The notes beneath the pieces are model-generated. The model saw only the letters and a list, made by a program, of their open reading frames with translations. It had not been told where the DNA came from and searched no databases. DNA of 64,000 nt from an uncultured Flavobacteriaceae bacterium (GTDB lineage Bacteria; Bacteroidota; Bacteroidia; Flavobacteriales; Flavobacteriaceae): positions 248,001-312,000 of the forward strand of contig CANLXN010000002.1 in NCBI GenBank assembly GCA_947495135.1, written 5' to 3'. The position numbers and the translations under genes were made by a program. Positions within the stretch are counted from its first letter, which is position 1; every line of letters begins with the position of its first letter. Below are positions 1 through 64,000 of the stretch, in pieces.

Positions 1-142
1 GAGCTTCATACCCGTCAACCTCTAAGGTTCTGACTTGGGTAACAACACAAGGCCCAACTTCAATAACGGTACACGGCATATTTTTTCCGTTTGCGTCAAA
101 GATGCTGGTCATCCCTATCTTTCTTCCAATTAACCCAGACAT
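1..142 (-). CDS. rplC: 50S ribosomal protein L3, N-terminal part
   Basis: Partial gene running off the left edge of the window. The 47 readable residues begin [20 protein letters not shown] and continue with [17 protein letters not shown], the conserved N-terminus of L3, an early-assembling large-subunit protein near the peptidyl transferase centre. It follows rpsJ in the usual str/S10 order, but across 180 bases that hold a terminator-like hairpin, so its expression may be adjusted separately from the genes upstream. Confidence 0.95.
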
Positions 143-183
143 AATTTATTATTTATTGATTATTACTATTTTCTATTTATATA

Positions 184-217
184 TTCTGAAAAATACCCTC
201 TCGAAACCTTTTCAGAA
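184..217 (-). promoter_or_regulatory. Second hairpin of the rplC leader
   Basis: On the minus strand a 9-bp perfect stem (TTCTGAAAA with TTTTCAGAA) closes a loop containing GAGAGGGTA. The AGGGT in the loop is complementary to the ACCCT in the 3' arm of the terminator hairpin just upstream in the transcript, so the two structures could exchange or form a pseudoknot. It lies about 40 bases before the rplC start. Regulation is inferred from base pairing only. Confidence 0.45.
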
Positions 218-248
218 AAAAAACAGGGTCAAAATAAATCCAACCCTG
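216..248 (-). terminator. Terminator or attenuator between rpsJ and rplC
   Basis: In minus-strand RNA, CAGGGT pairs with ACCCTG (6 bp, 13-base loop) and is followed directly by eight U residues, the form of an intrinsic terminator. It sits inside an operon normally transcribed through, so partial termination or attenuation is more likely than a full stop. I see no strong consensus promoter between it and rplC. Confidence 0.6.
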
Positions 249-322
249 AATATTACTTTGTTTCCGTTTTTCCCTTGCTAACAAGCTTAGGACATGTTGA
301 TAATTCTGAACCCAGAATTAAC

Positions 323-628
323 TTACACCTTGATCTCTACTTCTACTCCACTTGGCAACTCTAATTTCATTAGAGCGTCAATTGTTTTTGAAGAAGAGCT
401 GTAGATATCCAATAACCTCTTGTAAGAACTTAATTGGAATTGCTCTCTACTCTTCTTGTTTACGTGTGGCGAACGTAGCACTGTAAAGATTTTCTTGTGA
501 GTTGGTAAAGGGATTGGCCCTGTTACCACTGCACCAGTACTTTTAACGGTCTTTACGATTTTCTCAGCAGATTTGTCCACTAAATTATGATCGTACGATT
601 TTAATTTAATTCTTATTTTTTGACTCAT
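323..628 (-). CDS. rpsJ: 30S ribosomal protein S10
   Basis: 101-residue S10 (NusE), a small-subunit head protein that in other bacteria also acts in NusB-dependent antitermination. The sequence [20 protein letters not shown] with [11 protein letters not shown] and the C-terminal [11 protein letters not shown] is typical. The frame is open 13 codons further upstream, but the ATG at 628 gives the family length and leaves a 10-base gap after fusA. Co-transcribed with rpsL, rpsG and fusA. Confidence 0.97.
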
Positions 629-638
629 TGCTGAAAAA

Positions 639-2765
639 TTAAGCGTTAGTTCCTCTTGCTGCTGCAATTACCTCTTCCGAAATGTTCGAAGGTGTTGCCG
701 CATAATGTGAAAATTCCATTGTTGATGTTGCACGACCTGAAGACAACGTTCTTAATGTGGTTACATAACCAAACATTTCAGAAAGAGGCACTTCACCTTT
801 TACAACTTTCGCTCCAGCTCTATCACCCATATCGGTAATAGTTCCACGACGACGATTTAAATCTCCTACGATATCACCCATGTTTTCTTCCGGAGTAATT
901 ACCTCCAACTTCATGATAGGCTCAAGGATTACAGCTCCCGCAGCCTTAGCAGCGTTCTTAAATCCAAGTTTCGCAGCCAATTCGAAAGATAATTGATCAG
1001 AATCTACTGGGTGGAACGATCCATCCTTTAGAGTCACTTTCATACTATCTACCTCAAATCCAGCTAGGGGACCATTAACCATGGCCATCTTAAATCCTTT
1101 TTCAACTGAAGGGATAAATTCTTTTGGAATATTACCACCTTTAATAACATTTACGAATTCAAGACCAACGGTTCCTTCTTCAGCAGGCTCCAATGTAAAT
1201 ACAATATCACCAAATTTACCACGACCACCAGATTGCTTTTTATAAGTTTCTCTGTGATCCGCGACTTTAGTAATAGCCTCTTTATACTCAACCTGTGGCT
1301 GTCCTTGGTTCACTTCAACCTTGAACTCACGTCTTAAACGATCTACAATAATATCTAAGTGAAGCTCACCCATTCCAGAAATAATTGTCTGTCCTGAAGC
1401 TTCATCTGTACGAACTTGGAATGTTGGATCTTCTTCGGCCAACTTAGACAAAGCCATACCTAATTTATCAACATCTGCCTTCGTTTTAGGCTCCACCGCG
1501 ATACCAATTACTGGATCTGGGAAGTCCATAGATTCTAAAATAATTGGATGCTTCTCATCAGACATAGTATCACCAGTCTTGATATCTTTAAATCCAACCG
1601 CTGCTCCAATATCTCCTGCCTCGATAAAATCGATCGCATTCTGCTTGTTAGAGTGCATTTGGTAGATACGAGATATACGCTCTTTCTTACCTGAACGATT
1701 GTTCAAGATATAAGATCCTGCATCCAAACGACCAGAATATGCACGGAAGAACGCCAAACGCCCTACAAAAGGATCTGTGGCAATCTTAAATGCTAAAGCA
1801 GCAAATGGCTCCTTTACATCTGGCTTACGTAACTCTTCTAATTCTGTATCTGGATTCACCCCTACAATACCCTCCTTATCAACAGGAGAAGGTAAGTAGC
1901 GACAAACAGCATCCAACAAGAATTGAACACCCTTGTTTTTAAATGCAGATCCACAAATCATTGGAATGATAGACATATCCATTACAGCAGCACGAAGCGC
2001 AGCATGCACTTCATCCTCAGTAATAGAGTCTTCATCCTCCATATATTTTTCTAAAAGGTTTTCATCATAAGCAGCAACCTCTTCAATAAGCTTACCACGT
2101 AAAATTTTCGCCTCTTCTTTTAATTCCTCTGGAATATCAATAACATCAAAGGTAGCACCCTGTGTTTCATCATGCCAAACAATAGCACGGTTCTTCACTA
2201 AGTCTACGATTCCTTTAAAATCGATTTCGTCACCAATATTCATTACAATTGGAACAGCGTTAGAACCCAACATGTCCTTAACCTGCTGACAAACCATCAT
2301 AAAATTAGAACCTTGACGGTCCATTTTATTTACGAAACCAATACGCGGCACCTTGTAGTTATCTGCAAGTCTCCAGTTAGTTTCAGACTGTGGCTCTACA
2401 CCATCTACCGCACTAAACAAAAAGACCAAACCATCCAATACACGAAGTGATCTATTCACCTCCACTGTAAAGTCTACGTGACCTGGAGTATCAATAATAT
2501 TAAAGTGATAACCTTTCGCATCAGCAGTAGGTTGTCCATTTTCAGTTGGAAACTTCCACTCACAAGTGGTCGCAGCAGAAGTAATAGTAATACCTCTTTC
2601 TTGCTCTTGCTCCATCCAGTCCATTGTAGCGGCACCATCATGAACTTCTCCAATTTTATGGCTTACCCCTGTATAATAAAGGATACGCTCTGTAGTAGTA
2701 GTTTTACCGGCATCAATATGCGCAGCAATACCTATATTTCTAGTAAGTTTTAAATTTCTAGCCAT
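639..2765 (-). CDS. fusA: Elongation factor G
   Basis: 708-residue translational GTPase that drives ribosomal translocation and, with RRF, ribosome recycling. G1 motif AHIDAGKT is at residues 15-22, DTPGH at 92-96 and NKMDR near 147; domains II-V follow to the C-terminus. Between G2 and G3 there is a short insertion (around residues 73-85, rich in polar residues). It is the third gene of the str operon, five bases after rpsG. The long form and operon position mark it as the main EF-G. Confidence 0.98.
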
Positions 2766-2770
2766 TTCCG

Positions 2771-3247
2771 TTAAAATCTAAAGTGTGAGAATGCTTTGTT
2801 TGCTTCAGCCATTTTGTGAGTATCGGTACGCTTCTTAACGGCAGCACCTTCTTCTTTAGCAGCAGCAAGGATCTCTCCCGCCAACTTTTGTGCCATCGAC
2901 TTCTCGTTTCGCTTTCTAGCATAAAGTATTAACCACTTCATGGCTGTTGAAATCTTACGGTCTGGGCGTATTTGATTTGGGATTTGGAATGTTGCTCCAC
3001 CCACTCTTCGGCTACGTACCTCTACGTGAGGCATCACATTTGAAAGGGCATCCTTCCAAATTTCTAGCGCCGTTTTTTCTTCGTCTGTTTTTTTCTCTTC
3101 TACAATGTCAATTGCATCATAGAAAACTTTGAAAGCCACCGATTTCTTACCATCCCACATCATGTTGTTTACAAAACGTGTTACTAACTGGTCGTTAAAC
3201 CTTGGATCTGGTAAAAGCGGTCTTTTTTTGGCTGCTCTTTTTCTCAT
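2771..3247 (-). CDS. rpsG: 30S ribosomal protein S7
   Basis: 158-residue S7, which nucleates the 30S head by binding the 3' domain of 16S r[22 protein letters not shown] at the N-terminus, the [13 protein letters not shown] motif and the C-terminal [13 protein letters not shown] are diagnostic. It lies between rpsL and fusA with 25- and 5-base gaps. Confidence 0.98.
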
Positions 3248-3272
3248 TTCTTCGTTTTAAAAATGTTTAAAA

Positions 3273-3647
3273 TTACTTCTTAGGGCGTTTTGCACCGTAC
3301 TTAGACCTACGTTGTGTTCTTCCCTCAACACCTGCGGTGTCTAAGGCTCCACGAACAATATGGTATCTAACTCCTGGCAAATCTTTCACCCTTCCACCTC
3401 TAACCAATACTATCGAGTGCTCCTGTAAATTGTGTCCTTCACCTCCGATGTATGCGTTTACCTCTTTACCATTTGTTAAACGAACACGCGCTACTTTACG
3501 CATAGCTGAGTTCGGTTTTTTAGGCGTAGTGGTATATACACGCGTACACACACCGCGGCGTTGCGGGCACGAATCTAAAGCAGCCGATTTACTCTTCTTG
3601 GTTATTTTGGCTCTTCCTTTTCGTACTAATTGTGAAATAGTTGGCAT
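3273..3647 (-). CDS. rpsL: 30S ribosomal protein S12
   Basis: 124-residue S12, a decoding-centre protein and first gene of the str operon. [29 protein letters not shown] and [14 protein letters not shown] are intact. Lys43 and Lys88, the positions usually altered in streptomycin-resistant mutants of other bacteria, are both lysine, so the protein has the usual sensitive-type sequence. A consensus promoter lies about 60 bases upstream. Confidence 0.98.
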
Positions 3648-3703
3648 ATAAAATACTTATTATACTTAAATTAATTATACAACTTCCCCTTAAATAGGGC
3701 GTG

Positions 3704-3734
3704 CAAAGGTAGAAATAAAATCTGAACTATCAAA
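3704..3734 (-). promoter_or_regulatory. str operon promoter (Bacteroidota type)
   Basis: On the minus strand TTTG (3734-3731) is followed after 19 bases by TACCTTTG (3711-3704), an exact match to the Bacteroidota -33 / -7 consensus TTTG-N19-TAnnTTTG. Transcription would start near 3697, about 50 bases before rpsL. This is the best promoter match in the window, as expected for a ribosomal operon. Confidence 0.75.
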
Positions 3735-3857
3735 CCCAGTTAAATTTATTTTTCAAGGACTTACAATTATTTAATCTTAGAAACAATTTAATTCAATCCA
3801 ATTAAACAAAATCGGTTCATATTTCCTTTGTAAAATCGAGTTTCGTTACATTTTCTG

Positions 3858-3923
3858 ATGGATATACATATGAAAAGAAAAGCAATAGCGTTAGATTTAC
3901 ACCCCTTAATAGCGGCACGTTGA
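3858..3923 (+). CDS. Possible 21-residue leader peptide
   Basis: A short open frame (ATG at 3858, second ATG at 3870) encodes a basic peptide ending HPLIAAR. Its TGA stop (3921-3923) overlaps the TTG start of the next gene (3920-3922) in a TTGA arrangement, the geometry used for translational coupling. I do not recognise the peptide. The frame may be accidental; it is listed because it would explain how a TTG start without a Shine-Dalgarno site is used. Confidence 0.25.
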   Translation: MDIHMKRKAIALDLHPLIAAR

Positions 3924-5617
3924 AATATTTTCTATATTTTCTATTATACCTTAATATATGTACTATTTTTTCTGAAAATTCTACCGCCCAGAATATTCAG
4001 ATGAAAATAACAACCGAAACCCCTATTCCCGAAGGGCTTTTGGACACCATTAATCCAACGTTAAGATTTAAAGACTACGCCTCGCTTAAAGAACAGGCAG
4101 ATATGCTGACCGTTCAATTTCAAGAACAAGGATTTATAGAATGCCAACTCCAACAGTTAGCGAAAAGAAATGACACCCTCTTCGAAACTATTTACAGTTT
4201 AGGCAATCGTTGGAAAGAAATAGAAATTGCTTATTCGAAAGAACATTTCAGTAAAGAAAAAATCGCTCGAATTAGCAAAAATGTTACTGACAACCACTTC
4301 ACTATACCCATACCACAAGTAAGCGCAGCTCTTTCTTATTTAAATCAAGAAAGCACCAAAAAAGGAAATTCGTTTGCGACATTACAGCTCATAAACATCA
4401 AAGTTGAAAATACTTCCCTACTAACGGCCGAACTTTCTATCGATTACGGCGCGGTTAGAACTTTAGATAAAATTGTGATAAAAGGATATGATAAATTCCC
4501 TGTTTCTTTTCTTCGGTATTACGCTGGAATTAAAAAGGAACGTGTATTCAACCAACAAAGGGTTATTAATCAAAATGAAATTCTAAATAATTTAGGCTTT
4601 GTTAGCACCCTAAGACCACCAGAAGCACTTTTCAGAAGCGATTCTACAACAGTGTATTTTTATCTTGAAAAACAGAATAATAACTTATTCGACGGAATAC
4701 TTGGTTTCGCTACCAACGAAGCAACTCAAAAACTAGAGTTCAATGGCTATCTCAATCTAGAGCTCAACAACAATCTCAATTTTGGTGAACAACTACTCAT
4801 TAACTTTAAATCCGATGGACGCGATCAACAAAATTTTCGGGTTAAAACAAGCCTCCCTTATCTATTTAGAACACCTGTTGGAGCAGAATTAGAATTAAAA
4901 ATTTTTAAACGAGACAGTACTTTTGCCACTACAGACCAACAGGCACGACTGAATTATCAAGCCAATCCTAACACCAGCGTATATGCTGGCTACAAAAGTT
5001 ATGAATCGAGCAACCTATTAGACGAGGCTGTAGCAGGGCAAACAGTTGAAGATTTCAATTCCAACTACGTCCTATTTGGTGCTACTTATACAAAACCACA
5101 AACGAAGAACTTATTCCCGATAAAAACGTATATCGGACTCAGCACTGAGCTAGGAAATCGAGAAACAAGCGATACTAAAGAAGACCAATTCAGAATCACC
5201 ACTACCATAAGCCATATTTTCAACTTTAATGATCGGAACTCATTTTATCTCAACAATGAGAGCAATTTGCTGTCAAGTGAAACCTACCTTACCAATGAGC
5301 TTTTTCGATTTGGAGGAATTAACAGTATTCGAGGCTTTAGCGAGAATAGTATTGACGCTTCTATTTTTTCAGTATTAAACACAGAATACCGATATCTTTT
5401 CAATCAAAGCACTTATATCCACAGTATCATCGACCTTGCTTATTTCGAAAACCAAACCCTCAATTTAAAAGAAGAGCTTTATAGTTTTGGAATTGGATTA
5501 GGCTTGCAAACAGAAGCAGGAATTTTTAAATTCAATATTGCCAACGGAGTATCGCAGGAACAAAATTTCAAGTTCTCTAATACCAAGATACATATCAGCC
5601 TATCTTCAAGGTTTTAG
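3920..5617 (+). CDS. Omp85-superfamily outer-membrane protein (BamA/TamA-like)
   Basis: 565-residue protein with a signal peptide (about residues 1-24), a periplasmic half with at least one POTRA-like repeat (about 175-260), and a C-terminal 16-strand-type beta barrel ending in aromatic SSRF. The barrel carries RFGGINSIRGF, the Omp85 signature near the lateral gate. It is shorter than the essential BamA (about 850 residues in this family), so it is a secondary paralogue that may insert or export a surface protein. The start is TTG, chosen because it gives a complete signal peptide. The SusC operons begin 117 bases downstream. Confidence 0.75.
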   Translation: MKYFLYFLLYLNICTIFSENSTAQNIQMKITTETPIPEGLLDTINPTLRFKDYASLKEQADMLTVQFQEQGFIECQLQQLAKRNDTLFETIYSLGNRWKEIEIAYSKEHFSKEKIARISKNVTDNHFTIPIPQVSAALSYLNQESTKKGNSFATLQLINIKVENTSLLTAELSIDYGAVRTLDKIVIKGYDKFPVSFLRYYAGIKKERVFNQQRVINQNEILNNLGFVSTLRPPEALFRSDSTTVYFYLEKQNNNLFDGILGFATNEATQKLEFNGYLNLELNNNLNFGEQLLINFKSDGRDQQNFRVKTSLPYLFRTPVGAELELKIFKRDSTFATTDQQARLNYQANPNTSVYAGYKSYESSNLLDEAVAGQTVEDFNSNYVLFGATYTKPQTKNLFPIKTYIGLSTELGNRETSDTKEDQFRITTTISHIFNFNDRNSFYLNNESNLLSSETYLTNELFRFGGINSIRGFSENSIDASIFSVLNTEYRYLFNQSTYIHSIIDLAYFENQTLNLKEELYSFGIGLGLQTEAGIFKFNIANGVSQEQNFKFSNTKIHISLSSRF

Positions 5618-5676
5618 TGAAACCCGATAATAATTTACTTAATCTCAAAAAAAAGACACATTTCTTGCGAAAAAAA

Positions 5677-5707
5677 TTGTCATTCTAACATTTTCTTAAG
5701 ACTTTAG
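5677..5707 (+). promoter_or_regulatory. Promoter of the first SusC operon
   Basis: TTG (5677-5679), 20 bases, then GACTTTAG (5700-5707), a fair match to TTTG/TAnnTTTG. The same boxes at the same spacing (GACTTTTG) stand before the second susC gene, and the leader after them shares a 19-base block (GCAAATTCAAACAAATTAT here, two differences there). That repetition is the main reason to believe it. Confidence 0.55.
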
Positions 5708-5733
5708 ACGTAGCAAATTCAAACAAATTATCT

Positions 5734-8700
5734 ATGAAAACATTTCTAACAAAAATTTTAACGCTATCGCTAGTGCTGTTTTTTGCGCAAACTACTTTTG
5801 CTCAAGAAAACACCATTACCGGTAATATTACCGACGATACTGGTGCCCCGTTGCCCGGTGTAAACATCATTATTAAGGGAACAAGTACGGGAACGCAATC
5901 CGACTTCGACGGAAATTACTCCATTAATGCAAGTCAAGGACAATCGCTTGTCTATACCTATATAGGTTTTGAAGCACAGGAACAAACCGTTGGATCTTCA
6001 AATACTATTGACATTGCAATGGTTGCTGGATCTGTCTTGCAAGAAGTTGTAATTACAGGTTATTCTAGAAGAAATCAAACTACACAAACCTCGGCCGTAG
6101 TATCCATTGGAGCCTCCGATATCGCTGAGTTAACTCCAACTACCAGTATTGACAACTTATTACAAGGTAAGGCTGCCGGTGTTCAAGTTACAGCTGCAAA
6201 TGGTAAACCAGGACAAGGAGCCTTCGTACGTATTCGTGGAGTTGGATCTTTAACAGCTGGAGCCTCTTCACCACTTTATGTAGTGGATGGCGCAATTATT
6301 AGAGAGGAAGATTTGGCAAGCATTCCTAATAGTGACATTGAACGTCTCGAAATTTTAAAAGATGCTGCAACTACTGCTCAATATGGTTCTCGTGGAGCTG
6401 CTGGTGTAGTAGTAATCACAACTAAAAGTGGTAATAGAAATAAGGAAGGTGTCATTCGTTATAGCTCGAGATATGGTGTTACGAGGGGTATTGAGCCAAA
6501 CTTTGATATTATGGATGCCCGTCAAAAATTACAATATGAAGCAGAAGTATTTGCGTTGGGAGTTTCCGCTGCAGGAAGCCTTCCTGGTGTAACTACACTG
6601 CCTGGTAGCCCGGAACGTCAGTTTTTACTAGACACAGAGGTTGACTGGTACGATCTTATGCTAAGAGATGGTATTATCCAAAACAACAACGTTTCTTTCT
6701 CTGGAGGATCCGAAAGAATGGATTACTTCTTTTCTATTGGTCATGACAGAAACACAGGGATTATTGATCAAATTGACGGATTTGAAAGAATCAACGCCAG
6801 ATTAAATACCAATTTTGATGTAAAAGATTGGCTTAGTGTTGGTGTGAACGTTGGTTACTCAAGATCTACCAGTGATGAACCAAGAGATAGAAATAATGTT
6901 CAAAATCCTTTTAGAGCATTATTTGATTACAACGCTTATGAGCCAGAATTTCTATTAGACGACGACGGAAACCCATTGCTCGATGAAAATGGAAACCCAG
7001 TTTACAACCCAACCCACACTACATTCAATGTAAGAGGAGCTTTATTATCTGAACCAGCAATTGCTATACAGAACAATCTTTTAACAAGTGTAAATGCGAA
7101 TGTACGTTTCTCTGACAGCTTCGACTATAGCTTTGCCGTAGCGGTTAACAGCTTGAATGAACGAAATGAAAACTTCTCAAAACCAGGCGGAATATTAGAT
7201 GCAATTATTGGTGACCCTAATAACCCGGGTAACAAACTTGATACAGGAACTTACAGATACGACATTACATTAAGTAATCGTTTAAATTATAATTTACAAA
7301 ACGACAATCACAACTTCAATGCGTTGGGTCTTTTTGAATATAACTATAATGAAAACAACGGATATAGAGTACGAAGTATTGGATTTCCATCATCAGCCTT
7401 AACCACTCAATCTAACGCTGCTCAAGTAACTCAAGGATCAACAACTAGAAATATTTTAACCTTGGTATCCTATGGTCTATTTACAGATTACGATTACCAA
7501 GAGAAGTATTTAGCTTCAGCATCTGTGAGATATGACGGTTCTTCTAACTTTGGACGAGACAACCGTTTCGGATTGTTCTTTAGTGGAAGTGTTGGTTGGA
7601 ATGTTGCTAAAGAAGACTTTTTCCAAGTGGATTGGATCAATGACCTAAAATTAAGAGCTTCTTATGGTACCGTTGGTAACCGTAACGGTATTACAAGATA
7701 TGCAGCACAAGACAATGCAGCGTTCGCATCATACCCTGGAGGATCTGCAACAACCCCTTCTAATATTGGTAACCCAGACCTTAAATGGGAAACTACAAAG
7801 ACTAGCAACATTGGTCTTGAGCTAAACATGTTCGACAGAAGGGTTAGTTTAGTTTCAGATGTGTTTCAAAGAAGAACGGAAGATTTATTATTCGCAATCC
7901 CAACTGCAGATGAAGCAGGTGTTGGATCTATCTTTGGAAATTTAGGAACTATTGAGAACAAGGGTATCGAATTCGCAATCCAAGGAGACATTATTAGAAA
8001 CAATAACTTGAAATGGACTATTGGTGGAAACATCGCGTTTTTAGAAAACGAAATTGTAGAATTACCAGATGGTGAAGATGTAACCCCAGCTAACGCTTTC
8101 AATATTACTTATAGTGAAGGTAGAAAAATTAATGAACACTATTTGGTTCGCTATGCAGGTGTAGATGAAGCTACTGGTGCACCGCTATTCTTCGGTGCTG
8201 ACGGTGAAACGTACAGAGCTGGAGACTTACCTGAGGGAGAAAATAGAGTTTTCCAAGGAAAATCAACCCTTGCCGATAAAGAAGGGGGATTCTTCTCTAA
8301 CTTGAATTACAAAGGATTTGGGTTAAGAACCGACTTCGTATTTAAGGCCGGAAACTGGGTAAATAACTTCGTGAGATCCAACTTAGTTTCGGACGCAATT
8401 AACATCGATGACAACCAAGCGGTTGAAGCTTTCAACTATTGGAAACAACCAGGAGACACTAATGTGCTTCCAAGTCCGATTTTCCAAAATGAGGCTAATT
8501 CAGTTAATTCAGACAGATTCTTAGAGAAAGGTGATTACATTAGAATGAGAAACGTAACACTTTCGTACAACTTTAACGACGAAGCTCTTAAGAGAACTCC
8601 TATTAACAGTCTAAGAATTTATGTTCAAGGACAAAACTTACTTACGTTCTCAGACTTCTGGGGTGACCCTGAAGTAGGTTTATCTTCTGGTGAAACAATT

Positions 8701-8793
8701 AGTTTTGCTAACACTGTAGCGCCGGGAGAGGCAACTCTATATAGTTATCCAAACGCACAATCTGTGCAGGTAGGAATTGATGTAAGCTTCTAA
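5734..8793 (+). CDS. SusC/RagA-family TonB-linked outer-membrane transporter (copy 1)
   Basis: 1019-residue TonB-dependent transporter. Signal peptide to about residue 23 (FAQ), then the carboxypeptidase-like CarboxypepD_reg domain (about 24-110, with GAPLPGVNIIIKG and DFDGNYSI), a TonB plug (about 115-235, ending GAAGVVVITTK) and a long beta barrel ending VQVGIDVSF. SusC proteins form the channel of a lidded uptake complex with SusD, encoded 10 bases downstream. The substrate cannot be read from the sequence: no glycoside hydrolase, polysaccharide lyase or sulfatase lies nearby. Codon choice resembles highly expressed genes. Confidence 0.93.
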   Translation: MKTFLTKILTLSLVLFFAQTTFAQENTITGNITDDTGAPLPGVNIIIKGTSTGTQSDFDGNYSINASQGQSLVYTYIGFEAQEQTVGSSNTIDIAMVAGSVLQEVVITGYSRRNQTTQTSAVVSIGASDIAELTPTTSIDNLLQGKAAGVQVTAANGKPGQGAFVRIRGVGSLTAGASSPLYVVDGAIIREEDLASIPNSDIERLEILKDAATTAQYGSRGAAGVVVITTKSGNRNKEGVIRYSSRYGVTRGIEPNFDIMDARQKLQYEAEVFALGVSAAGSLPGVTTLPGSPERQFLLDTEVDWYDLMLRDGIIQNNNVSFSGGSERMDYFFSIGHDRNTGIIDQIDGFERINARLNTNFDVKDWLSVGVNVGYSRSTSDEPRDRNNVQNPFRALFDYNAYEPEFLLDDDGNPLLDENGNPVYNPTHTTFNVRGALLSEPAIAIQNNLLTSVNANVRFSDSFDYSFAVAVNSLNERNENFSKPGGILDAIIGDPNNPGNKLDTGTYRYDITLSNRLNYNLQNDNHNFNALGLFEYNYNENNGYRVRSIGFPSSALTTQSNAAQVTQGSTTRNILTLVSYGLFTDYDYQEKYLASASVRYDGSSNFGRDNRFGLFFSGSVGWNVAKEDFFQVDWINDLKLRASYGTVGNRNGITRYAAQDNAAFASYPGGSATTPSNIGNPDLKWETTKTSNIGLELNMFDRRVSLVSDVFQRRTEDLLFAIPTADEAGVGSIFGNLGTIENKGIEFAIQGDIIRNNNLKWTIGGNIAFLENEIVELPDGEDVTPANAFNITYSEGRKINEHYLVRYAGVDEATGAPLFFGADGETYRAGDLPEGENRVFQGKSTLADKEGGFFSNLNYKGFGLRTDFVFKAGNWVNNFVRSNLVSDAINIDDNQAVEAFNYWKQPGDTNVLPSPIFQNEANSVNSDRFLEKGDYIRMRNVTLSYNFNDEALKRTPINSLRIYVQGQNLLTFSDFWGDPEVGLSSGETISFANTVAPGEATLYSYPNAQSVQVGIDVSF

Positions 8794-8803
8794 AAAAAAA
8801 ATT

Positions 8804-10231
8804 ATGAAAAAATATATTTATAAAATAGCAATAACAGTTCTTTCCATTGGCGCGCTGACGTCATGTGAAGACAACTTAGACCAACTACCGTTTGATGAAT
8901 TTGCAACTGAAAATGCATTTCAAACGGCTCAGGATTTCGAAAACGGTGTTAGAGGAGCCTATTTAGGCCTTACAGCAACCGGACTTTACGGAAGCAGCGA
9001 TGCTGGATCCATGCTTAGTGCTCCAGATATCTTGGCAGACAATGTAGTCTTAGCCCAAGGAGGTAGAAATACAAAAAGAATACTTCACGACTGGAACTAC
9101 AATGCAGATATAACAATGCGCCAATTCTATATTGACGCCTATGCCATGATTTATCGGGCCAATCAAGTTATCTTTTTCGCCGATGGTTTTGAAGGTGACA
9201 ACAAGGCAAATGTTGTAGCAGAAGCTAAAGCGCTAAGAGCATTAGGCCATCTTAATCTGGTTAGCGTTTTTGGGAAAATTCCAACGCAATCTGGAGATGC
9301 AAACTCTAGTTTAGGTGTAGCCTATTTAACTTCTGCAGATCCAAACATCTTGCCAGAAAGATTAACTGTAGGTGAGACTTACGAGCTAATAGCTCAAGAT
9401 CTTCGCGATGCGGTGGCAGACATAAATGACACCAATCCAGAAGGAAGAATGGGTAAAGATGCCGTTCGTCTTCTATTATCGAGAACATACCTTTACATGG
9501 GGCAATGGCAAAATGCAATTGACGCAACCAATGGAATTTCTACACCTATCGCTCCAAGAGGAGATGTTGTAGGAGTATGGGAAGACACCAATCGCTCTGG
9601 ACTATTATTCTACATCCCTAACGAAGCTGGAATCTTAGGAAACAGTATAGGGGTTACTTGGAGTCAAGGAAACGCGAACAGTCTTATTCCTGAATATGTA
9701 GCATCTTTCGAATTAAATAGCCTTTATGCAAGTGATGATATTAGAAGAGACGCCTATATCTTTGATGGAGTAAATGGTGGTAATCCAGTGAATGGTATTA
9801 AAAAATTATTCGCTCGTCCAGGAGGACAAAACGGGTTAGTAGATTATAAAATTTTAAGATCTGCTGAAGCCGCACTCAATAGAGCTGAAGCATTCTTTAA
9901 TTTAAACAATGAATCTTCTGCAAGAGCTGAATTAGACAGAGTGAGAACTAGAAGATACAACACACCTCCAAGCGGTGAAACTGGAAATGCCTTAAGAGAT
10001 GCGATCCGACTTGAAAGAAGATTAGAATTTGCTTTCGAATACCAACGCTTTTTTGACATAAAAAGATGGGGACAGGGAGTTAACAGAACAAACGACGGTG
10101 ATCTAGCAGATGGATCTGGAACAGCTTCAGACGAATTGACACTTCCAGAAGGAAGCAATAGACTTCAACTACCTTTTGGTCAACAGTCCTTAGACTCCAA
10201 CCCTAATTTAGTTCAAAATCCAGGTTACTAA
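8804..10231 (+). CDS. SusD/RagB-family nutrient-binding lipoprotein (copy 1)
   Basis: 475-residue surface lipoprotein with lipobox LTSC (Cys at about residue 21). The body shows the helical TPR-like SusD fold (MIYRANQVIFFADG, AEAKALRALGHLNLV) and the C-terminal SusD region with AEAFFNLNN and RLERRLEFAFEYQRFFDIKRWG. It acts as the lid over the SusC barrel. Genes for SusC, this protein and a small lipoprotein are closely spaced and probably one transcript ending at the hairpin at 10704. Confidence 0.92.
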   Translation: MKKYIYKIAITVLSIGALTSCEDNLDQLPFDEFATENAFQTAQDFENGVRGAYLGLTATGLYGSSDAGSMLSAPDILADNVVLAQGGRNTKRILHDWNYNADITMRQFYIDAYAMIYRANQVIFFADGFEGDNKANVVAEAKALRALGHLNLVSVFGKIPTQSGDANSSLGVAYLTSADPNILPERLTVGETYELIAQDLRDAVADINDTNPEGRMGKDAVRLLLSRTYLYMGQWQNAIDATNGISTPIAPRGDVVGVWEDTNRSGLLFYIPNEAGILGNSIGVTWSQGNANSLIPEYVASFELNSLYASDDIRRDAYIFDGVNGGNPVNGIKKLFARPGGQNGLVDYKILRSAEAALNRAEAFFNLNNESSARAELDRVRTRRYNTPPSGETGNALRDAIRLERRLEFAFEYQRFFDIKRWGQGVNRTNDGDLADGSGTASDELTLPEGSNRLQLPFGQQSLDSNPNLVQNPGY

Positions 10232-10246
10232 TTAAATCCTATAAAA

Positions 10247-10678
10247 ATGAAAAAAATACATATATATATCGCTCTCCTTATTGTTACGGTAACTTTTAGT
10301 TCATGTAGAGAAGAGTATGATGAATTTGAGACAGACAGACCTACAGTTGCAGGGTTTACTCTTGGAGCTACCTTAGAACTACCAGTTGGAAGCAATGGAA
10401 TAAACAATTTTCCTGTGCCGTTTTTCGTGTCATCTGCATCCACGTCTGAACGCGTTCTTAACGTTGTTGTAATTGCTGATGAAACCAGCGTTACGGCGGA
10501 CAACTACTTTTTCGAAGAAACAGTAGTTATTCCAGCAAACGAACGATCTGGAACCTTATTCTTTTCAGCGGTAAACAGTTCGTTATCGCCTGAATTTGAG
10601 CCTTTAGTTATAGGTTTCGAAGAAGTATCTGGTGTAGTTAGAGGAACAAACGCAAATATTGCTCTTCGCGCTAATTAA
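10247..10678 (+). CDS. Small surface lipoprotein of the first SusCD operon
   Basis: 143-residue lipoprotein (lipobox FSSC) with a single predicted beta-sandwich domain resembling Calx-beta-like or DUF1735/4843-type modules: TSVTADNYFFEETVVIPANERSG is the kind of motif those share. Such third-gene proteins often sit with SusCD as an extra surface-binding or structural subunit. The assignment to a named family is uncertain. It precedes the operon terminator. Confidence 0.7.
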   Translation: MKKIHIYIALLIVTVTFSSCREEYDEFETDRPTVAGFTLGATLELPVGSNGINNFPVPFFVSSASTSERVLNVVVIADETSVTADNYFFEETVVIPANERSGTLFFSAVNSSLSPEFEPLVIGFEEVSGVVRGTNANIALRAN

Positions 10679-10703
10679 CAAAACAAATAACTACATTTAA
10701 ACG

Positions 10704-10737
10704 AAAGGTCCTTCATTTTTTTGATAGGACCTTTTTT
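10704..10737 (+). terminator. Terminator of the first SusCD operon
   Basis: AAAGGTCCT pairs with AGGACCTTT around a 13-base loop, followed by a T run. It stands 25 bases after the third gene and before the promoter of the second operon, separating the two units. Confidence 0.85.
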
Positions 10738-10844
10738 CATTTAAAAAGAATCATTAAAGCAAATATTGCCACAAGTATAACTATAACAAGTATTTCAGGC
10801 TAGAACCCAACTCATAAAAAAAACCAAAATTTAAGTTTAAAAAG

Positions 10845-10875
10845 TTGTGTATTTAACTTTTTATTGTGACTTTTG
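10845..10875 (+). promoter_or_regulatory. Promoter of the second SusC operon
   Basis: TTG (10845-10847), 20 bases, GACTTTTG (10868-10875), then a 28-base leader whose last part GCTAATTCAAATAAATTAT matches the first susC leader in 17 of 19 positions. Spacing and boxes are the same as at 5677-5707. Confidence 0.6.
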
Positions 10876-10903
10876 GCGTTGGCTAATTCAAATAAATTAT
10901 AAA

Positions 10904-13900
10904 ATGAGAACAAAGTTTAGTGGAATTTTAACGCTATTGCTAGCGTTTGTAGTGCAACTCACGTTCGCACAAGAAAAAACAATCTCAGGTACGATATCAG
11001 ATGAAGCAAATCTGCCACTACCAGGGGTTAATGTAATTGTAAAAGGCACGTCCAACGGAACGCAGACCGATTTTGATGGTAACTATACCATTACGGCTGA
11101 TCAAGGACAGGTCTTAACTTTCAGTTATTTAAGTTACAAAAGTGAAGAAAGAACTGTAGGATCTGCATCCAACATCTCTTTTTCTATGGAACCAGACGCT
11201 TCGTTGCTTAACGAAGTCGTAGTAACTGGATTCGCAGTGAAGAAAGAGAAAAAGGCTTTAGGTTACTCAGTATCTTCTATCCAAGAGGAATCCATCAAGG
11301 AAAGTCCTCAGACGGATTTAACTCGTGTACTAACGGGTAAAGCTGCTGGTGTTAACATTACAACTCAGAGTGGTATGTCTGGTTCTGCGAACAAAGTAAT
11401 TATTCGTGGTACCAACTCCTTTTCAGGTGACAACAATGCATTATATGTAATTGATGGTGTACCTATTAGTAATGACACTAACGAAGCGGGTGACTTTGTT
11501 GACGGTAATATGGGATCGAGTAGATCTTTTGATATTGACCCGAACAACATTGAGCGTGTGGATATACTTAAAGGTTTAGCTGCAACTACACTTTATGGTA
11601 CTGAAGGTCGTAATGGGGTAATCCTTATTACAACTAAAACAGGAAGTACAAGAGAACAACCTGCGAAGCAAGAAATTGAGATTTCATCTTCTATCTTTGT
11701 TAACGAAGTTTCTGTTCTTCCAGATTACCAAGATTCATTTGGTGGTGGATTTGACCAAGCATTTGGTTGGTTCTACTCTAACTGGGGTCCTGGTTTCTAC
11801 AGAGACGGACTTGGTGGATGGAGCAATGATCCTTCTTTCGATGAGAACGGAACAGTAGCACACCCATATTCAACTTCAGACTTTTTGGGAACAAACTACC
11901 CAGATTATCAAGCACAATTCGAAGGACAGCGTTATGACTGGAAACCGAGAAACAGTGTTCGTGATTTCTTTAGAAAAGGTTTGGCAAGAAACATTTCTGT
12001 AAGCGCAAGAGGACGTAGTTCTGATGCGAAATACGGGTACGGTGTTGTATTTAGCCACTTGGATGAAGATGGTTTTACTCCAGGAAACAACGTAAAGCGT
12101 AATAACTTAACGATCTCTGGAGACGCTAAGCTTACCAACAAGGTAAACGTAAGAGGTTCGATGACCTATACGAAGACAGATCTTAAAACCCCTCCAGTAA
12201 ACGCGAGTTTCGGTAGTAGTACTATTGGTACTGGATCTTCTATCTTTGGAGATTTATTTTATACTCCTCGTAGTATTGATTTCCAAGAGCTTCCATTCGA
12301 ATTACCTGACGGAGCTAGTGTATACTACAGACAAGATAACGCAATTCAGCATCCATTATGGACTGTTCAGAATGCAAGATTTAGTCAATTGGTTAACCGT
12401 GTAAATGGTTACGCAGCTATTGACTACAACCTTACTGACAACTTCAACTTGTTTTACCAAGCGAGTATTGATAACTATTCTGAAGGAAACGTTAACAGAC
12501 AAAACAGAGGTGGTGTAAGTGATGACATTAGCACACAGAGAGGTTTTTACCAAACTGTAAGCAATACCAACACTATTTACGATCACAGGATTGTTCTTTC
12601 TGGTAACAACTTTGACTTTTTCAACGACAAACTTAATTTGAACGCCTCTTTAGGAGCTACTTCTAAGAGTACAGACTTCAACTCGACAGGTTTGAGAAGT
12701 ACGGATCAACAAGTATTCGGATTCTTTGATCACTCAGGGTTTGTTGAAAGAACACAAGTTGAGTTCCACCAAAGAAGAAACATTATTGGTGTGTTTGGTC
12801 AAATTTTACTTGACTACGACAACTACTTCTTCTTAAACTTATCTGGACGTAATGACTGGGTTTCTAACTCAAACAACAATTCATTATTCTATCCTTCTGT
12901 AAGTGCATCATTTATTCCAACTGCTGCCTTCCCAGGAATGAGATCAGACAACGGTATTAAGTATTTAAAATTAAGAGCTGGTTATGGTACTTCTGCTAAC
13001 TTCGTTACAGGATATCCTACAGTAACTCTTGTAAACTTAGATACTCAAGCATTCCAAGACGGAGATGGAACTGATGTTACTACTAACTCAACAGATAGTA
13101 CAATTGGTAACCCAGATATCAAGCCAGAGCTTTTCGAAGAACTAGAATTTGGTATTGAAGGTAACTTATTTGGAAGATTAACATTTGACTTCTCTTACTT
13201 TACAAGAACTACAAATGACTTAATTATTCAGGATCAACCTATTCCTGCTTCTACTGGTGCATTATTTACGGATAACAACATTGGTGAAATTGAAGCAACA
13301 GGTATAGAGGCTGACTTAGGTCTGAACATCTTTAAAGGTGGAGAAAGAGGATTCGACTGGAAAATGAATGTGAACTTCACGACCTTCGAAAACGAAGTAA
13401 TCGATTTAGGACAAGACACAGATTTCATTATCTACGCTGGATTTACCAACCTTGGTAACGGTGCAAAAGTAGGTGCTCCACTTGGTGGACTTTACGGTGC
13501 ACGAGTTGCGAGAGATGAAAACGGGAACTTATTAGTTGACAACGCTGGTAACTACGTTGCAGAGTCTGTTGATGAAGATGACTTACTTCCACAAATTGGG
13601 GATTCTAACCCTGATTTCATTATGAACTACAACAGTACAATGTCTTGGAGAGGTCTTTCCCTTAATGTAGCTGTTAACCATGTATCTGGTGGAGACATTT
13701 ACTCTACTTACGTAGCAACACTGCTTGGACGTGGATTAACAACTGATACTGAAGATCGTTTAGGAACTTATATTCTTGACGGTGTGAACCAAACTACTGG
13801 TGAGCCAAACAATATTCAGATAAACAACTCAGATTTCTACTTTACTAACGGTTTCGCTAGTCAGGCAGATGAGCTTTCTGTATATGATGCTTCTGTAATT

Positions 13901-14143
13901 CGTTTACAGGAAGTTTCACTAGGATACACTTTACCAACAAAATGGTTAGAAAAAACACCTTTCGGAAGCCTTCGCTTCAAGTTAAGTGGATTCAACCTGT
14001 GGTATGACGCTTACAACACTCCAGAAGGAATTAACTTTGACCCGAACACTACTGGTTTAGGTGCTGGTAACGGACAAGGTTTTGAATTCTTAACTGGACC
14101 AAGTAGCAAGAGATATGGAGTTAGTATTAACGCTACATTCTAA
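10904..14143 (+). CDS. SusC/RagA-family TonB-linked outer-membrane transporter (copy 2)
   Basis: 1079-residue paralogue of the transporter at 5734. Signal peptide to LTFAQ, CarboxypepD_reg domain (LPLPGVNVIVKG, DFDGNYTI), plug domain ending TEGRNGVILITTK, and a barrel ending YGVSINATF. An upstream in-frame GTG exists, but the ATG at 10904 gives a clean signal peptide and lies after the promoter. The plug and first domain resemble copy 1 closely; the barrel differs more, so the two probably carry different substrates. SusD copy 2 follows after 18 bases. Confidence 0.93.
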   Translation: MRTKFSGILTLLLAFVVQLTFAQEKTISGTISDEANLPLPGVNVIVKGTSNGTQTDFDGNYTITADQGQVLTFSYLSYKSEERTVGSASNISFSMEPDASLLNEVVVTGFAVKKEKKALGYSVSSIQEESIKESPQTDLTRVLTGKAAGVNITTQSGMSGSANKVIIRGTNSFSGDNNALYVIDGVPISNDTNEAGDFVDGNMGSSRSFDIDPNNIERVDILKGLAATTLYGTEGRNGVILITTKTGSTREQPAKQEIEISSSIFVNEVSVLPDYQDSFGGGFDQAFGWFYSNWGPGFYRDGLGGWSNDPSFDENGTVAHPYSTSDFLGTNYPDYQAQFEGQRYDWKPRNSVRDFFRKGLARNISVSARGRSSDAKYGYGVVFSHLDEDGFTPGNNVKRNNLTISGDAKLTNKVNVRGSMTYTKTDLKTPPVNASFGSSTIGTGSSIFGDLFYTPRSIDFQELPFELPDGASVYYRQDNAIQHPLWTVQNARFSQLVNRVNGYAAIDYNLTDNFNLFYQASIDNYSEGNVNRQNRGGVSDDISTQRGFYQTVSNTNTIYDHRIVLSGNNFDFFNDKLNLNASLGATSKSTDFNSTGLRSTDQQVFGFFDHSGFVERTQVEFHQRRNIIGVFGQILLDYDNYFFLNLSGRNDWVSNSNNNSLFYPSVSASFIPTAAFPGMRSDNGIKYLKLRAGYGTSANFVTGYPTVTLVNLDTQAFQDGDGTDVTTNSTDSTIGNPDIKPELFEELEFGIEGNLFGRLTFDFSYFTRTTNDLIIQDQPIPASTGALFTDNNIGEIEATGIEADLGLNIFKGGERGFDWKMNVNFTTFENEVIDLGQDTDFIIYAGFTNLGNGAKVGAPLGGLYGARVARDENGNLLVDNAGNYVAESVDEDDLLPQIGDSNPDFIMNYNSTMSWRGLSLNVAVNHVSGGDIYSTYVATLLGRGLTTDTEDRLGTYILDGVNQTTGEPNNIQINNSDFYFTNGFASQADELSVYDASVIRLQEVSLGYTLPTKWLEKTPFGSLRFKLSGFNLWYDAYNTPEGINFDPNTTGLGAGNGQGFEFLTGPSSKRYGVSINATF

Positions 14144-14161
14144 AAATAAAAAAAATAAGAC

Positions 14162-15811
14162 ATGAAAAAATTCAATAAAATTTCAGCAGTTGTAGCTCTA
14201 TTGATCGGTCTGGCTTTCACCTCTTGTGAAACTACCGACCTAGATCTACTCGATGATCCAAATAACGTAACATTAGACAAGGCGGATTTAAACCGTTATC
14301 TAAACCGTATTCAACTAGATTTCGCTACGTTCATGCGAACAATGGGAGATAACGGAGCAGAACTATCTCGTGTTGAATATATGTTCGGAAGAACTTACAT
14401 AAACAATTATGAGCCAGCTAACCAGAACTTCGAATGGGCGACAGCTTATCAAGGAATGTTTTCTGATATGGCAGGAGCAGAACCATTAGCTATCGCTGAT
14501 GAGAACTTCAAGCACATCGGTATCATGAAAATTATCAAGGGATACACGCTAATTACATTAGTTGACTATTTCGGTGATATTCCTTTTAGCCAAGCTACTC
14601 AACCTGTTGAGTTCCCTGCGCCAATTGCAGACCCAGGAGCTGATGTATACGCTGGTGCAATTGCATTAATTGACGAAGGTATTGCTCTTTTAAATGAGCC
14701 AGGTGATGCACTTGCTAACGACTTTTTCTACGATAATGATTATACGAAATGGAGAAAAGCAGGTAACAGTGCAAAACTAATTGCATACTTAAATACTGGA
14801 AACAGTGGTGCTTTTAATGCTATCGTTAGCAACTCAAGTAATTATATTTCTAATGCTAGCGACGATTTCCAATTTCAATATGGAACAAACGAAGCTAATC
14901 CAGATACTAGACACCCTGGATACAACACAGATTACGCTACTTCTGGAGCTGGAAGTTACAGATCTAACTGGTTAATGGGTACAATGCTTGAATTAGAAGA
15001 TCCAAGAATTAGATACTATTTCTACCGTCAAAGTTCTTGTACTCCAGGTTCAGACGATTGTGTTTTCCCAGGAAATGAGCAAGAAGTTTTAACTTGTGCT
15101 GGTGCTCCAACACCACCACACTTCCCAGCAGGAATGATTTTCTGTAGCTTACCTGACGGTTATTGGGGACGTGACCATGGAAATGCAGAAGGTATTCCAC
15201 CAGACAGTTTCCTACGTACTATCAACGGAGTATATCCTGTTGGAGGTCGTTTTGACGGAGATGAGTTAGCTTCTGTTGCCGTAGGTGCAGGAGGAGGAGG
15301 AGCCGGTATTATGCCAATTATGCTATCTTCTTACATCGACTTTATGCGTGCTGAGTTCGCACTTAATTCAAACCAAGTTGCTACTGCTAGAGGATTCTTA
15401 GAATCTGGACTTCAAAAGTCAATTAGTAAAGTACAATCTTTCGGTTCTGTAGATCCAGAAGCAAACAGTACGTTCTTCCCTACATCAGGTGACAACAATG
15501 CTTATATTTCTGCTGTATCTAGTGCTTTTCAAAACGCAAGTGGAGACGCAAGATGGAATATCTTAGCTGAGCAAACATTTATCGACAACTACGGAAACGG
15601 ATCTATGTCATACAATATGTACAGAAGAACAGGGTATCCTACCAATCTTCAATTTAACATTGAACAAGCTCCTGGACCATTCGTAAGATCAATGTTCTAT
15701 CCTGCAAATGAGGCAAACGTTAATAGTAATATTACGCAAAAGCCAAATGTTGGAGTACAAGTATTCTGGGACAATAACCCAGCATCACCAGGATTCCCAG
15801 TTGCTAACTAA
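14162..15811 (+). CDS. SusD/RagB-family nutrient-binding lipoprotein (copy 2)
   Basis: 549-residue lipoprotein (lipobox FTSC near residue 21), 74 residues longer than the first SusD and of the SusD-like group with FGDIPFSQA and DYTKWRKAGNSAKLIAYLN. It contains a cysteine-containing stretch (around residues 290-330, SSCTPGSDDC and a further two Cys) absent from copy 1, which could form disulfides on the surface, and a glycine run (GAGGGGAGI). Partner of the SusC just upstream. Confidence 0.9.
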   Translation: MKKFNKISAVVALLIGLAFTSCETTDLDLLDDPNNVTLDKADLNRYLNRIQLDFATFMRTMGDNGAELSRVEYMFGRTYINNYEPANQNFEWATAYQGMFSDMAGAEPLAIADENFKHIGIMKIIKGYTLITLVDYFGDIPFSQATQPVEFPAPIADPGADVYAGAIALIDEGIALLNEPGDALANDFFYDNDYTKWRKAGNSAKLIAYLNTGNSGAFNAIVSNSSNYISNASDDFQFQYGTNEANPDTRHPGYNTDYATSGAGSYRSNWLMGTMLELEDPRIRYYFYRQSSCTPGSDDCVFPGNEQEVLTCAGAPTPPHFPAGMIFCSLPDGYWGRDHGNAEGIPPDSFLRTINGVYPVGGRFDGDELASVAVGAGGGGAGIMPIMLSSYIDFMRAEFALNSNQVATARGFLESGLQKSISKVQSFGSVDPEANSTFFPTSGDNNAYISAVSSAFQNASGDARWNILAEQTFIDNYGNGSMSYNMYRRTGYPTNLQFNIEQAPGPFVRSMFYPANEANVNSNITQKPNVGVQVFWDNNPASPGFPVAN

Positions 15812-15829
15812 TTTTAAAAAGACACTATT

Positions 15830-16417
15830 ATGAAAAATATATTTAAATTTTTAATGATTGCTTTATTAGTAGCTAGTGCTTCATCTTGTGATGATGGAGA
15901 TGCAGTTATTGATCAAGTATTGGCAGACGTGGATACCACCTCAGGTGCTATTTTGCGTGTGACTTCAGAGCCAGCTGAATTAGTTACACTAACTAATCCT
16001 GCAAACAACTTCGTAGACTTTACAATGGAAGTTCAAGAAGGAAATGGAAGCTTCGTTCCTGAAATAGGTGAAGTACGTGTTTATGTGCGTCTATATGAGG
16101 ATCAAGATTTAACTATTCCTGTACTTGATGGAGGCGGAACAGCGGTTCCTGAAGTATTAATGAGTACTGTTGGAGCTGATGAGTTTGCAATTGACGTAAA
16201 TGGTCTTCCAAGAGCGTCCGTATCTCTTCCTACTCAAGACATCGTTGATGCATATCCAGCTGATGCTGCTATCACCGTTCCTTCTTTCGCTGCTTTGCGT
16301 CTAGAATTGGAATTGGCTGATGGAAGAACATTTACTAATACAGATGTTGGTACTACTATTAGTGGTATCTACTTCAGTTCACCATTCTTGTATAAAATTA
16401 TCTTCTTAAATGTTTAA
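15830..16417 (+). CDS. Small surface lipoprotein of the second SusCD operon
   Basis: 195-residue lipoprotein (lipobox ASSC) in the same third position as the 143-residue protein of the first operon but not obviously similar to it. Predicted mostly beta, acidic near the N-terminus, with repeated short strands (VRVYVRLYEDQDLTIPVL). No recognised domain. It ends just before a strong terminator and is probably co-transcribed with SusC and SusD. Confidence 0.7.
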   Translation: MKNIFKFLMIALLVASASSCDDGDAVIDQVLADVDTTSGAILRVTSEPAELVTLTNPANNFVDFTMEVQEGNGSFVPEIGEVRVYVRLYEDQDLTIPVLDGGGTAVPEVLMSTVGADEFAIDVNGLPRASVSLPTQDIVDAYPADAAITVPSFAALRLELELADGRTFTNTDVGTTISGIYFSSPFLYKIIFLNV

Positions 16418-16446
16418 GAAATAGTTCAACATTGTGGAAACACTTT

Positions 16447-16477
16447 AAAGGGAAGATATTTTATCTTCCCTTTTTTT
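16447..16477 (+). terminator. Terminator of the second SusCD operon
   Basis: AAAGGGAAGATA pairs with TATCTTCCCTTT (12 bp, tight loop) followed by T7, a strong intrinsic terminator. Confidence 0.9.
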
Positions 16478-16545
16478 ATTTCTAACATTACCGTATCTCT
16501 AATCATAATTAATTGTTATTTAACAAAAAAAAACTCCCAAAACCA

Positions 16546-16574
16546 TTGGATTAATTGAAAAATTTGTACTTTTA
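16546..16574 (+). promoter_or_regulatory. Promoter of the first T9SS cargo gene
   Basis: TTG (16546-16548), 18 bases, TACTTTTA (16567-16574; one mismatch to TAnnTTTG), 30 bases before the ATG and after the preceding terminator. Confidence 0.45.
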
Positions 16575-16604
16575 TAGAATATTAAACTTTAAATTTTATC
16601 TATT

Positions 16605-17537
16605 ATGAAAAAAAATTATTTCCTAGTTGCACTACTTGCACTTGCATTTACTAGTGTTAACGCACAAACTGTTGAGTTTGATGACGACATGGAATCTTAC
16701 ACTGACGGTTCTGAAATCTTCGAAGCACAATGGACTTCATGGTCTGGTACTTCTGCAGACGCGATTTTTGCTTCTTCTGCACAAGCACAAAGTGGATCTC
16801 TTGCAGGTTATGTGCCAGATAACGGTACTACTGATGGTGTACTTGACTTAGGTAGCAAAATTTTCGGAGAGTGGTACTTACAATTTTACATGTACGTTCC
16901 TTCTAATAAAGAAGCTTACTGGAACCTTCAAGGACAAGTGCCGATTGGAGCTGGAGAGTGGGTAATTGGAAACGTATTCTTTAACCAAGATCTTGCTAGC
17001 CCAGGTGTTGGACTTATCGATGATTCTGCTTTAGGAGCAGTAAGCTTCGATTTCCCTCACGATGAGTGGTTTGAAGTAAGAATGGAGTGGGATATCAACT
17101 CTGGTATTTCTTTAGCTACTTGGGGTATGTCTGTTGCTGGTGTTGAAGTAATTCCTGTTGGAACTGCTTTCACAAGTGCTGATGGAACAACTGCTACTTC
17201 TTTAGGTGGTTTTGACTTCTTCTCTATCTCAGCTAACAACGAGTACTGGTTAGATGATGTATTATACCAAGATTTCCCAATTGATGCTGCTGGAACTGCA
17301 GATTTCAATGAGAAGCAATTCTCTGTATACCCTAACCCAGTAAGTAACGTATTGAACTTACAAGCTAAAGAGGCTATCTCTTCAGTTTCTATCTTCAACG
17401 TATTGGGTCAAGAAGTTTACAACGCAAACATCGACGCTTTAACTTCTACAGTTGATATGTCTAACTTTGCAAGCGGAGCTTACTTCGTAAAAGTAAACAT
17501 TGGTGGTACAGAAGGTACTGTTAAAGTTATCAAGTAA
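16605..17537 (+). CDS. Secreted protein with T9SS type A sorting domain (copy 1)
   Basis: 310 residues: signal peptide (to about residue 20, VNAQ), a beta-rich domain of about 210 residues that looks like a concanavalin/laminin-type jelly roll (VEFDDDMESYTDGSEIFE at its start, many Trp and Asp), then a C-terminal T9SS sorting domain with FSVYPNPVSNVLNL, FNVLGQEVY and ASGAYFVKV. The tail directs export through the type IX system and surface attachment or release. The core function is unknown; no catalytic motif is evident. Codon use is strongly biased (TCT, GGT, CTT), suggesting high expression. A paralogue lies at 19216. Confidence 0.85.
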   Translation: MKKNYFLVALLALAFTSVNAQTVEFDDDMESYTDGSEIFEAQWTSWSGTSADAIFASSAQAQSGSLAGYVPDNGTTDGVLDLGSKIFGEWYLQFYMYVPSNKEAYWNLQGQVPIGAGEWVIGNVFFNQDLASPGVGLIDDSALGAVSFDFPHDEWFEVRMEWDINSGISLATWGMSVAGVEVIPVGTAFTSADGTTATSLGGFDFFSISANNEYWLDDVLYQDFPIDAAGTADFNEKQFSVYPNPVSNVLNLQAKEAISSVSIFNVLGQEVYNANIDALTSTVDMSNFASGAYFVKVNIGGTEGTVKVIK

Positions 17538-17570
17538 TTTTACCTCGGTAATTTTACCAATAAACTATTT

Positions 17571-17602
17571 AAAGGCTGTCTTTTTAAGGCAGCCTTTTTT
17601 TA
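17571..17602 (+). terminator. Terminator of the T9SS cargo gene
   Basis: AAAGGCTG pairs with CAGCCTTT with an inner wobble extension, followed by T7, about 34 bases after the stop codon and before rlmB. Confidence 0.85.
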
Positions 17603-17620
17603 TAACCCCTACATTTCATC

Positions 17621-18358
17621 ATGGCGAAAGAAAATATCATCTTTGGAATATATCCAGTATTAGAGGCAATCAAATCTGAAATTGTGATTGATAAGTTATT
17701 TGTTCAAAAAGGAATTAATAACCCAAAAATTGATGAAATAGTTTCTACCATGGAAGCCTCCAATGTTTCCATCAGCTTGGTCCCAGAAGAAAAGCTTTAC
17801 AAGCTAACTCACTCCAACCATCAAGGTGTTGTAGCCTTCTCCTCTCCTATCGATTTTTTCACCTTAGAGGAAGTTGTAGAAAAAGCACAGAACCAAGAAT
17901 CCAAACCGTTATTTCTTATTCTAGATCAAATTAGTGACGTACGAAATTTTGGAGCGATTATTAGAACCGCTGAATGTACTAAAGTAGATGCCATCATTAT
18001 TCAGAAAAAAGGTGGAGCCCCAATTAGCGGAGACACCGTTAAAACTTCTGCTGGAGCCATTTTCAAAATTCCAATCTGCAAAGTAGATCACATTAAGGAT
18101 GCTATCTTCTATTTACAAGGATCCGACATAAAAGTAGTAGCGGCAACCGAGAAGACACAAGAGAGCCTCTATAACGTCGATTTCAACCAACCGATTGCCA
18201 TTGTAATGGGTTCTGAAGGAAAGGGAGTTTCAAAATCTGTTTTGAGCCTAGTAGATCAAAAGGCGGCATTGCCATTGTTAGGCGAAATTAACTCACTAAA
18301 CGTGTCTGTTGCAAGTGGAGCATTCCTCTATGAGGTTACACGACAACGTGGACTATAA
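17621..18358 (+). CDS. rlmB: 23S rRNA (guanosine-2'-O-)-methyltransferase, RlmB type
   Basis: 245-residue SpoU/TrmH-family methyltransferase. N-terminal substrate-binding domain (about 1-75), then the SPOUT trefoil-knot domain with DQISDVRNFGAIIRTAEC, IVMGSEGKGVSKSVL and the C-terminal NSLNVSVASGAFLYE. It methylates the ribose of G2251 in 23S rRNA (E. coli numbering) if a true orthologue; TrmH-type tRNA methylation is the alternative. Its stop codon overlaps the end of the convergent rhomboid gene by six bases. Confidence 0.9.
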   Translation: MAKENIIFGIYPVLEAIKSEIVIDKLFVQKGINNPKIDEIVSTMEASNVSISLVPEEKLYKLTHSNHQGVVAFSSPIDFFTLEEVVEKAQNQESKPLFLILDQISDVRNFGAIIRTAECTKVDAIIIQKKGGAPISGDTVKTSAGAIFKIPICKVDHIKDAIFYLQGSDIKVVAATEKTQESLYNVDFNQPIAIVMGSEGKGVSKSVLSLVDQKAALPLLGEINSLNVSVASGAFLYEVTRQRGL

Positions 18359-19108
18359 ATTATCCGACTCTTTTTTCTTAAATATATAATTAATCCGAAC
18401 AGGTACCTCACTATCAGTGTTGTTTTCTAAAAGCTCTTCTTCGGGAAGTTTTTCTATAAAATTTCCATCTTCATCGAAGTGCTGAAGAAACTCATCCTCA
18501 TCCGGATTATAATCTGCACGCTCCCAATCGTATTTCTTATTCTCAACCGGATTCTTTTTAATCAAAAACGCGAATAAAATTCCTATAATAAAACCAGATA
18601 AATGTCCTTCCCAAGAAATTTTTGGATCGATAGGAAATAAGTACCACAATAAACTCCCATATAGAAATACCACCACAAAAGATAGAGCAGTAAGTTGATA
18701 TTGTTTAGAAAAAATCCCTTTAAAGAACAAGAACGCAGCAAGCATATATACTACCCCGCTTGCTCCAATGTGTAAAGCAGGCCTAGCAAATGCCCAGGTC
18801 AATAATCCTGTTAGCAGTGTGCCTATAATTAAGACTTTCCAGCGCGCTTCTCTGTAAAAATAGAATAAGGCGGCACTCAAAATTAATAAGGGAATAGAAT
18901 TATTAAAAATATGTTTTAGGCTACCATGAATAAAAGGAGCAAAAAGCACCCCTCGCAAGCCCTCTATCTTTTGCGGATAAATTCCCCAAGTAGTGAATCT
19001 AAGATTAAAGCGCATTTCAACCCAAAAAACCGCCCAAATTAAAAAGACAAAGAGCAACGGGTATAGAATTACGTCTGTACTAAATTGTAAAGGTTTTTTC
19101 GCCTGCAT
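18353..19108 (-). CDS. Rhomboid-family intramembrane serine protease
   Basis: 251 residues with about six membrane helices. The catalytic serine is in HIGASGVVYML (GxSG) and the partner histidine in WEGHLSGFIIG, the rhomboid dyad; the HGSLKHIFNN segment fits the conserved HxxxxHxxxN of helix 2. A charged cytoplasmic tail of about 55 residues follows (acidic, DPDEDEFLQHFDEDGNF). It cleaves transmembrane segments of unknown target proteins. Convergent with rlmB. Confidence 0.9.
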   Translation of the reverse strand: MQAKKPLQFSTDVILYPLLFVFLIWAVFWVEMRFNLRFTTWGIYPQKIEGLRGVLFAPFIHGSLKHIFNNSIPLLILSAALFYFYREARWKVLIIGTLLTGLLTWAFARPALHIGASGVVYMLAAFLFFKGIFSKQYQLTALSFVVVFLYGSLLWYLFPIDPKISWEGHLSGFIIGILFAFLIKKNPVENKKYDWERADYNPDEDEFLQHFDEDGNFIEKLPEEELLENNTDSEVPVRINYIFKKKESDNL

Positions 19109-19215
19109 AATGTTTCATTAGCAAAAAGCAATCCCAAGATCCCAGATATGATAAATTGTCAGTGTCCTCATTAAACCTTATCTTCCATATTCAACTCCCC
19201 ACCAACCATACTATT

Positions 19216-20145
19216 ATGACAAAACACTACATTTTATTGGCAATACTTTTATTAGCATCCATGCATGGTTCTGCACAAACTGTAGAGTTCGACGATGACA
19301 TGGAATCTTATATTGATGGGTCTGAAATTTTTGAAAATCACTGGACGTCTTGGTCTGGAACCTCCAGCGATGCCATTTTTTCGTCCTCCGCTCAAGCCCG
19401 AAGTGGTTCGCTATCTGGCTTTGTACCCGACAACGGCACTACCGATGGCGTTCTAGACTTTGGGAATAAAATATTTGGAGAATGGTTTGTGATTTTTCAC
19501 ATGTACGTTCCATCAAATAAGGAAGCATACTGGAATTTACAGGGGGAAGTTCCAATAGGTGCTGGAGAGTGGGTAGTAGGAAATATCTTCTTTAACCAAG
19601 ACCTGGCTAACCCAGGAGTAGGACTTATAGACGACTCCGCCTTAGGAGCCGTAAGCTTTGATTTCCCACATGATGAATGGTTTGAGGTTTTTATGGAATG
19701 GGATATCACCTTTGGCATTTCACTTGCTACTTGGGGAATGAACATAGATGGAGTTGAAGTAATTCCCTATGGAACACCCTATACGAGCGCAGACGGGACC
19801 ACCGCTACTTCCCTTGGAGGTATTGATTTCTTTTCTATTTCCGCGAATAACAGCTATTATATAGACGATTTTTTATTTTCTGATTTCCCACTTGATGCAG
19901 GAACTATCGATTTTAATTCGAAAGATTTTCAACTCATTAACACACAATTCAACGAAGTACTGCAATATAAAAGCAATGAAACGATTTCTGAAATAACTCT
20001 TCATAATATGCTCGGTCAAATAGTATATAAATCTCACCCAGATAGAACTTCGGGCGAAGTTGATATTTCAAACCTTCCTAACGGAACTTATTTGGCCAAA
20101 GTGGCTATTGGTGATACCACGGGTACCATAAAATTTGTGAAGTAA
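19216..20145 (+). CDS. Secreted protein with T9SS-like tail (copy 2)
   Basis: 309-residue paralogue of the protein at 16605. The signal peptide and about 210-residue core match copy 1 at roughly four of five residues by eye, but the C-terminal region is much less similar. In copy 2 the YPNPV signature of the sorting domain is replaced by LINTQFNEV, although LHNMLGQIVY and NGTYLAKV remain. Codon use is less biased than in copy 1. I chose the ATG at 19216 over an upstream in-frame start because it begins the signal peptide. It may be a weakly expressed, diverging duplicate. Confidence 0.8.
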   Translation: MTKHYILLAILLLASMHGSAQTVEFDDDMESYIDGSEIFENHWTSWSGTSSDAIFSSSAQARSGSLSGFVPDNGTTDGVLDFGNKIFGEWFVIFHMYVPSNKEAYWNLQGEVPIGAGEWVVGNIFFNQDLANPGVGLIDDSALGAVSFDFPHDEWFEVFMEWDITFGISLATWGMNIDGVEVIPYGTPYTSADGTTATSLGGIDFFSISANNSYYIDDFLFSDFPLDAGTIDFNSKDFQLINTQFNEVLQYKSNETISEITLHNMLGQIVYKSHPDRTSGEVDISNLPNGTYLAKVAIGDTTGTIKFVK

Positions 20146-20184
20146 TTTCATGGACATTTCAAAATAGAAAAAAGATTAAAGTCG

Positions 20185-20192
20185 TAATTTTA
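20185..20192 (+). promoter_or_regulatory. -7 box directly before rarA
   Basis: TAATTTTA (one mismatch to TAnnTTTG) ends five bases before the rarA ATG, so a transcript from it would begin at or next to the start codon. No clear -33 box at the usual spacing. Confidence 0.35.
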
Positions 20193-20197
20193 CGGGC

Positions 20198-21475
20198 ATG
20201 AGTAAACCTCTTGCCGAACGTATTAGACCCACAACACTCGATGATTATCTAAGTCAGCAGCACTTAATTGGTCCTCAGGGAGCTTTATCTTCTCAAATTA
20301 AATCGGGTGTGATCTCCTCCATGATTTTTTGGGGTCCTCCAGGTACTGGAAAAACAACTCTTGCTAACATTATAGCAACAGATTCTGGTCGCCCCTTCTA
20401 CACCCTAAGCGCAGTGGATAGTGGTGTAGCGGCTGTACGGGAAGTAATAGAGCGTGCTAAAAAGAGCGACGATTTATTTACTACCAAAAACCCCATTCTC
20501 TTCATAGATGAAATTCATCGTTTTTCAAAATCGCAACAAGATTCACTGCTAGGAGCGGTCGAAAAAGGCTGGATCACGCTTATTGGTGCCACTACTGAAA
20601 ATCCTAGTTTTGAAGTTATTCCCGCACTCTTATCACGCTGCCAAGTATATGTGCTTAATGCATTTACCAAAGCCGACTTAGAAGCACTTTTAAAAAGAGC
20701 GATAAAAACGGATACCGTTCTTTCAGAAAAAAAAATCACCCTCAAAGAAACAGAAGCCCTCATTAGGCTATCCGGCGGAGACGCTAGAAAATTATTAAAC
20801 ATTCTGGAACTGGTAGTTCTTTCGGAAAACGCTGAAAAGGTCGTTGTTACAAACGACTTGGTGAGCGGAAAAGTGCAAAAAAACACGGTAATGTACGATA
20901 AGACTGGGGAATCTCATTACGATATTGTTTCGGCTTTTATAAAATCGATACGTGGGAGTGATCCAAACGCGGCGGTTTACTGGTTGGCTAGGATGGTTGA
21001 GGGTGGAGAAGATATCAAATTCATAGCCCGACGATTACTCATTGCCGCATCAGAAGATATTGGCATGGCAAACCCCACGGCACTCGTTCTGGCGAACGCA
21101 ACATTTAACGCGGTGAACACTATTGGATATCCAGAGGCTAGTATTATTTTGAGCCAGTGTGCTGTTTATCTGGCAACTTCTCCCAAAAGCAATGCGTCGT
21201 ACGCTGCCATAAAGCAAGCACAACAGTATGTAAGGCAAACGGGCGATTTATCGGTGCCACTATCTATCCGCAATGCACCTACCAAATTAATGAAGGAGTT
21301 GGGCTATGGAAAAGCGTATCAATATGCCCATGATTACGAAGGAAACTTTGTCCCTCATGAGTTTTTACCCGAAGAAATGGTTGGAACTACCTTTTATAAA
21401 CCCGGCAATAATGCTCGAGAAAACAGTTTAAAAAAATATTTAGGAAGCCTCTGGGGTGATAAGTACGAGTATTAA
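20198..21475 (+). CDS. rarA: Replication-associated recombination ATPase RarA (MgsA)
   Basis: 425-residue AAA+ ATPase of the RarA/MgsA/WRNIP1 family, related to clamp loaders. Walker A GPPGTGKTT at about residues 46-54, Walker B ILFIDEIHRF near 101-110, sensor 1 GATTENPSFEV, arginine-finger region LLSRCQVY, and the C-terminal tetramerisation domain with SIRGSDPNAAVYWLARM. It acts at stalled replication forks. Length and motifs are complete. Its stop overlaps that of the convergent gene by four bases. Confidence 0.95.
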   Translation: MSKPLAERIRPTTLDDYLSQQHLIGPQGALSSQIKSGVISSMIFWGPPGTGKTTLANIIATDSGRPFYTLSAVDSGVAAVREVIERAKKSDDLFTTKNPILFIDEIHRFSKSQQDSLLGAVEKGWITLIGATTENPSFEVIPALLSRCQVYVLNAFTKADLEALLKRAIKTDTVLSEKKITLKETEALIRLSGGDARKLLNILELVVLSENAEKVVVTNDLVSGKVQKNTVMYDKTGESHYDIVSAFIKSIRGSDPNAAVYWLARMVEGGEDIKFIARRLLIAASEDIGMANPTALVLANATFNAVNTIGYPEASIILSQCAVYLATSPKSNASYAAIKQAQQYVRQTGDLSVPLSIRNAPTKLMKELGYGKAYQYAHDYEGNFVPHEFLPEEMVGTTFYKPGNNARENSLKKYLGSLWGDKYEY

Positions 21476-22263
21476 TCGACCAAAGTGAATCGCACTTTCT
21501 GAAAGCCGGTCTCAATGATTAGGTTTTTATCTGCATCGAAAGACGCATTAAATATGTTGCCTGTTGCATCCTTAAACTCCAGACGCTTATCACTAGTGAG
21601 AGTCAAATTCCCCTTCAGTTTTAATTCAGCCCCTTGAGAACCTTCATATAAGCTATATCCATCACTAGTCTCCATTAATAGAAAAGGGCTTCCATTGCTT
21701 ACGTAGCTGGTCGTTTTATTAACCAATTCGGTAAGTGCAACTTCTGTATTTTTAATTTCTTCGGAAATTTCCTCATCTACGGTAGTCTCTTGGTCAACCA
21801 CATCCTTCTTCGTATCTGAACCGCTCGTAAAAACTAATGGATCTGGCTGTTGCACTCCTTGCGCAGCAATACTCTCGAATGCGCTACGAAGTGCTTCGTA
21901 ATAAGACTTTTTATATTCCTTTTTCTTACTTCTACCTTCAAAACTCCTAAAAACTTCGGTATTGTTGCAGTCCTTTAAAACCACCACCATTTTGGTCCAA
22001 ATAAATCCAGGGTCAATTTCCACATCTGCCCAAAGACCATCACATCTGCCCACATCTGGCAGTTCTTGTCCAAAATAGGCATTAAAACCATGCTTATTAA
22101 ATAAGAATTTCGTGAGTGAATTAAGTTGATATTGATCATTTTCACGAAGAAAACTATACGTATCGGGCACCACAACAAAGCTATACTCTCCTAATTCCTT
22201 TTGTGAAAAGGCATTGACACTAAGAAAAAGTGATAATACGATAGCTGCTATATATTTTTTCAT
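21472..22263 (-). CDS. Exported protein of unknown function
   Basis: 263 residues with a signal peptide (to NAFSQ). The middle (about 155-175) is acidic and probably unstructured; a C-terminal part (about 190-263) looks like a small beta domain (YSLYEGSQGAELKLKGNLTL, RLEFKDATGNIFNASFD). I do not recognise a family. Last gene of a three-gene operon, its ATG overlapping the stop of the upstream barrel gene, so it probably works with that protein at the cell envelope. A 12-bp direct repeat (CACATCTGCCCA at 22021 and 22041) lies within it. Confidence 0.75.
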   Translation of the reverse strand: MKKYIAAIVLSLFLSVNAFSQKELGEYSFVVVPDTYSFLRENDQYQLNSLTKFLFNKHGFNAYFGQELPDVGRCDGLWADVEIDPGFIWTKMVVVLKDCNNTEVFRSFEGRSKKKEYKKSYYEALRSAFESIAAQGVQQPDPLVFTSGSDTKKDVVDQETTVDEEISEEIKNTEVALTELVNKTTSYVSNGSPFLLMETSDGYSLYEGSQGAELKLKGNLTLTSDKRLEFKDATGNIFNASFDADKNLIIETGFQKVRFTLVD

Positions 22264-23663
22264 TCCTGATCTATTTTGATATTGAATCCGAGTTGCAAAG
22301 ATATACTTTTTGCCTTTGCTATATTTCCATATGAAAGAACATTGTCTGCCGCTATATAGAAATTAAACTTACCTAGATCTGCCACTGCTCCGAGACCCAC
22401 GTTAGAATACGAATAGGAATCCACAGTATAGGTTGCTTTCGCAGAAAGAAAACTAAATAACCTACGCCTATAGAAGAGCGTTGCTGCCCCTTGTGGCCCC
22501 TTCGGTCTTAGTATACTGTAAAATTGAAATCCTACTGCCTGTAACCTCGGAATCCCTCCTTTATTTAAGCAATCACACTCTCTACCACCAGCATACCCAC
22601 CAAAGCTATATTCAAGACTTGCGTTAAACTTCATAGGTCTGGCTTGGGTATATCCGCTCGTTATGGTATCAATAGGGAACGCCTGTTCCAGTTCATCTTC
22701 GAGATCGTCGTAATATGGTGGCGCTCCTTCTCCCACTACCAATGGTGGAAAAATGAGTTCAATCCCACTAATAGTATCTGTTCCTGTGGCTCTGTAGCTT
22801 TCGGTATCTTTGGAATGAAAAATCATCCCCACGTCCAGCAAACTGGCACTTGCCGTCCAACGATCATTAATTTCGTAGGTCGCTCCTAAATCAACACCTA
22901 ATCCAAGATTTCCTCCAAAAAAAGCTCTTCCAATTACACTTCCAGGTGTGGCACCATCCAAAGAAGCGACTCCAGAGGTATTAACCGTAATGTCTGCATC
23001 TCGGATAATGTGATCATAAATGTTTTCGCTGTTCTCGTCACCTAATTCGGTCACAAAAACACCATTATTATTGGTGCTTTTCGCACTAAGCATGCTAGAA
23101 TAAATCTTAGCTCTTCCACCTACTGTAAGCTTTTTAGTAATTTGTTTGTTGGCACCAAAATGGTAAACAGTGAGTAAATCTGCCGTTGCACTTACCTGTC
23201 CAAGCTCGTATTCAAATCCAATATAATCTCTATTTCCATCGAGTGCTAAGACCGCTAAATCTTTAGGAAAATAGCTAATAAAGTCAAACTCCTGATAAAT
23301 TCCACCAGAAAGATAAATATCCTTATTTGCTCCTGCTCGCCAACCAAAGTTAGCAATCTCCAACTGTTGTGTAGCCGTAAAAAAGTCTCGATCGGTCATC
23401 CCGAAAACAGCTTCACGAATGCGGGCGTTTATATCCAAATCAGACTGTCCAAATATATCAAACACACTAAGTCCAGAGGCTCCTCCATTGACGTGAATTT
23501 GTGACAAAAAAGGAATCCCGAAGTGGGCTTTCTGTGGTACTCTGCTTCCAGGATTAAGCATCAGACTCTGTGGAACGTCTTCCAAGCCATATAAAACCTG
23601 TTTGTTTTGCGCAACGGCAACCGATAGGCCAAAGGCCATAAATAGAACTGAAATAACTCTCAT
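22260..23663 (-). CDS. DUF5723-type outer-membrane barrel protein
   Basis: 467 residues: signal peptide (to VAVAQ), then a long alternating beta pattern rich in Gly and aromatic residues, consistent with a porin-like barrel of the DUF5723 group common in Flavobacteria (QVLYGLEDVPQSLMLNPG near the N-terminus). A CDC motif is at about residue 369. Function unknown; such proteins are found in the outer membrane. It is flanked by a lipoprotein gene five bases upstream and an exported protein gene overlapping its end. Confidence 0.75.
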   Translation of the reverse strand: MRVISVLFMAFGLSVAVAQNKQVLYGLEDVPQSLMLNPGSRVPQKAHFGIPFLSQIHVNGGASGLSVFDIFGQSDLDINARIREAVFGMTDRDFFTATQQLEIANFGWRAGANKDIYLSGGIYQEFDFISYFPKDLAVLALDGNRDYIGFEYELGQVSATADLLTVYHFGANKQITKKLTVGGRAKIYSSMLSAKSTNNNGVFVTELGDENSENIYDHIIRDADITVNTSGVASLDGATPGSVIGRAFFGGNLGLGVDLGATYEINDRWTASASLLDVGMIFHSKDTESYRATGTDTISGIELIFPPLVVGEGAPPYYDDLEDELEQAFPIDTITSGYTQARPMKFNASLEYSFGGYAGGRECDCLNKGGIPRLQAVGFQFYSILRPKGPQGAATLFYRRRLFSFLSAKATYTVDSYSYSNVGLGAVADLGKFNFYIAADNVLSYGNIAKAKSISLQLGFNIKIDQE

Positions 23664-23668
23664 AGTAA

Positions 23669-24226
23669 TTATTCCTGCTCTTTAATTTCTAAATAGTAAG
23701 TAGTCTTAGACTGTAACTTAAGAGTGCCTTCCAGTTCCTCGCTGGATGAAGGAATAGTGACATTCACCACCACCCTATTCGCTCCTGTAAGATCTAAAAT
23801 CTCTTGTCCTTCAACTGTAACTTCGCTTATAGTAACGACAGCATTGTCTAGAGAACCACCATTTACGGAAGCACTATGGGCATATGTTTCTTGTCCATCT
23901 TCACTTATAAATTGAAAATCCACGTCAAAACTTCTTTCTATGCTATTGGTGAATTTAAAAAAGAAATCGGTTCGTAATAGGCTTTCCTGAACCTCCGTAT
24001 CATCCAAAAACCGAATCTCTGTTGTATCGCTAAGTGTGATACTTGAGTTGGTTATTTCTTCATCGAAAAAATCCTGGGCGTTTAAGCTGAAGTAGACGAG
24101 ATCTAATTCGACCACGGGAGTGATGGCGATATTATCAGCATCATTGAAGTCGACGTCCTTGACGCAAGAAAACAATAACAGGCTGAAAAATAAAACTGTA
24201 GTAGGTATTATTAGTTTAATTTTCAT
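23669..24226 (-). CDS. Lipoprotein, first gene of the DUF5723 operon
   Basis: 185-residue lipoprotein (lipobox LFSC, Cys near residue 21) predicted to be mostly beta. No domain recognised; the distribution of strands after residue 60 looks like an immunoglobulin-like sandwich. It begins the three-gene minus-strand operon and probably associates with the DUF5723 protein encoded five bases downstream. Confidence 0.75.
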   Translation of the reverse strand: MKIKLIIPTTVLFFSLLLFSCVKDVDFNDADNIAITPVVELDLVYFSLNAQDFFDEEITNSSITLSDTTEIRFLDDTEVQESLLRTDFFFKFTNSIERSFDVDFQFISEDGQETYAHSASVNGGSLDNAVVTISEVTVEGQEILDLTGANRVVVNVTIPSSSEELEGTLKLQSKTTYYLEIKEQE

Positions 24227-24274
24227 TGGGGAATGATTTAAGTAGCTAACGTTTCATTGGGGCGAAATATTATC

Positions 24275-24964
24275 TTACAAATAGTTTTTAATTTCTCTTA
24301 TATGGTTAATTATTTTATAGTTGTGAGGTGGTATTTCATTTCGATAATTATAAAAAAGCGTCTTCATGCCAACGGCCTCTGCTCCTAAAATATCTGCCTC
24401 AAAGGTATCACCAATCATTATACTTTGCAAGGATTGGACGTTTGCTTTTTGAAGTGCATGTTTAAAAACCAACGGATTAGGTTTCTTAACCCCTACCTCT
24501 TCGCTAGTAGTAACGGTTTGAAAAAAGTGATCAATATTACTGTTTTTGAGTTTTAAATGCTGTACTTCTCCAAAACCATTGGTAATGATGTGTAATTTAT
24601 AGCGATCGCTTAAATAACTAAGTACATCCATAGCCCCTTCAAAGAGGTGGTTATCTTTAGGAAGCTCTTCCACATACGAATTAGCCAAAATATCCAACTC
24701 CTCATTGGTGTAATTAATTCCGAAAGGTTGAAAAGAGTCTAAGAAACGGCCTCTTCTCAAACCTTGTTTTGTGATGCGCTCCTCTCTGTACAATTTCCAA
24801 TACTGAAAATTGATAGGCTCATAGACTTTAACAAAGTCTTCTAATTTTATGGTAATTCCATGGTTACGGAAAACCCTAGCGAAAGCCAACCGCGAGTTTT
24901 TATCAAAATCCCAAAGGGTATGATCTAAATCGAAAAACACATCCGTTATATTTTCTTTATCCAT
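24275..24964 (-). CDS. yjjG: HAD-family nucleotidase, YjjG type
   Basis: 229-residue haloacid dehalogenase-like phosphatase. Motif I is FFDLDHTLWDF (nucleophile and acid/base Asp), motif II HIITNGFGEVQHLKL, motif III Lys in VGVKKPNPLVF and motif IV MIGDTFEADILGA. YjjG hydrolyses non-canonical pyrimidine nucleoside monophosphates and helps clean the nucleotide pool. The frame is open 31 codons upstream, inside the preceding gene, but the ATG at 24964 fits the family and leaves a four-base gap after that gene. Confidence 0.9.
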   Translation of the reverse strand: MDKENITDVFFDLDHTLWDFDKNSRLAFARVFRNHGITIKLEDFVKVYEPINFQYWKLYREERITKQGLRRGRFLDSFQPFGINYTNEELDILANSYVEELPKDNHLFEGAMDVLSYLSDRYKLHIITNGFGEVQHLKLKNSNIDHFFQTVTTSEEVGVKKPNPLVFKHALQKANVQSLQSIMIGDTFEADILGAEAVGMKTLFYNYRNEIPPHNYKIINHIREIKNYL

Positions 24965-24968
24965 AATA

Positions 24969-26246
24969 TTAGTTTTCTGAAAAGAAGAATCGCCATAAGT
25001 GATTTTCTTTTGAAGAGACAAAATCTTTATTTGAAAAAAGCATTGAAAAGGTTCCATTCACCATTTGAACCGCAGACACCATCGTTTCTAAAAGCATTTC
25101 TGCCTCCGATTCTCGTAGTTTTTTCAGCGCAGAAGTTGCTCCAGCCATAGGATGGATGAGAAGCGGTGTTTTAATTTCATAGTCTAGATCATAAAATAAA
25201 AAGGGAGTGCAGGTTCCAGCTCTAAATCCGAAGGCATTTTCATAGAGCATGGTAAAATCATGGTTGACCTCTAGCTCTAACAAATCTCTGTAACTATTGG
25301 GCAAATTGACCTTAAATTGGTCATTCATAGTACTGTTTAAACTTCGATGGGTAAGCTCTTCCATCTGCTTCTTTTCATTATTTAATTGATCGTAGTCGTG
25401 TAACGAATGGTACGAGAGTATTAAACCTACTTCATTGTAATCGCCAACGTATTTAACCAACGCTTCAAATTTATCTTTTTTTGTATTTAAATCCTCCCTA
25501 AAGGACATTCCTTCTCCTAAAAGGAAGAAAACGGACAACGCTGAAGCCGTGTTCTTATTAGAATTAATCATCCAAGTAAAAGTATCGAAAGGATCTTTTC
25601 GGAGTTTTAATAGTACTCTACTTCTAGAGAAAATCCTGGTGATTCTAAACTTTGAAAGGTCTCTAAAATATCCGAAAAAATTACGAAGAAAGCCACGATG
25701 GGCGAATTCAAACGGTCGCTTTGCCTCAACGACATGATGGAACTTAAACGAATTAGAAGTAAACTCTAAATCGGGGAAATTTGCTAACAAAATTTTCTTT
25801 AACTCATAGGCCCAAAGGTCGACCACGGGCTTTTCTAAAAACTTTCCTTTAAAAGCGAGGCTTTCGGACACTGGAAACCGCCCCAGTTCATCCTTTACAT
25901 GAGGAAGGTATTCTTCATACCTACTCAATAAATAAAAAGAAGCTGCGAAAATATCAAACGGTAAGGCACTCTTATCACTCATCGGAAAAAAACAAACACT
26001 AGTATTCCATTTACTAAGAGCAACATCTACATCCTCAAAACCCTGTTCTGTAAGCAGTCCATGCGATTGAAAAAACAACTCATTTCCCATTGCTACTTTT
26101 CCATAGGAAATCTTAGGACCGCTATGCGATATAAATGTTTCAATAACGGACGTAAACTCTACCTTAACACCTAAAATACTGGTACATATGTGCCGAAACA
26201 CATAGTTAAGTCTGGGTGTAATTTTTTGAGTATGGACTAGGAGCAT
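24969..26246 (-). CDS. Polysaccharide-deacetylase-like protein, probably inactive
   Basis: 425 residues. The overall layout (FDIFAASFYLLSRYEEYLP, FLEKPVVDLWAYELKKILL, RAGTCTPFLFYDLDYEI, HPMAGATSALKK) matches a family of Flavobacterial proteins annotated as polysaccharide deacetylases. As I recall them, active members carry an Asp-x-Asp segment in the first strand and a His near GIHPSY; here the first reads HHVVEAKRPFEF and the second GLILSYHS, so metal-binding residues appear lost. It lies between radC and yjjG with 4-5 base gaps. Active family membership is uncertain; the pseudo-enzyme reading is inference. Confidence 0.65.
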   Translation of the reverse strand: MLLVHTQKITPRLNYVFRHICTSILGVKVEFTSVIETFISHSGPKISYGKVAMGNELFFQSHGLLTEQGFEDVDVALSKWNTSVCFFPMSDKSALPFDIFAASFYLLSRYEEYLPHVKDELGRFPVSESLAFKGKFLEKPVVDLWAYELKKILLANFPDLEFTSNSFKFHHVVEAKRPFEFAHRGFLRNFFGYFRDLSKFRITRIFSRSRVLLKLRKDPFDTFTWMINSNKNTASALSVFFLLGEGMSFREDLNTKKDKFEALVKYVGDYNEVGLILSYHSLHDYDQLNNEKKQMEELTHRSLNSTMNDQFKVNLPNSYRDLLELEVNHDFTMLYENAFGFRAGTCTPFLFYDLDYEIKTPLLIHPMAGATSALKKLRESEAEMLLETMVSAVQMVNGTFSMLFSNKDFVSSKENHLWRFFFSEN

Positions 26247-26251
26247 AGAAG

Positions 26252-26950
26252 CTATAGAAGTTGTTCGTCGGCAAAGCTAAAATACGCATTTTCGGTTATA
26301 ATGAGATGATCCAAAACTTTAATATCGAGACTATCGCCTGCCAACTTGAACTTTTTAGTGAGCTTAATATCGGCCTGACTGGGTTTTAAAGCACCACTTG
26401 GATGATTATGTGCCAAGATAATCCCAACCGCTCCTAATTCTATAGCGGTCTTCATGGTAAGGCGCACATCTACCACCGTTCCAGTAATACCTCCTTTACT
26501 CAATTGCTGAGAGTGAAGCACCTTGTTCGAATTGTTTAAATAAACTGCCCAAAATTCTTCATGTGGCAGATCTCCTATGGTAGGCTGAAGTAATTCAAAT
26601 ACCGAAACACTGGAAGTGATTTTATTTCGAATAAGAGCTTCTTCTGAACGTCTCCGCTTACCGAGTTCTAAAGCTGCTATGATGCTAATCGATTTTGCTT
26701 CTCCAATTCCTTTAAACTTGACTAATTCTGAAATAGACAATCGCCCTAACTCGTTTAGGTTATTTTCTACCGAAGAGAGCACTCTCCTACTCAAGTCTAC
26801 TGCACTTTCTTCCCTATTCCCACTACCAATTAAAATGGCAATGAGCTCTGCATCGCTTAAAGCCGACTTCCCTTTGAGCAACAACTTCTCTCTTGGCCGA
26901 TCATCTTCATTCCAAGATTTTATTGAAAAACTAGTACTGCTTTCTTCCAA
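26252..26950 (-). CDS. radC: RadC/JAB-domain DNA repair-type protein
   Basis: 232 residues: N-terminal helix-hairpin-helix part (LIAILIGSGNREESAVDLS, LVKFKGIGEAKSISIIAALELG) and a C-terminal JAB/MPN metalloprotease-like domain with the JAMM motif in LAHNHPSGALKPSQAD. Its cellular role is unclear even in well-studied bacteria despite the name. First gene of a likely radC, deacetylase-like, yjjG operon with its own promoter at 26968-26996. Confidence 0.92.
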   Translation of the reverse strand: MEESSTSFSIKSWNEDDRPREKLLLKGKSALSDAELIAILIGSGNREESAVDLSRRVLSSVENNLNELGRLSISELVKFKGIGEAKSISIIAALELGKRRRSEEALIRNKITSSVSVFELLQPTIGDLPHEEFWAVYLNNSNKVLHSQQLSKGGITGTVVDVRLTMKTAIELGAVGIILAHNHPSGALKPSQADIKLTKKFKLAGDSLDIKVLDHLIITENAYFSFADEQLL

Positions 26951-26967
26951 AGTGGGTTGCGTTTCAA

Positions 26968-26996
26968 TAAAGATAATAATGTATATTTATATTCAA
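26968..26996 (-). promoter_or_regulatory. radC operon promoter
   Basis: Minus strand TTG (26996-26994), 18 bases, TATCTTTA (26975-26968; one mismatch to TAnnTTTG). The start site would fall about 10 bases before the radC ATG. Confidence 0.5.
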
Positions 26997-27020
26997 TAAT
27001 GAAGTCACTAATGGTTGTGG

Positions 27021-27056
27021 CAATTCTTGAATTGACTGCATTTAATTCAAGAATTG
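27021..27056. promoter_or_regulatory. 13-bp inverted repeat between radC and the DUF1569 gene
   Basis: CAATTCTTGAATT (27021-27033) and AATTCAAGAATTG (27044-27056) are perfect complements around a 10-base spacer. There is no T run after it and it lies between divergent genes, 24 bases before the DUF1569 ATG, so an operator or an mRNA leader hairpin is more likely than a terminator. Confidence 0.5.
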
Positions 27057-27080
27057 AACGTTATTTTAAAAAACAAAATC

Positions 27081-27524
27081 ATGAAATCAATTTTTGAACA
27101 AGACGCATATACTGAAATTAGAAATAGACTCACTAATTTATCAGAAGATTCTACTAGGCAATGGGGTAAAATGACACATGGCCAAATGGTGCATCACTGT
27201 CAAGGACCGTTAAATGTGATCCTAGAAAAAGTAGATTATGGTTTTAAGCCGAATTGGCTGGTGAATTTACTTTTTAAGAAATCCATGTATAGCGATAAGC
27301 CTTGGAGAAAAAACCTTCCAACTGCACCTAAACTTAAGGAAACCCAAGAGCGGGATTTTGTAGCTGAAAAAGCAAACTTAGAGTCACTATTGGACGAACT
27401 TAATAGTCAAAGAGATCGAGAAGACTGGAAACCACACCCTGCGTTTGGGGCTTTGACCAAAGAACAATGGGGGAAAATGCAATACAAACATTTGGACCAC
27501 CATTTAAACCAATTTGGGGTTTAA
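27081..27524 (+). CDS. DUF1569 (DinB-like) protein
   Basis: 147-residue cytoplasmic protein of the DUF1569 group in the DinB/YfiT four-helix fold. Histidines suited to metal binding are seen in KMTHGQMVHHC (about residues 31-41) and KHLDHHLNQFG at the C-terminus. These proteins are often metal-dependent thiol transferases or of unknown activity. An upstream in-frame TTG exists at 27054, but the ATG at 27081 fits the family and avoids the inverted repeat. Confidence 0.85.
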   Translation: MKSIFEQDAYTEIRNRLTNLSEDSTRQWGKMTHGQMVHHCQGPLNVILEKVDYGFKPNWLVNLLFKKSMYSDKPWRKNLPTAPKLKETQERDFVAEKANLESLLDELNSQRDREDWKPHPAFGALTKEQWGKMQYKHLDHHLNQFGV

Positions 27525-27575
27525 TTCCATCGCAGTCTTACGTATCACCTCTCAAATCTAATATATCCTATCTAT

Positions 27576-28172
27576 ATGTACCCTCCACCTCATCATCAAA
27601 CCAAAGACCTTCAGAAAATGATTGCGGTTATAAAAGCATATCCGCTAGGGATGTTAGTCTCTGCTCAGGACGGCCTTCCTTTTGTGACACATATACCAAT
27701 TATTTATAATGATGAAAGTGGAAAGTTAGTAGCGCATATTGACAAGTTTAACCCGCAGGTGGAGACACTAAAAGACGGTGCCGAAGTGACGGTCGTTTTT
27801 AAAGGTCCTGACACTTATATTTCTCCAAGTATTTACACCACCACGCAACTCCCCACCTGGAACTATATTATTGTACATATAACTGGAACCATTTCTTTAA
27901 TTAATGATCCAAATGCAGCAAAAGACACCATGGTTGCTATGACAGAGTTTCTGGAACAACCGCATCATAAGTTTGTTTTAGAAAAAGACAATAAGCGCAT
28001 GGATGGTGCTGTTAATTATATCCAAGCGTTCGATATTACCATTACCAAATGGGACGGTAAATTCAAGCTCTCTCAGGATAAGAAGCAACAAGATCAAGAA
28101 AATGCAAAACAAGAACTCATAAAAAAATCCGGTGCAAATGCTACCGGATTTATTGAAGATATGTATTCCTAA
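27576..28172 (+). CDS. PaiB-type FMN-binding protein
   Basis: 198 residues, matching the FMN-binding split-barrel family named after PaiB of Bacillus subtilis: MYPPPHHQTKD at the start, GLPFVTHIPIIYN, LVAHIDKFNPQ, PSIYTTTQLPTWNY and IQAFDITITKWDGKFKLSQDK. Annotated relatives are called negative transcriptional regulators, but a flavin- or heme-related enzyme role is just as plausible. It ends three bases before the convergent lipoprotein gene. A degenerate copy of its last codons is found at 28997-29043. Confidence 0.88.
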   Translation: MYPPPHHQTKDLQKMIAVIKAYPLGMLVSAQDGLPFVTHIPIIYNDESGKLVAHIDKFNPQVETLKDGAEVTVVFKGPDTYISPSIYTTTQLPTWNYIIVHITGTISLINDPNAAKDTMVAMTEFLEQPHHKFVLEKDNKRMDGAVNYIQAFDITITKWDGKFKLSQDKKQQDQENAKQELIKKSGANATGFIEDMYS

Positions 28173-28175
28173 CAG

Positions 28176-28820
28176 CTAATCTTGCGCTTGAGTATAAGAC
28201 CTCAACCTAATCTCTCCAAAAGGGAGTGGAGAACTGATCGCAGACGCAGTTTCTTTTATCATACCAATTCCATCTGCATATAAAACTTGCCCTACTCCTA
28301 CCGATAATTCTCCCGATGGAAACTTGACATAGTTAATATTCCTAACTGTTGCAAAAGTACCAGCTTCTACCTCCACTGTTGACGTTCCCGCCACTAGTTT
28401 TCCAAAGACTTCACCAAAGGGTTGGTCAGCCATTTTGTATTCTGTTTCATCTTCTGTGGCAAAGGATATAGTGCCCGTAGTGTAAATTTGATACCCTAAA
28501 GAGTCTCTCACGAGTTCGTTCTGAACCTCCTCATTACAAAAAATACAATTAAAAGTTCCTGTTGAAACGGTCTGGATATTGTAGAAGGTCTCTCCATTGA
28601 TCTCGGTAGTTCCTGTAATAGTTTTGGTTAATGCCGCATCCATCAATACAAAATCCTCTGTTTGAGTATTAAATTTATAATAGTCGTATTCCCAAGTATT
28701 ACCGACCGTAAGGGCATAAAAATTCTCTTCTTCCGGCTCTGGAGTACCAGCGTCATCATCGTTATTGCAAGAGGTGAATAAAATAGTAGCTGCAAAAAGT
28801 AAATAAAATATTCTATACAT
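28176..28820 (-). CDS. Lipoprotein, tandem copy A
   Basis: 214 residues: signal peptide with lipobox LFTSC (Cys at about 18), an acidic linker (NNDDDAGTPEPEEEN), then a beta-rich domain with YALTVGNTWEYDYY at its start and a CIFC pair (about residues 93-96). No named domain recognised. It is a tandem duplicate of the gene at 29048: the first 40 residues are nearly identical, and the rest is about half identical by eye. Probably surface or periplasmic. Confidence 0.8.
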   Translation of the reverse strand: MYRIFYLLFAATILFTSCNNDDDAGTPEPEEENFYALTVGNTWEYDYYKFNTQTEDFVLMDAALTKTITGTTEINGETFYNIQTVSTGTFNCIFCNEEVQNELVRDSLGYQIYTTGTISFATEDETEYKMADQPFGEVFGKLVAGTSTVEVEAGTFATVRNINYVKFPSGELSVGVGQVLYADGIGMIKETASAISSPLPFGEIRLRSYTQAQD

Positions 28821-28890
28821 AATAAATTGTTATTTTGGTTAATAAGTAGTTGTATAGAATAGGCAGGATTAGTTAGTGGTTCTATTTAGA

Positions 28891-29043
28891 TATGTTACAA
28901 AACTTAATATTTCTTACCTCCAAATAGCTTTTACGAATATTCTAGATGCATCAAAGGGCTTGAAGAGGGCAAAAAAGCAACATCAGCACGCGCCATAAAT
29001 CCAGCGCAAATGCTACTAGATTTATTGGAGATACGTATCCCTA
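28891..29043. pseudogene. Duplication junction with remnants of mpl and paiB ends
   Basis: Two gene-end fragments lie between the tandem lipoprotein genes. 28891-28918 repeats the 28 bases around the mpl stop region (29760-29787) with about one difference, and the following AAATAGCT stretch resembles the last mpl codons. 28997-29043 matches the 3' end of the PaiB-type gene (28127-28175 area), AAATCC..GCAAATGCTAC..GATTTATTG, with about seven changes in 47 bases. This is what a tandem duplication of the segment from the paiB end to the mpl end would leave. Confidence 0.75.
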
Positions 29044-29047
29044 CATT

Positions 29048-29692
29048 TTATTGTTCTACCAGATTATACGATTTCAATCTAATCTCTCCAAGAGGGCTCG
29101 GATTATTAACCGCTGATATCGTTCTAAAAACCATGCCCACGCCGTCTGAGTAAAGAATTTCGTCCGTTCCTTCCGAGGTCACTCCGGAAGTTAAAATTGC
29201 ATACACCACATTTCTTTGCGCGACAAATTGTCCAGCTTCTACGTCTACAGTGGTTGTCCCTGAAAGAAGTTTACCAAAAATATCCCCGAATGGCTGAGAG
29301 TATATCAAGTAATCGTTTTCATCATCCTTAGAAAACAAGATTACTCCCTCCTCATTGATTTCATAGCCCAATGAATCTCTAACCAATTCTGTTTGCAATT
29401 GGTCGTCACATAATGGACAACTATCTGTTCCAGTTGTGATCACATCAACATTGTAATAGGTTTCCCCATCTATCTCGGTAGTACCGGTAATTGTTCTGGT
29501 TAAAAGAAGGTCTCTTAATTCGTACTCATCTGTTTGGGTATTAAGTGCGTAATACTCATACTCCCATGAATTACCCACCGCCAGCGCATAGAAATTCTCT
29601 TCTTCCGGTTCAGGAGTACCAGCGTCGTCATCGTTATTACAAGATGTGAATAAAATAGTAGCTGTAAACAGTAAATAAAATATTCTATACAT
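29048..29692 (-). CDS. Lipoprotein, tandem copy B
   Basis: 214 residues with the same signal peptide, lipobox and acidic linker as copy A. The CxxC pair is conserved as CPLC (about residues 93-96), and the QPFGDIFGKLLSGTTTVDVEAGQF segment aligns with copy A. The leader upstream of the ATG (AATGTTATTTTGGTTAATAAGTA on the plus strand, shortened here) is also shared, so both copies probably kept a similar promoter. Function unknown. Confidence 0.8.
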   Translation of the reverse strand: MYRIFYLLFTATILFTSCNNDDDAGTPEPEEENFYALAVGNSWEYEYYALNTQTDEYELRDLLLTRTITGTTEIDGETYYNVDVITTGTDSCPLCDDQLQTELVRDSLGYEINEEGVILFSKDDENDYLIYSQPFGDIFGKLLSGTTTVDVEAGQFVAQRNVVYAILTSGVTSEGTDEILYSDGVGMVFRTISAVNNPSPLGEIRLKSYNLVEQ

Positions 29693-29782
29693 AGTAAATG
29701 TTATTTTGGTTAATAAGTAATAGTATAGAATAGGCTGGATGGTTATAGTTTTATAACGGTATGTTACAAAACTTAGTATTTC

Positions 29783-31138
29783 TTACCCCAATAATTGCTT
29801 CACCTCTCCAAAATCCAATCCACCATAATTCCCACTGCTCATCAACAAAAGGGAAGTATTTTCCAAATTTTGTTTGAATAGGTATTCCTTAAAAGCCGCC
29901 GGATCTGTGTAGATAATTAAATCGTCGCGGTTGAAGGCTTTTGCTATTTGTTCTTCCGAAATTGGCTCTAGTTTTTTAATCTCTACTGCATGTGGAGAGT
30001 AGAAAACCACCGCCGTATCTGCCGCATCCAAGGCGCCTTGGTATTCACTCAAGAATTCTGGATTAAGGCTGCTGTAGGTATGAAGCTCCAAGCAGGCTAA
30101 AAGCGTTCGATCTGGATATTGGTTCTTTACTGCTTCTGTGGTTGCTTGCACCTTACTTGGCGAATGTGCAAAATCTTTGTAGGCTACGGTAGAAGCACCT
30201 TCCGCAATTTTTTCCAAACGCTTGCTGGCGCCTTTAAAGGTTGCAATTGCTTCGTAAAAATCGTCTGCATCCACACCCATTAATTGGCAAATCCAACGGG
30301 CACCTTCTAAATTGTTCAGATTGTGCTTTCCAAACACTTCAATAGGCATGGGTCCCTCATTGGTCTCCAACAAGGTTTCTCCATCCTCCACTTCGTACGC
30401 TGGGGTTGCATACGGATATTTTTTTATCAAACTCGTAGAAGCCTCCACTACCCTTTTCACTTCTGGATCTTCTTGATTGTATATAATGGCACCTCCATTG
30501 GTAATCTGATTTAGAAAAATCTCAAATTGCTCCACATAGTTCTCAAAAGTGGGGAAAACGTTGATATGATCCCACGCAATACCACTAAGAAGGGCAATAT
30601 TGGGTTGGTATAAGTGAAACTTTGGGCGGCGGTCTATGGGAGAAGAAAGGTACTCATCTCCTTCCAATACTATAAAATCGTTGTCTTCGGTAAGGTGCAC
30701 CATGGTATCGAAGCCTTCCAATTGTGCTCCTACCATATAATCCACTTCCTTTTCCATATAGTGCATTACATGCAAAATCATGGACGTAATAGTTGTTTTA
30801 CCGTGTGAACCACCAATTACTACTCGGGTTTTGTTTTTAGATTGTTCGAACAGAAATTCTGGGTAACTGTATATTTTTATTCCGAGTTCCTCGGCTTTTA
30901 ATAGTTCTGGGTTGTCTGCTTTGGCGTGCATTCCCAAAATAATAGCATCTAGTTCTTCGGAAATTTTCTCAGGGAACCAACCGTAAGCCTCCGGTAATAA
31001 ATCTTTGGCAGCTAGTCTGCTTTTGGAAGGATCGAAAATAGCGTCGTCGCTTCCAGTTACGTGATATCCTTTATGGTGAAGGGCTAAGGCTAAATTGTGC
31101 ATGGCACTTCCGCCAATTGCAATGAAGTGTACTCTCAT
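29783..31138 (-). CDS. mpl: UDP-N-acetylmuramate tripeptide ligase (Mpl)
   Basis: 451-residue Mur-ligase family enzyme that reattaches the L-Ala-gamma-D-Glu-meso-DAP tripeptide to UDP-MurNAc during peptidoglycan recycling. N-terminal Rossmann domain (HFIAIGGSAMHNLALALHHKG), ATP-binding GGSHGKTT near residues 109-116, central HINVFPTFENYVEQF and C-terminal YKDFAHSPSKVQATTEAV. MurC is the close alternative; the AMHNLA signature and DFAHSPSKV favour Mpl. A -7 box lies about 30 bases upstream. Confidence 0.88.
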   Translation of the reverse strand: MRVHFIAIGGSAMHNLALALHHKGYHVTGSDDAIFDPSKSRLAAKDLLPEAYGWFPEKISEELDAIILGMHAKADNPELLKAEELGIKIYSYPEFLFEQSKNKTRVVIGGSHGKTTITSMILHVMHYMEKEVDYMVGAQLEGFDTMVHLTEDNDFIVLEGDEYLSSPIDRRPKFHLYQPNIALLSGIAWDHINVFPTFENYVEQFEIFLNQITNGGAIIYNQEDPEVKRVVEASTSLIKKYPYATPAYEVEDGETLLETNEGPMPIEVFGKHNLNNLEGARWICQLMGVDADDFYEAIATFKGASKRLEKIAEGASTVAYKDFAHSPSKVQATTEAVKNQYPDRTLLACLELHTYSSLNPEFLSEYQGALDAADTAVVFYSPHAVEIKKLEPISEEQIAKAFNRDDLIIYTDPAAFKEYLFKQNLENTSLLLMSSGNYGGLDFGEVKQLLG

Positions 31139-31167
31139 AATTGAGTTGAAATTTCTTGTTCGAAAAT

Positions 31168-31175
31168 CAAAGTTA
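31168..31175 (-). promoter_or_regulatory. -7 promoter box of mpl
   Basis: TAACTTTG on the minus strand, exact match to TAnnTTTG, about 30 bases before the mpl ATG. No good -33 element at 18-20 bases, so support is limited. Confidence 0.4.
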
Positions 31176-31245
31176 TAAGAATTTGTTCGTTAAGCGTAGT
31201 AGAAACTAATGTTTTCAAATTTACCTCCCTAAATTCACCGTAAAT

Positions 31246-31370
31246 TTTGCGAGAGGGATAGAAGCGGCATCCTTTTTCCTAAAAAGAGCTACTTCCAAAC
31301 TTCTGTAAAATTAAATTTTGGAAAAAGATACAGCGCATAGCCCGACCCGACCTTAGGAGGGACTTGCCCA
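31246..31370. ncRNA. Structured intergenic element (Flavobacteriaceae repeat-like)
   Basis: About 125 bases between the TPR gene end and mpl. On the plus strand GAGAGGGATAGAAGCGGCATCC is followed by a variable centre and then AAAGATACAGCGCATAGCCCGACC, with GGAGGGACTTGCCC at the end. The arms ATCCTTTTTCC (31269-31279) and GGAAAAAGAT (31320-31329) are complementary apart from one bulged base. I recall very similar blocks with variable central hairpins recurring between genes in many Flavobacteriaceae. Whether it is a transcribed RNA or a DNA repeat is unknown, and strand is undetermined. Confidence 0.5.
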
Positions 31371-31375
31371 ACTAC

Positions 31376-32332
31376 CTATAATGCCTGAATTAATTCCTTT
31401 TCTTTCTTTGCTTCTTTAAAACTAGGTCGGTCTGCCAAGGCTTTGTTGATCCATTGAAGTGCGACGTTCTTCTTTCCTATGTTCTTATAGATTTGCGCCA
31501 AACGGAAGTACGCCCAATCTTTTGGAACTCCATCTTTTACAGAGTGATTGTCGATATATTTTTGCAAACAACTAATCCCTAACTCGGAATTGAGATTGTA
31601 TTGAGCAGCGATTTTTCCTATTTGATAGTGCAAAGAATTTCGATCGTGTACCTTAAGACAGGAAGTGACCGTTTCTATAGCCTTTTCTGGCTGATTAGAA
31701 TTTTCGTATAACGTCGATAATTTCTCGTAGGTATGCACAGATCCTCCTACATTTATGGCTTGTTTGTAGAAAATTTCCGCATCTTTTGTTCTATCACTAT
31801 ACTCGGCTATATATCCATTGGCAAGGTAACCATCTACTGGAGACAACTCGCCCAACTGGTTAGCATATTTAATTGCTTTTTTCTCACTTCCGCCAATAAT
31901 ACCTGGTAACTGAATGTAAAACTCTACCAACGCCCAACGTACTTCAATATGCTTTGGATCTAGCTTTGCCGCTCGTTCGAAATGCTCTTTGATATCGCTT
32001 ATGTAGGAGACCGCGCGAATTTTACTAATCTCAAGTGCCTTCATTCCCAGCGCTCCTCCTGCCTTAAAGTGATAATTTGCATTGTTGTTGTCTTTTTCAA
32101 CAAGACTTCCGTAATAGTCTATGGCTGTATCCCAATCTTTTGCGTACCCCGCAATATCTCCAAGATATTCTATGGTTTTAGCATCCTTTGGTTGTGCTTT
32201 CAAGTGCTCCTTAAAAAAAGGTTTTGCCTGATTGTACTTTTCCTTTAAAAACAAGGCTTCTCCTTTTTCAAAAGAGGATTGTTGACCAAGAACCGTTAAT
32301 GGAAGTATGAATAAGATGAGCAAGTATTTCAT
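31376..32332 (-). CDS. Exported TPR-repeat protein
   Basis: 318 residues: signal peptide (to VLGQ) followed by a series of tetratricopeptide repeats through nearly the whole length (KGEALFLKEKYNQAKPFFKE, IEYLGDIAGYAKDWDTAIDYYGSL, YEKLSTLYENSNQPEKAIETV, FRLAQIYKNIGKKNVALQWIN). Such proteins are scaffolds in the periplasm; partners cannot be read from here. Its 3' end adjoins the structured intergenic element. The next upstream gene, a DUF4136 lipoprotein, is 48 bases away. Confidence 0.85.
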   Translation of the reverse strand: MKYLLILFILPLTVLGQQSSFEKGEALFLKEKYNQAKPFFKEHLKAQPKDAKTIEYLGDIAGYAKDWDTAIDYYGSLVEKDNNNANYHFKAGGALGMKALEISKIRAVSYISDIKEHFERAAKLDPKHIEVRWALVEFYIQLPGIIGGSEKKAIKYANQLGELSPVDGYLANGYIAEYSDRTKDAEIFYKQAINVGGSVHTYEKLSTLYENSNQPEKAIETVTSCLKVHDRNSLHYQIGKIAAQYNLNSELGISCLQKYIDNHSVKDGVPKDWAYFRLAQIYKNIGKKNVALQWINKALADRPSFKEAKKEKELIQAL

Positions 32333-32380
32333 AGGGATGATTTGGTGTGCAAATATATTAAAATGAACAATTTGAAAGAT

Positions 32381-32902
32381 TTATTTTTTTGGTGGGAACT
32401 TCTTAAAAGCCTTTTGAATGACAGATTGGTAGTACGCTTCCTTTTGGGCCGGACTCGACTTCTCCTTTAGTTCACCGTCGATAGTAGCCTGCCAAACTAA
32501 TGGAGCATCCATATACGCTCCAATTATATCAATCACCAATCGTTGGTTCACCACATTTCCTCCAATAGGAATACCTCCACTCACTCCTAAGCCACCGTTT
32601 CGTCCACCACCGCCAATTCCAATTCCAAGGGTATTGCGAGATGGCTCTAACTGCTCATCTGCAAAAAAAGAAATATAGTATTGACAATAATCTGTTTTTA
32701 TGAATCCGCGTTGTACCATAATGCTATCAATGGCTCTCATAATTCGTTTGTTGTCCAATTCGTTGAGTCCAGACTCAAAGTTGGGATGAAACTCATAGCT
32801 CCGTAGCTCTGTGAAATCTATTTCTTCATCATAATCTACGTAAATAGCAGGTCCGCAAGAAGCGAGCACAAAAGCTATAAAAAGAGCACATATTAAACGC
32901 AT
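32381..32902 (-). CDS. DUF4136 lipoprotein
   Basis: 173 residues with lipobox LASC (Cys near 16) and the DUF4136 layout: VDYDEEIDFTELRSYEFHP, KRIMRAIDSIMVQRGF, and a C-terminal VIDIIGAYMDAPLVWQATIDGEL. A glycine-rich stretch (GIGIGGGGRNGGLGVSGG, about residues 92-109) interrupts the domain, as seen in many relatives. Probably an outer-membrane-anchored periplasmic protein of unknown function. Confidence 0.82.
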   Translation of the reverse strand: MRLICALFIAFVLASCGPAIYVDYDEEIDFTELRSYEFHPNFESGLNELDNKRIMRAIDSIMVQRGFIKTDYCQYYISFFADEQLEPSRNTLGIGIGGGGRNGGLGVSGGIPIGGNVVNQRLVIDIIGAYMDAPLVWQATIDGELKEKSSPAQKEAYYQSVIQKAFKKFPPKK

Positions 32903-33094
32903 TAGAATATTTTTAATCTAAATTAGTCAAAAAGCAAGCCAAACACTATGTCTTTGATATTCTTTAACCTTTTTTGAGGACAATAATTGACGAAAAGACC
33001 GCTCCTCATTATAGAGTTACCGTTCATCATAATTTGCTTTCTAAGCATTATTAGATGAACTAGTTTTACCCTGTAATCAAAAAAACGAATAATC

Positions 33095-34498
33095 ATGACG
33101 CGTATTATCACAGCACTCACTATTATTGTTATTGCTCTCATTGGCAAGCTCCACGCTCAAGAGGTAACAGGACATTGGACAGGAATACTGGAAGTTCCGG
33201 GCGCCTCTCTTCCCATTAATTTCCATATTTCTGCAGAAGAGAACATACTCTCCACCACTATGGACAGTCCAGATCAAGGCGCCATGGGAATGCCTACTTC
33301 TAGCACCTCTTTTAATGAAAACACACTTGTGATCGCAATGGACGAAAAAAAAGTCAACTATACGGCTACGTTGGAAGGGGACGTGCTCAACGGAACTTTT
33401 TCACAAGGCGGAAACAGTATTCCTCTAAAGATGTCTCGTGCGGCTGAAGAAGACACCAAAGCAAAAAGACGACCACAGGATCCAAGCGAGCCTTTTCCTT
33501 ATCATGTAGAAGATGTAAAATTTAAGAATCCAACTGCTAACAACATACAACTAGCTGGGACACTTACCATTCCAGCTAATGCATCAAAGAGTGCGGCCGT
33601 AATTCTAATTAGCGGATCGGGACCACAGAACAGGGATGAAGAAATTTACAATCACAGACCATTTTTAGTGCTTGCAGATCATCTTACCCGAAATGGCATC
33701 GCAGTTCTTCGCTATGACGATCGTGGGGTTGCAGAAAGTGAAGGAACCCAAAAAGGTGCAACCTCAGCCGATTTTGCAACGGATGTAGAAGCGGCCGTCA
33801 ACTATTTAAGAACTCGCAAAGAGATTGACCCAAAAAAGATTGGTCTTGCAGGGCACAGCGAGGGTGGGTTTATTGCTCCCATGGTAGCTGCAAGGGATAA
33901 GGATATTGCTTTTTTGGTTTTATTAGCGGGAACTGGAATTGATGGGGAGGAAATACTCGTTTCTCAAACCACTAGAGCACAAGAATTAGCCGGTGCTCCA
34001 AAAGATGCTTTAGCATTTAATGAGCAACTCATGCGGGTAATGCTTGGAACTGTTAAAAAGTCTACCAACCATGATAAAATAGAAGAAGAAATAATAAATA
34101 CGATGAAATCGTTTCGCGACAATCAAAAGAATCTGTATTCTGCTGCTATTACTGACCAATTAATTAAACGGGAGGCTTCAACCTTTAGTGATCCATGGAT
34201 GGTCTATTTTGTCAAAACAGATCCAGCCACGTTCTTAAAGCAAGTGAAATGTCCTGTATTAGCACTAAACGGAGAAAAAGACTATCAGGTAATTCCTAAT
34301 CTCAACTTACCTCCTATTGAAACAGCTTTAAAAGCAGCAAACAATAAGGATGTTACTATAACAGAATTACCTAATCTCAATCATTTATTTCAGACTTCAA
34401 CAAAGGGGAGTAGTGAAGAATATGTGAAAATCGATGAAACTTTTTCGCCTAAAGCCTTAACTTTAATAAACAACTGGATTCTTGAAAGAACAAAATAA
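33095..34498 (+). CDS. Exported alpha/beta-hydrolase (serine aminopeptidase type)
   Basis: 467 residues: signal peptide (to KLHAQ), an N-terminal beta domain (about 23-125, VTGHWTGILEVPGASLPINFH), and an alpha/beta-hydrolase domain. The nucleophile is Ser255 in GLAGHSEGGF, the acid probably Asp in NGEKDYQVIP and the base His in LPNLNHLFQ. HGG-like oxyanion region is ISGSGPQNRDE. Relatives hydrolyse esters or peptides in the periplasm. The gene overlaps the following histidine kinase gene by 17 bases, which links it to that two-component system. Confidence 0.87.
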   Translation: MTRIITALTIIVIALIGKLHAQEVTGHWTGILEVPGASLPINFHISAEENILSTTMDSPDQGAMGMPTSSTSFNENTLVIAMDEKKVNYTATLEGDVLNGTFSQGGNSIPLKMSRAAEEDTKAKRRPQDPSEPFPYHVEDVKFKNPTANNIQLAGTLTIPANASKSAAVILISGSGPQNRDEEIYNHRPFLVLADHLTRNGIAVLRYDDRGVAESEGTQKGATSADFATDVEAAVNYLRTRKEIDPKKIGLAGHSEGGFIAPMVAARDKDIAFLVLLAGTGIDGEEILVSQTTRAQELAGAPKDALAFNEQLMRVMLGTVKKSTNHDKIEEEIINTMKSFRDNQKNLYSAAITDQLIKREASTFSDPWMVYFVKTDPATFLKQVKCPVLALNGEKDYQVIPNLNLPPIETALKAANNKDVTITELPNLNHLFQTSTKGSSEEYVKIDETFSPKALTLINNWILERTK

Positions 34499-35540
34499 CA
34501 TTGCGATCTCCCATAATTTCTGGTTTTGGACACTCCAAATAGTAGGTTGGGGAATCCCTACTGGGCTTAACTATTCGGCCAAGATCGCCTTCGAGTCTGA
34601 GCTCGAACTCAATTACCTCATCGCTGAAGGCTTACTTACCTTCATTGGTGGAATTGGATCCACCACACTTTTGCGAAGCTACCTAAAGCGATCCATACAA
34701 TTCGACAAGTTTAAAAGCACCGAAGTTCTAAAACTCTTAATTGGATTTGTTGCAACTGGGCTCATTTTTGGTCTTATTCTATTGATCGCACTTCCGCTCT
34801 ATAAGATGTTTCATGGGAAGGATTTGGAAATAACCAATATTTTTTTAATCAACAATATCATAAATGCGTTTGGGTTCATCTTCCTGTGGATATTGTTTTA
34901 CACCACTATCAAATCTGCTCGCAAATTACGGCAAAACAGGATAGAACGTTTGGAGATGGAGACGACATTAAAGGAGGCGCAACTCAACACTTTAAAAGGG
35001 CAGATCAACCCACATTTTATGTTTAACAGTCTCAACAACATACGCGGTTTGATGCTGGAGGATGTGGATAAATCTAGAGAGATGATTACCCGTTTATCTG
35101 AAATGCTCCGGTATTCACTCACAAAAAATAATGTAGACAAGATTGCATTGCAAAGTGAGTTAGAAATGGTGGATAATTACATTGCTTTGTCTAAAATTCA
35201 GCTGGAAGACCGACTTCATTTTTCTTCGGAAATTGAACCAGCATTATTGAAGATCGAAATTCCCCCTATGCTTATTCAGATGCTAATTGAAAATGCCGTA
35301 AAACACGGTGTTGCTAATGAAAAAAACGGCGGTAATGTATTTTTGAAAATTTCAGAAGAACAAAAAAAAGTTTTCATTACGATCACCAATACAGGTACGT
35401 TGGATACCGAAAGCAACTCTACTAAGATTGGCTTAAAAAACATTGAAAGCAGGCTGCAATTAATCTATGGTAGCTCGGCCAAATTTTCACTTTCTGAAAA
35501 GAATCATGAAGTAACTGCGCTAATTCAAATCCCTCTCTGA
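34482..35540 (+). CDS. LytS-family sensor histidine kinase
   Basis: 352 residues with four predicted membrane helices in the first 145 residues, then a coiled linker and a His_kinase domain with the phospho-acceptor in LKGQINPHFMFNSLNNIR, followed by an HATPase region with N box LIQMLIENAVKHGV. TTG start overlapping the hydrolase gene: a later start would remove the first membrane helix (FWFWTLQIVGWG). There is no extracellular sensing domain, so the ligand is likely sensed within the membrane. Its TGA stop overlaps the regulator's ATG. Confidence 0.88.
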   Translation: MKEQNNIAISHNFWFWTLQIVGWGIPTGLNYSAKIAFESELELNYLIAEGLLTFIGGIGSTTLLRSYLKRSIQFDKFKSTEVLKLLIGFVATGLIFGLILLIALPLYKMFHGKDLEITNIFLINNIINAFGFIFLWILFYTTIKSARKLRQNRIERLEMETTLKEAQLNTLKGQINPHFMFNSLNNIRGLMLEDVDKSREMITRLSEMLRYSLTKNNVDKIALQSELEMVDNYIALSKIQLEDRLHFSSEIEPALLKIEIPPMLIQMLIENAVKHGVANEKNGGNVFLKISEEQKKVFITITNTGTLDTESNSTKIGLKNIESRLQLIYGSSAKFSLSEKNHEVTALIQIPL

Positions 35541-36265
35541 TGAAAAAAATCTCCGCTGTAATTGTAGAAGATTCGCGACTAGCGCGAAATGAGCTAAAGG
35601 AATTGCTCAAGGATCATCCTCAAATTGAATTGATGGGAGAAGCCGAAAATGTGGCAGAAGGGTTTAAACTTATCTCTGAAATGAATCCTGAACTACTCTT
35701 TTTGGATATCAATATGCCCGAAAAAGACGGCTTCGAATTATTGGAAATGCTCGATCAAATACCCATTGTAGTTTTTACTACGGCTTATGACGAATATGCG
35801 ATTAAGTCTTTTGAGTACAATGCATTCGACTATTTACTGAAGCCCATTAACAAGGGTCGTTTTGCCAAGACCATCGATAAATTAATGCCTCTTTTAGAAG
35901 ATAAGACATCCAATGCATCTTCTGAAATACTCACGGAAGACAGTCAGATTTTTATCAAAGATGGAGAAGACTGCTGGATGGTTACCGTGAAGGACATTTT
36001 TCTTTTTGAAATTGTAGGGAATTACACAAGGGTCTACTTCAAAGACCACCAACCCCTTATCTACAAATCCCTCAACCAAATTGAACAGAAACTACCCGAA
36101 GGTTTGTTTTTTCGCACGAGTAGACAACAAATCATCAATTTAAAAAACATCAAAAAAGTGTCTCCTTATTTTAAAGGTACCCTAAAAATTACCCTGTCTA
36201 ACGGGAAAGCAATTGAAGTCTCTCGCCGACAGTCTAGTATATTTAAACAGAATTTAGAGTTCTAA
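35540..36265 (+). CDS. LytTR-family response regulator
   Basis: 241 residues: receiver domain (about 5-118) with phospho-acceptor Asp56 in LLFLDINMP and the conserved Lys in YLLKPINKG, then a LytTR DNA-binding domain (about 140-241, FLFEIVGNYTRVYFKD, FFRTSRQQIINLKNIKKV). Partner of the kinase encoded just upstream through a TGATG overlap. The targets may include the hydrolase operon itself. Convergent with the LRR gene, six bases apart. Confidence 0.92.
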   Translation: MKKISAVIVEDSRLARNELKELLKDHPQIELMGEAENVAEGFKLISEMNPELLFLDINMPEKDGFELLEMLDQIPIVVFTTAYDEYAIKSFEYNAFDYLLKPINKGRFAKTIDKLMPLLEDKTSNASSEILTEDSQIFIKDGEDCWMVTVKDIFLFEIVGNYTRVYFKDHQPLIYKSLNQIEQKLPEGLFFRTSRQQIINLKNIKKVSPYFKGTLKITLSNGKAIEVSRRQSSIFKQNLEF

Positions 36266-36271
36266 TCCGTT

Positions 36272-37654
36272 TTACCTCTTCACCACTCGCTTCACCACCT
36301 TACCCAAGTTGGTTTGGATGCTAATTAAATACACTCCAGAAGCTAACCCAGACATATTAACGGCACTATTAGAAGAACGAATGAGTCGTTCTCCTAGTAT
36401 GGTGAAAACTTCTACTTCCTCTATTTGAGTTGTGTTTTTCATGGATATTTCTAAAATGGAAGAAACTGGATTGGGATATAGAGCTAGCTCCTCTTCCAAA
36501 GAAATCTCATCGATCCCTAAAAGGCAAGATTCTTGAATCTCTTCAACCGTATTACAACCACTCGCATTGCTCCCAATGGTTTTTAAGATCGTAGGATCAT
36601 TAACTACAGCGCACATCAATAAATTATTGCAAATAGAAAGGCTTGTATTACTCAATACCACCACTTCGTCTATTTGAGCCGCAGAAATGTTACTGATGGC
36701 TTCTATATCGGTTAAAAGCGGATTGTTGATAATTAACAAACGATGTGCAATTTGTTGAAGGTTTTCCAAACCGTCTAAAGTAACTAGGTTGGGATTATCA
36801 TAAATATCTAAATAACCCACGAGTGTGAGATCACTAAAAATAGATAAATCGATGAGTTGCGAGTTGTCACCAATCCTCAACCTTCCACTAATAGCCTGCA
36901 TGTTTTCTAGTCCGCTCAAATCGGACAACTGTGAATTCTCCGTTAGATGAAGATTTGCTAGAGATGATAGGTTACTAAAAGCTGAAATATCTACCAAATT
37001 AACATTGTTGGTAAGATAAAGTGCTCCGCCAATATCCTGTAAATTACTCAACTCATTAATATGAACCATTGGTTCATTAGAAATAATTAAGTCTTCTTCA
37101 ATCGACTGTAGATTCTCTAATCCAGCAAAAGAAACCAATTGGTTTCCTCCAATAATGGACGAATTAAGACTCTCTACAAAACTAAGTTGTGAGATGTCTG
37201 CTAAATTAGGATTTTCGAAAAGATTTAAAGTACCTAAAGATTGCAGGCTGCTTATACCATTTAAACTTGATATTCCGCTATTAATCCAAACCTCCAGTCC
37301 TCCTGCAGTTTCTAGAGCAGAGAGGCCTGTTAGATCTTGTAAGCCAGAATTATCCCAAAGGGAAAATTGCCCTACCGTAATCAGATTTTCGAGTCCAGAC
37401 AAATCGGTAATTTGTGTAGTTTTTATGAAAATTTGCTGTCCGTTAGTAATAACAGATAGCCCGTTTAAGTTTGTAATATCGCTGCCAGTACCATCTATAG
37501 TAAGGTCATTAGAAAGCATGGTGCAATTGGGATAATTTGAAGCAAAATTATCGATTTCAAGTTGAGAAGTTAGCAAAAGTTCTGTGCTTGGACACTGGCC
37601 CCAACCTATAAATGAGGATAGAATAAAAGCAATAGCTAGTGTAATTTTTTTCAT
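36272..37654 (-). CDS. Secreted leucine-rich-repeat-like protein with T9SS sorting domain
   Basis: 460 residues: signal peptide (to GWGQ), about eleven irregular repeats of the receptor-L/LRR type between residues 55 and 345 (NLNGLSVITNGQQIFIKTT, LSGLENMQAISGRLRIGD), a Cys-containing end cap, and a C-terminal T9SS type A tail with LALYPNPVSSILEISM, FTILGERLI and ASGVYLISI. The repeats form a curved solenoid suited to binding; the ligand is unknown. Export should go through the type IX system. Confidence 0.85.
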   Translation of the reverse strand: MKKITLAIAFILSSFIGWGQCPSTELLLTSQLEIDNFASNYPNCTMLSNDLTIDGTGSDITNLNGLSVITNGQQIFIKTTQITDLSGLENLITVGQFSLWDNSGLQDLTGLSALETAGGLEVWINSGISSLNGISSLQSLGTLNLFENPNLADISQLSFVESLNSSIIGGNQLVSFAGLENLQSIEEDLIISNEPMVHINELSNLQDIGGALYLTNNVNLVDISAFSNLSSLANLHLTENSQLSDLSGLENMQAISGRLRIGDNSQLIDLSIFSDLTLVGYLDIYDNPNLVTLDGLENLQQIAHRLLIINNPLLTDIEAISNISAAQIDEVVVLSNTSLSICNNLLMCAVVNDPTILKTIGSNASGCNTVEEIQESCLLGIDEISLEEELALYPNPVSSILEISMKNTTQIEEVEVFTILGERLIRSSNSAVNMSGLASGVYLISIQTNLGKVVKRVVKR

Positions 37655-37866
37655 AACAAGTTTGATATAGAATATTTAAAACAAGGTACGGAATTATTCA
37701 CCAGTCATTCTTCCAATTTATAAATTGGGAGAAGAGAATTTATAAAATGAGACAACAGCGGTACGTAACGACTGGCCTTTAAAGAGTTGATTAGGATCTG
37801 TTTGGCAAGAAAAGCCCTTTCTTCAATCGTGGATAATTTTTACTTATTGAAATCTAAACAAAAAAA

Positions 37867-38880
37867 CTAACGTACTGAAGTATCGTTCAGCATCTTCCAC
37901 AAGGTATCTTTGAGCTCCATCAATCCTTGTTGTGCAACCGAAGAAAAGAACAAATAAGGGATTCCTTTGAACTCCTTATCCAGCTCTGCTTTCATTTCGG
38001 TCTTTAGCTCTTCGTCTAACATATCACTTTTAGAAATTGCAATTAGACGTTCTTTGTCCAGTAATTCTGGATTGTATCGACGTAATTCATCTAAGAGAAT
38101 TTCATATTGTTTTTTAATATCGTCTGCATCTGCAGGAATAAGAAATAACAAGGTCGAATTACGCTCAATATGTCTTAAAAAATAGTGTCCAAGTCCCTTT
38201 CCCTCTGCGGCACCTTCAATAATACCTGGAATATCTGCCATCACAAACGTTTTATGATCTCGATATTCAACAATTCCAAGATTGGGCTTAAGGGTGGTGA
38301 ATTCGTAATTGGCAATTTTTGGTTTGGCCGCTGTTATTACTGAAAGTAAGGTAGACTTACCGGCATTTGGAAATCCAACTAATCCCACATCTGCTAGAAC
38401 TTTCATTTCTAGAGTAATATTTGCCTCCTCACCTTCCATACCCGGTTGAGCATAACGCGGAGTTTGGTTTGTAGGAGATTTGAAATGGTTATTTCCGCGA
38501 CCACCTTTTCCTCCTCTGGCAATTATATATTCTTCGCCATGCTCCAAGATCTCAAACATCACGTTCATGGTCTCAGTATCCTTAACTACTGTACCAAGTG
38601 GTACATCTATATAAACGTCTGCTCCATCCGCTCCGGTACTGGTCGATTTACTACCTGCCCCACCGTGATCTGATCTATAATGACGTTTGTGCTTTAAATG
38701 ATAGAGCGTCCACATGTTTTCATTGGCGCGCAGAATGATATGTCCTCCTCGCCCTCCATCACCTCCATCGGGACCACCCTTTGGAATGTATTTTTCTCGG
38801 CGTAAATGCGCACTCCCTTGCCCTCCTTTTCCAGAAGTTACATGAATCTTTACGTAGTCTACAAAATTTCCTTCAGTCAT
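37867..38880 (-). CDS. obgE: Obg-family GTPase (ribosome assembly)
   Basis: 337 residues: glycine-rich OBG domain (about 1-158, [18 protein letters not shown]), then a GTPase domain with P-loop [10 protein letters not shown], switch [10 protein letters not shown], and SKSD as the base-recognition motif. It lacks the C-terminal TGS or OCT extension, as usual for this group. Essential in large-subunit assembly and stress response in other bacteria. Adjacent to adk on the same strand, an arrangement common in the family. Confidence 0.95.
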
Positions 38881-38981
38881 TTGAAATGATCAATGTAATG
38901 GCTAAACCTTTTATAAAAAAGTGAATCTATATTCCCTTTCTAATTTCAGTTTTAAACTTTTAAATGTTTTACTCTTTATAT

Positions 38982-39554
38982 TTAGAGCTTATCTATAACG
39001 CTACTTAGGCGTTCTGTAATTTCTTCAATACTGCCCACTCCATCAACTCCAAAATACTTGTCTTGAGCTCGGTAGAAATCTTTTAAAATATCTGTTTTGC
39101 GATAGTATTCTGCAACTCGTTCCCTAATTACTTCTTCGCTGGCGTCATCTGCACGCCCACTAGATTTACCTCTTTCTAACAAACGACCCACTAGGATTTC
39201 ATCATCTACCTCCAGTGCAACCATTGCGTTGATCTGACTGTTCTTTTGGTTCATTAATTGAGCGAGTGCTTCGGCCTGTGCCGCTGTACGTGGAAAACCA
39301 TCAAATATAAATCCGTTAGCTCCGGCATTTTTCTCTACCTCAGCATTGAGCATATTGATCGTCACCTCATCTGGAACTAAGTGTCCCTTGTCCATATAAG
39401 ATTTGGCCAATGTCCCTAGTTCGGTTTCATTTTTAATATTGAATCGAAACACATCGCCTGTAGAGATATGAACCAATTGATATTTGTCTTTTAAAACTTC
39501 AGCTTGCGTACCTTTTCCTGCACCAGGAGGGCCAAATAAAACGATATTTTTCAT
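38982..39554 (-). CDS. adk: Adenylate kinase
   Basis: 190 residues, short-lid type. P-loop GPPGAGKGTQ at about residues 8-17, AMP-binding FIFDGFPRTAAQAEAL and lid-region VGRLLERGKSSGRADDASEE. Converts AMP and ATP to two ADP. Frame is open upstream to 39635, but the ATG at 39554 matches the family. Divergent from purK; a -7 box for it is at 39688-39695. Confidence 0.95.
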   Translation of the reverse strand: MKNIVLFGPPGAGKGTQAEVLKDKYQLVHISTGDVFRFNIKNETELGTLAKSYMDKGHLVPDEVTINMLNAEVEKNAGANGFIFDGFPRTAAQAEALAQLMNQKNSQINAMVALEVDDEILVGRLLERGKSSGRADDASEEVIRERVAEYYRKTDILKDFYRAQDKYFGVDGVGSIEEITERLSSVIDKL

Positions 39555-39687
39555 GATAATATTTGCATCTAGGATGCTTTTAATTTTTAAGTTTTTATTT
39601 TTTATTCTGAATAGTGATCTAATCCAATTCCACATCTCAATAACTGTTCCAATAAATAATAAAAAATATTAATAATCAATATGCGCG

Positions 39688-39695
39688 CAAAGATA
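39688..39695 (-). promoter_or_regulatory. -7 promoter box of adk
   Basis: TATCTTTG on the minus strand, exact TAnnTTTG. It implies a leader of about 130 bases. The -33 region is not recognisable. It lies 20 bases from the divergent purK -7 box. Confidence 0.4.
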
Positions 39696-39714
39696 CCAAT
39701 TACAAAGAAGATTG

Positions 39715-39722
39715 TACCTTTG
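39715..39722 (+). promoter_or_regulatory. -7 promoter box of purK, next to the start codon
   Basis: TACCTTTG, exact TAnnTTTG, ends four bases before the purK ATG (39727). With the usual distance from box to start site the mRNA would begin at or within the first codon, so purK may be read from a leaderless message. No clear -33 box. Confidence 0.5.
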
Positions 39723-39726
39723 TGAC

Positions 39727-40884
39727 ATGGCAAATTATTTTTCTTCGAATTTCACACTTGGGATTTTAGGCGGGGGCCAATTAGGCAAAATGATGCTTTA
39801 TGAAACCCGCAAATTTGACATCACAACGCATGTTGTAGATCCCAGCTCGGAAGCCCCATGCAGAATAGCTTGTGACCACTTTACTGTGGGAGATCTAATG
39901 GATTTTGATACGGTATATAACTTCGGAAGGGAGGTAGACGTTCTTACCTTTGAAATTGAAGGAGTAAATATTGAAGCCTTGGAAAAACTGGAAAACGAAG
40001 GTAAAAAGGTTTATCCTTCTTCTAAAACACTTCGCAATATTCAGGATAAAGGAGTGCAAAAACAGTTTTACAAGCAGCATGAAATCCCAACATCACCCTT
40101 TCTCGTTTTCTCGAATAAAGATCAACTTCAAAAGGCAATTGCAGACAAAGAAGTGAGCTATCCATTTGTATGGAAAAGTTGCACCGGAGGTTACGATGGA
40201 AATGGTGTAAGCATTATTCGCCAAGCTCATGATTTGAGCGGCCTCCCAGATAGGAGTTGCATCGCTGAAAATCTCATTCCTTTTAAAAATGAACTAGCGG
40301 TAATTGTGGCCCGTAATGTTTCAGGAGAAGTAAAGACGTACCCAGTGGTGGAGATGGAATTTCATCCGGAAGCAAATCAGGTAGAATACGTCATCTGTCC
40401 AGCTCGTATTGATGAAATCGTTGCCAAAAAAGCAAGAGCCGTGGCTGTGAAAGTTTCCGAAGCATTTGAACATGTAGGTCTTTTAGCTGTGGAAATGTTT
40501 CAGACCGATGATGACGAAATTATTGTAAATGAAGTTGCTCCAAGGCCCCATAACAGTGGTCACTACAGTATCGAAGCTAGCTATACCAATCAATTTGAAC
40601 AACAAATTAGAGCGATCCTCGATCTCCCATTGGGAAATACAGAAAGTAAGGTAGGCGGAATTATGGTTAACCTAGTGGGTGCAGAAGGACATACAGGTGA
40701 TGTGGTATATGAAAATATTGAAGAAATCATGGCACTCAGTGGAGTAACTCCTCATATCTACGGAAAGAAACAAACTAGACCTTTTAGAAAAATGGGTCAT
40801 GTGACTATCGTAAATGAAGATATTTCGGAAGCGAGAAAAATTGCTGAAGAAGTGAAAAAGACGATCAAAGTAGTTAGTAAATAG
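39727..40884 (+). CDS. purK: N5-carboxyaminoimidazole ribonucleotide synthase
   Basis: 385-residue ATP-grasp enzyme of de novo purine synthesis, joining bicarbonate to aminoimidazole ribonucleotide. N-terminal LGILGGGQLGKMM, ATP-grasp SYPFVWKSCTGGYDGNGVSI, metal-binding EMFQTDDDEIIVNEVAPRPHNSGHYSIEA. Full length. I chose the ATG at 39727 instead of an upstream TTG because the -7 box lies between. purE follows after a tiny gene. Confidence 0.95.
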   Translation: MANYFSSNFTLGILGGGQLGKMMLYETRKFDITTHVVDPSSEAPCRIACDHFTVGDLMDFDTVYNFGREVDVLTFEIEGVNIEALEKLENEGKKVYPSSKTLRNIQDKGVQKQFYKQHEIPTSPFLVFSNKDQLQKAIADKEVSYPFVWKSCTGGYDGNGVSIIRQAHDLSGLPDRSCIAENLIPFKNELAVIVARNVSGEVKTYPVVEMEFHPEANQVEYVICPARIDEIVAKKARAVAVKVSEAFEHVGLLAVEMFQTDDDEIIVNEVAPRPHNSGHYSIEASYTNQFEQQIRAILDLPLGNTESKVGGIMVNLVGAEGHTGDVVYENIEEIMALSGVTPHIYGKKQTRPFRKMGHVTIVNEDISEARKIAEEVKKTIKVVSK

Positions 40885-40885
40885 C

Positions 40886-41035
40886 ATGGTTTACAAAAAA
40901 GAGACGATCGACAACGAACTATGCGTTTATATGAATGGAAAACTCATCTATAAACGATGGCTCCTTACGGGGCAATCTATGGTATTTGATTTACAAGCAT
41001 ACACGAAATATACATTAGAATCTATTAAAGAATAA
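40886..41035 (+). CDS. 49-residue conserved-looking small protein between purK and purE
   Basis: The ATG one base after the purK stop opens a 49-codon frame (MVYKKETIDNELCVYMNGKL, then YKRWLLTGQSMVFDLQAY). The tight junction with purK, the balanced amino acid content and the position inside the purine operon make it look like a real gene. I believe similar short proteins occur at this place in related genomes, but I cannot confirm. Function unknown; not to be confused with purS or purE. Confidence 0.65.
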   Translation: MVYKKETIDNELCVYMNGKLIYKRWLLTGQSMVFDLQAYTKYTLESIKE

Positions 41036-41079
41036 TTTCACTCCAGTTATGGGGTCAGAAATTTAAATTTTGGAATTTT

Positions 41080-41568
41080 ATGAAAGTAGGAGTTATCATG
41101 GGAAGCACTAGCGATTTACCTGTTATGCAGGACGCTGTAGATATGTTAAAAGGATTTGACATTGAAGTGGAAGTGGATATTGTGTCGGCCCATCGCACGC
41201 CAGATAAATTGTTCGATTACGGAAAGAATGCGCATTTAAGAGGTATCTCGGTGATAGTAGCTGGCGCTGGAGGTGCAGCTCATTTACCAGGAATGATCGC
41301 TTCACTTTCCCCATTACCTGTGATTGGAGTTCCTGTAAAGTCCAGCAATTCTATCGATGGATGGGATTCTGTCCTTTCCATTCTTCAAATGCCAGGAGGT
41401 GTTCCTGTGGCAACGGTTGCCCTAAATGGAGCGAAAAATGCTGGAATTCTCGCTGCTCAAATTATTGGGTCTTCCGATACATGTGTGCTGGATAAGATTC
41501 TTGCCTATAAAGAAGGCCTTAAAATGAAGGTGGAAAAAGGGGCTAAAGAAGTAAGAAGCGCCAATTAA
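41080..41568 (+). CDS. purE: N5-carboxyaminoimidazole ribonucleotide mutase
   Basis: 162 residues. GIIMGSTSDLP-type N-terminus (GVIMGSTSDLPVM), IVSAHRTPDKLFDY with the catalytic His, AGAGGAAHLPGMIA and VPVKSSNSIDGWDSVLSI are diagnostic of class I PurE. It moves the carboxylate of N5-CAIR made by PurK to the C4 position. Same operon as purK and the small gene. Confidence 0.96.
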   Translation: MKVGVIMGSTSDLPVMQDAVDMLKGFDIEVEVDIVSAHRTPDKLFDYGKNAHLRGISVIVAGAGGAAHLPGMIASLSPLPVIGVPVKSSNSIDGWDSVLSILQMPGGVPVATVALNGAKNAGILAAQIIGSSDTCVLDKILAYKEGLKMKVEKGAKEVRSAN

Positions 41569-41670
41569 CCCTTTGCTTCTTTATTGTCTGAAAAACATTA
41601 ATCAAACTAAGTAGTTTGAGCATAGCCTTTACATGAACAACCAGAAAAGAGAATTTAGTGCTAAGTTGAA

Positions 41671-42006
41671 ATGAGACGACCCATTTTATCGATAATGATG
41701 CCCATAATTGGTTTTATTGGACTACTCTATATGAACAATGCCTACAGTAAAGCGCTACTTCAAGTTTTTCTTTCTGAGACTACTATCGACATTAAATCAC
41801 CTTATTGGCCGTTGGTCTTTCGTATTATCGGAATTGGCATAGGACTTTCGGGTATATTAATGGGAATTAAAGGACTGAAAATAAAGAGTGTAATAAGCAC
41901 CGTAGGAATACTACTTTCAATTCTTTTAATCATAGCCAGTTTTGTAAATTGGACCAACATTTTTTTAACAGATTCTCCTTACGACATTAATATTTACCCA
42001 GAATAA
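41671..42006 (+). CDS. Small membrane protein of unknown function
   Basis: 111 residues with three predicted membrane segments (about 6-23, 49-66, 72-91). No recognised family. It ends three bases before the M3 peptidase gene and is probably co-transcribed with it. Confidence 0.65.
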   Translation: MRRPILSIMMPIIGFIGLLYMNNAYSKALLQVFLSETTIDIKSPYWPLVFRIIGIGIGLSGILMGIKGLKIKSVISTVGILLSILLIIASFVNWTNIFLTDSPYDINIYPE

Positions 42007-42009
42007 CTC

Positions 42010-44028
42010 ATGAAAAATCCATTATTAGAAAAGTTCGATACCGCACCATTTTCGAATATAGAGAACGAACACTACTTACCAGGAATAAAAGAATTGATCG
42101 CTCGCGCCAACCAAGAAATTAAGGCTATTGTTGAAAATACAGATGCACCCAATTTTCAGAATACAGTGGAAGCTTTGGAAAACACAGGGATGCAACTGGA
42201 TCGCGCTACAAGTATATTTTTTAATCTGAATAGTGCCGAAACGAACGATGAAATCCAAAAGATAGCGCAAAAAGTTTCTCCGCTACTAACCGATTTCAAA
42301 AATGATCTTCTCCTGAACGAGCAACTCTTCGGAAAAGTGAAAGCGGTATATGATGTTAGAGAACGTCTAGAATTATCTGGAGAACAACTAATGTTGCTGG
42401 AAAAACAATACAAAAGCTTCTCCCGCAATGGTGCGAACCTTTCCGAAGAAAAGAAAACAGAACTTCGCAAGATAGATGCGCAATTAGCAAAATTGAAACT
42501 TACTTTCGGTGAAAATGTGTTGGCTGCCACCAATGCTTTTGAAATGCGTATCGACAACGAAGAAGATTTAGCAGGTCTTCCAGAAGGAACCAAGGAAGCT
42601 GCCGCTCAAACTGCCAAGGAAAAAGGAAAAAAGGGATGGATGTTTACATTGGACTACCCAAGCTATATTCCTTTTATGACGTACGCTGAAAATCGCGAAT
42701 TACGCAAAAAAATGTCATTCGCCTTTGGTTCCCGTGCATTTAGAAACGATAAGTATAACAACGAACAAAATGTTCTTGACATCGCCAATTTACGCCACCA
42801 AAGAGCGAAATTATTAGGGTATGAAAGCCATGCACATTTTGTATTAGAAGAACGAATGGCGGAGACACCTCAAAATGTACTCTCCTTCTCTAATGAACTA
42901 TTAGAAAAAGCAAAACCTGCTGCCCAAAAGGAATTTGACGATTTGGCATCTTTCGCCAAAAAAATGGACGGCATAGATCAACTGGAAAAATGGGATAGTG
43001 CTTATTATGCTGAAAAGCTAAAACAGAAACGTTTCGATCTGGATGATGAGCAATTAAAACCCTATTTTAAACTAGAAAATGTAATAAAGGGTGTATTCAT
43101 GGTTGCTGAAAAGTTATTCGGATTGCAGTTTGAGGCAGACAATAAAATTGACAAGTATCACGAAGACGTTAAAACCTATAAGGTAACAGACGCCGAAGGA
43201 GCATTGGTTTCTATCTTTTATGCCGACTTCCATCCGCGAGCAGGAAAAAGAGGTGGGGCATGGATGACCAGTTATAAACCACAGCAAATTAAGGATGGCA
43301 AGAATGACCGTCCTCATGTATCTATTGTTTGTAATTTCACTAAGCCAACCCCTAGTAAGCCCTCTCTGCTTACCTTCAATGAGGTTACTACACTCTTCCA
43401 TGAGTTTGGACACGCTTTACATGGGATGTTAGCGAACACTACCTACAAGGGTCTTTCTGGAACATCGGTTTCTTGGGATTTTGTAGAACTGCCAAGTCAG
43501 ATCTTGGAGAATTGGTGTTATGAAAAAGAAACCTTAGAGTTGTTTGCAACCCATTACGAAACAGGAGAAGTAATCCCAATGGAACTCGTAAATAAGATTA
43601 AAGAATCCGCGACTTTTCACGAAGGAATGCAAACGTTAAGACAATTGAGCTTTGGACTTCTAGACATGTCTTGGCACGGAGCCGATCCGTCAGAAATTGA
43701 AAGCGTCAAGGAATTTGAAAACAAGTGTTTTGAAAATACCAAACTATATCCAGATACCCCAAGCACCTGCATGAGTACGGCTTTTTCGCATATATTTCAA
43801 GGAGGGTATTCTGCTGGATATTACAGCTATAAATGGGCAGAAGTTTTGGATGCGGACGCCTTCGCGTACTTCAAACAAGAGGGAATCTTTAACCGCAAAG
43901 TAGCCGATAAATTTAAAGACACCGTGCTATCTCAGGGAGGAACCAAAGATCCAATGGAATTATATGTGGAATTTAGAGGAGAGAAACCAAATCCCGATGC
44001 ACTTTTAAAGAGAGCCGGACTTATTTAG
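42010..44028 (+). CDS. dcp: M3-family metallopeptidase (dipeptidyl carboxypeptidase type)
   Basis: 672-residue zinc oligopeptidase. The active site HEFGH is at residues 464-468 (LFHEFGHALHGMLA) with the downstream third ligand region SWDFVELPSQILENW. N-terminal long helical half as in Dcp/oligopeptidase A (NPLLEKFDTAPFSNIENEHY). No signal peptide, so it probably degrades peptides in the cytoplasm. Dcp versus PrlC cannot be settled from sequence alone; the length favours Dcp. Confidence 0.88.
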   Translation: MKNPLLEKFDTAPFSNIENEHYLPGIKELIARANQEIKAIVENTDAPNFQNTVEALENTGMQLDRATSIFFNLNSAETNDEIQKIAQKVSPLLTDFKNDLLLNEQLFGKVKAVYDVRERLELSGEQLMLLEKQYKSFSRNGANLSEEKKTELRKIDAQLAKLKLTFGENVLAATNAFEMRIDNEEDLAGLPEGTKEAAAQTAKEKGKKGWMFTLDYPSYIPFMTYAENRELRKKMSFAFGSRAFRNDKYNNEQNVLDIANLRHQRAKLLGYESHAHFVLEERMAETPQNVLSFSNELLEKAKPAAQKEFDDLASFAKKMDGIDQLEKWDSAYYAEKLKQKRFDLDDEQLKPYFKLENVIKGVFMVAEKLFGLQFEADNKIDKYHEDVKTYKVTDAEGALVSIFYADFHPRAGKRGGAWMTSYKPQQIKDGKNDRPHVSIVCNFTKPTPSKPSLLTFNEVTTLFHEFGHALHGMLANTTYKGLSGTSVSWDFVELPSQILENWCYEKETLELFATHYETGEVIPMELVNKIKESATFHEGMQTLRQLSFGLLDMSWHGADPSEIESVKEFENKCFENTKLYPDTPSTCMSTAFSHIFQGGYSAGYYSYKWAEVLDADAFAYFKQEGIFNRKVADKFKDTVLSQGGTKDPMELYVEFRGEKPNPDALLKRAGLI

Positions 44029-44120
44029 ATTTGAGAAGAAACGCAGGAAAAATTACGTGTGTTACTACTTTCAATTGACGAATGAAGAGAGTTTCTAGCA
44101 AGAATAAAAATATATGTTCA

Positions 44121-44151
44121 AAAAAAAGCTGCTCTATGAGCAGCTTTTTTT
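44121..44151. terminator. Bidirectional terminator between convergent peptidase genes
   Basis: AAAAAGCTGCTC pairs with GAGCAGCTTTTT around a three-base loop, with A7 before and T7 after, so it can stop both the M3 and M28 transcripts. Confidence 0.9.
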
Positions 44152-44169
44152 ATTCAATTAGTTATCAAT

Positions 44170-45621
44170 CTATTTTAAAATAATCTTTTTGCTGTAAGTT
44201 GTGTTATTTGCTACCTGTAAATTTAAAACGTAAAGTCCAGTGGCAAGATTGGCCAAGGAGATTGTACCGGCATTACTATTTACGGCCAAAGACATCACCT
44301 CTTTACCTGAAATATCGAAAAGAGAAATCCCTTCAATGGCCTTTGCATTATTCAACACCTCATATGTAAGTACTTTGTTTGCAACTAACAGCTTATATTG
44401 ATCCTTAGGGAAATCACTTATTGCCAAGATCCCATTGCTCTTAGCGGTTTCAATTAAATATTCTGCGCATAGCTTGGTAAATTTAGCGGCGTGATCTGCT
44501 GTTCCAGAAACACTAAAAGTATCTCCCGCTGAATGGATAGTATTATTGTGTTGGCCAAAATTAGCTTCAAAAGGAAATGAAGACATATATCCTTCACTGG
44601 TCCAACTGGCGTGATCGGAACAACCATAGTTACAAAGAGATGTTCCATAAGAGATAGGGTGATCGCCGTCACTATTATAGTGATCCAACAATTGCATTAA
44701 AAAAGCATTGAGTGTTGCATTGGTATAATCGGTAATAAAAGAAACGTCATTGGCAGAACCATTATAATTGGTCATATCAAATTGTACTGCTGAAATAACA
44801 TTTACATTATTATCATTATAGTTGTCTGCGATTTCTGCCGAGCCTACCAATCCAATTTCTTCTGCTGCATAGGCCATTACTTCGATGGTGCGCTTTGGAA
44901 CAAAACCAATTTCAAAAAGGGTGCGCGTTGCTTCGGTGATGGTTGCTATTCCAGAAGCATCATCATCGGCACCAGGTGCGTTGTTATTACTTTGGTTTGA
45001 TGTGGAATCCAAATGCCCACCTACCACAACAAATTCATCAGGAAATTCTGCTCCCTCAATGGTCATAATAACAGAAGGCATATTGGTACTCACATGATTA
45101 TACAAACGAACACTTACATCGGTTCGACCATAGGCAGTCGCCATTGCTTCCCATTTAGCCTTTAAATCGACTGCGGCCTGACTGGCGGAAGCCCTATTAT
45201 GATATCGTGTACCATAACCTTGCAATTCTAAAATATGATCTTCAATGTTTTGAGTAACTACCGCATCGATTGCATCGTTTACTAAATCATCTTCAGTGAT
45301 TGTAAATGCCATTCGTGGAAAGGAAGAAACTGCCTTCTCTTCAGTTAAAGATGTAATGGCATCAACTAAACTTGGCTTATAAACATATCCAGGGCCATGC
45401 ACCAAAACTCGTTCATGCAACTCGTGGCCTGCCTTCTTAGTCATATAAACAGCCGCCTCATTTCTTTTAGTTTGAAGTATATCAACCTCGTTTGGAAAAT
45501 CTTTCTTTAACTCCTGCGCATCCTGTAAGGCCATTAGCGCATAGAATCGCTCCGAACCATCTTGGGCGTGCAAAACAAGAGTTAGTATTAAAGTAAATAA
45601 AGTAATAAGGTTCTTCTTCAT
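44170..45621 (-). CDS. Secreted M28-family metallopeptidase with T9SS sorting domain
   Basis: 483 residues: signal peptide (to LVLHAQ), a middle domain, and the M28 aminopeptidase domain. Zinc ligands and catalytic Glu are visible in VVGGHLDSTS, GADDDASGIATITEA, AYAAEEIGLVGS, VQFDMTNYN and NYGCSDHASW. The last 75 residues form a T9SS type A tail (SLANLATGLYVLNLQ, then SKKIILK). The ATG at 45621 starts the signal peptide. Likely an exported aminopeptidase for peptide scavenging. Confidence 0.9.
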   Translation of the reverse strand: MKKNLITLFTLILTLVLHAQDGSERFYALMALQDAQELKKDFPNEVDILQTKRNEAAVYMTKKAGHELHERVLVHGPGYVYKPSLVDAITSLTEEKAVSSFPRMAFTITEDDLVNDAIDAVVTQNIEDHILELQGYGTRYHNRASASQAAVDLKAKWEAMATAYGRTDVSVRLYNHVSTNMPSVIMTIEGAEFPDEFVVVGGHLDSTSNQSNNNAPGADDDASGIATITEATRTLFEIGFVPKRTIEVMAYAAEEIGLVGSAEIADNYNDNNVNVISAVQFDMTNYNGSANDVSFITDYTNATLNAFLMQLLDHYNSDGDHPISYGTSLCNYGCSDHASWTSEGYMSSFPFEANFGQHNNTIHSAGDTFSVSGTADHAAKFTKLCAEYLIETAKSNGILAISDFPKDQYKLLVANKVLTYEVLNNAKAIEGISLFDISGKEVMSLAVNSNAGTISLANLATGLYVLNLQVANNTTYSKKIILK

Positions 45622-45691
45622 AATTTCTGATTTTTTTTTAAAGTTATATACTTTCACCCAAATTGAAGGTGTTCACAATAGATTTAACAAA

Positions 45692-45719
45692 TAAACTTTC
45701 AATATATTTTGAAAGTTTA
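45692..45719. promoter_or_regulatory. Operator of the GbsR-type regulator gene
   Basis: TAAACTTTCAA (45692-45702) and TTGAAAGTTTA (45709-45719) form an exact 11-bp inverted repeat around TATATT. The right arm contains the -33 TTTG of the regulator's promoter. A related palindrome with the identical right half TTGAAAGTTTAA lies before the next operon. This is the classic layout of an autorepressed MarR-type gene. Confidence 0.75.
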
Positions 45720-45737
45720 AAAATAATTGTATATTTG
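45708..45737 (+). promoter_or_regulatory. Promoter of the GbsR-type regulator gene
   Basis: TTTG (45708-45711), 18 bases, TATATTTG (45730-45737), both exact. The -7 box ends four bases before the ATG, which suggests a leaderless mRNA. Confidence 0.65.
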
Positions 45738-45741
45738 AACC

Positions 45742-46245
45742 ATGGAATTTAAAGAAGCAAAAGATAAATTTATCAGCACATGGGGTTCACTAGGGACTTT
45801 ATGGGGTATCAATAAAGCGATGGCTCAGATCCATGCTTTACTGTTTATTTCTCCAGACCCAATGTCTATGGAAGAGATTATGGAGGAGTTAGGAATATCT
45901 AGAGGGAATACCAGCATGAATCTACGGGCACTCATGGATTGGGGAATTGTACATAAAGTAAATGTTCCTGGGGAGCGAAAAGAGTACTTTGAAAGTGAGA
46001 AAGACGTAACCGAATTATCTCGTCAAATCGCTAAAGAACGCAGCCGAAGAGAGCTTCAGCCAACCATAAAGGTCTTGAAAGATATCTCCAGCATTGAAGA
46101 CGATGGCTCAGCAAAGACCAAGGAATTTATCAAACAAACCAAAGCAATGCACGATCTAGCAGATACGGCAGATGCTATGATGAATAGAATTGTAAGTCAG
46201 GAACAAAATTGGATCACTAAAACATTGGTGAAGTTCTTAAAATAA
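45742..46245 (+). CDS. GbsR/MarR-family transcriptional regulator
   Basis: 167 residues of the GbsR type: a winged helix-turn-helix (about 25-90, PMSMEEIMEELGISRGNTSMNLRALMDWGIVHKV) and a C-terminal helical dimer region with ERKEYFESEKDVTELSRQI. GbsR controls glycine-betaine synthesis in Bacillus, but here neighbours are different, so the inducer is not implied by name. Operators at 45692 and 46314 indicate that it controls itself and the next operon. Confidence 0.87.
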   Translation: MEFKEAKDKFISTWGSLGTLWGINKAMAQIHALLFISPDPMSMEEIMEELGISRGNTSMNLRALMDWGIVHKVNVPGERKEYFESEKDVTELSRQIAKERSRRELQPTIKVLKDISSIEDDGSAKTKEFIKQTKAMHDLADTADAMMNRIVSQEQNWITKTLVKFLK

Positions 46246-46277
46246 AGGCAGCTCCTAATAGATCTAGACACCAATCC

Positions 46278-46299
46278 AAGGGAATTAAATTTCCCTTTT
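46278..46299 (+). terminator. Terminator of the GbsR-type regulator gene
   Basis: AAGGGAA pairs with TTCCCTT around TTAAAT and is followed by T residues, 33 bases after the stop. It separates the regulator from the operon, which therefore needs its own promoter. Confidence 0.65.
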
Positions 46300-46313
46300 A
46301 ATTGAATACTATG

Positions 46314-46331
46314 TTTCAATAATTATTGAAA
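46314..46331. promoter_or_regulatory. Second operator, before the membrane/methyltransferase operon
   Basis: TTTCAATAATTATTGAAA is an exact 18-bp palindrome; the following GTTTAA makes its right half identical over 12 bases to the regulator's own operator. It overlaps a weak -7 box (TATGTTTC, 46310-46317), so binding would block this promoter. Confidence 0.65.
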
Positions 46332-46347
46332 GTTTAATAACTAAGAT

Positions 46348-46677
46348 ATGAAAACTACCACCAGATTACTTCAGCTCAACTACGGTCTCATCCTAATAAT
46401 GGTACTTTTATACTCCACCTTTTGGGGCGGAGTACTTATGCAGATTTTTTTGGGAGTAGTTCACATTTGCTGTTACATATATCTTATTACCTATTATTTC
46501 AACCGCCACAAAACACTAAAAACACATCTTTTAATCTACGGAATAGTAACCGTCGTCCTTTTGTCTCTATTCCCCATCTTTGGTGGAAACCTTCTTTTGA
46601 GTGTATGGATCGGGTCTGTACCACTAATTATCTATTTCACTTATATTCTTCATCAAACTAAAAAAGTTCAATCATGA
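46348..46677 (+). CDS. Small membrane protein, operon gene 1
   Basis: 109 residues with about four membrane helices and only short loops (LILIMVLLYSTFWGGVLMQIF, VHICCYIYLITYYF). No recognised domain. It stands directly after the operator and overlaps the next gene by four bases (ATGA), so it belongs to the same tightly coupled unit. Candidates are a small transporter or a membrane partner for the downstream enzymes. Confidence 0.7.
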   Translation: MKTTTRLLQLNYGLILIMVLLYSTFWGGVLMQIFLGVVHICCYIYLITYYFNRHKTLKTHLLIYGIVTVVLLSLFPIFGGNLLLSVWIGSVPLIIYFTYILHQTKKVQS

Positions 46678-47102
46678 AAATCGATATCCCAAACTGGTTA
46701 ATTATTGCTGGCGGCTGCGGCCAAATTTTTACCGCCCTTGTATATCCTTACATAAGACATAAAGTATTTGATTGGTACACAGATGTAAAACAGCTAAAAC
46801 CACTCAACCAAGAGATTGCAAAAACTTATGGCCGATATATTCAAGGACTTAACTTTTCCTTTGGGTTAATCGCAATTATAATCACCGATGATCTTAAAAA
46901 CGGTACTAACCTAGCCATAGCAATTACAGCTCTTATCGCTGCTTATTGGGTAGGAAAAGTAGCTACACAAATCGCGTATTATCCCATGTACGACATTCCG
47001 AAGAAATTCATATTCAAATGGGGCGGATACGGGATGAACCTACTCTTTGTATTATTTGCGGTCGTATATAGTTTATTACTCATTCAGAATATCATGTCAT
47101 GA
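46674..47102 (+). CDS. Membrane protein, operon gene 2
   Basis: 142 residues with about four membrane helices (LIIAGGCGQIFTALVYPYIRH, GLIAIIITDD, LAIAITALIAAYWVGKVATQI, LLFVLFAVVYSLLLI) and a polar cytoplasmic-looking loop (about 37-55). No family recognised. ATGA overlaps at both ends couple its translation to both neighbours. Confidence 0.7.
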   Translation: MKIDIPNWLIIAGGCGQIFTALVYPYIRHKVFDWYTDVKQLKPLNQEIAKTYGRYIQGLNFSFGLIAIIITDDLKNGTNLAIAITALIAAYWVGKVATQIAYYPMYDIPKKFIFKWGGYGMNLLFVLFAVVYSLLLIQNIMS

Positions 47103-48013
47103 AAAATCTAATAATAGCTGGAGGCAATGGCTTCTTAGGTCAGACGCTCATCGATTTTTATAAGAATAAAGTGGAGAAAGTTTATGTTCTTTCACGTTCT
47201 TCAAGAACATCGGTTGGAAATGTTGAATATCTTCAATGGGACGGAAAAACATTAGGTGATTGGGCCCACTATTTAAGCCAATGCGATGTTTTAATCAACC
47301 TCAGCGGGAAATCTGTCGACTGTAGATATCATCAAAAAAATAAGGACCTTATTCTTTCATCTCGCATCGATTCTACCCGCGTTTTAGGGCAGGCAATTAA
47401 CCAATGCGAAAATCCGCCAAAAATCTGGCTCAATTCATCGACCGCAACCATTTACAGACATTCGCTCGACAAGGAAATGGACGAGCGCAATGGAGAATTA
47501 GGGGACGGGTTTTCAGTGGGAATTGCAAAAGCCTGGGAAAAAGAATTTTTCAGCTTTGAGTTAAAATCGACCAGACAAGTCGCTTTAAGAACCTCTATCG
47601 TGTTCGGAAAAAATGGCGGTGCTTTTATACCCATCAAAAACCTGACAAAAATAGGATTTGGAGGAAAACAAGGAAGCGGGCTTCAAAAAGTAAGTTGGAT
47701 TCACGAAGAAGATTTTGCAAGAAGTGTCGACTTCATTATTCAGAATAAAAACCTAAACGGCCCAATAAATATAGTATCTCCAAAACCAACAACTAATGGA
47801 GCACTAATGAAACTACTTCGAACTAAAATGAACATTCCTTTTGGAATTCCAATGGGGAAAAGCATGCTTGAACTAGGTGCAAGAATTATTAAAACCGAAA
47901 CCGAACTCATATTAAAAAGCAGAAACGTAATTCCTGGTATTTTAACAGAAAATGGTTTTCAATTTAAATTTGGAACCCTTGATAAAACAATCGACCACCT
48001 TATAAAAAAGTAA
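47099..48013 (+). CDS. TIGR01777-family NAD(P)-binding epimerase-like protein
   Basis: 304-residue extended short-chain dehydrogenase of the TIGR01777/YfcH group. Rossmann motif AGGNGFLGQ at about residues 6-14, DVLINLSGKSVDCRYHQKNK, SSTATIYRHS, and LRTSIVFGKNGGAF with the C-terminal DUF1731 region (NVIPGILTENGFQFKF). Its reaction is not known in any organism I can name. Relatives are often encoded beside SRPBCC proteins, as here (48965). Confidence 0.87.
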   Translation: MKNLIIAGGNGFLGQTLIDFYKNKVEKVYVLSRSSRTSVGNVEYLQWDGKTLGDWAHYLSQCDVLINLSGKSVDCRYHQKNKDLILSSRIDSTRVLGQAINQCENPPKIWLNSSTATIYRHSLDKEMDERNGELGDGFSVGIAKAWEKEFFSFELKSTRQVALRTSIVFGKNGGAFIPIKNLTKIGFGGKQGSGLQKVSWIHEEDFARSVDFIIQNKNLNGPINIVSPKPTTNGALMKLLRTKMNIPFGIPMGKSMLELGARIIKTETELILKSRNVIPGILTENGFQFKFGTLDKTIDHLIKK

Positions 48014-48017
48014 TCTT

Positions 48018-48902
48018 ATGAAAACAGTAGACATTCCCCTCGGCACAAAAGAAAATGACCAAAATGCTTCTAGGCAGGATATAATTGACTTCTACAACGA
48101 AGCAACAGAAGACTATAGTTTTTGGAGCAAAGATTTAAACATGCACTTCGGATATTGTTCTTTTGGGCGCTCCAATCCCTTTAAAAGAGACACCATGTTG
48201 AACGAATTAAACAGACAGGTCTATAACCGACTTCAATTACCAGAAGAAAAAAGTACGGTTGCCGATCTTGGTTGCGGAATGGGAGGAACCATGCGTCACT
48301 TTTTAAACAGAAACAAAAAACTCTCAATGATAGGTGTTACCCTCTCACCTTTTCAAGTTCAGGAAGGTAATAAACTCCTCAAAAACAATAATGGAGTAAT
48401 CCTTCAAGAAAACTATTGTCAAACCTCGATTGCGTCAAGTTCTATGGATGGAGTTATTGGGATGGAGAGTCTATGCCATTCTGGCCATAGCAAGGAATCA
48501 CTAACAGAAGGTTTTCGCTTATTAAAAGAAGGAGGAACCTTTGTAATAAGCGACGCATTTTTGAAGAAAGACCCTTCTAAACTATGTCTGGGAAGCTCTT
48601 ACAGCTATAAAAATCTTTGCAAGGGATGGAGCTTAGACGGTCTTGGAGTAATAGACCAAGTAGAAGAACGCCTTAAAAAAATTGGCTTCAAGGAAGTGAT
48701 TATTGAAGATGTCTCCTTTCGCACTGCTATTTCCGTTCTGCATGTACCCTTTGCTATTTCTGGTTTTTTACTGAAAAATTTCTTTAAAAGAAAGCCTGTC
48801 AAACCGCAGAGTTGGAACAACTTGAAGGCTTCATTTTTCGCTTTGCTCTCTGGATTACACATGAGAGATTTTGGATATTACATAATCACCGCTAGAAAAT
48901 AA
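48018..48902 (+). CDS. Class I SAM-dependent methyltransferase
   Basis: 294 residues. SAM motif I ADLGCGMGGTMRHF near residues 82-95, preceded by YNEATEDYSFWSKDLNMHFGY, a feature of the tocopherol/sterol and cyclopropane-fatty-acid methyltransferase groups, and followed by MDGVIGMESLCHSGHSKESL. The C-terminal part has hydrophobic stretches (AISVLHVPFAISGFLLKNFF). This points to a hydrophobic substrate such as a lipid, quinone or isoprenoid. Four bases after the epimerase-like gene. Confidence 0.82.
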   Translation: MKTVDIPLGTKENDQNASRQDIIDFYNEATEDYSFWSKDLNMHFGYCSFGRSNPFKRDTMLNELNRQVYNRLQLPEEKSTVADLGCGMGGTMRHFLNRNKKLSMIGVTLSPFQVQEGNKLLKNNNGVILQENYCQTSIASSSMDGVIGMESLCHSGHSKESLTEGFRLLKEGGTFVISDAFLKKDPSKLCLGSSYSYKNLCKGWSLDGLGVIDQVEERLKKIGFKEVIIEDVSFRTAISVLHVPFAISGFLLKNFFKRKPVKPQSWNNLKASFFALLSGLHMRDFGYYIITARK

Positions 48903-48964
48903 AATCTATATCTCCATTTTCCAGATCATTTTTAACCGCGCCTAACATTTCATATTAAACCACT

Positions 48965-49423
48965 ATGACTACAATAGAACTGCATACCACCATAGACGCT
49001 TCCTTAATTGAAGTTTTTGATCTCTCCAGAAGTATTGATTTTCATATGAAATCTGCTTCCAAAACTAAAGAGAGAGCGATCGCCGGTCGCATTACAGGGC
49101 TTATTGGTTTTGGAGAGACCGTAACCTGGCGAGGAAAACATTTTGGCATCTTCCTTGAACACACCAGTAAGATTATAGACTACGAGCGACCTCATAAATT
49201 CACAGACATTATGATTAAAGATCATTTCAAGTATTTCTGCCATCAACATTTTTTTAAACATGAACAAGAAAAAACGATCATGACCGATGTATTAAAGTAT
49301 AGAACGCCTTATGGTTTTTTCGGAAATTTATTTGATCACGCACTATTGCGAAGGCATCTCACTAGATTTCTTCAACATAGAAATGAACTAATTAAAATCA
49401 CAGCAGAAAAACACCCAGTTTAG
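48965..49423 (+). CDS. SRPBCC (START-like) superfamily protein
   Basis: 152 residues beginning TTIELHTTIDASLIEVFDLSRSIDFH, the first strand and helix of the SRPBCC fold, with GLIGFGETVTWRGKHFG and KTIMTDVLKYRTPYGFFGNLF. The fold has a hydrophobic pocket that binds lipids or isoprenoids. It is 62 bases after the methyltransferase and probably in its transcript. Such genes are annotated as polyketide cyclase or cell-division inhibitor; neither is supported here. Confidence 0.82.
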   Translation: MTTIELHTTIDASLIEVFDLSRSIDFHMKSASKTKERAIAGRITGLIGFGETVTWRGKHFGIFLEHTSKIIDYERPHKFTDIMIKDHFKYFCHQHFFKHEQEKTIMTDVLKYRTPYGFFGNLFDHALLRRHLTRFLQHRNELIKITAEKHPV

Positions 49424-49500
49424 TACTCGTTTAACAGCCAATTCTCCTTGCTATTTGTTAATTGTTTATTGTTAAATGTCTACAGTTAGCTAAACTTTCC

Positions 49501-49508
49501 TATTTTTG
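49501..49508 (+). promoter_or_regulatory. -7 promoter box of the ECF sigma gene
   Basis: TATTTTTG, exact TAnnTTTG, 21 bases before the ATG at 49530. -33 box unclear. Confidence 0.45.
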
Positions 49509-49529
49509 ATAAAAACTACGAAAATAGAA

Positions 49530-50081
49530 ATGTCAGTTAATCAATTAGATCCTAATGTATGGGTAGATAAGTACTCAGACTACTTATACAATTACACCAT
49601 TGTTAGAGTGAACGACCACGAAGTAGCACAGGATCTTATCAGCGAAACATTCTTGGCTGGTTTAAAATCGAAAAATAATTTTAAGGGAGAAGCTACCGAG
49701 CGCACCTGGTTAATTTCGATTCTGAAACGCAAGATTATTGACCACTATCGAAAAATTAATTCGAATAAGGGCAAGGCTGAAGTTAGAATGAGTTACAGCG
49801 ACGATGAAAGTGAAGGAGACTGGTTGGAGGAACGTGTAAGCGACCCTTTCGACAAGACGGCAGAAGACACCATGGAGAACGAAGAACTAGGAATGGCTAT
49901 CTTTAGCTGTTTAGATAACCTCCCCGAAAAACAGGCGTCGATATTTAGAAAAAAAACAATAGACGGCATCGATACAGAAAGTATTTGTAATGAATATGAT
50001 ATTACACCGTCTAATCTATGGGTAATTATACATCGTGCAAGAAAAGGGATGGCAGATTGCCTAGAAAAAAGTTGGTTTTAG
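49530..50081 (+). CDS. ECF-type RNA polymerase sigma factor
   Basis: 183 residues. Region 2 (about 10-80, DYLYNYTIVRVNDHEVAQDLISETFLAGLK, ERTWLISILKRKIIDHYRK) recognises the -10 region and region 4 (about 125-183, LDNLPEKQASIFRKKTIDGIDTESIC, PSNLWVIIHRARKGMADCL) the -35. A frame opens eight codons upstream; the ATG at 49530 fits better. A small zinc-finger-like gene follows after 15 bases and is probably the matching anti-sigma factor. Confidence 0.9.
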   Translation: MSVNQLDPNVWVDKYSDYLYNYTIVRVNDHEVAQDLISETFLAGLKSKNNFKGEATERTWLISILKRKIIDHYRKINSNKGKAEVRMSYSDDESEGDWLEERVSDPFDKTAEDTMENEELGMAIFSCLDNLPEKQASIFRKKTIDGIDTESICNEYDITPSNLWVIIHRARKGMADCLEKSWF

Positions 50082-50096
50082 AATAGCGTACAACAC

Positions 50097-50333
50097 ATGA
50101 ATATTAAAATGGAATGCCACGAGGCAAATCACATTTGTGATAAGAATCAATACAAGGAAGCAGGCTTTTGGGAAATGGTCAAGCTCAATATACACCTAAT
50201 ATACTGTCGTGCTTGTAGAAAATACACAGCACGTAATATGAAGCTCACAAAAGCAGTGCATGATCCAAAGGTAAAATCTGTTTCAGCAGCAGATAAAGAT
50301 GCTTTGAAACGAAGACTTCAACAGGAACTTTAA
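50097..50333 (+). CDS. ZAS-type anti-sigma factor
   Basis: 78 residues with the zinc-binding anti-sigma signature H-x3-C-x2-C at His33, Cys37 and Cys40 (NIHLIYCRACRKY) and two more cysteines at 7 and 14. There is no membrane helix, so it should be a soluble inhibitor of the ECF sigma factor encoded just upstream. Soluble ZAS proteins often respond to oxidation or metals; that is inference here. Confidence 0.75.
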   Translation: MNIKMECHEANHICDKNQYKEAGFWEMVKLNIHLIYCRACRKYTARNMKLTKAVHDPKVKSVSAADKDALKRRLQQEL

Positions 50334-50351
50334 AAAAATAGTTAAATCAAT

Positions 50352-50390
50352 AAAAAAGACACTGCTTTTAACAAGAGTAGTGTCTTTTTT
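50352..50390. terminator. Bidirectional terminator after the sigma/anti-sigma genes
   Basis: AAAAAAGACACT pairs with AGTGTCTTTTTT around a 15-base region that can extend the stem by a further pair; usable by both convergent transcripts. Confidence 0.85.
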
Positions 50391-50406
50391 ATTTCTGAAA
50401 TTCTCG

Positions 50407-51225
50407 TCACCTATAAGATTGTAACGAGAACAAAAGGATACACCAAATTATGGGAATCGCTTCCACCCAAAACGAAGCAAAAAAGGCGCTTTGGTCTCTC
50501 TTGGATCGAAGAAGTAAAAATCCAGACAAAAAAACCGTTGCAAAAAGACTGATAAAAAAGTTCATTTTTAGCTCTTCTTTAAGGCCTTCTAACATAATCA
50601 CTAACACTAAAAACGCAATACCTAATCCTTTTGTTTTCTTTACCCCTAAACGTTGAGGCAGTGTTTTCAAATTATCTGGATCGTATTTCAAATCGCGTAT
50701 TTCGAATGGCAAGGTCCAAACAATTACACATAGAAATACCTGTAAGAAAAGAATTCCAACATTTAAAACAAGTTGATCTTGATCCATACTCCAAGGAATT
50801 AATACAGTAACGCCTGCCCACACCAAGGCAACTACATAAATCTTTAGTCCCGAAAGCCCTCTCAAATTTCGCTTTTCAATAAACGGAGCATAAAACACCG
50901 TTAAAACCCCGAAGACCCCTGAAACTAACCACACATTTCTAGGCAAATGGAATAAACAAAACATCGCTAACAGAGTGCTTACAAAAGAAAAGACCTGAAT
51001 AGCTTTAAGAGAATTAGTCAAACTCCTGTGATGCATCCCAGCGGCCGGCGCAAATTTGACAAAATTATATCCCGTGATCGTTCCGAAAAAAATGAATCCG
51101 ACGAGGAATAAATTAGAATCACTATCCAATTCAAATGAAGTAACAAAAATTAAGGAACTTACTGCTAATGCAACATGCACACTTGCATTTATATAAAATT
51201 TGAAAGCCGCCCTTAATCCATTCAT
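50407..51225 (-). CDS. UbiA-like membrane protein
   Basis: 272 residues with eight or nine membrane helices. One of the two aspartate-rich motifs of UbiA prenyltransferases is visible (EIRDLKYDPDNLKTLPQRLG, about residues 177-196), but at the place of the first (normally NDxxDxxxD) it reads ITGYNFVKF. A conventional prenyltransferase therefore seems unlikely, or the substrate or metal use is different. Convergent with the sigma factor operon; no operon partner. Confidence 0.6.
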   Translation of the reverse strand: MNGLRAAFKFYINASVHVALAVSSLIFVTSFELDSDSNLFLVGFIFFGTITGYNFVKFAPAAGMHHRSLTNSLKAIQVFSFVSTLLAMFCLFHLPRNVWLVSGVFGVLTVFYAPFIEKRNLRGLSGLKIYVVALVWAGVTVLIPWSMDQDQLVLNVGILFLQVFLCVIVWTLPFEIRDLKYDPDNLKTLPQRLGVKKTKGLGIAFLVLVIMLEGLKEELKMNFFISLFATVFLSGFLLLRSKRDQSAFFASFWVEAIPIIWCILLFSLQSYR

Positions 51226-51322
51226 TTGGCAAAAATACCCAAAGTGTTAGTAACTCTTGTTTTTGGTTAAAAAAATATGTCTTTTCACTTCCTTTTCACA
51301 CATTTTTTATCTGTTATTATCG

Positions 51323-51330
51323 TAATTTTG
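51323..51330 (+). promoter_or_regulatory. -7 promoter box of gcvP
   Basis: TAATTTTG, exact TAnnTTTG, about 80 bases before the ATG. No -33 match at the expected spacing. Confidence 0.45.
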
Positions 51331-51344
51331 CTTGCATTAAATGT

Positions 51345-51367
51345 AATTCTATTCTGTTGATAGAATT
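51345..51367 (+). promoter_or_regulatory. Leader hairpin of gcvP
   Basis: AATTCTAT (51345-51352) pairs with ATAGAATT (51360-51367) around TCTGTTG in the predicted 5' leader. It does not resemble the glycine riboswitch. Function not known. Confidence 0.3.
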
Positions 51368-51410
51368 CTATGTCGAACTTAACAGATTCCCACCTTAGCG
51401 GGACATATTT

Positions 51411-54260
51411 ATGAATACTTCTTCTTTTGCCCTTAGACATATTGGTCCTCGTAGAAGCGATCTTCCTAAAATGCTTGAAACCATTGGAGTTGACAGCATG
51501 GAACAGCTTATATTCGAGACAATTCCAAATGATATTCGCCTCAAAAAAGACATTGATCTTGACGTAGCAATGAGCGAGCAAGAATACTTGGATCACATCA
51601 ACGAACTCGCCTCAAAAAACAAAGTTTTTAAGAGTTTTATTGGGTTGGGATACCACAGGGCAAATACACCGCCGGTGATTCAAAGAAACATTCTAGAAAA
51701 TCCGGGATGGTATACCGCTTATACGCCCTATCAAGCAGAAATCGCTCAAGGTAGGTTAGAAGCCTTGCTTAACTACCAGACCATGATTACCGATCTAACC
51801 GGCATGGAACTGGCTAACGCTTCCCTCCTAGATGAAGCTACAGCCGCAGCAGAGGCAATGGCCTTACTATTTGCAACCCGAGAAAGAAGCCAAAAGAAAG
51901 AAGGGGTAGTAAAATTTTTCGTTTCTGAAGAAATTCTACCGCAAACACTTTCATTACTCGAAACCCGTTCAACTCCTCTTGGAATTGAATTAGTGATTGG
52001 AAATCATGAAGAGTTTGACTTCTCGACCTCCTTCTTTGGAGCAATTCTTCAATATCCTGGTAAAAGTGGAAAAGTATACGATTACAAAGCTTTTGTAGAA
52101 AATGCAAAAGCAGCGCAGATAAAAGTAGCTGTTGCCGCCGATATCTTGAGCCTTGTTCTATTAGAAGCACCTGGTAATTTTGGAGTTGACGTGGTAGTAG
52201 GAACTACCCAGCGCTTTGGAATTCCACTAGGGTACGGGGGACCGCATGCTGCTTTCTTCGCAACCAAAGAAGAGCACAAACGCAATATTCCAGGCAGAAT
52301 AATTGGAGTCACTAAAGATACCGATGGTAACCGTGCACTGCGTATGGCGCTGCAAACAAGAGAACAACACATAAAAAGAGATAAGGCAACTTCTAATATT
52401 TGTACTGCACAAGTATTATTAGCTGTAATGGCGGGTATGTACGCGGTATACCACGGACCTAATGGCCTTAAGGATATCGCGTCTAAAGTACATAATGCAG
52501 CCACCACACTGACAGATTCTTTGGAAAAACTAGGCCTCTATCAAGCCAATGCCAATTACTTTGACACCATTGCTATCAAAGCAGATATTTCTAAAGTAAA
52601 GGAAGTTTCAGAAAGAAACAACATCAATTTCTTCTATCCAGATTCAGAAACCGTATCTATTGCGGTAAATGAAACTACCAACTTAAAAGACATCAACACC
52701 ATTATTGCAATCTTTGCGGAGGCTACTGGAAAAGATGCCTTTGAGGTTTCGGAAATTTCAGAAGGAAATGCAATCCTAAATAGTGTTATTAGAACCTCTA
52801 ACTTCCTACAAAACGAAGTTTTCAATAGCCATCATAGCGAAACCCAACTAATGCGTTACATCAAAAAGTTGGAACGAAAAGATCTTGCTTTAAATCATTC
52901 TATGATCTCTTTAGGGTCATGCACAATGAAATTAAATGCAGCAGCAGAAATGCTCCCACTCAGCGACTCTCGCTGGGGAAATATGCATCCGTTTGTTCCC
53001 GTAGAGCAGGCTGAAGGATACCAATTCATGCTTAAAAAATTAGAAGATCAGCTTACTGAAATTACTGGTTTCGCTGGCACTTCGCTGCAACCAAATTCTG
53101 GTGCACAAGGAGAATATGCAGGTTTAATGGTTATTAGAGCATACCATGAATCACGCAACGACCATCACCGTAATATTTGCCTCATCCCTTCTTCTGCCCA
53201 TGGAACCAATCCAGCAAGTGCAGTTATGGCAGGAATGAAAGTGGTAGTTACTAAAGCGTCGGAAGACGGAAATATAGATGTAGATGATCTGCGTGCAAAA
53301 GCAATTGAGCACAAAGATAATCTTGCTGCATTGATGGTCACCTACCCTTCTACACACGGGGTATACGAATCTGCCATCAAAGAAATAACAGGCATTATTC
53401 ATGAATATGGAGGACAAGTTTACATGGACGGTGCCAATATGAATGCGCAAGTCGCCCTTACCAATCCAGGCGCAATTGGAGCAGATGTTTGTCATTTAAA
53501 CTTGCACAAAACTTTTGCCATTCCACATGGAGGAGGAGGCCCTGGTGTAGGTCCTATTTGCGTAGCCAAACAACTGGTTCCCTTTTTGCCGAATAACCCT
53601 GTTATTAAAACCGGGGGAGACAAAGCAATTTCTGCGATATCTGCAGCTCCGTGGGGTAGCGCTCTAGCTTGTCTTATTAGCTACGCATACATCTGTATGC
53701 TCGGCGAAAATGGCTTAAAGAAATCGACTGAATATGCTATTCTTAATGCAAACTATATCAAAGAACGCTTGAAAGGCTCTTTTGATGTGCTCTATGCAGG
53801 TGAAAGAGGTCGCGCAGCTCATGAAATGATCATCGATTGTCGCCCATTTAAGGAACAAGGAATTGAAGTAACAGATATTGCAAAGCGACTTATGGATTAC
53901 GGTTTTCATGCCCCTACCGTTTCTTTTCCAGTTGCGGGAACAATGATGATAGAACCTACCGAAAGTGAGAGCTTAGAAGAACTAGATCGCTTTTGTGACG
54001 CAATGATCTCAATTAGAAAAGAAATTGATTCCGCCTCGAGTGAAGATCCCAATAACATATTAAAAAATGCACCTCATACACAAGCAATGGTTACAAGTGA
54101 TGTTTGGGAATTTCCATACTCCAGAAAGCAAGCTGCATTCCCGCTGGAATATGTGGCCGATAATAAATTCTGGCCATCTGTGAGACGAGTAGACGACGCA
54201 TATGGAGATAGGAACCTAATATGTACATGTGAGCCAATAGAGGCATATATGGAAGCGTAG
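51411..54260 (+). CDS. gcvP: Glycine dehydrogenase (decarboxylating), P-protein of glycine cleavage
   Basis: 949-residue single-chain P-protein. N-terminal FALRHIGPRRSDLPKMLETIG, both halves present, and the pyridoxal-phosphate lysine at residue 700 in HLNLHKTFAIPHGGGGPG. It decarboxylates glycine and loads the aminomethyl group onto the H protein. The H and T genes are not in the window, which is usual for this family. Ends AYGDRNLICTCEP. Confidence 0.97.
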   Translation: MNTSSFALRHIGPRRSDLPKMLETIGVDSMEQLIFETIPNDIRLKKDIDLDVAMSEQEYLDHINELASKNKVFKSFIGLGYHRANTPPVIQRNILENPGWYTAYTPYQAEIAQGRLEALLNYQTMITDLTGMELANASLLDEATAAAEAMALLFATRERSQKKEGVVKFFVSEEILPQTLSLLETRSTPLGIELVIGNHEEFDFSTSFFGAILQYPGKSGKVYDYKAFVENAKAAQIKVAVAADILSLVLLEAPGNFGVDVVVGTTQRFGIPLGYGGPHAAFFATKEEHKRNIPGRIIGVTKDTDGNRALRMALQTREQHIKRDKATSNICTAQVLLAVMAGMYAVYHGPNGLKDIASKVHNAATTLTDSLEKLGLYQANANYFDTIAIKADISKVKEVSERNNINFFYPDSETVSIAVNETTNLKDINTIIAIFAEATGKDAFEVSEISEGNAILNSVIRTSNFLQNEVFNSHHSETQLMRYIKKLERKDLALNHSMISLGSCTMKLNAAAEMLPLSDSRWGNMHPFVPVEQAEGYQFMLKKLEDQLTEITGFAGTSLQPNSGAQGEYAGLMVIRAYHESRNDHHRNICLIPSSAHGTNPASAVMAGMKVVVTKASEDGNIDVDDLRAKAIEHKDNLAALMVTYPSTHGVYESAIKEITGIIHEYGGQVYMDGANMNAQVALTNPGAIGADVCHLNLHKTFAIPHGGGGPGVGPICVAKQLVPFLPNNPVIKTGGDKAISAISAAPWGSALACLISYAYICMLGENGLKKSTEYAILNANYIKERLKGSFDVLYAGERGRAAHEMIIDCRPFKEQGIEVTDIAKRLMDYGFHAPTVSFPVAGTMMIEPTESESLEELDRFCDAMISIRKEIDSASSEDPNNILKNAPHTQAMVTSDVWEFPYSRKQAAFPLEYVADNKFWPSVRRVDDAYGDRNLICTCEPIEAYMEA

Positions 54261-54292
54261 AAATGCGTTTTACGAAATTTTAGACACCAATT

Positions 54293-54329
54293 GAAGCCCA
54301 AAAATGCATTTTTATCATCTTAGGGCTTC
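54293..54329 (+). terminator. Possible terminator after gcvP
   Basis: GAAGCCC pairs with GGGCTTC around a 23-base loop that contains an inner AAAAATGCATTTTT palindrome. It lacks a strong T run, so support is moderate. Confidence 0.4.
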
Positions 54330-54425
54330 GTTGTTTGAAGAATATGCAACACCAAGACTTTTCCCAGCCTATTGTTCGGTTGGGTGGGTTCAAATTATTA
54401 CTTTTATAGAAAATTTTCAAAATAA

Positions 54426-55484
54426 ATGAATACGACAATAACGGGAATAGGCAGCTTTATCCCCAGTAAAGTAGCGCCTAATGCAGGATTTGAAAATCAT
54501 GATTTCTACAACGACGACGGATCGCCTTTTGGACATGAGAATACGGTGATCATTGAAAAATTTAAGGCTATTACGGGCATTTCAGAAAGGAGATACATCA
54601 AGGATAACTTAGTGACCTCCGAAATCGCCCATATTGCAGCCGAAAAAGCAATTGTGGAAGCGGGAATTGACAGAGAGACTTTAGATTATATCATTGTGGC
54701 GCATAACTACGGCGATGTGAAACACAATACCCAACAGAGTGACACCGTACCTAGTTTGGGTTCGAGAGTAAAACACTTACTCAAAATAAAAAATCCGCGC
54801 TGCGTAGCTTATGATATTATGTTTGGCTGTCCAGGATGGATTGAAGGAATGATTCAAGCCCATGCATACCTGAAATCGGGTATGGCAAAAAAATGTTTAG
54901 TCATTGGAGCTGAAGCATTATCTAGAGTTGTAGATCCGCACGATAGAGATTCCATGATCTATAGCGATGGTGCAGGCGCAGCAGTAGTTGAAGCTAGAGA
55001 AGGTAATTCGGGAATTTTAACTCATTCTAGTGCAACCTACACTTACGATGAAGCTCATTTCATATATTTTGGAGAATCCAACAAGCAAGAAATGAATGAT
55101 GCCAGAAAGTATATCAAAATGTACGGCAGAAAAATTTATGAATTTGCGCTCTCCAACGTCCCACTGGCCATGAAAGAATGCCTAGATGAAAGTGGCGTTC
55201 ACATAGACGAATTGAAAAAAGTCTTTATACATCAGGCCAATGAAAAGATGGACGAGGCTATCATTAAACGGTTTTACAAACTTTATGGCAAAACTCCACC
55301 AGAAAAGGTAATGCCAATGACCATTGACAAACTGGGGAACTCTAGCGTAGCGACGGTGCCAACCGTATTCGACCTAGTTTCGAAAGGAGAATTAAAAGGA
55401 CATGAAGTGAATGCAGGCGATGTGGTTATTTTTGCAAGTGTTGGAGCCGGAATGAACATCAATGCTATTGTTTACAGAATGTAA
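54426..55484 (+). CDS. 3-oxoacyl-ACP synthase III-family protein (FabH-like)
   Basis: 352-residue thiolase-fold condensing enzyme. The catalytic Cys135 is in YDIMFGCPGWIEGM, His in VFIHQANEKMDE and Asn in IDKLGNSSVATVP, so the triad is complete. It lacks the typical FabH length and environment: it heads a three-gene unit with a methyltransferase and a glycosyltransferase rather than fatty-acid genes. The product is probably a modified acyl chain for a lipid or secondary metabolite; the substrate is unknown. Confidence 0.85.
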   Translation: MNTTITGIGSFIPSKVAPNAGFENHDFYNDDGSPFGHENTVIIEKFKAITGISERRYIKDNLVTSEIAHIAAEKAIVEAGIDRETLDYIIVAHNYGDVKHNTQQSDTVPSLGSRVKHLLKIKNPRCVAYDIMFGCPGWIEGMIQAHAYLKSGMAKKCLVIGAEALSRVVDPHDRDSMIYSDGAGAAVVEAREGNSGILTHSSATYTYDEAHFIYFGESNKQEMNDARKYIKMYGRKIYEFALSNVPLAMKECLDESGVHIDELKKVFIHQANEKMDEAIIKRFYKLYGKTPPEKVMPMTIDKLGNSSVATVPTVFDLVSKGELKGHEVNAGDVVIFASVGAGMNINAIVYRM

Positions 55485-55486
55485 CT

Positions 55487-56008
55487 ATGTACGACGGAAA
55501 AACGGTTAAAAAGAGGTACAAACACACGCTCCAATTTTTAAAAAGCAGCATTTCCAAAGAAGAGTCTATTTTAGATTTAGGAGTTGCCAACCCTTTTTCT
55601 GAAATGATGATTTCCAAAGGGTTTAACGTGACCAATACAAAAGGAGAAGATCTAGATCTGGATACGAGTGCCGTAACATCGGAAGGGTATGATGTGGTGA
55701 CTGCCTTTGAAATTTTTGAACACTTGGTGTCTCCCTTTAATGTTCTCAATGATATAAAAGCAAAAAAATTAGTAGCATCTGTACCACTTAAATTATGGTT
55801 TGCATCCGCATATCAAAGTAAAACAGACGAGCGAGACAGACATTATCATGAATTTGAAGACTGGCAGTTTGATTGGCTGCTGGAAAAAGCAGGATGGAGA
55901 ATTAAAAAGAGAGAAAAGTTTACAAATCCTGTTAGAAAAATTGGAATCCGACCTATTTTGAGAAGATTTACACCGCGTTACTATATTATTTATGCCGAAC
56001 GTGTTTAA
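55487..56008 (+). CDS. SAM-dependent methyltransferase (class I)
   Basis: 173 residues. A SAM-binding region is ILDLGVANPFSEMM near residues 26-39, with TAFEIFEHLVSPFNVL at the motif III position, typical of class I methyltransferases of the Methyltransf_11/23 group. The motif I glycines are partly replaced (DLGVANP). Two bases after the ketoacyl synthase gene and overlapping the glycosyltransferase start (TAATG), so it acts in the same pathway. Confidence 0.78.
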   Translation: MYDGKTVKKRYKHTLQFLKSSISKEESILDLGVANPFSEMMISKGFNVTNTKGEDLDLDTSAVTSEGYDVVTAFEIFEHLVSPFNVLNDIKAKKLVASVPLKLWFASAYQSKTDERDRHYHEFEDWQFDWLLEKAGWRIKKREKFTNPVRKIGIRPILRRFTPRYYIIYAERV

Positions 56009-56847
56009 TGAACTTCTATATCGTCATACCCGCCCATAATGAAGAACGGTATCTACGGCAAACACTCGCCTCACTAACGGCACAAACCCTTTCCGCAAAA
56101 AAGATTGTTGTAGTAAACGATCACTCTACTGATGGGACCCAAGCAATCATCGATACATTTAGTGCCGCTCATTCAAATATTTTATCGGTTGCCATTTCTT
56201 CAGAAGAAAATCACGCCCCTGGAAGTAAAGTAATTAATGCCTTCTATAAAGGCTTAGAACTTTTAGACAATCACTTTGACATCATCTGTAAGTTTGATGC
56301 AGATCTAATTTTCCCAACAAATTATTTAGAGAAAATTTCCGAAGTATTTTCAGAAAACCCTCAATGTGGAATGGCTGGTGGTTTCTGTTATATAGAAAAG
56401 GATGACACCTGGGTGCTGGAAAATTTAACTAATCAAGATCACATCCGAGGTGCTCTGAAAGCCTATCGAAAAGAATGCTTTACGCAAATTGGTGGACTAA
56501 AACCAACCATGGGATGGGATACAGTAGACGAATTGTTAGCGCAATACCACCAATGGGAGGTTATCACTTGTTCGAACCTGCAAGTGAAACATCTTAAACC
56601 AACGGGAAAAATTTACAGCAAAAAAGCAAAATTAAAACAAGGACAAGCATTTAAAAAGATAAGGTATGGACTTTTGCTTACCCTTATTGCTTCGGCGAAA
56701 CTTGCTATCAAGAAGAAAAATCTGTTTTACTTCTGGAATTGTATACAAGGCTATTTCAGTATAAAAAATGAATATATTGTATCTGTAGAAGAAGGGCGTT
56801 TTATTCGTAAACTACGATGGTCAAACATCAAAAAAAAACTATTTTAA
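56008..56847 (+). CDS. Glycosyltransferase family 2 protein
   Basis: 279 residues with the GT-A fold: N-terminal YIVIPAHNEERYLRQTLASL, VVVNDHSTDGT, and the DxD-type motif in ICKFDADLIFP, followed by GGLKPTMGWDTVDELL as acceptor-side region. No membrane segment is certain. It would transfer a sugar onto a product of the upstream condensing and methylating enzymes, or onto an envelope glycan. Confidence 0.87.
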   Translation: MNFYIVIPAHNEERYLRQTLASLTAQTLSAKKIVVVNDHSTDGTQAIIDTFSAAHSNILSVAISSEENHAPGSKVINAFYKGLELLDNHFDIICKFDADLIFPTNYLEKISEVFSENPQCGMAGGFCYIEKDDTWVLENLTNQDHIRGALKAYRKECFTQIGGLKPTMGWDTVDELLAQYHQWEVITCSNLQVKHLKPTGKIYSKKAKLKQGQAFKKIRYGLLLTLIASAKLAIKKKNLFYFWNCIQGYFSIKNEYIVSVEEGRFIRKLRWSNIKKKLF

Positions 56848-56921
56848 GATTATAACTTTGTCTTAACTCAAACTGCCTTTTCACATGATTACTTTTACAC
56901 TTTAAACGAACGCTACGCTTT

Positions 56922-58007
56922 ATGAAATTTTCCATACCAATTTTAGTTCTTTGCACTATTCTTTCATCCTGTGGAGTTAAGCAAGATGTTTCCATGCAAG
57001 GAACTGAGAACAAAAAAAAACCTAAGAACATCATATTACTTATTGGAGATGGAACAGGTTTGAGTCAGGTTTCTGCAAGCCATTTTTATAATGAAGAACC
57101 ATCAAATTATGATAAATTTCCTGTAATTGGTCTTATTAAAACCTCCTCCGCGGAAGAATTAATTACAGATTCGGCCGCTGGCGCCACTGCTTTTGCTTCG
57201 GGAATAAAGACTTATAACGGAGCCATTGGAGTTACAACTGACACAACCGCCGTTGAGACAATTATCGAGCAGGTTTCTAAGAGAGGATTGAGTACAGGTT
57301 TGGTTGCAACCTCTTCTATTACCCACGCCACCCCTGCTTGTTTTTATGCCCACGTTCCTCAGCGAAAAATGGCGGAAGAAATAGCAGTCTTCTTAGTTGA
57401 ATCTGATGTAGACTTTTTCGCCGGAGGTGGTTTAAATTATTTTGCGAAAAGAGCAGACAATAGAAACCTTATCGCAGAATTAGAGGAAAAAGGTTTTGCA
57501 ATAGACACGTCTAATCTATCCAGCATTCCAACTACCTCTAAACAAGGTTTTTTGTTAGCGAATGACGGAATGCCCAAGATATTAGATGGTAGGGGGGACT
57601 TTCTTCCAGAAGCCACTCGTTTGGCGTTAGAGCAACTCTCAAAAAATGAAGAGGGCTTTTTTCTGATGATAGAAGGTTCTCAAGTAGATTGGGGAGGACA
57701 TGCGAACGATGCAGACTATCTTATTAGTGAATTAATCGACTTCGACAAAACCATTGGAGTAGCACTAGATTTTGCAAAAACAAATGGAGAGACACTAGTG
57801 GTCGCAACAGCAGATCATGAAACAGGTGGTTTCACTTTGGGCCGCGAAGGCGACAACTACAAAAAAATAAAACCTATTTTTTCAACCAACGGACACTCCG
57901 CCACCATGGTCCCTGTTTTTGCCGAAGGACCAGGCTCCTATCTATTTGGCGGTGTATATGAGAACACTGGAATTTTTACTAAAATGATACAATTGCTTTC
58001 GAAATAG
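56922..58007 (+). CDS. Alkaline phosphatase lipoprotein
   Basis: 361 residues with lipobox LSSC (Cys near 16). LLIGDGTGLSQVSASHFYN carries the first metal-binding Asp; the phospho-seryl residue is in ITDSAAGATAFASG; and later metal ligands include SQVDWGGHANDADY, VATADHETGGF and NGHSATMVPVF. It releases phosphate from phosphomonoesters at the outer membrane. Not in an operon with its neighbours. Confidence 0.92.
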   Translation: MKFSIPILVLCTILSSCGVKQDVSMQGTENKKKPKNIILLIGDGTGLSQVSASHFYNEEPSNYDKFPVIGLIKTSSAEELITDSAAGATAFASGIKTYNGAIGVTTDTTAVETIIEQVSKRGLSTGLVATSSITHATPACFYAHVPQRKMAEEIAVFLVESDVDFFAGGGLNYFAKRADNRNLIAELEEKGFAIDTSNLSSIPTTSKQGFLLANDGMPKILDGRGDFLPEATRLALEQLSKNEEGFFLMIEGSQVDWGGHANDADYLISELIDFDKTIGVALDFAKTNGETLVVATADHETGGFTLGREGDNYKKIKPIFSTNGHSATMVPVFAEGPGSYLFGGVYENTGIFTKMIQLLSK

Positions 58008-58044
58008 CCCACTATAATCATTTAGTTTCTCAATTCAGAAAGCT

Positions 58045-58052
58045 TAATTTTG
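58045..58052 (+). promoter_or_regulatory. -7 promoter box of the MlaE-like permease gene
   Basis: TAATTTTG, exact TAnnTTTG, 25 bases before the ATG at 58078. Confidence 0.4.
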
Positions 58053-58077
58053 CTACCTTAGCCCTAGAAAATTAAAG

Positions 58078-58818
58078 ATGAAGTACATTAGCGATATTGG
58101 ATCCTACTTTTTAATGCTTAGAACGGTATTTAGTCGTCCTACTAAGGGTTCTGTTATTTATGAACTTATCCTAAAAGAAATAGATGAGCTGGTTATTAAT
58201 TCTCTTGGAATAGTTGCATTTATCTCCTTTTTCGTTGGCGGTGTGGTTGCTATCCAGACAGCACTAAATATTGACAATCCGTTGATACCTGAATACCTTG
58301 TTGGATTCGCAACCAGACAATCCATACTCTTGGAATTTGCTCCAACGTTCATTTCAATTATTATGGCTGGTAAAATGGGCTCATTTATAACCTCCAGTAT
58401 AGGGTCCATGCGTGTAACAGAGCAAATTGATGCCTTGGAAGTAATGGGAATTAACTCCCTCAACTATTTAGTTTTTCCAAAAATTATTGCGCTTTTGTTT
58501 TATCCGTTTGTCATTGCCATTGCTATGTTCCTAGGTATTTTAGGAGGTTGGGTAGCTGGAGTCCAAGGTGGGTTCACCTCTTCTGAAGCCTTTGTAAACG
58601 GACTACAAATAGACTTTATTCCTTTTCACATAGTATATGCCTTTATAAAAACAAGTGTCTTTGCGTTTATCCTAGCTACCGTCCCATCATGGCAAGGGTT
58701 TTATATGAAAGGAGGAGCCTTGGAAGTAGGGAAAGCAAGCACCAACTCCTTTGTATGGACCAGCGTGCTTATTATATTAACTAATTACATTATAACCACC
58801 CTATTGCTCGGCTCATGA
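58078..58818 (+). CDS. MlaE-type ABC transporter permease
   Basis: 246 residues, five or six membrane helices, MlaE family of lipid-trafficking ABC systems (FVGGVVAIQTALNI, GKMGSFITSSIGSMRVTEQIDALEVMGINSLNYLVFPK). It would move phospholipids between the inner membrane and a periplasmic MCE protein. The MCE (MlaD-like) gene is not in this window. Its stop overlaps the ATPase ATG. Confidence 0.9.
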   Translation: MKYISDIGSYFLMLRTVFSRPTKGSVIYELILKEIDELVINSLGIVAFISFFVGGVVAIQTALNIDNPLIPEYLVGFATRQSILLEFAPTFISIIMAGKMGSFITSSIGSMRVTEQIDALEVMGINSLNYLVFPKIIALLFYPFVIAIAMFLGILGGWVAGVQGGFTSSEAFVNGLQIDFIPFHIVYAFIKTSVFAFILATVPSWQGFYMKGGALEVGKASTNSFVWTSVLIILTNYIITTLLLGS

Positions 58819-59579
58819 TAAAAGTAATAGAAATACATAAAAGCTTTGGCGAGGAACACATCCTTAAAGGAATTTCCACCACCTTCGATAAGGGAAAGAC
58901 CAACCTCATTATTGGACAAAGTGGTAGTGGAAAAACGGTTTTCCTCAAATGCCTTCTAGGTTTATTTGAAGCCGAAAAAGGAAAGATTGTATTCGAAAAC
59001 AAGGCCATTCAGGATATGAATCCTGACGAGAAACGAGATTTAAGAGAAGACATGGGAATGGTATTTCAGGGAAGCGCTTTGTTCGACTCTATGAATATAG
59101 AAGACAACGTAATGTTCCCCTTACGGATGTTTGGCAAGCGAAAAAAAAGCGACATGTTAGATCGTGTTAACCAAGTACTATCACGTGTTAATTTAGAAAA
59201 TGCCAATAAAAAATTTCCTTCTGAGATATCTGGAGGAATGCAAAAAAGGGTTGCTATTGCCCGAGCTATTGTAAACAACCCTAAGTACTTATTTTGTGAT
59301 GAACCTAATTCTGGTTTAGACCCAAGAACGGCTATCTTAATTGATAACCTTATTCAAGAAATCACAAGAGAATACGACATCACCACTGTGATTAATACTC
59401 ATGACATGAATTCTGTTATGGAAATTGGTGAGAAGATCGTATTTCTCCAAAAGGGAAACCTAGCTTGGCAAGGAAATAATGATGAAATATTTAAAACCGA
59501 TAATAAAGACGTAACAGACTTTGTTTATTCCTCAGATCTTTTTAAGAAAATTAGAGATATCCAGAATCTAGATCAATAG
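58815..59579 (+). CDS. MlaF-type ABC transporter ATP-binding protein
   Basis: 254 residues. Walker A GQSGSGKTVFLK, signature SGGMQKRVAIARAI and Walker B LFCDEPNSGLDPR are complete, with the His switch in VINTHDMNSV. ATPase of the lipid-trafficking permease encoded just before it (ATGA overlap). Convergent with the DUF389 gene, four bases apart. Confidence 0.93.
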   Translation: MIKVIEIHKSFGEEHILKGISTTFDKGKTNLIIGQSGSGKTVFLKCLLGLFEAEKGKIVFENKAIQDMNPDEKRDLREDMGMVFQGSALFDSMNIEDNVMFPLRMFGKRKKSDMLDRVNQVLSRVNLENANKKFPSEISGGMQKRVAIARAIVNNPKYLFCDEPNSGLDPRTAILIDNLIQEITREYDITTVINTHDMNSVMEIGEKIVFLQKGNLAWQGNNDEIFKTDNKDVTDFVYSSDLFKKIRDIQNLDQ

Positions 59580-59583
59580 CCTA

Positions 59584-60993
59584 TTATTTTATTATCAGGG
59601 TATCGGCTTTTAGCTTAAACTTAATCCATTCAGCCAAAATCTTATTGCTTTCAGCTCTTTCCTTTCGGTTGAGGCTCTTATCCCAAATAACAGTGACTGT
59701 TGGCAATGTATCGATCTTACTAAAATTATTAGTTACTGTTTCAGCATAACTTATAGAAGTTAGAAAAGGATACACCAACTTCGCCTCATTACTAAGTGCT
59801 TCGAAAGTAACTTTCTCGTTAATTCTGAGACGAGCAACTTCATTTTCAAGGAAGCGTATGCGTTCATCTTTGTCTCTAATTGCAGTTTCATTCTTTACGT
59901 ATAACTCTTCCAAAATATCTGCTTTTAGATCCCCGGATATTTGTGCGGCAAGCTCACCACTTCTATCGGTTCCCTGATAGATTCTTAGATTGCAATCTTC
60001 TAATTTCTGAGTTTCCTTTAGCTGGCTAACCCATTCGTTAATTACGGGCTGAGGCACCGGATTTCCAATAAGGTAAATATCAATGTTTTTGGTGGTGTAA
60101 TCTTGCGTAAATTTAACTACTTCGGCGCCATCATATTTAATGACAGTTTTCACAAAGTCCATTGTTTTAGTTTCAAAGACTTGCTCCCTTAGCAGATTAA
60201 CAAACAAATAGATACTAGGAACAATAACAATTAAAGCAATAACAGATGCTAATTGCGCGATCCTTTTTCTCCTCTTCGAATTAGCATACCGAACCATCGG
60301 GAAACGGAGAATCTTTGCCACGATAAAAGTAGATAACGCGATAAAAACGGCATTAATAGAGAATAGATAAAGTGCGCCTCCTGCATACCCCATATTGCCT
60401 ATAGCGAGACCGTAACCTACGGTACATAACGGCGGCATCAAGGCAGTAGCGATCGCAACTCCAAAAATTACACTAGCAATAGTTCCTTTCTTGGTTTTTG
60501 CCACGATAAGTGCTAATCCACCAAAAATAGCAACTAAGACATCTAATATGGTCGGATATGTTCTGGCTAGTAATTCTGGTGTTTCCTGAGTGAGTGGAGA
60601 TACTGTAAAATACAAGTAAGCTGTTAGAATACTCAAGAACATCATTACTCCAAGATTAATCAAGGATCTCCGCAACATTTCAACATCGTTGATACCCACC
60701 GAAAGGCCTATCCCAACAATAGGTCCCATTAATGGTGAAATTAACATGGCTCCAATTACAACTGCAGTACTACTAACATTTAGGCCAATAGAGGCAACAA
60801 AAATTGAAAATATAAGAATCCAAGCATTGTGACCGCGAAACGAAATATCACCCTTCACAGCAGAAATGGTAGAATCCCGATCTGTATCTTTATGAATATC
60901 GAAAAGACCCGTTAGAAATTCGCGCACTGCCTGAAATGTAGACAGCTTTACTTTATCAAATTGTTCTTCTTCCTTCTGTTCGTTGGTATTCAT
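59584..60993 (-). CDS. DUF389 (TIGR00341-like) membrane protein with extended C-terminus
   Basis: 469 residues: DUF389 region with about six helices (residues 50-255, VVIGAMLISPLMGPIVGIGLSVG, LMPPLCTVGYGLAIGN), then about 210 residues outside the domain that look periplasmic and include a coiled-coil stretch (ELYVKNETAIRDKDERIRFLENEVARL). The long tail is not in the basic DUF389 proteins. A transport or stress role is plausible but unknown. Downstream end of the minus-strand cluster from the SDR gene. Confidence 0.82.
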   Translation of the reverse strand: MNTNEQKEEEQFDKVKLSTFQAVREFLTGLFDIHKDTDRDSTISAVKGDISFRGHNAWILIFSIFVASIGLNVSSTAVVIGAMLISPLMGPIVGIGLSVGINDVEMLRRSLINLGVMMFLSILTAYLYFTVSPLTQETPELLARTYPTILDVLVAIFGGLALIVAKTKKGTIASVIFGVAIATALMPPLCTVGYGLAIGNMGYAGGALYLFSINAVFIALSTFIVAKILRFPMVRYANSKRRKRIAQLASVIALIVIVPSIYLFVNLLREQVFETKTMDFVKTVIKYDGAEVVKFTQDYTTKNIDIYLIGNPVPQPVINEWVSQLKETQKLEDCNLRIYQGTDRSGELAAQISGDLKADILEELYVKNETAIRDKDERIRFLENEVARLRINEKVTFEALSNEAKLVYPFLTSISYAETVTNNFSKIDTLPTVTVIWDKSLNRKERAESNKILAEWIKFKLKADTLIIK

Positions 60994-61036
60994 TGCTATA
61001 GACTTAACAAGTTAATTGTAAGTAAAAAACAGTAAT

Positions 61037-62116
61037 CTACGAATAATCTGATCCGAATTTATCCGAAACATCATTCAACAATTGTTTTATATCCTGTTCT
61101 TTCTTCTTCGGAAATATAAGCAAAACATTTTCTTTGTCGACAATAATATAATCATCGATCCCATCAACTACTACCAGTTTTTCCGCAGATGTATAAATCA
61201 TATTGCCCTTTGCATCTTTCAAATGAGTTAATGCTCTTACTACTGCATTCTCATCTTTTTCGCTGGTAATTTTATCATGTAACGCTCCCCATGTTCCTAA
61301 ATCGTTCCAATCGAAGGTAGCTTTTTTCACAAATACGTTGGTCGCTTTTTCTAAAATCCCGTAATCAATAGATATGTTTTCGGCTTTAGGATAATTTTCT
61401 TTGATAAAATCGTTCTCTTCCGAAGAATTCAGAGCTTCAAAACCACTATTAAACAGCGCAGACATTTCTGGCATTAAAGTTTCAAAAGCATTTTTAATAC
61501 TCTTCGCACTCCACATAAAGATCCCTGCATTCCACAGAAAATTACCATCTGCCAAAAATTCTTTAGCCGTTTCGTAGTTTGGCTTTTCCCTAAATTGTTT
61601 GACATTGCGTAAATCGGACACATCTTCCTTATCGCTTTCAATATAGCCGTAACCGGTGTTAGGGAAGGTAGGCTGTATTCCTAACGTAACTAGCACATCG
61701 TCTTTTTCACAGGCATTAAAACAGGTAATCACATCTTTCTGAAATGATTTTTCATCTTCTATCCAATGATCGCTAGGCGCGACCAACATCACTGCATTTG
61801 GATCTTTCTTATAAATCTTCAAAGCTGAAAGCAGAATACAAGGTGCTGTATTTCTCATAGCGGGCTCGAGTAATACCTGATCTGATGTAATCGCTGGCAA
61901 CTGTTCCAAACACAAATCTAAATATCGTTCATTTGTAAGTATCTGGATATTCTCTTTAGGCACAATTTGATGGAGGCGTGCAAACGTTTTCTGGAGTAGG
62001 CTTTGTCCTGTTCCCAACATATCGTGAAATTGCTTAGGAAATTGTGAAGTGCTTACTGGCCAAAACCTTGACCCTATCCCTCCGGCCATTATTACTGCGT
62101 GATAGTTTTTATTCAA
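61037..62116 (-). CDS. manC: Mannose-1-phosphate guanylyltransferase
   Basis: 359 residues, nucleotidyltransferase that makes GDP-mannose for envelope polysaccharides. GGIGSRFWPVSTSQFPKQF is the phosphate-binding signature, followed by QSLLQKTFARL, APSDHWIEDEKSF and FREKPNYETAKEFL. No ATG start fits: TTG at 62116 gives the family N-terminus (MNKNYHAVIMAGG), and a GTG at 62155 is the alternative. It lacks a C-terminal isomerase domain. Confidence 0.9.
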   Translation of the reverse strand: MNKNYHAVIMAGGIGSRFWPVSTSQFPKQFHDMLGTGQSLLQKTFARLHQIVPKENIQILTNERYLDLCLEQLPAITSDQVLLEPAMRNTAPCILLSALKIYKKDPNAVMLVAPSDHWIEDEKSFQKDVITCFNACEKDDVLVTLGIQPTFPNTGYGYIESDKEDVSDLRNVKQFREKPNYETAKEFLADGNFLWNAGIFMWSAKSIKNAFETLMPEMSALFNSGFEALNSSEENDFIKENYPKAENISIDYGILEKATNVFVKKATFDWNDLGTWGALHDKITSEKDENAVVRALTHLKDAKGNMIYTSAEKLVVVDGIDDYIIVDKENVLLIFPKKKEQDIKQLLNDVSDKFGSDYS

Positions 62117-62189
62117 TGTGAGTTCGTTTTTGAAGTAAGAATGTATGTACAACACATTCTATGTTCTGTTCTTAATTTTTAGTGTAATG

Positions 62190-62786
62190 TTATTTTAAAA
62201 ATTCCACCTCCGCGTTCGGATTGAATAAATAGATTCTCCCAGTTGAAATTTCCATGCATTCATAACGCTTTACCTTTTTATTTCCTCGTCTAAAAATCCT
62301 TCCATTGTAAAGTCGAAAGGTGCCTCCAAACGGTATTTCAAAGATATAGTTTTTATCGTTGGGTGCATCAAATTGCTTTAAAGCAAGAGACAATTTTGCA
62401 TCGGTATCGCTGCTTGCCTTTGGGTTTTTGAAATGCATAGCCAACACTGGCAACAACTGATTCGGAAAAATCTCTGGCCGCAAAAATGGTAACATTAAAT
62501 GTTGAAAGGTAAGTTTCCACTCTTTACCGTGCGGCTTTATGTAGCGGCCATACTTCGTAAAAGCCACCAAGTGGGCTATTTCGTGAACCAAGGTCACTAA
62601 AAAACGATAAGGATTCAAATTAGAATTTACCGTAATTTGATGTTGCCCATTAGGCATCTTTCTATAATCCCCATGTCGCGTAACACGTTCATTAACGATC
62701 TTGAGATGTACGTTATTAACCTTAATCAATTCAAACGACTGCATTACTGCGGCTTGCGGAATGTATTTCTCAAGAATTTCAGTCAT
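62190..62786 (-). CDS. SprT-like metallopeptidase-fold protein
   Basis: 198 residues with the zinc motif HEIAH (TLVHEIAHLVAF, about residues 67-78) and the third-ligand region KPHGKEWKLTF. The C-terminal part (about 135-198) has FEIPFGGTFRLYNGRIFRRG and a single Cys where SprT relatives carry a zinc ribbon. Related to SprT and Spartan proteases that act on DNA-protein crosslinks, but activity in this family is not established. Overlaps no gene; three bases after the SDR gene. Confidence 0.82.
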   Translation of the reverse strand: MTEILEKYIPQAAVMQSFELIKVNNVHLKIVNERVTRHGDYRKMPNGQHQITVNSNLNPYRFLVTLVHEIAHLVAFTKYGRYIKPHGKEWKLTFQHLMLPFLRPEIFPNQLLPVLAMHFKNPKASSDTDAKLSLALKQFDAPNDKNYIFEIPFGGTFRLYNGRIFRRGNKKVKRYECMEISTGRIYLFNPNAEVEFLK

Positions 62787-62789
62787 ATA

Positions 62790-63473
62790 TCAAGGCGTAG
62801 AACTGGAAACCTCTAGTACTTTCCCGTTGTAATATTTATGAGCGGTCAAAGAGAAGTCCATAATATATTCTGCCATGCCTTCTGCGGATATTGGTGCTTT
62901 AAATCCTGGGAAAGCTTCTTCAAGCATTTCAGTTTGTACGGCTCCCAAAGCCAGTACATTAAAAGAAGGACCGGTCTCTTTATATTCTTCTGCCAGCACC
63001 TCTGTAAGAGTTATTATCGCTGCTTTGCTACTACTATATGCGGCCAGACCCGGAAACTTAACGCTGCCTTGTACTCCTCCCATACTGCTAATGTTAACAA
63101 CATGCCCCTCTTTTTTCATATAAGGCAAAACAGCTTGGGTTAGTGCTGCCGCACCAAAAACATTGACTTCATAAGACATTTGAAAATCTTCTTTTTTTAG
63201 CTTGGCAAATGGTTTATTCACGAGATAACCAGAGTTATTAATTAGTACATCTACGTGTTTCCAATTTTCATTTAGAAAAATAGGTACTTTTTTAATATCG
63301 CGCTGATCTGTTATATCACATGAAAAGCAAGTACAGTTTGACCCACCCATCCCAGAAACGGGAACTTCATTTCTAGACAAAGCCAAAACATTGTGGCCTG
63401 CATTTGTGAATAAGGCTACCAATTCGTAACCAATACCACGACTGGTTCCTGTAATAATAATGTTTTTCTTCAT
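62790..63473 (-). CDS. Short-chain dehydrogenase/reductase
   Basis: 227 residues, classical SDR. Cofactor motif TGTSRGIGYELV near residues 8-19, NNSG at about 80-83, catalytic Ser in NISSMGGVQG and Tyr-x3-Lys in AAYSSSKAAIITL. Substrate cannot be told. The frame is open five codons upstream, but the ATG at 63473 gives the usual N-terminus. A hairpin terminator separates it from the E2 gene upstream. Confidence 0.9.
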   Translation of the reverse strand: MKKNIIITGTSRGIGYELVALFTNAGHNVLALSRNEVPVSGMGGSNCTCFSCDITDQRDIKKVPIFLNENWKHVDVLINNSGYLVNKPFAKLKKEDFQMSYEVNVFGAAALTQAVLPYMKKEGHVVNISSMGGVQGSVKFPGLAAYSSSKAAIITLTEVLAEEYKETGPSFNVLALGAVQTEMLEEAFPGFKAPISAEGMAEYIMDFSLTAHKYYNGKVLEVSSSTP

Positions 63474-63487
63474 ACTTCTAAGATACA

Positions 63488-63522
63488 AAATCCCGCTATC
63501 TCCATGAAGAGTAGCGGGATTT
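63488..63522 (-). terminator. Terminator after the E2 acyltransferase gene
   Basis: AAATCCCGCTA pairs with TAGCGGGATTT around a 13-base loop, with further T residues in minus-strand RNA. It lies 24 bases after the E2 stop and 15 before the SDR start. Confidence 0.75.
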
Positions 63523-63545
63523 GGTTTTAAATGAAAGATTCCAGA

Positions 63546-64000
63546 TTAAACAAACATTGTTACTGGATTCTCTATATAATTTCTCAGTGTTTGTAAAAAC
63601 GCAGCACCTGTTGCTCCGTCGACCGTTCTATGGTCACATGCAAGTGTTACCGTCATTGTATTTCCAACGGCAATCGCTCCATTCTTAACTACTGGTTTTT
63701 GAACAATTGCTCCAACCGATAAAATCGCAGAATTTGGCTGATTAATAATTGAAGTAAATTCCTTGATCCCAAACATACCAAGGTTAGAAACCGTAAAAGT
63801 ACTCCCTTGCATTTCGTCTACTGTCAACTTTCTATTTCTCGCCTTACCTGCTAGATCTCTAACACTAGCTCCAATTTGAGAGAAAGTCATATTATCTGCG
63901 AACTTCAGTACAGGAACCACTAGCCCATCTTCAACAGCTACAGCAACTCCTACATGAATATGTTTAGCAATAACAGTGGCCTTATCTGTCCATTGCGTAT
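63546..64000 (-). CDS. pdhC: 2-oxoacid dehydrogenase E2 acyltransferase, C-terminal part
   Basis: Partial gene running off the right edge; the frame is open to the end of the window with TQWTDKATVIAKHIHVGVAV ahead of the first internal start-like codon. The 2-oxoacid dehydrogenase catalytic domain is clear: VEDGLVVPVLKFAD, STFTVSNLGMFGIKEF and the active-site CDHRTVDGATGAAF. It is most likely the E2 of pyruvate dehydrogenase; branched-chain or 2-oxoglutarate E2 cannot be excluded without the lipoyl domains. Confidence 0.88.
   Translation of the reverse strand, partial: TQWTDKATVIAKHIHVGVAVAVEDGLVVPVLKFADNMTFSQIGASVRDLAGKARNRKLTVDEMQGSTFTVSNLGMFGIKEFTSIINQPNSAILSVGAIVQKPVVKNGAIAVGNTMTVTLACDHRTVDGATGAAFLQTLRNYIENPVTMFV

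Follow-up and report, generated by a model that had tools for sequence, protein, structure and literature searches.

The window, by which we mean the entire stretch of 64,000 nucleotides that was analysed, carries a small regulator gene with a palindrome on either side, followed by several genes that we call cargo and by the gene of an ECF sigma factor (Table 1). The palindromes are referred to below as operator 1 and operator 2, and together with the regulator as the module. Upstream lie a peptidase gene (42010-44028), which we take to be of the M3 type, and, at 44170-45621, a gene for an M28 peptidase with a type 9 secretion tail, found to the left of the module here and to the right of the cargo in another locus (L040). 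The sigma gene and a neighbour that by eye encodes a small zinc-finger-like anti-sigma factor (49530-50333 together) form the right border in most loci of the same family.

Table 1. Features of the locus, with positions counted from the first nucleotide of the window.
Feature	Positions	Strand	Description	Basis
M3-type peptidase gene (presumed)	42010..44028	+	Abuts the sigma gene in 10/23 loci without the module	
Operator 1 (putative)	45692..45719	.	28-bp inverted repeat, 11-bp arms and 6-bp spacer, 5' of the regulator: TAAACTTTCAA-TATATT-TTGAAAGTTTA	Sequence
TTTG, -33 box of the putative regulator promoter	45708..45711	+	Inside operator 1	Sequence
TATATTTG, -7 box of the putative regulator promoter	45730..45737	+	4 nt 5' of the start codon	Sequence
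Regulator gene	45742..46245	+	167 aa, winged helix, MJ223/GbsR-like MarR relative	PF12802, 1ku9
Terminator-like hairpin	46278..46299	+	AAGGGAA-TTAAAT-TTCCCTT and T run, between the regulator and operator 2	
TTG, possible -33 box of a cargo promoter	46302..46304	+	12 bp 5' of operator 2	
Operator 2 (putative)	46314..46331	.	Exact 18-bp palindrome, 16 bp 5' of the first cargo start codon: TTTCAATAATTATTGAAA	Sequence
Cargo gene 1	46348..46677	+	Small membrane protein, family o4	No Pfam family above cut-off
Cargo gene 2	46674..47102	+	Small membrane protein, family o6	No Pfam match
Cargo gene 3	47099..48013	+	TIGR01777 family oxidoreductase	252.8 bits, cut-off 207.35
Cargo gene 4	48018..48902	+	SAM-dependent methyltransferase, family o5	PF08241 above cut-off
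Cargo gene 5	48965..49423	+	Family o7	No match in profile searches including Pfam, NCBIfam and PADLOC
ECF sigma factor gene	49530..50081	+	Right border of the slot in Flavobacteriaceae; right breakpoints lie before it	

The regulator belongs to the MarR superfamily, its winged helix-turn-helix domain matching PF12802 with 34.1 bits against a cut-off of 27. It also matches MJ223 (PDB 1ku9) at an E-value of 2.1e-23 over positions 3-150, a homology of GbsR type that spans the whole length, and 1ku9 is the first-ranked Foldseek hit (E 3.5e-9, TM 0.51) of its predicted model (pLDDT 82). The preliminary description had called the regulator GbsR-type, and in this sense of homology the name stands. 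As a choline sensor, it does not: the NCBIfam profile of the choline regulator CudC (NF047500) gives 56.9 bits, below its cut-off of 218, and the aromatic cluster is missing. A table in one study places the choline cage of OpuAR at positions 93-101 (PMC6207618). In an alignment of 28 sequences that did not include GbsR, and in which the cage was located by the OpuAR positions, F, W and Y are absent from columns 85-128 in 24 sequences and number one or two in the other 4. As the aromatic residues of the cage are absent, the ligand is probably not choline.

The two palindromes are exact and match one another, as described previously, having in common TTTCAA-N6-TTGAAA plus the 12 bases TTGAAAGTTTAA; a T tract was looked for 3' of both and found at neither. 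Directly 3' of the right arm, both carry GTTTAAAA, the final A of which is present in 81 of 81 copies of each operator. Neither the palindrome nor the promoter fully accounts for the presence of this flank. The exact pattern has two matches in the window, both at the operators, and when two mismatches are allowed it is not enriched there (18 observed vs 15.3 expected). It is conservation, and not the counts within one window, that makes the case for these putative sites.

The promoter consensus of Bacteroidetes consists of a -33 and a -7 box. Upstream of the regulator gene, a TTTG box is located 18 nt ahead of the -7 box, and the earlier proposal that the first palindrome overlaps the -33 box holds. 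The -7 box keeps its offset: TAnnTTTG lies 33-35 nt after the start of the palindrome in 77 of 81 loci (the window and the best 80 of 577 relatives). Because the -7 box ends 4 nt ahead of the start codon (45730-45742), we predict a regulator transcript with little or no leader. This 4-nt spacing is common in relatives too.

Both sites are conserved far beyond the window. A scan of 149 genomes of the same family found a regulator match at E <=0.001 in 43, 29 of which are strong orthologues (E <=3e-36). The upstream site scores 11/12 or 12/12 in all 28 orthologues with a full upstream stretch, and a downstream match of at least 10/12 is present within 420 bp after the stop codon in 29 of 29, the best-scoring one in L011 not being operator 2, which was identified there separately. 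A scan of named genomes gave 577 relatives. The regulator of Marinirhabdus gelatinilytica is 87% identical to that of the window. Among the best 80 of these 577, which were analysed, both sites reach at least 10/12 in every locus, and at least 11/12 in 78 upstream and 73 downstream. Dinucleotide shuffles of the same flanks (100 for each of the 80 loci, or 8000 per side) scored at least 11/12 in only 88 cases upstream and 77 downstream; at the looser threshold of 10/12, 671 and 896 of the 8000 passed.

At the level of the class, 99 of 295 genomes have a regulator match at E 1e-15. We analysed 28 further loci, 4 from the same family, 2 from the same order and 22 from other families of the class. 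All 28 carry the upstream site. Downstream, 26 of them score 10/12 or more over a 700-nt stretch without a shuffle control of its own, counting one weak match that is probably due to chance (L177). The second site follows an extra gene in L162 and L168. It was looked for in L154 and L172 and is not present there, and in L203, where the cargo begins 2 bp after the regulator, there is no credible second site. The preliminary description had named the absence of the palindromes before orthologous genes as one result that would speak against it; in the best 80 relatives and in 26 of the 28 further loci they are in place.

Across the phylum, a regulator match at E 1e-12 was obtained in 146 of 395 genomes, and 15 chosen loci were read. 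Members of the regulator's clade outside the class have operator 1 in 5 of 5 cases (one at 10/12) and operator 2 in 0 of 5, so autoregulation seems to be older than the second operator. Neither operator was found at L261 and neither site at the distant relative L270, both of which are in the class. In a sister clade of regulators, none of the six readable loci reaches 11/12 (in the other two of the eight, L265 and L269, the frame was misassigned), and L266 has a lone 10/12 match. One genome contains a site-less member of the sister clade (L262) beside a member of the clade with a site (L256).

Within genomes, the sites are confined to the locus. In the 4.29-Mb genome to which the window belongs, the exact pattern has 7 matches vs 2 for a reversed control, and the 5 matches other than the operators all lie inside open reading frames. 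Genomes were scanned with the stricter pattern AACTTTCARN6YTGAAA, which is present in 27 of 28 genomes with an orthologue. By manual count, 51 of the 56 distinct sites are at the locus and 5 elsewhere, and the control gave 2 hits. Three of these 5 were read, two being in open reading frames (L181 and L183) and one intergenic (L182). Where a strong orthologue is lacking (28 genomes), the strict pattern gave 6 hits in 5 genomes vs 3 for the control, which is chance level, and the two of the 6 that were read (L179 and L180) are both in open reading frames. This comparison lends support to the earlier suggestion that the site belongs to the regulator. Since the strict sites are almost confined to the locus, the predicted regulon is local and would comprise the regulator and one operon. 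The term 'regulon' used previously therefore holds for the regulator and the next operon, which is one locus, but not for anything wider, and a wider regulon was rejected.

Two layouts connect the regulator to the cargo. In 48 of the 80 loci, operator 2 is 16-24 nt after the regulator stop codon, and none of these has a terminator-like hairpin. In the other 32, the window locus being of this kind, the two are 39-129 nt apart, and such a hairpin is present in 28. As the hairpin separates the regulator from operator 2, a promoter belonging to the cargo itself is likely in the long-gap loci. The distance from the end of operator 2 to the cargo start codon is 16-21 bp in 70 of 78 loci (manual count), whatever the family of the first cargo gene. 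At 12 bp before operator 2, TTT is found in 48/48 short-gap loci, and T at -12 in 31/32 long-gap loci. In Flavobacteriaceae the element there reads TTT[CA]AA and was considered as a third half-site. However, the class loci fit TTTnAA in only 1 of 26 cases, whereas a TTTG-like box is seen by eye 12-13 bp before operator 2 in 13 of the 26. A -33 box is thus the better guess for this element, although no canonical -7 box that would fit was found ahead of the cargo.

What follows operator 2 varies. In 105 distinct loci, the cargo includes TIGR01777 (62 loci), the methyltransferase o5 (53), the small membrane proteins o4 (49) and o6 (46), o7 (33), the o1 pair of small membrane proteins (32), DUF2071 (22), DoxX_3 (12) and the methyltransferase o10 (12), with DCC1-like proteins, a fatty acid desaturase and others being rarer. 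Membrane spans were assigned by a rough hydropathy count, and the label SRPBCC that we attached to cargo gene 5 is our own assumption, to which no search gave support. One locus (L192) has a longer cargo operon with a desaturase, DUF4166, a 'Luciferase domain' protein and a PEMT-like homologue (o26). A TIGR01777 gene is found elsewhere in 28 of 28 genomes searched, 8 of which are without a strong regulator orthologue, so the one in the slot is an extra copy. PADLOC, run on six proteins of the window for anti-phage defence, returned only weak partial matches (to HTH parts and to one methyltransferase part). A link to light or photolyase was also considered and dropped: the literature gave nothing usable, and no photolyase label appeared among the selected cargo run on Pfam. 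With low confidence, we guess from the families present that the cargo might have a role in the membrane or its lipids.

The 98 delimited loci contain 63 gene orders and 57 gene sets, counts that are approximate because the simple ORF caller, used with a gap rule, shortens some operons (e.g. L044 and L057). Cargo of the same families is located behind the module in 17 of 20 class loci, at other chromosomal places; of these 20, 19 were scored, and L199 and L201 have none. To define the borders of the slot, we took the 63 loci in which cargo, operator 2 and the sigma gene are all present and compared those whose regulators are at least 90% identical and which have no cargo family in common. This yielded 23 pairs from 18 loci, so that the pairs overlap. 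On the left, shared DNA stops at a median of 23 bp past operator 2 (range 4-139), approximately at the start codon. On the right, it restarts at a median of 37 bp past the last cargo stop codon (range -1 to 141), and between these borders there is no DNA match in any of the 23 pairs. In L107 and L118, for example, the regulators are 99% identical and the flanks 91-93% identical, and the cargo is unrelated. The whole module can be missing as well. The same sigma gene is present in 23 of 28 genomes without a strong orthologue, and in 10 of these 23 it is adjoined directly by the peptidase gene with no regulator or cargo between them. The cargo is therefore replaced as a block, with sharp borders, and the module as a whole is present or absent. 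Homologous recombination in the conserved flanks is probably the route of exchange.

One empty slot (L279) has a 12/12 site-like match at 1456-1473, where the peptidase gene gives way to the sigma gene; it could be a relic operator or just the -7 box of the latter (TACATTTG). A link to the sigma factor was rejected: in Flavobacteriaceae the gene adjoins the slot only by stable synteny, and it was not seen among the listed downstream genes of the 20 class loci.

The most coherent account of these data is the following. The regulator, a small MarR-superfamily protein related to MJ223 and GbsR, would recognise TTTCAA-N6-TTGAAA as its own palindrome and bind it at both operators. At operator 1 it would cover the -33 box of its promoter and so limit its own synthesis. 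At operator 2, with a weak -33-like box on one side and the cargo start codon on the other, it would keep the operon shut until some signal releases it. The operators and the regulator would form a fixed control module, and the slot behind operator 2 would take genes that are exchanged as a block. We regard this explanation as a whole as quite probable. The prediction of autorepression and control of the neighbouring operon made in the preliminary description gains comparative support, the sites flanking the regulator in all of the best 80 relatives. We also lean, with some caution, towards a broader view, in which the arrangement of operator 1, regulator and operator 2 serves throughout the phylum as a standard expression slot, so that exchangeable membrane or lipid genes, inserted as blocks behind operator 2 and traded among species with breakpoints at the operator and start codon, would come under the resident repressor at once.

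Could the palindromes be bound by another protein, with the adjacent regulator a mere passenger? One motif can serve several regulators, and we infer binding by this one. Nevertheless, the presence of the site tracks the regulator clade across families and differing chromosomal places, drops to chance level in genomes without the regulator and does not extend to the sister clade, and we find a passenger role very unlikely. That the second palindrome acts as RNA, in the form of a terminator or a leader structure, is hardly credible either. It is true that most long-gap loci (28 of 32) have a terminator-like hairpin immediately before it. However, position 12 of operator 2 is a C opposite A5 in 56 of 81 copies, which breaks the RNA pair and leaves the DNA half-site readable and thus argues against an RNA hairpin. 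Furthermore, its flank GTTTAAAA is asymmetric and common to operator 1, and no T tract follows.

If the regulator does bind both sites, it might activate the cargo operon instead of repressing it, as one study credits some MarR-type proteins with activation (PMC6207618). Operator 1 lies over a -33 box and operator 2 some 20 bp or less from the start codon; both locations suit repression, and we consider activation improbable. A more serious alternative concerns the way in which the cargo would be repressed: not by covering a promoter, but by a roadblock downstream of the transcription start or, in the short-gap loci, by control of read-through from the regulator promoter. Both modes are described in B. 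subtilis, where OpcR covers the -35 region and GbsR acts as a roadblock (PMC7396694). The 48 loci with a short gap and no terminator, and the lack of a -7 box before the cargo, would fit this alternative, but the hairpin before operator 2 in the window and in 28 of 32 long-gap loci and the TTTG-like box in half of the 26 class loci would not. We consider it a real possibility, if the less likely one, and prefer repression at a promoter of the cargo operon.

A literature search found no description of the TTTCAA-N6-TTGAAA site or its targets, which is not proof of their absence from it. The locus offers a ready operator for footprinting and a defined circuit of two promoters. In addition, the relatives in which different cargo stands behind one regulator form a series of natural exchanges that could reveal a common signal and the roles of the TIGR01777, DUF2071, DoxX_3 and DCC1-like families.

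Among known systems, CrtR of Corynebacterium glutamicum is reportedly a light-related MarR repressor of carotenoid genes. The present locus resembles it in that a MarR-type protein would control a local operon related to the membrane, but CrtR acts on carotenoid genes, and our analysis revealed no link to light. MJ223 of Methanocaldococcus jannaschii (1ku9) is the best match to the window regulator in both sequence and fold, but the orientation of the long stem differs in the predicted model (rmsd 17.9). The excerpts of two papers give no operator or target for MJ223 (PMC6207618, PMC7396694). GbsR and OpcR of Bacillus subtilis are, according to the same papers, dimers of the MarR superfamily with an MJ223 fold that act at A/T-rich inverted repeats near the transcription start (PMC7396694, PMC6207618), which is similar to what we propose here. 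However, they control the synthesis and uptake of glycine betaine and have an aromatic choline cage, whereas here this cluster is absent, the targets differ and the regulator is flanked by its operator on both sides. The CydE-type relatives of GbsR beside cydAB, as described in the 2018 survey (PMC6207618), are likewise repressors adjoining their target operon. Their target, cytochrome bd, is fixed, whereas in the present locus the target genes change. The same survey reports GbsR-type regulators of Bacteroidetes to be without a consistent gene neighbourhood (PMC6207618). An exchangeable slot would explain this, the constant part being the operator pair and the slot and not the neighbouring genes.
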